Of a stretch of 14,284 nt of DNA, positions 1-14,284 are shown one piece after another. Origin of the DNA: Nitrospinota bacterium (GTDB lineage Bacteria > UBA8248 > JACPRG01); the NCBI GenBank assembly GCA_030740135.1, contig JASLXW010000045.1, forward strand, positions 1 through 14,284. Reading direction: 5' to 3'. A program made the position numbers and the translations under genes. Position 1 is the first letter of the stretch, and each line of letters starts with the position of its first letter. The notes beneath the pieces are model-generated. The model was not told the DNA's origin. It made no database searches and worked only from the letters and a program-made list of their open reading frames with translations.

Positions 1-234
1 GTTCGGAATGACAGCGCGCAAGGTCCGAATCTTGGCCAAAACACCAACCCATCGGAGTTTTTCCGCAACCTGCTAGAGGAGGAGGGGTGGCGGTTGGCAC
101 GGACGCGAGGCAGCCATCGACAGTACAAGCATTCGAACAAGCCAGGGACGGTGACCGTGGCTGGCAAGCCGAGCCTTGACGTGCCGCCCGGCACCCTAAA
201 CTCGATACTGGAGCAAGCTGGCCTTAAGAAGTGA
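1..234 (+). CDS. hicA: HicA-family mRNA interferase toxin (5' end not resolved)
   Basis: The reading frame is open from base 1 to the TGA at 232-234. It contains the HicA double-stranded-RNA-binding-like fold: an N-terminal helix (PSEFFRNLLEEEGW), then RTRGSHRQYKH with the catalytic His of the G-S-H motif, then the C-terminal PPGTLNSILEQAGL helix. HicA toxins cleave mRNA and are neutralised by HicB. The family is usually about 60 residues and would begin near residue 16 of this frame, but no ATG, GTG or TTG lies there in frame. The start is therefore upstream of the window, non-canonical, or disturbed. The stop abuts hicB, giving the classic hicA-hicB order. The family call is secure; the start and intactness are not. 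Confidence 0.85.
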   Translation, partial: VRNDSAQGPNLGQNTNPSEFFRNLLEEEGWRLARTRGSHRQYKHSNKPGTVTVAGKPSLDVPPGTLNSILEQAGLKK

Positions 235-242
235 GGCGCCCG

Positions 243-461
243 ATGATGCAGTACATGGTGGTAGTCGAACGAGGCGAGAAGAGCTGGGGCGCGCACGTCC
301 CGGACCTTCCGGGCTGCATTGCAGTTGGGGAGACCCGAGATGAAGTGCTGCAACTCATCCGTGAGGCAATCGAGTTTCACATCGCAGGACTCAGACAGGA
401 CGGTCTACCTGTCCCCCCGACAAGCTCAGAGGGAGAGTTCGTCGAGGTGGGGGCCGCCTAA
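243..461 (+). CDS. hicB: HicB-family antitoxin (short form)
   Basis: This encodes about 72 residues with the HicB N-terminal RNase-H-like fold: MQYMVVVERG, GAHVPDLPGCIAVGET, EAIEFHIAGL and DGLPVPPTS match the family core. HicB binds and blocks HicA and usually autoregulates the pair. This copy ends soon after the core and lacks the C-terminal ribbon-helix-helix or HTH domain of longer HicB proteins, so it may not bind DNA itself. I chose the ATG at 243 because GAGG at 233-236 gives a good ribosome binding site. A GTG at 231 would overlap the hicA stop, and the ATG at 246 (MQYMVV) is also possible. The gene is translationally linked to hicA. Confidence 0.88.
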   Translation: MMQYMVVVERGEKSWGAHVPDLPGCIAVGETRDEVLQLIREAIEFHIAGLRQDGLPVPPTSSEGEFVEVGAA

Positions 462-597
462 CCCCAGTATGACATCTCATGATTTATGCCGGAAGAGAAC
501 CCTTCTCGTGCGGGCCTGATACGACAATCGACAAAGAGATTGCGCTCTTATGCGACCAATATAACCAATGTTAGACCTCGGGATCGGCGCGTAGCAA

Positions 598-1293
598 ATG
601 GAGCGAGATAAGTCACCAGAACGGGTTCGCGAAGAGCACTTTCAGATTCTCGGCTCAGACCTGGGACCTCTCTACAACGCGCTTCAGCACGAAGTCACCT
701 GGCTTTACGCGAAGTGGCTTGAGTACCGGAAGCTTTACGCCAAATCACCAGAGCGGATCGACCTTTTGAACGAGATCGCCGCCTTCTTCTTCCGCGTCGT
801 GCAGGACGTGCTGTTGGAAGACATTTTGCTTCACCTAGCCAGATTAATCGATCCGCCCAAATCAGCGAACAAGCCCAATTTAACCATCGAGAGGCTACCA
901 GGACTTATCGCTGATCCAGCACTGGCTCAAGACGTTCGTAAGTTGGTCCAGAATGCAGCCAATCGTTGTTCTTTCGCGCGCGAGTGGCGGCACCGCCATC
1001 TGGCATATCGCGATCTCGACTTGGCGATGGGATCTCTCCAAGCTATCCCTCTTCCTAGCGTGAGCCGCCAGGCCGTTGGAGAAGCACTGGCTGCACTGGC
1101 CGCCGTACTGAATAGGCTGGAGAGACAGTATTTTGACAAGGAAGTTGGGTTCGAGCATTTCTTTGTCGTCAGCGATGCTGAAGCGCTCGTTCATCATCTG
1201 ACCGTGGCTGCCCGATACGACCGACATCAGCACAAGAGGCTCACCCAAGGCAAACTGTTGCCTGAAGATTTTGAACCGCCGCCTCAGACCTAA
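598..1293 (+). CDS. AbiU2-like HEPN domain protein, possible inactive RNase
   Basis: A 231-residue all-helical protein that I recognise as AbiU2/HEPN-like: WLYAKWLEYRKLYAKSPERI, FFFRVVQDVLLEDILLHLARLIDPP, and the core FAREWRHRHLAYRDLDLA. HEPN proteins are RNases or RNA-binding factors in toxin-antitoxin and abortive-infection systems and use an R-x4-6-H motif. In relatives I recall, the core reads R-N-x-x-x-A-H-R-D-L. Here the His is Tyr (codon TAT at about 1006-1008), although another Rx5H spacing (REWRHRH) overlaps it. No signal peptide or membrane segment is seen. The gene follows hicAB by about 136 bases and is monocistronic. It fits a small defence cluster, but its partner is not apparent. 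Confidence 0.7.
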   Translation: MERDKSPERVREEHFQILGSDLGPLYNALQHEVTWLYAKWLEYRKLYAKSPERIDLLNEIAAFFFRVVQDVLLEDILLHLARLIDPPKSANKPNLTIERLPGLIADPALAQDVRKLVQNAANRCSFAREWRHRHLAYRDLDLAMGSLQAIPLPSVSRQAVGEALAALAAVLNRLERQYFDKEVGFEHFFVVSDAEALVHHLTVAARYDRHQHKRLTQGKLLPEDFEPPPQT

Positions 1294-1631
1294 CCCCAAT
1301 GCGTCAAAAATTCATACCGAACTGTTCGCTCGCACGTTTCTGAAAGATTCGGTTGGCGCTGCGTACATCGTCCACGCGAGCGTCGTTCTCCGCCGCGTGA
1401 GGGTGGGCGGGCGGGTCCCCGTCCCCGCCCGGAAAAACGGCCGTTGCGTCCATCCGCCACATTCAGCCGAATCAGGCCGCCGGTGGCGATTCATTCGGAG
1501 CGCGAACCCCAAGACCATCGGTTGGTGAGAAATGCGGGCTAAAGTCCGCGGCCCTTCCCGCCGATAAGTTCGTGTGGATAGGTTGTTTTTCGTGATTCCG
1601 CTGATGGTTTCGCACCGGCGGAATTGAGTGA
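1294..1631. other. Intergenic region, no supported gene
   Basis: This stretch lies between the HEPN gene and the riboswitch. It holds a GC-rich inverted repeat (GGGCGGG 1409-1415 with CCCGCCC 1424-1430, followed by GGAAAAAC) that could end the HEPN transcript, although there is no U-tract. It also holds the dispersed motif at 1525-1538 and a small hairpin directly after it (GCGGGC...GTCCGC, about 1534-1549). The promoter of the riboswitch transcript should lie here, but I cannot name convincing -35/-10 boxes. Confidence 0.5.
1525..1538 (-). repeat. Dispersed intergenic motif copy 1 (minus orientation)
   Basis: GTGAGAAATGCGGG is the exact reverse complement of CCCGCATTTCTCAC found at 11970-11983. 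A related copy with ATTTCTCACAA occurs near 12815-12825. All copies are intergenic. This suggests a short genome-wide repeat of unknown role. Confidence 0.5.
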
Positions 1632-1734
1632 CCCTCGTTTCGATAAGGGCAAACCGGTCGTGAGGCCGGGACGCAGAGGCACGGGTCTGGGTTCGAAATC
1701 ATCCCCCAGACAGCCGGCCCGCCGAAGAATGAGG
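1632..1734 (+). ncRNA. Cyclic-di-GMP-I (GEMM) type riboswitch aptamer
   Basis: The hallmarks of the GEMM aptamer are present in order. GGGCAAACC lies at 1647-1655. A stem CCGGTC/GGCCGG (1654-1659 with 1664-1669) is capped by a GTGA GNRA tetraloop. GGGACGCA follows at 1668-1675. A second perfect 7-bp stem is formed by GTCTGGG (1685-1691) and CCCAGAC (1705-1711). The 3' segment AGCCGG...CCGAAG is then followed by a closing P1 helix of CCTCGTT (about 1633-1639) with AATGAGG (about 1728-1734, one G-U). The GGG triplet is intact, which favours c-di-GMP over the G-to-A variants that sense cyclic AMP-GMP, but this needs a covariance-model alignment. It lies 50 bases upstream of a ribosome binding site and a short ORF. 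Confidence 0.85.
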
Positions 1735-1779
1735 AGAGGGCCCATATTCCTCTCCGGCCACCGGATCCCAAAGGAGGAA
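1733..1779 (+). promoter_or_regulatory. Riboswitch expression platform: two competing hairpins over the RBS
   Basis: GGAGAGG (1733-1739) pairs perfectly with CCTCTCC (1749-1755). TTCCTC (1747-1752), overlapping that second arm, can instead pair with GAGGAA (1774-1779) inside the ribosome binding site. The first arm overlaps the 3' strand of aptamer helix P1. I infer that ligand binding would hold P1, free CCTCTCC and so allow the RBS to be masked (an OFF switch); the direction is not proven. Confidence 0.5.
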
Positions 1780-1786
1780 GGACCCA

Positions 1787-2005
1787 ATGAAGACACAGGC
1801 AAATCACTGGATCAGGACGCTCATTGCCCATATCAAGGTGAACCCGCGTCGGGACGGTCATTCGGCCGACCCGAAACCGCGATTTGAAGACCGGAAACCC
1901 ATCTTCTTTCCCCTCAGACCCTACGTGGACAGGAACGGAGGCGCTGTGGGGCGGTACAGAGAGATTCGGACGATTCAGTTCCTTCCGAAATTGGAAGGCG
2001 TCTGA
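1787..2005 (+). CDS. Hypothetical 72-residue protein under GEMM riboswitch control
   Basis: I do not recognise a family. The ATG is preceded by a near-perfect ribosome binding site (AAAGGAGGAAGG, GGAGG 9 bases from the ATG), which is the best evidence that it is translated. The product is basic and polar (MKTQANHWIRTLIAHIKVNP at the N-terminus, then many Arg, Pro and Phe), with no signal peptide, transmembrane segment, Cys motif or heme-binding motif. GEMM riboswitches usually control motility, pilus, extracellular-matrix or cytochrome genes, and this product resembles none of them. It could be a small effector, a leader peptide, or the remnant of a displaced larger gene. A strong inverted repeat ends the region at 2105-2138. 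Confidence 0.45.
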   Translation: MKTQANHWIRTLIAHIKVNPRRDGHSADPKPRFEDRKPIFFPLRPYVDRNGGAVGRYREIRTIQFLPKLEGV

Positions 2006-2104
2006 AGAGGAAACCGGTCGGGACCCAACATGCCGCGGCTCTACACCGGACTGACGCATCCCCGGCCATGAAAGCTCTGTCGCGAAATCTTTGCGGGAAA
2101 TCCA

Positions 2105-2138
2105 TCTGAGGCCGGGAAGGATCCTCCTCGGCCTCAGA
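2105..2138. terminator. Bidirectional terminator-like inverted repeat
   Basis: A 34-base near-perfect palindrome: TCTGAGGCCG pairs with CGGCCTCAGA, with further pairing inward around AGGATCCT. It lies between the convergent 72-residue ORF (plus) and merR (minus) and overlaps the merR stop codon. Neither side has a strong U-tract, so termination is inferred from position and stem strength. Confidence 0.6.
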
Positions 2139-2538
2139 AAGACTCGCTCAGGTTTTTCAGAATCGGGCACTCCGTCACGGGCAGCTCCCTCCGGCAGGCG
2201 TCGGCCAGCCTGCCCAACGATTTCCTCACGGCCCGCAGGGCCTTGATCTTCTCCTCGATTTCGGCCATCTTCCGCTCGGCCTGGAGGCGCACGTCGCCGC
2301 ACCGGGCCCGGGCGTCCGATCGCATGGCCAACAGTTCTTTGATCTCATCCAGGGAGAACCCGAGCCGCTGGGCGCGCTTGATGCTCCGGATGCGGCCGAC
2401 GGTCTCGGACGGATAGACCCGGTAAGCCCCCCGCCGGGTGGATGGCCGCTCGATCAGCCCCCTGCGCTCGTAGTAGCGAACCGTCTCGACGTTCACACCC
2501 GCCCCGCGGGCGACCTTTCCAATCGTCAGGGATTCCAT
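2134..2538 (-). CDS. merR: MerR, mercury-responsive transcriptional regulator
   Basis: A 134-residue MerR-family regulator. The N-terminal winged HTH reads LTIGKVARGAGVNVETVRYY with the RRGL and YRVYP signatures, followed by the dimerisation coiled coil (about 78-112). The Hg(II)-binding triad is present: Cys80, Cys115 and Cys124 (ARCGD, DACRRE, TECPIL). Their spacing is identical to C82, C117 and C126 of Tn501 MerR, so this is a mercury sensor rather than a generic family member. I chose the ATG at 2538 because GGAGG stands 5 bases upstream; an upstream in-frame ATG at 2574 is less likely. It is the last gene of the operon, 28 bases after the thioredoxin-like gene, and would be co-transcribed with what it regulates. 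Classical merR is usually divergent or first. Confidence 0.92.
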   Translation of the reverse strand: MESLTIGKVARGAGVNVETVRYYERRGLIERPSTRRGAYRVYPSETVGRIRSIKRAQRLGFSLDEIKELLAMRSDARARCGDVRLQAERKMAEIEEKIKALRAVRKSLGRLADACRRELPVTECPILKNLSESF

Positions 2539-2566
2539 AGGAACCTCCGGGCAATTCTTCATCGAT

Positions 2567-3184
2567 TCACGCACCTTCCTTCGTAGGATCGACGGCCTTG
2601 AGGGCCTCTTCCAGTGAAGACTGAGCCCTCTCCCTCATGACCTCGCCGATGCCGCCAACGTGCGACATGAAGGCCAGATCCCAAGCCATATGCGGATCCT
2701 CTCTTCCAAGGAGATTCATCAGCTCGTGTGAAAATCTACCCGGGTTCAAAAGAAGTTTCCCATCGGCGCCCGTCACTGGAGGAAGTTGGTGCATCCAGAA
2801 TGTGGGTTTGGGCGGCTCATCTGCATCCCAGGTGACACCCGGCGCGTAGAGCAAGTGAACATCCCACGCGACCCCTTTCAAATTGAGCAACTTTGCAAAG
2901 AGCCGGCCAAATTGTCCTTCGGAATCCCAACAGTGCTCCACCCGTTCATCCGGGAAACTCTCTGACGAGGCCCTCGCGGCATCCGCGTTGTCCCCGTCCA
3001 TGATGGGAAGCCATATTGAAAAGGCCTTGAGCGCATTCGCGTCGATTTCCTCGAAGAGCTTACGGACAACTCCATGCCCGTAGTGACATACCGGTCAGGT
3101 AGGAGAGAGGATTGTGAGAACTTTCACGGAATCGCGCGCCTGATTGAAATGCTCTCTGAGCTGAGGCAAATTTGAGGTTTCCAT
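2567..3184 (-). CDS. Predicted thioredoxin-like selenoprotein (UxxC), UGA at codon 30
   Basis: Reading the in-frame UGA at 3095-3097 as selenocysteine (U) gives one continuous 205-residue protein from the ATG at 3184 (RBS AGGAG, 7 bases upstream) to the TGA at 2567. The N-terminus is a thioredoxin-type beta-alpha unit: VKVLTILSPT-U-P-V-C-HYGHGVV, with U30 and Cys33 forming a UxxC redox pair. The rest (FEEIDANALKAFSIWLPI, ERVEHCWD, GVAWDVHLLYAPG, FWMHQLPPV) resembles a thioredoxin-fold family seen with a CxxC in other bacteria. A hairpin downstream of the UGA fits a bacterial SECIS. Conventional annotation would start at Met62 (3001) and lose the active site. Position between merF and merR suggests a role in reducing or binding mercury species. 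The exact family name is unknown to me. Confidence 0.85.
3061..3082 (-). promoter_or_regulatory. Bacterial SECIS-like hairpin of the thioredoxin-like gene
   Basis: In the mRNA, UACGGGC pairs with GUCCGUA (7 bp, one G-U), closing the loop AUGGAGUU. The apical GG lies 21 bases after the UGA, within the roughly 16-37 base range reported for bacterial SECIS elements, which bind SelB through a loop G. Confidence 0.7.
3095..3097 (-). other. In-frame UGA, predicted selenocysteine codon 30
   Basis: The UGA stands at the first position of the thioredoxin-type C-x-x-C (U-P-V-C). The frame is open for 29 codons before it and 175 after it. UGA is used as a normal stop in neighbouring genes (merR, merE, mfd), so general reassignment is unlikely. 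Confidence 0.85.
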
Positions 3185-3240
3185 TTGATATCTCCTAAAT
3201 GACCAGGCGCCCACGAAACCGGGTCACACTCCACTTTGAA

Positions 3241-3468
3241 TCAGGTCCCTTCGCGGTGATCGGATGGCTTCTTCCTCAGCCGGATGAGGGCATATACCGT
3301 AATTCCGGCAAATATCACAAGCGCGGGCCAAAGCACGTAATCCAGCCAACCGACCCAGGCCGATAGACCCATCGCCCCGAACAGCAGGACGAGGGCGGGC
3401 GTGAAACAGCAAATCGCGGCAATGACCGTCCCCGCGCCTCCCGTGCGAAGCAGCTTTCTATCTTCCAT
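3241..3468 (-). CDS. merF: MerF-like mercuric ion transporter
   Basis: A 75-residue protein with two membrane helices. Helix one carries the vicinal cysteine pair (IAAICCFTPALVLLFGAMGL, Cys20-Cys21), matching the Cys21-Cys22 pair of MerF that accepts Hg(II). The WLDYVLWPALVIFAGITVYAL segment is the MerF second helix. MerF moves Hg(II) through the inner membrane into the cytoplasm. The C-terminus (RLRKKPSDHREGT) lacks the second Cys-Cys pair present near the end of classical MerF, so cytosolic hand-off may be done by another protein such as the selenoproteins alongside. I chose the ATG at 3468 because the alignment with MerF starts there and AGGGGG lies 10 bases upstream; an ATG at 3477 is possible. 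It follows merE by 34 bases. Confidence 0.87.
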   Translation of the reverse strand: MEDRKLLRTGGAGTVIAAICCFTPALVLLFGAMGLSAWVGWLDYVLWPALVIFAGITVYALIRLRKKPSDHREGT

Positions 3469-3502
3469 ACTGTCCATGCCCCCTGTTCAACGTCCAGGCG
3501 AA

Positions 3503-3787
3503 TCACCGCGAGAGGGATGAGGCGGCGGATGGGTCCCGCCGTGAGGCGGATTCGGTTCTTTGCATTCTTTTCCCCGACAAGCGCAAACCCAGAATGAGCG
3601 CCGCGAGGAACGCGAGGGCCAGGACGGTCCCGGCGGTGTACGCGTTCTCGGAGAGCAGCGCCCCTGCCGCCGTGCCGCCCAACAGGGCCAAGTAGATGGG
3701 CAGGTGGCAGGGGCACAGAAAGAAGGCCGCGCCCAGCATGAATTTTCCCGTGATCGACCTTTGCGGCTTCAACCCGCCGTCCCTCAC
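3503..3787 (-). CDS. merE: MerE-like broad-spectrum mercury transporter
   Basis: A 94-residue membrane protein with the MerE signature: GKFMLGAAFFLCPCHLPI, with the C-P-C pair at residues 25 and 27 in the first helix, then LALLGGTAAGALL and a second helix (YTAGTVLALAFLAALILGL). MerE is known to transport both Hg(II) and methylmercury across the inner membrane. The start is taken as GTG at 3787, whose GTGA overlaps the stop of the upstream zinc-ribbon gene, a typical translational coupling. An ATG at 3817 would overlap that gene by 34 bases. The C-terminal tail (KRMQRTESASRRDPSAASSLSR) is longer than in classical MerE and polar. Confidence 0.82.
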   Translation of the reverse strand: MRDGGLKPQRSITGKFMLGAAFFLCPCHLPIYLALLGGTAAGALLSENAYTAGTVLALAFLAALILGLRLSGKRMQRTESASRRDPSAASSLSR

Positions 3788-4128
3788 GCTTTGCCCGCGT
3801 CCGTCGCCGGAACACAACCGGGCCTTTGGCCGCCGGCGAGCTCCAGCGAGAAAGCGCCGAACTCCTTCGTCAGTGTAAATTCCGCTCCCCCGTGACGAAT
3901 GACGGTCCCCTCGGGCGTGTCATCGTCCACCGGGATTGTTTCCTCGCAGAAAGGGCAGGACACGAGCTGAACGATCCTGAGCGCGTCCCGGCCGCCCTGT
4001 CCGGTGAGCCGGAACAGGACGCCCGCGCAGTTCTCGCATTCGATGAGGTCGCCCCCCTTCGCGTCCCACGGGACGGGAATGTCCATGCCTCAGCCGGGAC
4101 ACCGAAGAAGCCGGCCGGAAGGATTCAT
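3784..4128 (-). CDS. Predicted zinc-ribbon-like selenoprotein (CxxU), UGA at codon 13
   Basis: From the ATG at 4128, which overlaps the upstream stop as TGATG, the frame runs through an in-frame UGA at 4090-4092 to the TGA at 3784: 114 residues. The N-terminus reads MNPSGRLLRCPG-U-GMDIPV. Cys10/U13 and Cys31/Cys34 (ECENC) form a four-ligand ribbon, and a third pair is C58-P-F-C61. The protein is an internal duplication: CPGUGMDIPVPWDAKGGDLI aligns with CPFCEETIPVDDDTPEGTVI, putting U13 opposite Cys61. This is strong internal evidence that the UGA replaces a cysteine codon. A SECIS-like hairpin follows. Conventional annotation would begin at Met15 and lose CPGU. I do not know the family; a mercury-binding or hand-off role is inferred from context only. 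Confidence 0.82.
4058..4079 (-). promoter_or_regulatory. Bacterial SECIS-like hairpin of the zinc-ribbon gene
   Basis: In the mRNA, UUC-C-CGUCC pairs with GGACG-C-GAA (3 bp, one C-C mismatch, 5 bp) around the loop CGUG. The loop G is 20 bases after the UGA, consistent with bacterial SECIS geometry. The stem is shorter than in the other two genes. Confidence 0.55.
4090..4092 (-). other. In-frame UGA, predicted selenocysteine codon 13
   Basis: The codon lies in C-P-G-U and aligns with the second Cys of C-P-F-C in the protein's own second repeat. The ATG 12 codons upstream overlaps the preceding stop codon, as expected for a coupled operon gene. Confidence 0.8.
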
Positions 4129-4370
4129 CATTTGAGTCCGAGAAGGTTGGAGATCTTACGCCGGTCGAATCCGACCACTGTCTCATCGCCAATCAGAAGG
4201 ACAGGCGTCGCGCGGCGTCCCGTTTTTTCCACAAGGGCGTCAAGCGCCGCGGGATCCCGGTCGATGAGGTGTTCCCGGTAGGGAACGCCGTGATGTGAAA
4301 GAAACTCTTTCACGCCTCTGCAAGGCGCTCACGTGCTCGATGTGTATAGGGTAACCTCTTTCTGTTCCAT
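4128..4370 (-). CDS. Predicted glutaredoxin-like selenoprotein (UxxC), UGA at codon 14
   Basis: This is the first gene of the operon. From the ATG at 4370 the frame passes an in-frame UGA at 4329-4331 and ends at the TGA at 4128: 80 residues, the normal size for a NrdH/glutaredoxin-type protein. It reads MEQKEVTLYTSST-U-APC-RGVKEFLSHHGV, then YREHLIDRDPAALDALVEKTGRRATPVLLIGDETVVGFDRRK. It therefore has the beta strand, a UxxC active site (U14, Cys17), the cis-Pro TPV loop and the GFD C-terminal motif. Without recoding only a headless fragment from the GTG at 4313 would be called. GAGG just upstream serves as the ribosome binding site. A 7-bp SECIS-like hairpin follows. Likely role: thiol/selenol redox partner or mercury ligand. 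Confidence 0.88.
4295..4313 (-). promoter_or_regulatory. Bacterial SECIS-like hairpin of the glutaredoxin-like gene
   Basis: In the mRNA, GUGAAAG pairs perfectly with CUUUCAC around the loop AGUUU. The loop G lies 23 bases after the UGA. This is the cleanest of the three SECIS candidates. A second small hairpin (CGCCU/AGGCG) lies between the UGA and this one. Confidence 0.72.
4329..4331 (-). other. In-frame UGA, predicted selenocysteine codon 14
   Basis: The UGA occupies the first position of the glutaredoxin C-x-x-C site (U-A-P-C), preceded by a canonical beta strand (VTLYTSST) and followed by the canonical helix (RGVKEFLSHHG) in the same frame. Confidence 0.87.
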
Positions 4371-4400
4371 TATCCTCAACCCCCAGGGGAGAAGGCGTGT

Positions 4401-4412
4401 CGCCGATCGGCG
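4401..4412. promoter_or_regulatory. Perfect 12-base palindrome in the operon leader
   Basis: CGCCGATCGGCG is a perfect palindrome in the untranslated leader between the -10 box and the first start codon of the minus-strand operon. It could be a second operator; no protein can be assigned. Confidence 0.35.
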
Positions 4413-4433
4413 GTGGTCAAAGGCTGATTGTCA

Positions 4434-4464
4434 AGATAATCCCCGGAGTCGGATACGGAGTCAA
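4434..4464 (-). promoter_or_regulatory. MerR-type promoter/operator of the mer-selenoprotein operon
   Basis: On the minus strand, TTGACT (4464-4459) and TTATCT (4439-4434) are separated by 19 bases, the stretched spacer typical of MerR-controlled promoters. The first 11 bases, TTGACTCCGTA, are identical to the Tn501 mer promoter as I remember it. The right half of the dyad is degenerate (TCCGGGG rather than TACGGAG), leaving a CCG...CGG core. The repeat CGGAGTC also occurs twice in direct orientation (4444-4450, 4456-4462). The leader from here to the first start codon is about 60 bases. Confidence 0.65.
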
Positions 4465-4712
4465 CGGATTTTTGGAAGGTCCACCATTCACAGCCCCGGA
4501 AATCCAAAATGTAAAATTTACGTTGATTTTTCGGGAGGGATTGAAGTGTGGGGCCGGAGGTGCAATATGAATTAAGTGATTATTTTATTGGACATTCCTT
4601 TCGCGAGTGTAGTACATTTTCCCTTGTAGGAAGAGGGTTGCGGGATTGTCGGGGGATCTGCCTGCCCGTTGGGGCGTCAAGTCTCCTTTCGGGCGAATGG
4701 GAAGGTGGATGG
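4465..4712. other. Divergent intergenic region upstream of rodZ
   Basis: This region separates the minus-strand mer operon from rodZ. It is locally AT-rich (GTAAAATTTAC at 4511-4521 is a near-palindrome) and should carry the rodZ promoter. A weak candidate is TTGGAC near 4588 with a TAGTAC/TACATT -10 about 16-19 bases later. The frame of rodZ is open back to 4548, but this segment (CSTFSLVGRGLRDCRG) does not look like RodZ and is taken as untranslated. Confidence 0.4.
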
Positions 4713-6149
4713 ATGAGTGACATTGATGAGCATCTGAATTCTCAATCCGACATGCGCGGTCAGAACAGCCAATCGCCGGACGAGACCCCGGAGGAGACCT
4801 CGGCCGATGCTTCGGGCGAGGCCTATTCGACTCGGATTCCGCCTGATTTGACGGTCTATGAAGTCTCCGATGAGGATCCGGGGAAGTTGGACGATGAGTC
4901 TCCCGGCAATCTGTTCGGTCAGGTGGAGGACGCGTCTTCCCTGGATTCACAGGGCAATCTGTTCGGTCAGGTGGAGGACGCGTCTTCCCTGGATTCACAG
5001 ACGGAAGAAGCGCCGGATGAGCCTTCGCCCCTCCCCGCCGAGGAAGCCGATTCAACCCCCCATGAATCGCTGGGCGAATACCTGCGGCGGCATCGGGAAG
5101 CGGCGGGCATCACCATCGATCAGTTGGCTTCCACCACCAAGATCAAAGGGCGGATCATTTCGGCCCTTGAAGAGGACCAATATGAAGACACCCCGCATGC
5201 ACCCATCGTTCGGGGGTTCCTGAAGATCCTGGCGTCGGAAATCGGTCTCAGTGCGGACGACCTCCTTTCCCGGTTCCATCCCCCCGCCCTGAAAAAAAGG
5301 GAAGACGGGGAGTTAATCTTCCTGGAATGGAGCGCCCAGCTCATGGGGTCCCGGCGGGCCCTGCGCTCGCGGGTTCCCGCTGCGGCATTGTTCCTTCTGG
5401 TGTTGGGCGCGGGATATTTTTTCTATGTCGAAGGGTCGAAGCTCGGGTCGGATCAGGGGATCCGGCCCCCGGCGAAGAAGGCCCTGGGCGCCGTCCCCCG
5501 AAAGGCGCGACGTCCGGTCGCTCCGAAGGTGGTGAACCCGCCCGGACCGAAGGGCGCCAAATCCAAAGACGCCGCGGAGATCAACCGGCCGAAAACGGAC
5601 CGAAATCCGAAGGCCTCCGAAACCGAAACCGCCATGAAGGTCAACAAGCCGAAAGCGGACCGGAACCCGAAAACCGCCGAGGCCCGGCCCGAGAAGAAGA
5701 ACGGGATCCTCCCCCCTTCCGCCGCGCCCCCGGGGGGAGGCCGGCCGACGCCTGTGGCGGCGGAGGCGATCCCGAAACCCGGTTCCCCGCCCTCTCTGGA
5801 CGCGAGAGCGGCCTCGGCGGGCGTGGCCGTAACCGAAAAGGTTGTGGACAACTCCAAGGTGAAAGTCACCCTCAAGAAAAAAACCGCCCCGTCGAAGTCG
5901 CCTCTGGTTCTGAATATCACGGCCAAGGGGGACACTTGGCTGCGCGTGATTGTGGACGGAAATCAACGGGATGAGATCTTCCTGCTGGAAGGGGAGAGCC
6001 GGCGCTGGAGCGGGAACAAGACGTTTGTCCTGACCATCGGGACCGCCACCAGCACTGTCGTGGAGCTCAACGGATCGTCCATTCCACTTCCCAAGACGGA
6101 GAGCAATCTCGTCCGGGATTTTTTGATCAGCAAGAACGACCTGCTGTAG
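4713..6149 (+). CDS. rodZ: RodZ-like cytoskeletal/cell-shape protein with HTH and DUF4115
   Basis: About 478 residues. The acidic, low-complexity N-terminus (1-115) contains a perfect tandem duplication (GNLFGQVEDASSLDSQ twice). A RodZ-type HTH follows (about 118-190: SLGEYLRRHREAAGITIDQLA, IVRGFLKILASEIGL), then one membrane helix (about 222-242, AALFLLVLGAGYFFYV). A long basic, Pro-rich linker carries repeated INRPKTDRNPK / VNKPKADRNPK units. The C-terminus (about 398-478: LVLNITAKGDTWLRVIVDG) is the periplasmic DUF4115-type beta domain. RodZ links MreB to the cell-wall elongation machinery. I chose the ATG at 4713 because GGAAGG lies upstream and coding character begins there. RodZ is usually around 300-350 residues; the excess is the N-terminal extension and linker. 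aroE starts 11 bases later. Confidence 0.83.
   Translation: MSDIDEHLNSQSDMRGQNSQSPDETPEETSADASGEAYSTRIPPDLTVYEVSDEDPGKLDDESPGNLFGQVEDASSLDSQGNLFGQVEDASSLDSQTEEAPDEPSPLPAEEADSTPHESLGEYLRRHREAAGITIDQLASTTKIKGRIISALEEDQYEDTPHAPIVRGFLKILASEIGLSADDLLSRFHPPALKKREDGELIFLEWSAQLMGSRRALRSRVPAAALFLLVLGAGYFFYVEGSKLGSDQGIRPPAKKALGAVPRKARRPVAPKVVNPPGPKGAKSKDAAEINRPKTDRNPKASETETAMKVNKPKADRNPKTAEARPEKKNGILPPSAAPPGGGRPTPVAAEAIPKPGSPPSLDARAASAGVAVTEKVVDNSKVKVTLKKKTAPSKSPLVLNITAKGDTWLRVIVDGNQRDEIFLLEGESRRWSGNKTFVLTIGTATSTVVELNGSSIPLPKTESNLVRDFLISKNDLL
4905..5000 (+). repeat. Perfect 48-bp tandem duplication inside rodZ
   Basis: Two identical 48-base units (4905-4952 and 4953-5000) encode GNLFGQVEDASSLDSQ twice, in frame. 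Their identity at DNA level points to a recent duplication that could vary in copy number. Confidence 0.95.
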
Positions 6150-6160
6150 CCTTCTCACCG

Positions 6161-7045
6161 ATGCCATCCGTGGAGCGCGCCCTGGGGGTGATGGGTTTCC
6201 CTTTGGGGCATTCCCTTTCGCCGTTGATGTTCGATACGGCGCTGGCGGAATTGAGCCTTCCCTACCGGTTTTTGGCCTTCGAGGTTCCCCCCGAGCGTTT
6301 GGGCGATGCCTTCCTCGGGATTCGCGCGCTGGGAATCCATGGGGTCGCCCTCACCATTCCGCACAAGGAAGCGGTCGTCGGCCACCTGGACGAGCTGACC
6401 GAGCCCGCCCGCCGCATCGGCGCGGTGAACCTGGTCTTCCGGGAGGGCGATCGACTCGTCGGCCACAACACCGACGGCGCCGGTTTCGTCCGCTCTCTAC
6501 GGGAGGAGGCGGACCTGGATCCCCGCGGAGGGCGTTTCCTCCTCCTGGGGGCGGGGGGCGCGGCCCGGGGGATCGCCTCGGAGCTGGCCGCCCAAGGGGC
6601 GCGCGCGCTGGTCATTGCCAACCGCACCCTTTCCCGGGCGGAAACCCTGGCCGGGTGGGTCCGAAAGACATTCGATTCCGTCGACGTCCAGGCCGTCCCG
6701 CTGAGGGGCGGGGAGGCGGAGCGCGCCGCGACAATGGCGGACGCCGTCATCCAATGCACCTCCCTCGGCTTGATCGGGCGGGACGGGGAGGCGGAAGGGA
6801 CGTCGCCCCTCGACCCGGGCTGTCTGCGCCCCGGCCAGGTGGTGGTGGACATTGTCTATCGGCCCCTGGAAACCCCGTTTCTTCGGGCCGCCGGCGACCG
6901 GGGGGCAAAAACGGTGGGCGGGCTCGGAATGCTCGTTTTTCAGGGGGCGGAAAACTTCCGGATCTGGACCGGTGCGGAGCTTCCGGTCGAGAAGGTCCGA
7001 AAAGAGATGGAAGCGGCCCTCCTGGGCGAAGGAGGGAAAGGATGA
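6161..7045 (+). CDS. aroE: Shikimate dehydrogenase
   Basis: 294 residues. This NADP-dependent enzyme reduces 3-dehydroshikimate to shikimate in the aromatic amino-acid pathway. Substrate-binding domain motifs: GHSLSP (16-21), TIPHKE with the catalytic Lys69, and NTDG (103-106) with the catalytic Asp105. NADP-binding Rossmann motif: LLGAGGAARGIASEL (about 129-143), then IANRT. The C-terminal signature is VDIVYRPLETPFL...GGLGMLVFQGAENFRIWTG. The usual N-V-T before the Lys loop reads A-L-T here, a mild substitution. The ATG at 6161 is 11 bases after the rodZ stop. The stop overlaps the mfd start (ATGA), so the genes are co-transcribed and coupled. Confidence 0.95.
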   Translation: MPSVERALGVMGFPLGHSLSPLMFDTALAELSLPYRFLAFEVPPERLGDAFLGIRALGIHGVALTIPHKEAVVGHLDELTEPARRIGAVNLVFREGDRLVGHNTDGAGFVRSLREEADLDPRGGRFLLLGAGGAARGIASELAAQGARALVIANRTLSRAETLAGWVRKTFDSVDVQAVPLRGGEAERAATMADAVIQCTSLGLIGRDGEAEGTSPLDPGCLRPGQVVVDIVYRPLETPFLRAAGDRGAKTVGGLGMLVFQGAENFRIWTGAELPVEKVRKEMEAALLGEGGKG

Positions 7046-10000
7046 AGGCCCCGTCCGAATCCTCCCGGGCGTCCCGTCTGTCCGAGTGGACCCGGTTTCC
7101 TTCCGGCGCCTCCCGACTGTGCGTCAGCGGCACGACCGACGCGGCCCGCGCGCTTTACCTGACGGCCCTTGTGCGCGAGAGGCGTCGGGCCGGCGCCGGG
7201 TGCGGTATTGTGGCCGTGACCCCGACCGGGGACGCCGCCCTCCGTCTTTACGAGGACCTCCGTTTTTTCGAGGACCGCGCCGGACCCCCCGTTCTCATCT
7301 TCCCCCCCTGGGATCTGGCGCCGCTCGAGCCGCTCTCCCCCAGCCCCAAAACCGTCGGCGCGCGGCTCACCGCCCTTTCGGCCTGGTCGGCGGGAGAGCC
7401 CTGCCTGACGGTGACCTCGATCTCCGCCCTGGCGCAAAAACTGATCCCCCCCCAGGCGATCCTCTCTGCCGCGCTCGACCTGGAGCGGGGCGATCCCCTG
7501 GAGCGGGACGAGCTGTTGGAAGACCTCTTGCGCGCGGGGTATCACCGAAGTCCGGTGGTGGAGGATGAGGGGGAATACGCGGTTCGCGGATCGCTGGTGG
7601 ACGTGTATTCGCCCCAGTCGGAGTTCCCCGTCCGGATCGAGTTCGACGAGGACGGCGTCTTCTCCCTGCGCCGTTTCCAGGTCGGCGATCAGCGCTCGGT
7701 CGAGCGGCTGGAGCGGGCCCGAATCATGCCCGCCCGGGAGATCATCCTCGACGAAGAAGCCCGAACGCGCGCGGCCGGGAAGCTGCGGGATTGGGCCGGC
7801 GCCGGGGAAGCGGGCGAACGGGACCGGTTTGAGCTTCTGGCCGACCGGTTGTTGGAGGATGGATACTTCCCGGGGTTTGAAACCCTGGCGCCGCTGTTTC
7901 GGGACGACCTGATCGCCGCCGTGGAGGCCCTGCCGCCCGACGCCCTGGTCGCCCTGTCCGAGCCGGACGCCATGCCGGAGGCGGACGAAGCGCGCTGGGA
8001 AGGGCTCTCGGAGGCTGCGGACGCCGGGCGCGCGGCGGCCCCGTTCCCCCTCGAGGATTTCTCGCTCCCGCCGGGAGCGGTGCTCGGCGCCCTGACGGCG
8101 CGGGCCGCGCCGGACTCACCCGTGATCGATCTTCCCTCCCTCGGCTTGGGAACGGGTGAAGGCCGGGACGGCGAACCGCACCTCCATCTCAACGCGGGAC
8201 GCCCCGGCTCCTTTCAGGGTCAGGTTCCGGCGTTCGTGCGCCAACTGAAGATTTGGCTGGCCAAAGGACTCCGGGTGGCGATTGTGGCCGTCCACCGGAC
8301 GCAGGCCGTGAGGCTCCAGCAGATCCTGCGGGAGTTCGAGCTGGGGGCCTCCATCCTGGAGGGCCCCGACGCCGCCGGCTGGTTTTCCTCCGAATCCGGA
8401 GAGCCGGAGGCGGCCCTCCTGGTCGGCCGGCTCTCCGAAAGCTTCCAGAGCGAGGACCTGGATTGCGTCGCGATTCGCGAGGAGGAGATCTTTTACACGC
8501 CCGTGCGCCGGAGGGCGGCCCCGCCTCTCCGAAGAAGGGCTTTCGAGGCGGCCTTCCGCGAGCTCCAGGCCGGAGACTACGTCGTTCACCGGGATTACGG
8601 AATCGGCGTCTATCAGGGCGTGGACCGGATCGGTCTGGCCGGGGCGGAGCAGGAGTTCCTGGTGATCGAGTACCAGGGCGGAGACAAGCTCTTTGTCCCC
8701 ATGGAGAACCTGAACCTCGTCGAAAAATACATGGGCGCCGGCCAGGGAAAGCCGAGGATTGATCGGTTGGGGGGGGGGGCGTGGGCCAAGACGAAGAAAA
8801 AAACCCAGGCCGCCGTCCTGGCCATGGCCCAGGGGCTCATGGAGCTGGCGGCGCGGCGCCAGGTCGCCGAGGGATTCACATTCTCTCCCGATGATCACTG
8901 GACCCGGGAGTTCTCGGCTTCCTTTCCGTTCGAGGAGACCCCCGATCAGCTCCAGGCCATTCAGGAAGTGATCGCGGACATGGAAAAATCGCGTCCGATG
9001 GATCGGTTGATCTGCGGAGACGTGGGGTACGGAAAGACGGAAGTGGCCATTCGGGCGGCCTTCAAGAGCGTGATGGACAAAAAGCAGGTTTGCGTCCTGG
9101 CGCCGACGACCGTCCTGGCCGAGCAGCACCGGGCCACCTTTCAGGAGCGGTTGGCCGATTACCCGGTGTCTGTCGAATGCCTGACCCGGTTTCGGAGCCG
9201 GGCCGAGCAGAAAGACGTTCTCGAGCGCCTGGCCGCCGGGCAAGTGGACATCCTCATCGGGACGCACCGGGTGCTCCAGTCCGACGTCAAGTTTCGGGAC
9301 CTGGGCCTGATCGTCGTGGATGAAGAGCAGCGCTTCGGCGTGGCCCACAAGGAGAAGCTCAAGGGTCTCCAGGCGTCCGTGGACCTGTTGACGCTGACGG
9401 CGACGCCCATTCCCCGGACCCTCCAGATGGGCCTTTTGGGAATCCGGGACCTGAGCGTCATCGACACCCCGCCCCCCGACCGGCTGGCCGTTCGCACCTA
9501 CGTTTGTCCGTTCGAGGACCGCGTTATCCGGGAGGCCCTGACCCGGGAGCGGGATCGGGGGGGGCAGGTGTTCTTCGTCCATCCGCGCGTGGAAACCATC
9601 GACGCCACGGCCCGATATCTCCACCGTTTGATCCCGGGGTTGCGCTTGGCGATCGCCCACGGCCAGATGCGGGAGAAACAACTCCACGAGGCCATGGTGG
9701 GATTCCTGAATCGAAAGCTCGACGTCCTGCTCTGCACGACGATCATCGAGAACGGCCTGGACATCTCCAATGCCAACACCATCATCATCAACCGGGCCGA
9801 GATGTACGGCCTCGCCCAGCTCTACCAGCTCCGGGGGCGCGTCGGGCGGTCGGACCGGCAGGCGTTCGCGTACTTTCTGGTGCAGGCGGGGCGGAGCCTC
9901 ACCCCGACGGCCCGGAGCAGACTGAAGGCGTTGGAAGAGCTGAGCGAGCTGGGCGCCGGCCTTCGTCTGGCCGCCCGAGACCTCGAGATCCGGGGAGCGG

Positions 10001-10581
10001 GCAACATCATCGGGGCCGAGCAGTCGGGCCACATCGCGGCCGTCGGATTCGATCTTTATTGCCGGCTGCTGGAAGAGGCGGTCGAGGGGTTGAAGGGAGA
10101 GCGGGCCGTCCGGCGAATCGAGCCCGAGTTGTCCTTGGGTGTGCGGCCTTCCTTTCCGGAGGACTACGTGCCGGGGCAGAATCAGCGCCTGGAGCTCTAC
10201 CGCGAGATCGCCGACACGCAGACCACCGGCGAGCTCGAGGCGCTCCGGCGCGCCCTGGCCGATCGCTTCGGCGCCCTGCCCCCCGCCGCCGAATCCCTGT
10301 TCGAGACCGCCCGGTTGCGCATCCTCGCCACCCGGGCCGGCGTGGAGAAGCTCACCGTCGCGAATGGATGGGCCACATTTCATCCGGAGGATCGGCCCTA
10401 TGAGTTGACGCCGGAATTCCTGGCCACCCCCGGACTCAAGTTCCTCGACCCGAGGACATTCCGGGTTCCCATGCCGCCGGAGGAGTCGGAACGCAGGGAA
10501 ACGCTGGAAAGGGTGTTGATCGCGCTGGAAGCCTGCGCTACGATCTCCGATCAACCGGGAGAGGATTTTCGGATCGAATGA
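7042..10581 (+). CDS. mfd: Transcription-repair coupling factor Mfd
   Basis: 1179 residues, slightly longer than typical Mfd (about 1150). Mfd is an ATP-dependent translocase that removes RNA polymerase stalled at DNA lesions and recruits UvrA. Visible in order: the UvrB-homology N-terminal module (FFPPWDLAPLEPLSPSP-like region at about 90-105; VRGSLVDVYSPQSEFPVRIE), the RNA-polymerase-interacting Tudor-like domain (GDYVVHRDYGIGVYQGVD; FVPMENLNLVEKYMG), then the RecG-like motor. The motor has Walker A GDVGYGKTEVA near residue 659, DEEQ at about 760, LTATPIPRTLQMGL, and QLYQLRGRVGRSD at about 925-937. The C-terminal D7 autoinhibitory domain ends the protein. The ATG at 7042 overlaps the aroE stop; the frame is open further upstream inside aroE but that part is not Mfd. 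Confidence 0.97.
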   Translation: MKAPSESSRASRLSEWTRFPSGASRLCVSGTTDAARALYLTALVRERRRAGAGCGIVAVTPTGDAALRLYEDLRFFEDRAGPPVLIFPPWDLAPLEPLSPSPKTVGARLTALSAWSAGEPCLTVTSISALAQKLIPPQAILSAALDLERGDPLERDELLEDLLRAGYHRSPVVEDEGEYAVRGSLVDVYSPQSEFPVRIEFDEDGVFSLRRFQVGDQRSVERLERARIMPAREIILDEEARTRAAGKLRDWAGAGEAGERDRFELLADRLLEDGYFPGFETLAPLFRDDLIAAVEALPPDALVALSEPDAMPEADEARWEGLSEAADAGRAAAPFPLEDFSLPPGAVLGALTARAAPDSPVIDLPSLGLGTGEGRDGEPHLHLNAGRPGSFQGQVPAFVRQLKIWLAKGLRVAIVAVHRTQAVRLQQILREFELGASILEGPDAAGWFSSESGEPEAALLVGRLSESFQSEDLDCVAIREEEIFYTPVRRRAAPPLRRRAFEAAFRELQAGDYVVHRDYGIGVYQGVDRIGLAGAEQEFLVIEYQGGDKLFVPMENLNLVEKYMGAGQGKPRIDRLGGGAWAKTKKKTQAAVLAMAQGLMELAARRQVAEGFTFSPDDHWTREFSASFPFEETPDQLQAIQEVIADMEKSRPMDRLICGDVGYGKTEVAIRAAFKSVMDKKQVCVLAPTTVLAEQHRATFQERLADYPVSVECLTRFRSRAEQKDVLERLAAGQVDILIGTHRVLQSDVKFRDLGLIVVDEEQRFGVAHKEKLKGLQASVDLLTLTATPIPRTLQMGLLGIRDLSVIDTPPPDRLAVRTYVCPFEDRVIREALTRERDRGGQVFFVHPRVETIDATARYLHRLIPGLRLAIAHGQMREKQLHEAMVGFLNRKLDVLLCTTIIENGLDISNANTIIINRAEMYGLAQLYQLRGRVGRSDRQAFAYFLVQAGRSLTPTARSRLKALEELSELGAGLRLAARDLEIRGAGNIIGAEQSGHIAAVGFDLYCRLLEEAVEGLKGERAVRRIEPELSLGVRPSFPEDYVPGQNQRLELYREIADTQTTGELEALRRALADRFGALPPAAESLFETARLRILATRAGVEKLTVANGWATFHPEDRPYELTPEFLATPGLKFLDPRTFRVPMPPEESERRETLERVLIALEACATISDQPGEDFRIE

Positions 10582-10665
10582 TGGAATTCTGCCGGAAAGA
10601 GCGTCTTTCAGGCGAGGGACCCTCCGACTGCCGGGTCGGATTCGGGACTCGGAAGGACCACTGAG

Positions 10666-11661
10666 ATGATCGGTCTGTCGTCCGTTTTGCGGGTAGTGGG
10701 ATTCGGGAGCTTGATGGCCTTTGCGGCGGCGGGGGGACTTCGCGCCCCTTCCGCCCGGGCGGTCGTGATCGACCGGATCGTCGCCGTCGTCAACAAGGAC
10801 ATCATCACGCTGAGCCAGGTCCAGGAGGCGGGCAGGGGCGAGTTCTCACAACTCCAACAGCGTTACAACGGCCGCCGGCTGAAACGGGAAATCGAGCGGG
10901 TGCAGCGGAAATACCTGGATCTTCTCATCACGCGCCGTCTCCGGGTCAACCGCGCCAAGGAGATGGAGCTTTCCTTCACCGATGCCGAGGTTGATCGGGC
11001 GCTGGAGGACGTGAAGAAGCGGAACAACATCTCCGACAGCGAACTCGAGGTGCTCCTGAAACGGGAGGGGATGACGATCCCGGAATACCGGGAGCGCGTC
11101 GGGGAGGAAATCCTGCTGCGAAAGGTCATGAACATCGAGGTCCGGTCCCGGGTCAGCGTCACCCCGCGGGAAATCAAAGCCTATTACAAGAGCCACCGGT
11201 CAGAGTTTCTGCCTCCCGAGCGGATCCGCGCTGGCCACATCCTTTTTCTGGCCCCCATCAACGCCGGCCAGGACATCGAGCGGGTGAAACGAACGGCCGC
11301 CGAACGGGTGTTGCGCGGGATCCGCAAAGGCGCCGGCTTTTCGGAAATGGCCAAACGGCATTCCCAGGACCCGTCGGCCGCGCGGGGCGGCGACTTGGGG
11401 ATCATCCTCAGGGGCGAAGTGCTTCCGAACTTCGAGCGGGTGCTGTTCGCCATGAAGGAGGGAGAGGTGTCCGACGTGGTGCGGACGCGGGCCGGGTTCC
11501 ACATCATCAAGCTGGTCAGGCGGCTTCCCCGAATCCCCCCTCCGCTCAGTCAGGTGGAAAAGAAGATCCGCAACCGGATCTTCCAGGAAAAGGTCACGGC
11601 CCGGATGCGCCGCTGGATGGAAGAATTGAAGAAAAAGGCGTATATCGAGGTCACGATGTGA
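10666..11661 (+). CDS. surA: SurA-like periplasmic peptidyl-prolyl cis-trans isomerase
   Basis: 331 residues. An N-terminal signal peptide (about 1-32: VVGFGSLMAFAAAGGLRAPSARA) precedes the SurA N-terminal domain (IDRIVAVVNKDIITLSQVQE, 35-54; then helices to about 165). A single parvulin/PpiC domain follows at about 186-287 (IRAGHILFLAP, FSEMAKRHSQDPSAARGGDLG, RTRAGFHIIKLV). SurA-type proteins chaperone outer-membrane proteins, so an outer membrane is implied. Classical enterobacterial SurA has two PpiC domains; this has one, as is common outside gammaproteobacteria. It follows mfd after 84 bases and has GGAAGG upstream of the ATG. The next gene overlaps its stop by 4 bases. Confidence 0.88.
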   Translation: MIGLSSVLRVVGFGSLMAFAAAGGLRAPSARAVVIDRIVAVVNKDIITLSQVQEAGRGEFSQLQQRYNGRRLKREIERVQRKYLDLLITRRLRVNRAKEMELSFTDAEVDRALEDVKKRNNISDSELEVLLKREGMTIPEYRERVGEEILLRKVMNIEVRSRVSVTPREIKAYYKSHRSEFLPPERIRAGHILFLAPINAGQDIERVKRTAAERVLRGIRKGAGFSEMAKRHSQDPSAARGGDLGIILRGEVLPNFERVLFAMKEGEVSDVVRTRAGFHIIKLVRRLPRIPPPLSQVEKKIRNRIFQEKVTARMRRWMEELKKKAYIEVTM

Positions 11662-11969
11662 CGCCCTCCCGTGAGGGAGCCCGGCGCCCGGAAAACCCGG
11701 GCGTCCGCCTGGATGTCTTTCTCAAAATCGCCGGAATCCTCAAGCGCCGTTCTCTGGCCCAAAGCTTCTGCGAGGCCGGGGCCGTAACGGTCAACGGGCA
11801 TCCCGCCAAATCGGGCAGGCTGATTCACGCGGGGGACCGCGTCCGGATCGATACCTGGAACCGGCGGCTCGTCGTTTTGGTCCGGTCGCTCCCCGGGAAG
11901 GGTCCGAGGCGGGGGGAGCGGTGCTACGAGGTCATCGAAGAGGGAAGAAAGCCTTCCCCGAATGGTTAA
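11658..11969 (+). CDS. S4-domain RNA-binding protein, HslR/YabR-like
   Basis: 103 residues starting at a GTG whose GTGA overlaps the surA-like stop. The S4 RNA-binding fold occupies about residues 15-75: VRLDVFLKIAGILKRRSLAQSFCEAGAVTVNGHPAKSGRLIHAGDRVRID, with the typical R-L-D-x-x-L opening and the V-T-V-N-G loop. Relatives such as HslR (Hsp15) bind the 50S subunit carrying a stalled nascent chain and help ribosome rescue. The short basic C-terminal tail is consistent with that. The coupling with a periplasmic chaperone gene is conserved in many Gram-negative genomes as I recall, but functional linkage is uncertain. Confidence 0.83.
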   Translation: MTPSREGARRPENPGVRLDVFLKIAGILKRRSLAQSFCEAGAVTVNGHPAKSGRLIHAGDRVRIDTWNRRLVVLVRSLPGKGPRRGERCYEVIEEGRKPSPNG

Positions 11970-11983
11970 CCCGCATTTCTCAC
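11970..11983 (+). repeat. Dispersed intergenic motif copy 2
   Basis: CCCGCATTTCTCAC begins one base after the stop of the S4 gene. It is the exact inverse of the copy at 1525-1538, and its extension CAAAGG resembles CAAGG at 12821-12827. Confidence 0.5.
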
Positions 11984-12134
11984 AAAGGGAATTTTCAATC
12001 TCGGATGGGCCGGTAAACTGGTTGCCTTTCAATCCATTGCCCGATGCGAGTGAGTTGCCTGGCTGGAACGCCCCGTTCTCCGCGCGGGCGTGTGACGGGC
12101 CGGTCCCTGTACCGACTCGAGGATTCTCTGGGAA

Positions 12135-12168
12135 AGTTTTGCGGGGGGGTTCCCAACCCCTGTGACGG
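12135..12168. repeat. Small GC-rich inverted repeat
   Basis: GGGGTT-CCC-AACCCC forms a perfect 6-bp stem. It lies between the convergent S4 and RidA genes, next to the stronger hairpin at 12171-12203, and probably forms part of the same termination region. Confidence 0.4.
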
Positions 12169-12170
12169 GG

Positions 12171-12203
12171 CCGGGGGGGCGCCTTTCAAAAAGCGCCCCC
12201 CGG
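12171..12203. terminator. Bidirectional terminator-like hairpin
   Basis: GGGGGGCGC pairs with GCGCCCCCC across the loop CTTTCAAAAA. It sits 13 bases past the RidA stop (minus) and downstream of the S4 gene (plus), where transcription from both sides should end. There is no clear external U-tract, so it is called from stem strength and position. Confidence 0.65.
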
Positions 12204-12215
12204 ATCTTCTTCGCC

Positions 12216-12614
12216 TTACGGCGCGACCGCCCAGACATCCACCTCGATGAGCATGTCCTTCCGGATGAGCTCCGCGACGAACGTCGTGCTCGCCATCGGG
12301 ATGTCCTCGAAGAACTCCTTCCGGATGGCGTTCATCCGCGCGTAGTCCTCCCGGCGCTTGACGATCACCATCATCTTGATCACTTCTTCCCAGCCCAGGT
12401 CCGCCGCTTGAAGGGCGACCTCCAGATTGTTGAATGTCAGGCGGGCCTGGGATTCGAAATCGCCGGGAATCTCGCGCGATTCCAGCGGGCCTTCGACGTG
12501 GGAGAGCGCGCTCGTCCCCGAGATCGCCACGACGTTGCCCGAGCGGATGCCCCGCACGAACGGCCCGATGGGCTCCCCGAGGCCCGAGGGGGCGATGACC
12601 TCTTTTTGGACCAT
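12216..12614 (-). CDS. RidA family (YjgF/YER057c/UK114) protein
   Basis: 132 residues. Family features: VIAPSGLGEPIGPFVRGIRSGNVVAISG, DFESQARLTFNNLEVALQAAD, VIVKRREDYARMN, and a C-terminal LIEVDVWAV strand. RidA proteins form trimers with active sites between subunits and hydrolyse reactive enamines/imines; other family branches have unclear roles. The catalytic Arg of true RidA lies in a P-A-R-S-T-like segment; here it reads P-M-A-S-T-T, so the Arg is absent and deaminase activity should not be assumed. I chose the ATG at 12614 because AGGAG lies 8 bases upstream. It is monocistronic with a hairpin after the stop. Confidence 0.87.
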   Translation of the reverse strand: MVQKEVIAPSGLGEPIGPFVRGIRSGNVVAISGTSALSHVEGPLESREIPGDFESQARLTFNNLEVALQAADLGWEEVIKMMVIVKRREDYARMNAIRKEFFEDIPMASTTFVAELIRKDMLIEVDVWAVAP

Positions 12615-12810
12615 CGAAAATTCTCCTCGCGATGATAGCGATGCGCGGGTCCGCTTGAGCGGATTCCCCGCGCGGGTCGGCCGGCCCTTGTCCGGAAGGA
12701 CACGCGGTTGCCGCAAGTCACTGTATCAGAAATTCGCAAGCGGTCCGTTTCTAAAACGCGAATTGGATTTGGAGGAGATCCATTCGGGTTTCGCCGTCGC
12801 TGCGGTCAGC

Positions 12811-12827
12811 CGGGATTTCTCACAAGG
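12811..12827 (+). repeat. Dispersed intergenic motif copy 3 (diverged)
   Basis: CGGGATTTCTCACAAGG shares ATTTCTCACAA with the copy at 11970-11990 (which has CATTTCTCACAAAGG). It is part of the same candidate repeat family. Confidence 0.4.
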
Positions 12828-12862
12828 AGAAGTGTAGCGCGGAGAGGGTCGCAAACCCTAAG

Positions 12863-12914
12863 CCTCAGCTTCCGCCCAAACGCGGGCCGAATCGAAAACC
12901 GGCGGAGGCTGAGG
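12863..12914. repeat. Large inverted repeat, 14-bp arms
   Basis: CCTCAGCTTCCGCC (12863-12876) and GGCGGAGGCTGAGG (12901-12914) are complementary at 13 of 14 positions (the other is a wobble), around a 24-base loop. A small hairpin AGGGT-CGCAA-ACCCT lies just upstream. It could be a terminator, a REP-like element or a MITE remnant. Confidence 0.55.
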
Positions 12915-13004
12915 GTCAACCGACCCGCGCCTCCGCGTTGCACCGCTTCCGCGAATGGGTGGCGCCCCCACACCGGTTTCGACCATAGAGGATCTGAAAC
13001 ACAG

Positions 13005-13022
13005 GGGGGCGATCACGCCCCC
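13005..13022 (-). terminator. Hairpin over the stop of the molybdopterin enzyme gene
   Basis: GGGGGCG-ATCA-CGCCCCC is a perfect 7-bp stem that includes the stop codon of the minus-strand gene; the minus-strand transcript then reads TGTGTTTC. It is a possible terminator. Confidence 0.45.
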
Positions 13023-14284
13023 GCCTTCCCGGACCGCCTACCGGATGAAGTCCAGCGGCGCCGGGTGCGAAGGGCTTTCAGGACCTTCTCGGGCGTAAGG
13101 GGGAGGGTGCGGAGCCTGACGCCGCAGGCGTTCTGAATGGCGTTGGCGACGGCGGCGGGAACGGGGGTCAGACCCAGCTCGCCCCCGCCTTTGGCCCCGA
13201 AAGGCCCATAGGGGTCGCCCGAGCCGACAAAGGCGCAATCGATGGGAGGGGCCTCCGAGCCCAGGGGCATCCCCGAATACAGGAAACTCGGATTGAGGAT
13301 CTTCCCCTCCTCGTAGCGGACCTCCTCGAACAGCGTCTGGCCGAGTCCTTGGAGGACGCCTCCCTCGATCTGGCCTTTCAGCGCAAGGGGGTTGATTGGG
13401 GTTCCGGCATCGTTGGCCGAGAAAATTCGGAGAACCTTCACCTGCCCCGTCCGGAGATTCACCTCGACCTCGGCGACCTGGGCCGCGAAGGAATACGCGC
13501 TGCACGGGTTGGACTCCGTGGTCGGGTCCAGGGGGGTTGTATCGGGCTCCTCTGCCCCGCGTCCGATGATGGGTGAGCCGTTTCGCTTGTGAATCGCCTC
13601 CCGGACGACCTCTCCGAGGGGAATCCTCTTTTCCGGCGCGGCCTTCACGGCGACATCCCCATCCCGGAACGTCAGGTCTTCCTGGGAGACCTCCAGGATG
13701 CTTGCGGCCACGGCCAGCGCCTGCGCCTTGGCGTCCTCGGCCGCCAGGCGGACGGCGTTGCCGCCGCTCAAGGTGAGCCGGGATCCCCAAGGTCCCAGCG
13801 TGTAGGGTGTGAAGTCCGTGTCGATGGGGCCCTGGTCCACGTCCTCCGGACTGAGCCCCAAGACCTCGGCCGCGATCTGGGCGTACACGGTCATGGACCC
13901 TTGCCCGTATTCGCCTTCGCCCGTCACGATGTGCGCGCGTCCGTCCTCCCGGAGGGCGACGGAGGCGACCGAACCCGCAAATCCCGTCGAGTGGCGGTCG
14001 TCGCATTCGTGGATCATGCAGGCCATCCCGAAGCCCCGAAGGGTCGCGTCGCCCGAGGGGGCCCGAATCGTTCCGGCGAAAGGCGTCCGGCGAGACCAAC
14101 CCGACCGGGCCGTCACCGAGTCGATGGCTTCCGACAGCGCGCAGCTCGTGATCTTCCAGCCGTGGACCGTCGCGTCGCCCGGTTGAGTCGCGTTGCGCAG
14201 CCGAAGCTCCGCCGGGTTGATGCCGAGGGCGTCGGCGATCTCGTCCAGCTGGGATTCGAACGCGAAGGTCATCTGGGGATTCCC
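13013..14284 (-). CDS. Xanthine dehydrogenase-family molybdopterin-binding subunit, C-terminal part
   Basis: 424 residues are visible. The frame is open through the right edge (GNPQMTFAFESQLDEIADALG is mid-protein), so the N-terminal half lies outside the window. This is the molybdenum-cofactor-binding large subunit of the xanthine dehydrogenase / aldehyde oxidase / 4-hydroxybenzoyl-CoA reductase family. Motifs: RGFGMACMIHE, GEGEYGQGSMTVYAQIAAE (cofactor contact), GPWGSRLTLSGGNAV, EVEVNLRTGQVKVLRI, NPLALKGQIEGGVLQGLGQ, and GAKGGGELGLTPVPAAVANAI, in which the Glu of G-G-G-E-L is the expected catalytic base. The family hydroxylates N-heterocycles, aldehydes or aromatic CoA esters. The substrate cannot be read from this part. 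The small [2Fe-2S] and FAD subunits are not in the window. Confidence 0.93.
   Translation of the reverse strand, partial: GNPQMTFAFESQLDEIADALGINPAELRLRNATQPGDATVHGWKITSCALSEAIDSVTARSGWSRRTPFAGTIRAPSGDATLRGFGMACMIHECDDRHSTGFAGSVASVALREDGRAHIVTGEGEYGQGSMTVYAQIAAEVLGLSPEDVDQGPIDTDFTPYTLGPWGSRLTLSGGNAVRLAAEDAKAQALAVAASILEVSQEDLTFRDGDVAVKAAPEKRIPLGEVVREAIHKRNGSPIIGRGAEEPDTTPLDPTTESNPCSAYSFAAQVAEVEVNLRTGQVKVLRIFSANDAGTPINPLALKGQIEGGVLQGLGQTLFEEVRYEEGKILNPSFLYSGMPLGSEAPPIDCAFVGSGDPYGPFGAKGGGELGLTPVPAAVANAIQNACGVRLRTLPLTPEKVLKALRTRRRWTSSGRRSGKAGA

Follow-up and report, generated by a model that had tools for sequence, protein, structure and literature searches.

A mer-like operon with three predicted selenoproteins, including a thioredoxin-like protein whose relatives can adjoin mercury genes

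In a 14,284-nt stretch of DNA (the window), we identified a mer-like operon that includes three predicted selenoproteins. Its six genes lie on the minus strand and encode a glutaredoxin-like protein (Grx), a LysW-like double zinc ribbon, a MerE-like protein, MerF, a thioredoxin-like protein (Trx), and a MerR-family regulator (Table 1). The Grx, zinc-ribbon, and Trx genes each contain one in-frame UGA. The best-known mercury detoxification proteins rely on cysteine. Selenium is a tighter ligand for mercury than sulfur is, and a selenolate/thiolate pair holds Hg tighter than two thiols. We think it fairly probable (roughly 0.6) that MerR induces the import of mercury by MerE and MerF, and that selenoproteins with UxxC sites then capture the metal and relay it. 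If so, the UxxC Trx family, which neighbors mer genes and in some cases is fused to them, would be a case of bacteria applying selenium chemistry to mercury by design, and it would give a testable answer to what selenocysteine (Sec) does in mer operons.

Table 1. Features of the operon, by position in the window.
Feature	Position	Strand	Basis
MerR-family regulator	2134..2574 (possible starts 2574, 2562, 2538)	-	TIGR02051 score, three MerR cysteines
Trx-like selenoprotein, SPTUxxC family (predicted)	2567..3184	-	Family comparison, AlphaFold fold
Trx SECIS-like hairpin, 8 bp, loop UGGAGU 21-26 nt after UGA	3061..3082	-	p 0.003
Predicted Sec, UGA codon 30 of Trx gene (SPTUPVC)	3095..3097 (bases 3097-3095)	-	TGA/Cys column in family
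MerF mercury transporter (AICCFTP)	3241..3477	-	NF033565, PF11431
MerE-like membrane transporter (FLCPCHLPIYL)	3503..3787	-	PF05052 over gathering; GTG start
LysW-like double zinc-ribbon protein, U at zinc-ligand position (CPGUG; predicted)	3784..4131	-	PF21344, 3vpb, Cys homologs
Weak SECIS-like hairpin of zinc-ribbon gene, loop CGUG 20-23 nt after UGA	4062..4075	-	p 0.35
Predicted Sec, UGA codon 14 of zinc-ribbon gene	4090..4092 (bases 4092-4090)	-	Cys in homologs
Grx-like selenoprotein gene (TUAPC; predicted)	4128..4370	-	PF00462, homolog starts
Grx SECIS-like hairpin, 8 bp, loop GUU 24-26 nt after UGA	4295..4313	-	p 0.017
Predicted Sec, UGA codon 14 of Grx gene	4329..4331 (bases 4331-4329)	-	Cys in longer homologs
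Promoter-like element of MerR-regulated type, TTGACT-19 bp-TTATCT, upstream of Grx gene	4434..4464	-	Sequence and exact site

An earlier note on this DNA had described a six-gene operon with close or overlapping spacing, and all six genes are indeed present. The stop codon of the Grx gene overlaps the start of the zinc-ribbon gene (ATGA), the zinc-ribbon stop overlaps the GTG start of the MerE-like gene (GTGA), and the Trx stop overlaps the possible starts of MerR or sits 4 nt ahead. We labeled the element upstream of the Grx gene as MerR-type by its 19-bp spacer, which we take to be a trait of MerR-family promoters. The search pattern was derived from the site itself, and the expected count of that pattern therefore does not test the element. 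By reading, we saw no MerA, MerB, or MerP among the ORFs of the window.

The best model for the regulator is TIGR02051, with a score under the equivalog cut-off (131.9 vs. 150.85, NCBIfam scan). Its closest solved relatives are the MerR proteins 5crl and 4ua1; three cysteines align with theirs, and these are presumably the Hg ligands. MerF scores well over the cut-off of NF033565 (95.3 vs. 50) and also over the gathering score of PF11431 in Pfam. The MerE-like protein is over the gathering score of PF05052 (34.3 vs. 22.8) and below the cut-off of NF010310 (41.7 vs. 80).

The window's Trx belongs to no curated family: its sole match in NCBIfam and Pfam was to a thioredoxin model, with E = 0.21. 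Its AlphaFold model (pLDDT 87.9) has a thioredoxin fold that is nearest to ResA, DsbE, and DipZ, and solved thioredoxin-like structures match it. Reading the family at the DNA level, with the window's gene included, we found TGA at the active-site codon in 39 of 50 genes and a Cys codon in the other 11; these counts include four genes (L059, L068, L069, and L079) whose sites deviate from the search pattern, while 3 of 38 places (G794, G857, and G882) stand outside every active-site count. No thioredoxin-type family scored over its cut-off for 49 members (set A2), for 10 diverse TGA members (NCBIfam), or for 6 (Pfam). The HMA and MerT parts of the family's fusion proteins do match curated models. 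Trx thus appears, by sequence comparison, to be a widespread selenoprotein family that is so far unnamed. It may appear under another name in PMC13188914, because some thioredoxin-like rows in the portion of that paper available to us have no NCBIfam model. Annotators would gain a large selenoprotein family, with genes that are now often called short, starting behind the UGA. We found no match to Trx in viral contigs, by sequence or by profile, nor among 72,556 plasmid records.

The earlier note had also seen a hairpin after each UGA. We compared the hairpins to synonymous-codon shuffles (300 per gene) with a position-restricted test, which was designed after seeing the output of a cruder test and is therefore partly post hoc, and whose sequences are non-independent. 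By this test, the Grx and Trx hairpins stand out, but the zinc-ribbon hairpin, while present, is no better than chance (Table 1). The Trx stem is at the same place in two relatives, L001 (p = 0.056) and L053 (p = 0.066). Across the family, all 39 of the TGA genes have a hairpin (loop starting 17-27 nt after the UGA; mean z = -2.37 vs. synonymous shuffles), as do 3 of the 11 Cys genes (mean z = +0.19). The cruder test scored the 42 nt that follow the UGA by their minimum free energy; it found no excess in the window's genes (z = -0.38 for Grx, -0.11 for Trx, and +1.21 for the zinc ribbon) and no signal separating 34 TGA from 11 Cys relatives of Trx. In one register of the Trx stem, pairing is more frequent than in controls that were slid or shuffled. 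Pairs that changed on both sides numbered 7, no more than the 3-7 of the slid registers. A third register did not stand out.

SelB was found in all 33 genomes with the TGA form of Trx (32 over the cut-off) and in 7 of the 10 genomes with only the Cys form, which is a modest contrast (p = 0.03). In the phylum of L002, which has the Cys form, SelB was found in 133 of 214 genomes that lack a Trx match, and 164 of 247 overall are over the cut-off. For tRNA-Sec (Rfam RF01852), with 150 of 353 candidates scored, one of four genomes was over the gathering score (G002, Cys form), and G001 (TGA form) reached 45.4 vs. 47. This model did not discriminate: it matched in 14 of 14 control genomes, 5 of them over the cut-off. 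The comparison with relatives that the earlier note had proposed, of the Cys/Sec column and of gene order, favors its reading, as the Trx UGA and its hairpin recur in other lineages, in genomes with SelB. Given the recurrent TGA, the hairpins, and the SelB proteins, the prediction that the Trx UGA encodes Sec is well supported.

The window's Grx matches PF00462 with 57.1 bits, over the gathering score. Its best-scoring NCBIfam models are those of the UXX-star and YruB glutaredoxin-like (seleno)proteins; unlike members of these families, it falls below both curated cut-offs (TIGR02196, 74.9 vs. 88.55; NF041212, 47.0 vs. 66), and its motif is UAPC. Most of its homologs (64 of 70) are called as proteins of 46-68 amino acids, and 18 of the 18 short homologs that we aligned begin 1-6 codons behind the UGA column. 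Four of the six longer homologs (73-83 amino acids) have Cys in this column (P0130, P0135, P0149, and P0151). The other two have Trp (P0096) or Ile (P0109, whose N-terminus is poorly aligned). At the protein level, this is supporting but indirect evidence that the Grx UGA encodes Sec.

The zinc-ribbon protein matches PF21344 (LysW in Pfam) in two stretches (36.9 vs. a gathering score of 27). Among solved structures, the sequence search listed a single relative, LysW 3vpb, and by fold no other structure came near significance (E = 0.0044 for 3vpb). Among 31 homologs, 18 have Cys in the UGA column, 10 (including the window's own) are called only from the Met directly behind it, and 3 are without it. 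One of the homologs with Cys, P0052, is 84% identical. The predicted Sec in the zinc ribbon rests on this match between Cys and UGA, given that its hairpin does not exceed chance. The protein shares its zinc-ribbon fold with the LysW/ArgW carriers, and its CPGU lines up with LysW's CPxC. In contrast to those carriers, it has two tandem ribbons, a mer-operon setting, and a predicted Sec at one zinc ligand, and a carrier role is not suggested. The zinc-ribbon profile had just one marginal match in 46 genomes with Trx and none in viral contigs.

Cys is thus seen in homologs of all three genes, as the earlier note had expected for a single UGA at a Cys position; the Trp and Ile of the two Grx homologs are the exceptions. 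The UGA codons could instead be real stops, due to pseudogenes or sequencing errors, or a different genetic code could read them as sense. The Trp in one Grx homolog would fit such a reading, as would the additional TAG in the Trx gene of L023, which raises the chance that some family copies are decaying. But 38 other Trx genes carry UGA in the same column, have hairpins, and belong to genomes with SelB, and the entries for the window's zinc ribbon and Grx represent 19 contigs and 4 contigs, respectively. Also, three independent errors at Cys codons would be improbable. Every one of the six window genes ends in TGA, and on this ground we rejected a general reassignment of UGA. We consider these explanations very improbable for the window and hardly tenable for the entire Trx family.

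To link Trx to mercury, we can draw on its neighbors in other genomes. Of 48 loci outside the window, 14 have matches to MerA, MerT, MerE, or HMA within 4 kb of Trx (13 without the weak MerA-like match of L030), a count made without a random-locus control and with some queries derived from L022 and L002 themselves. Four loci have MerA, over its curated cut-off, within about 1.5 kb of Trx: two with the TGA form (L022 and L028) and two with the Cys form (L024 and L057). The earlier note had inferred that Sec proteins would act in place of MerP or MerA; with MerA so close in these four loci, Trx may work together with it there, and the window organism may encode a MerA elsewhere in its genome. 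Trx is fused to MerT in P0041 and L057 (both Cys form) and to HMA domains, in either order, in L055 and L085 (TGA form) and P0045/L002 (Cys form). In L053, a MerR-family gene comes after Trx(U), which is the same order as in the window; this locus additionally encodes a MerP-like protein with a UGA in GMTUGAC. These independent neighbors (MerA, MerT, MerP-like, MerE, and MerR-family) and the MerT and HMA fusions strengthen the link with mercury genes that the earlier note had drawn.

The Trx family is not confined to mercury, because the other 34 of 48 loci have no match to mer transporters, reductases, or HMA within 4 kb. Judging by eye, a number of these loci encode signal-like N-termini. 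In a quick tree (49 rows, with hand-set labels), the Trx genes linked to mer are not separated by clade from the rest; the tree implies 10 changes, compared to a mean of 13.1 for shuffled labels, and 20 of 500 shuffles were equally low. The 34 loci without mer or HMA matches fit a general thiol enzyme, and the Trx- and Grx-like selenoproteins might serve as thiol-disulfide oxidoreductases, rescuing proteins after damage by mercury or oxidants, instead of as mercury carriers. The fold of Trx, nearest to the reductases ResA, DsbE, and DipZ, and the place of Grx in the glutaredoxin superfamily are consistent with this. But Trx is fused to the metal-carrying MerT and to MerP-like HMA domains, and replacing a zinc-ribbon ligand with Sec has no obvious redox role. 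We think that redox repair is unlikely.

Compared to a classical mer operon (MerR, MerT/F/E, MerP, and MerA), the window is alike in the Hg cysteines of MerR, the promoter spacing, and the importers MerF and MerE. It differs in having no visible MerA or MerP, in its three UGA genes, and in the position of MerR, which is last and on the same strand. Another known system, the selenocysteine-assisted organometal (SAO) operon, also encodes several selenoproteins, one of them thioredoxin-like, in a putative metal operon, as far as the available portion of PMC13188914 describes it. It has an ABC transporter and the MerB-like SaoL where the window has MerR, MerE, and MerF. The earlier note had left room for a place among the Sao families. 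We rejected this: an NCBIfam scan of the six window proteins, up to E = 1, listed no Sao model (SaoL, SaoB, SaoC, SaoP, SaoT, or SaoX). Its broader reading, of a Sec-based mercury operon, is partly supported, by the match between UGA and Cys, the recurrence of Trx with SelB, and the association with mer genes.

The SAO operon is nevertheless a precedent for multi-selenoprotein organometal operons (PMC13188914, in part). The window's selenols might help to cleave or trans-alkylate R-Hg, as a Sec-based replacement for MerB that is functionally SAO-like. The MerE-like importer would suit this, as would the lack of visible MerA and MerB among the window's ORFs. Against it, the Sao families gave no match, and the relatives of Trx adjoin MerA, MerT, and MerP-like genes, which are genes for inorganic Hg(II). 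We consider this chemistry quite improbable.

Sec is likewise used to handle mercury or heavy metals in the MerT/CopZ selenoprotein (NF045683), the UxxU metal-binding selenoprotein (NF041115), and a putative mercuric transport selenoprotein (PF02411), according to the available portions of PMC13188914 and PMC2398784. Those are MerT or HMA-type proteins, whereas the window's are thioredoxin-like, glutaredoxin-like, and zinc-ribbon proteins. Neither a LysW-like zinc-ribbon selenoprotein nor a MerR/MerE/MerF selenoprotein operon is named in the portion of PMC13188914 that was available.

In the reading that we prefer, import by MerE and MerF followed by a selenoprotein relay, the operon would answer to mercury in an uncultured bacterium that may be related to the Nitrospinota and Tectomicrobia. 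MerR would sense Hg(II) and turn on the promoter ahead of the Grx gene. MerE and MerF would carry Hg(II), and perhaps organomercury too, across the inner membrane. We infer that Sec is inserted in this organism and that Hg is a ligand of the selenoproteins: Trx (UPVC), Grx (UAPC), and the zinc ribbon (CPGU), which are small and apparently cytoplasmic, would take up the metal on selenolate/thiolate pairs and relay it. Trx would fill the role of MerP, or of the N-terminal HMA domain of MerA, in classical operons. The end point would be a MerA encoded elsewhere, or sequestration. A route that dispenses with MerA is also conceivable, in which MerE and MerF import Hg(II) or methylmercury and a cytoplasmic relay of the three selenoproteins demethylates it or fixes a Se-Hg product; we find this rather unlikely.

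The nearest named relatives of the window's Grx and zinc ribbon are from metagenome-assembled genomes of Nitrospinota and Tectomicrobia.

The six genes of the operon, three of which have one in-frame UGA each and are predicted selenoproteins, are closely packed. The stop codon of the glutaredoxin-like gene (Grx) overlaps the ATG of the zinc-ribbon gene (ATGA), whose own stop overlaps a GTG start of MerE (GTGA). MerE is followed after 25 nt by the start of MerF, the thioredoxin-like SPTUxxC protein (Trx) starts 56 nt after MerF, and the start of MerR lies at or near the stop of Trx. The promoter-like element upstream has a 19-bp spacer, which is typical of MerR-family promoters. Because all six genes end in TGA, UGA is also a working stop codon here.

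Coordinates of the features discussed. Positions are those of the window unless an L-number is given (a locus or contig fetched for its Trx relative).
Feature	Position	Strand	Remark
Operon	4370 down to 2134	minus	six genes, one direction: Grx, zinc ribbon, MerE-like, MerF, Trx, MerR, in that order
Promoter-like element	4464-4434	minus	TTGACT-19 bp-TTATCT; exact site, from sequence
MerP-like HMA protein	L053:6092-6547	minus	in-frame UGA in place of the first GMTCxxC cysteine (GMTUGAC); runs convergently with Trx(U)-MerR
Trx, Cys form	L003:6197-8073		archaeal contig; between arsenite methyltransferase- and arsenate reductase-like genes (by eye)
MerR-family gene	L079:3154-3558	minus	53% identity to the window's MerR; 3.3 kb from Trx(U)
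Trx with two in-frame UGA	L074:353	minus	active site SPTUPKU
Trx with UGA and TAG	L023, about 6500		usual UGA and a later in-frame TAG; decaying copy or sequence error
c-di-GMP-I-GGC riboswitch	1639-1727	plus	
Two small ORFs	1-461	plus	
Direct repeat	about 4905-5000		

MerF exceeded both curated cut-offs (NCBIfam and Pfam), and the MerE-like protein exceeded the Pfam cut-off only. MerR fell below the NCBIfam equivalog cut-off. Among solved structures, however, it is closest to MerR proteins, whose three Hg-binding cysteines align with cysteines in the window's MerR. Grx scored 57.1 with PF00462, and its nearest models (YruB and UXX-star) were both under the cut-off. The zinc ribbon resembles LysW by Pfam (in two stretches), by NCBIfam (below the cut-off), and in sequence and fold. 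The window's Trx matched neither a Pfam nor an NCBIfam family, apart from a thioredoxin model at chance level (E = 0.21). Its AlphaFold model (pLDDT 87.9) predicts a thioredoxin fold close to ResA, DsbE, and DipZ.

Relatives of Trx with named sources came from a Geothermarchaeales archaeon and a Dehalococcoidia bacterium. A 49-row profile of the family matched 10 of 400 genomes in the phylum of L001 (titled Chloroflexi), 33 of 247 in that of L002 (titled Acidobacteria), and 2 of 247 in that of L004, with the seed genomes included. We read the active sites of 50 genes as DNA: those of the window and of L003, the full sets from the phyla of L001 (11) and L004 (2), and 35 of 38 places from the phylum of L002. 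The active-site column of SPTUxxC is TGA in 39 of the 50 and a cysteine codon in 11. Fourteen Trx-like genes from several loci in L002's phylum (L058-L078) form a clade; their products are apparently secreted, they have no mer neighbours, and 11 of them are TGA forms and 3 are Cys forms.

All 39 TGA genes have a hairpin with a stem of 4 bp or more whose loop starts 17-27 nt after the UGA, as compared to 3 of the 11 Cys genes. Against synonymous-codon shuffles, the hairpins of TGA genes had a mean z of -2.37 and a median p of 0.043, while the mean z for Cys genes was +0.19 (Mann-Whitney p = 6e-7, with kinship ignored). Across the 38 distinct TGA sequences, one stem register was paired in 77% of cells. 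Controls gave 59% (shuffled columns) and 35-58% (slid registers), and the Cys genes gave 42%. Of two further registers tried on the other 12 sequences, one, at 75% versus 35-54%, stood out, and the second, at 56% versus 26-63%, did not. Pairs in the stem with both sides changed numbered 7, no more than in slid registers (3-7), and plain minimum free energy gave no hairpin signal. Within the window, the hairpins of Trx (p = 0.003) and Grx (p = 0.017) passed the same kind of shuffle test and that of the zinc ribbon did not (p = 0.35).

In genomes of the relatives, selenocysteine machinery was sought through SelB and tRNA-Sec. SelB was matched at E = 1e-60 or better in all 33 genomes with TGA forms, and 32 of these were over the curated cut-off; it was present in 7 of the 10 genomes with Cys forms only (p = 0.03 for the contrast). 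Within L002's phylum (247 genomes), SelB exceeded the cut-off in 23 of 24 TGA-form genomes versus 133 of 214 without a Trx match (p = 0.0003). In a search of four genomes for tRNA-Sec, only G002, a Cys-form genome, was over the gathering score.

For the zinc ribbon and Grx, the signs of selenocysteine are at the protein level and indirect. The zinc ribbon has CPGU in the window and CPGC in a homolog that is 84% identical (P0052). Across 31 homologs, the UGA column is cysteine in 18 and is not shown in 3. In the other 10 (the window's entry plus nine with 67-87% identity), the called protein starts only at the methionine just behind the column. This is the pattern that a UGA would cause. Similarly, 64 of 70 Grx homologs are called as proteins of 46-68 amino acids. 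We aligned 24 of the 70 (18 short and 6 longer): all 18 short ones begin 1-6 codons behind the UGA column, and the longer ones have cysteine there in four cases, tryptophan in P0096, and isoleucine in P0109, within a poorly aligned N-terminus. The two homolog lists share sources with longest contigs of 27,990 (Tectomicrobia), 21,207 (Nitrospinota), 8,675, 1,547, and 679 bases; this overlap in contig sizes suggests that Grx and the zinc ribbon also lie next to each other outside the window.

As a raw count, MerA, MerT, MerE, or an HMA domain was matched no more than 4 kb from the Trx codon at 14 of 48 fetched loci. (Neighbours were matched with tblastn at E up to 1e-3, and some of the query proteins were taken from L022 and L002 themselves.) Nine of the 14 are TGA forms and five are Cys forms. 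The weakest links are L030 (MerA-like, 32%), L059 (HMA and MerR-family only), and L075 (HMA and a 30% MerA-like match). A MerA over the curated cut-off lies about 1.5 kb or less from Trx in L022 and L028 (TGA) and in L024 and L057 (Cys). In L022, a MerR-family regulator whose best model is CueR (below cut-off) is followed by Trx(U), MerA, MerE, an unknown gene, and another Trx(U); L057 has the order MerR-family, MerT-Trx(C) fusion, MerA. A MerP-like HMA domain is fused before the Trx domain in L002 (Cys) and L055 (TGA), and after it in L085 (TGA).

The nearest relatives of the window's protein in the Trx tree are from L053 and L001. As in the window, Trx(U) in L053 is followed by a MerR-family gene; convergent to these are MerT-like (below cut-off), MerP-like, and CopZ-type genes. 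L001 has no mer match at its Trx locus. Judged by gene content, the Trx family is wider than mercury, because 34 of the 48 loci have no MerA, MerT, MerE, or HMA match inside 4 kb while others link to mer genes; yet the mer associations are repeated. By eye, a number of Trx proteins from the 34 non-mer loci have signal-like N-termini, and the window's Trx has none.

Most likely, Hg(II) causes MerR to open the promoter, MerE and MerF deliver Hg(II) into the cytoplasm, and the Trx-like protein, with its UPVC site, would take it there, by analogy to MerP or the HMA domain of MerA. Hg has a higher affinity for selenolate than for thiolate. The Grx-like and zinc-ribbon selenoproteins may prolong the relay or act as a buffer, and Hg might end at a MerA encoded elsewhere or be sequestered. 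The main rival is that these proteins perform redox repair instead of relaying Hg.

FmdB is a zinc ribbon. An FmdB-family row with UxxU, in a review (PMC13188914), is a precedent for a selenocysteine zinc ribbon. Selenocysteine is already known in MerT, HMA, MerP-like, and Grx-like proteins (PMC13188914; PMC2398784), as are operons with multiple selenoproteins, namely SAO (selenocysteine-assisted organometal) and Tso (PMC13188914). The earlier note had raised membership in SAO as a possibility, but the operon is not SAO. Relative to the model libraries and to the literature examined, three things appear to be new: a broad thioredoxin-like SPTUxxC family with links to mer genes, a LysW-like zinc ribbon with predicted selenocysteine at a ligand position, and the presence of three predicted selenoproteins in one MerR/MerE/MerF operon.

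Elsewhere in the window, the riboswitch scored 66.3 bits against a gathering score of 59. The two small ORFs adjoin each other and, by eye, resemble a HicA/HicB toxin-antitoxin pair, and the direct repeat (two copies of about 48 bp) lies inside a divergent helix-turn-helix gene that is RodZ-like by eye.
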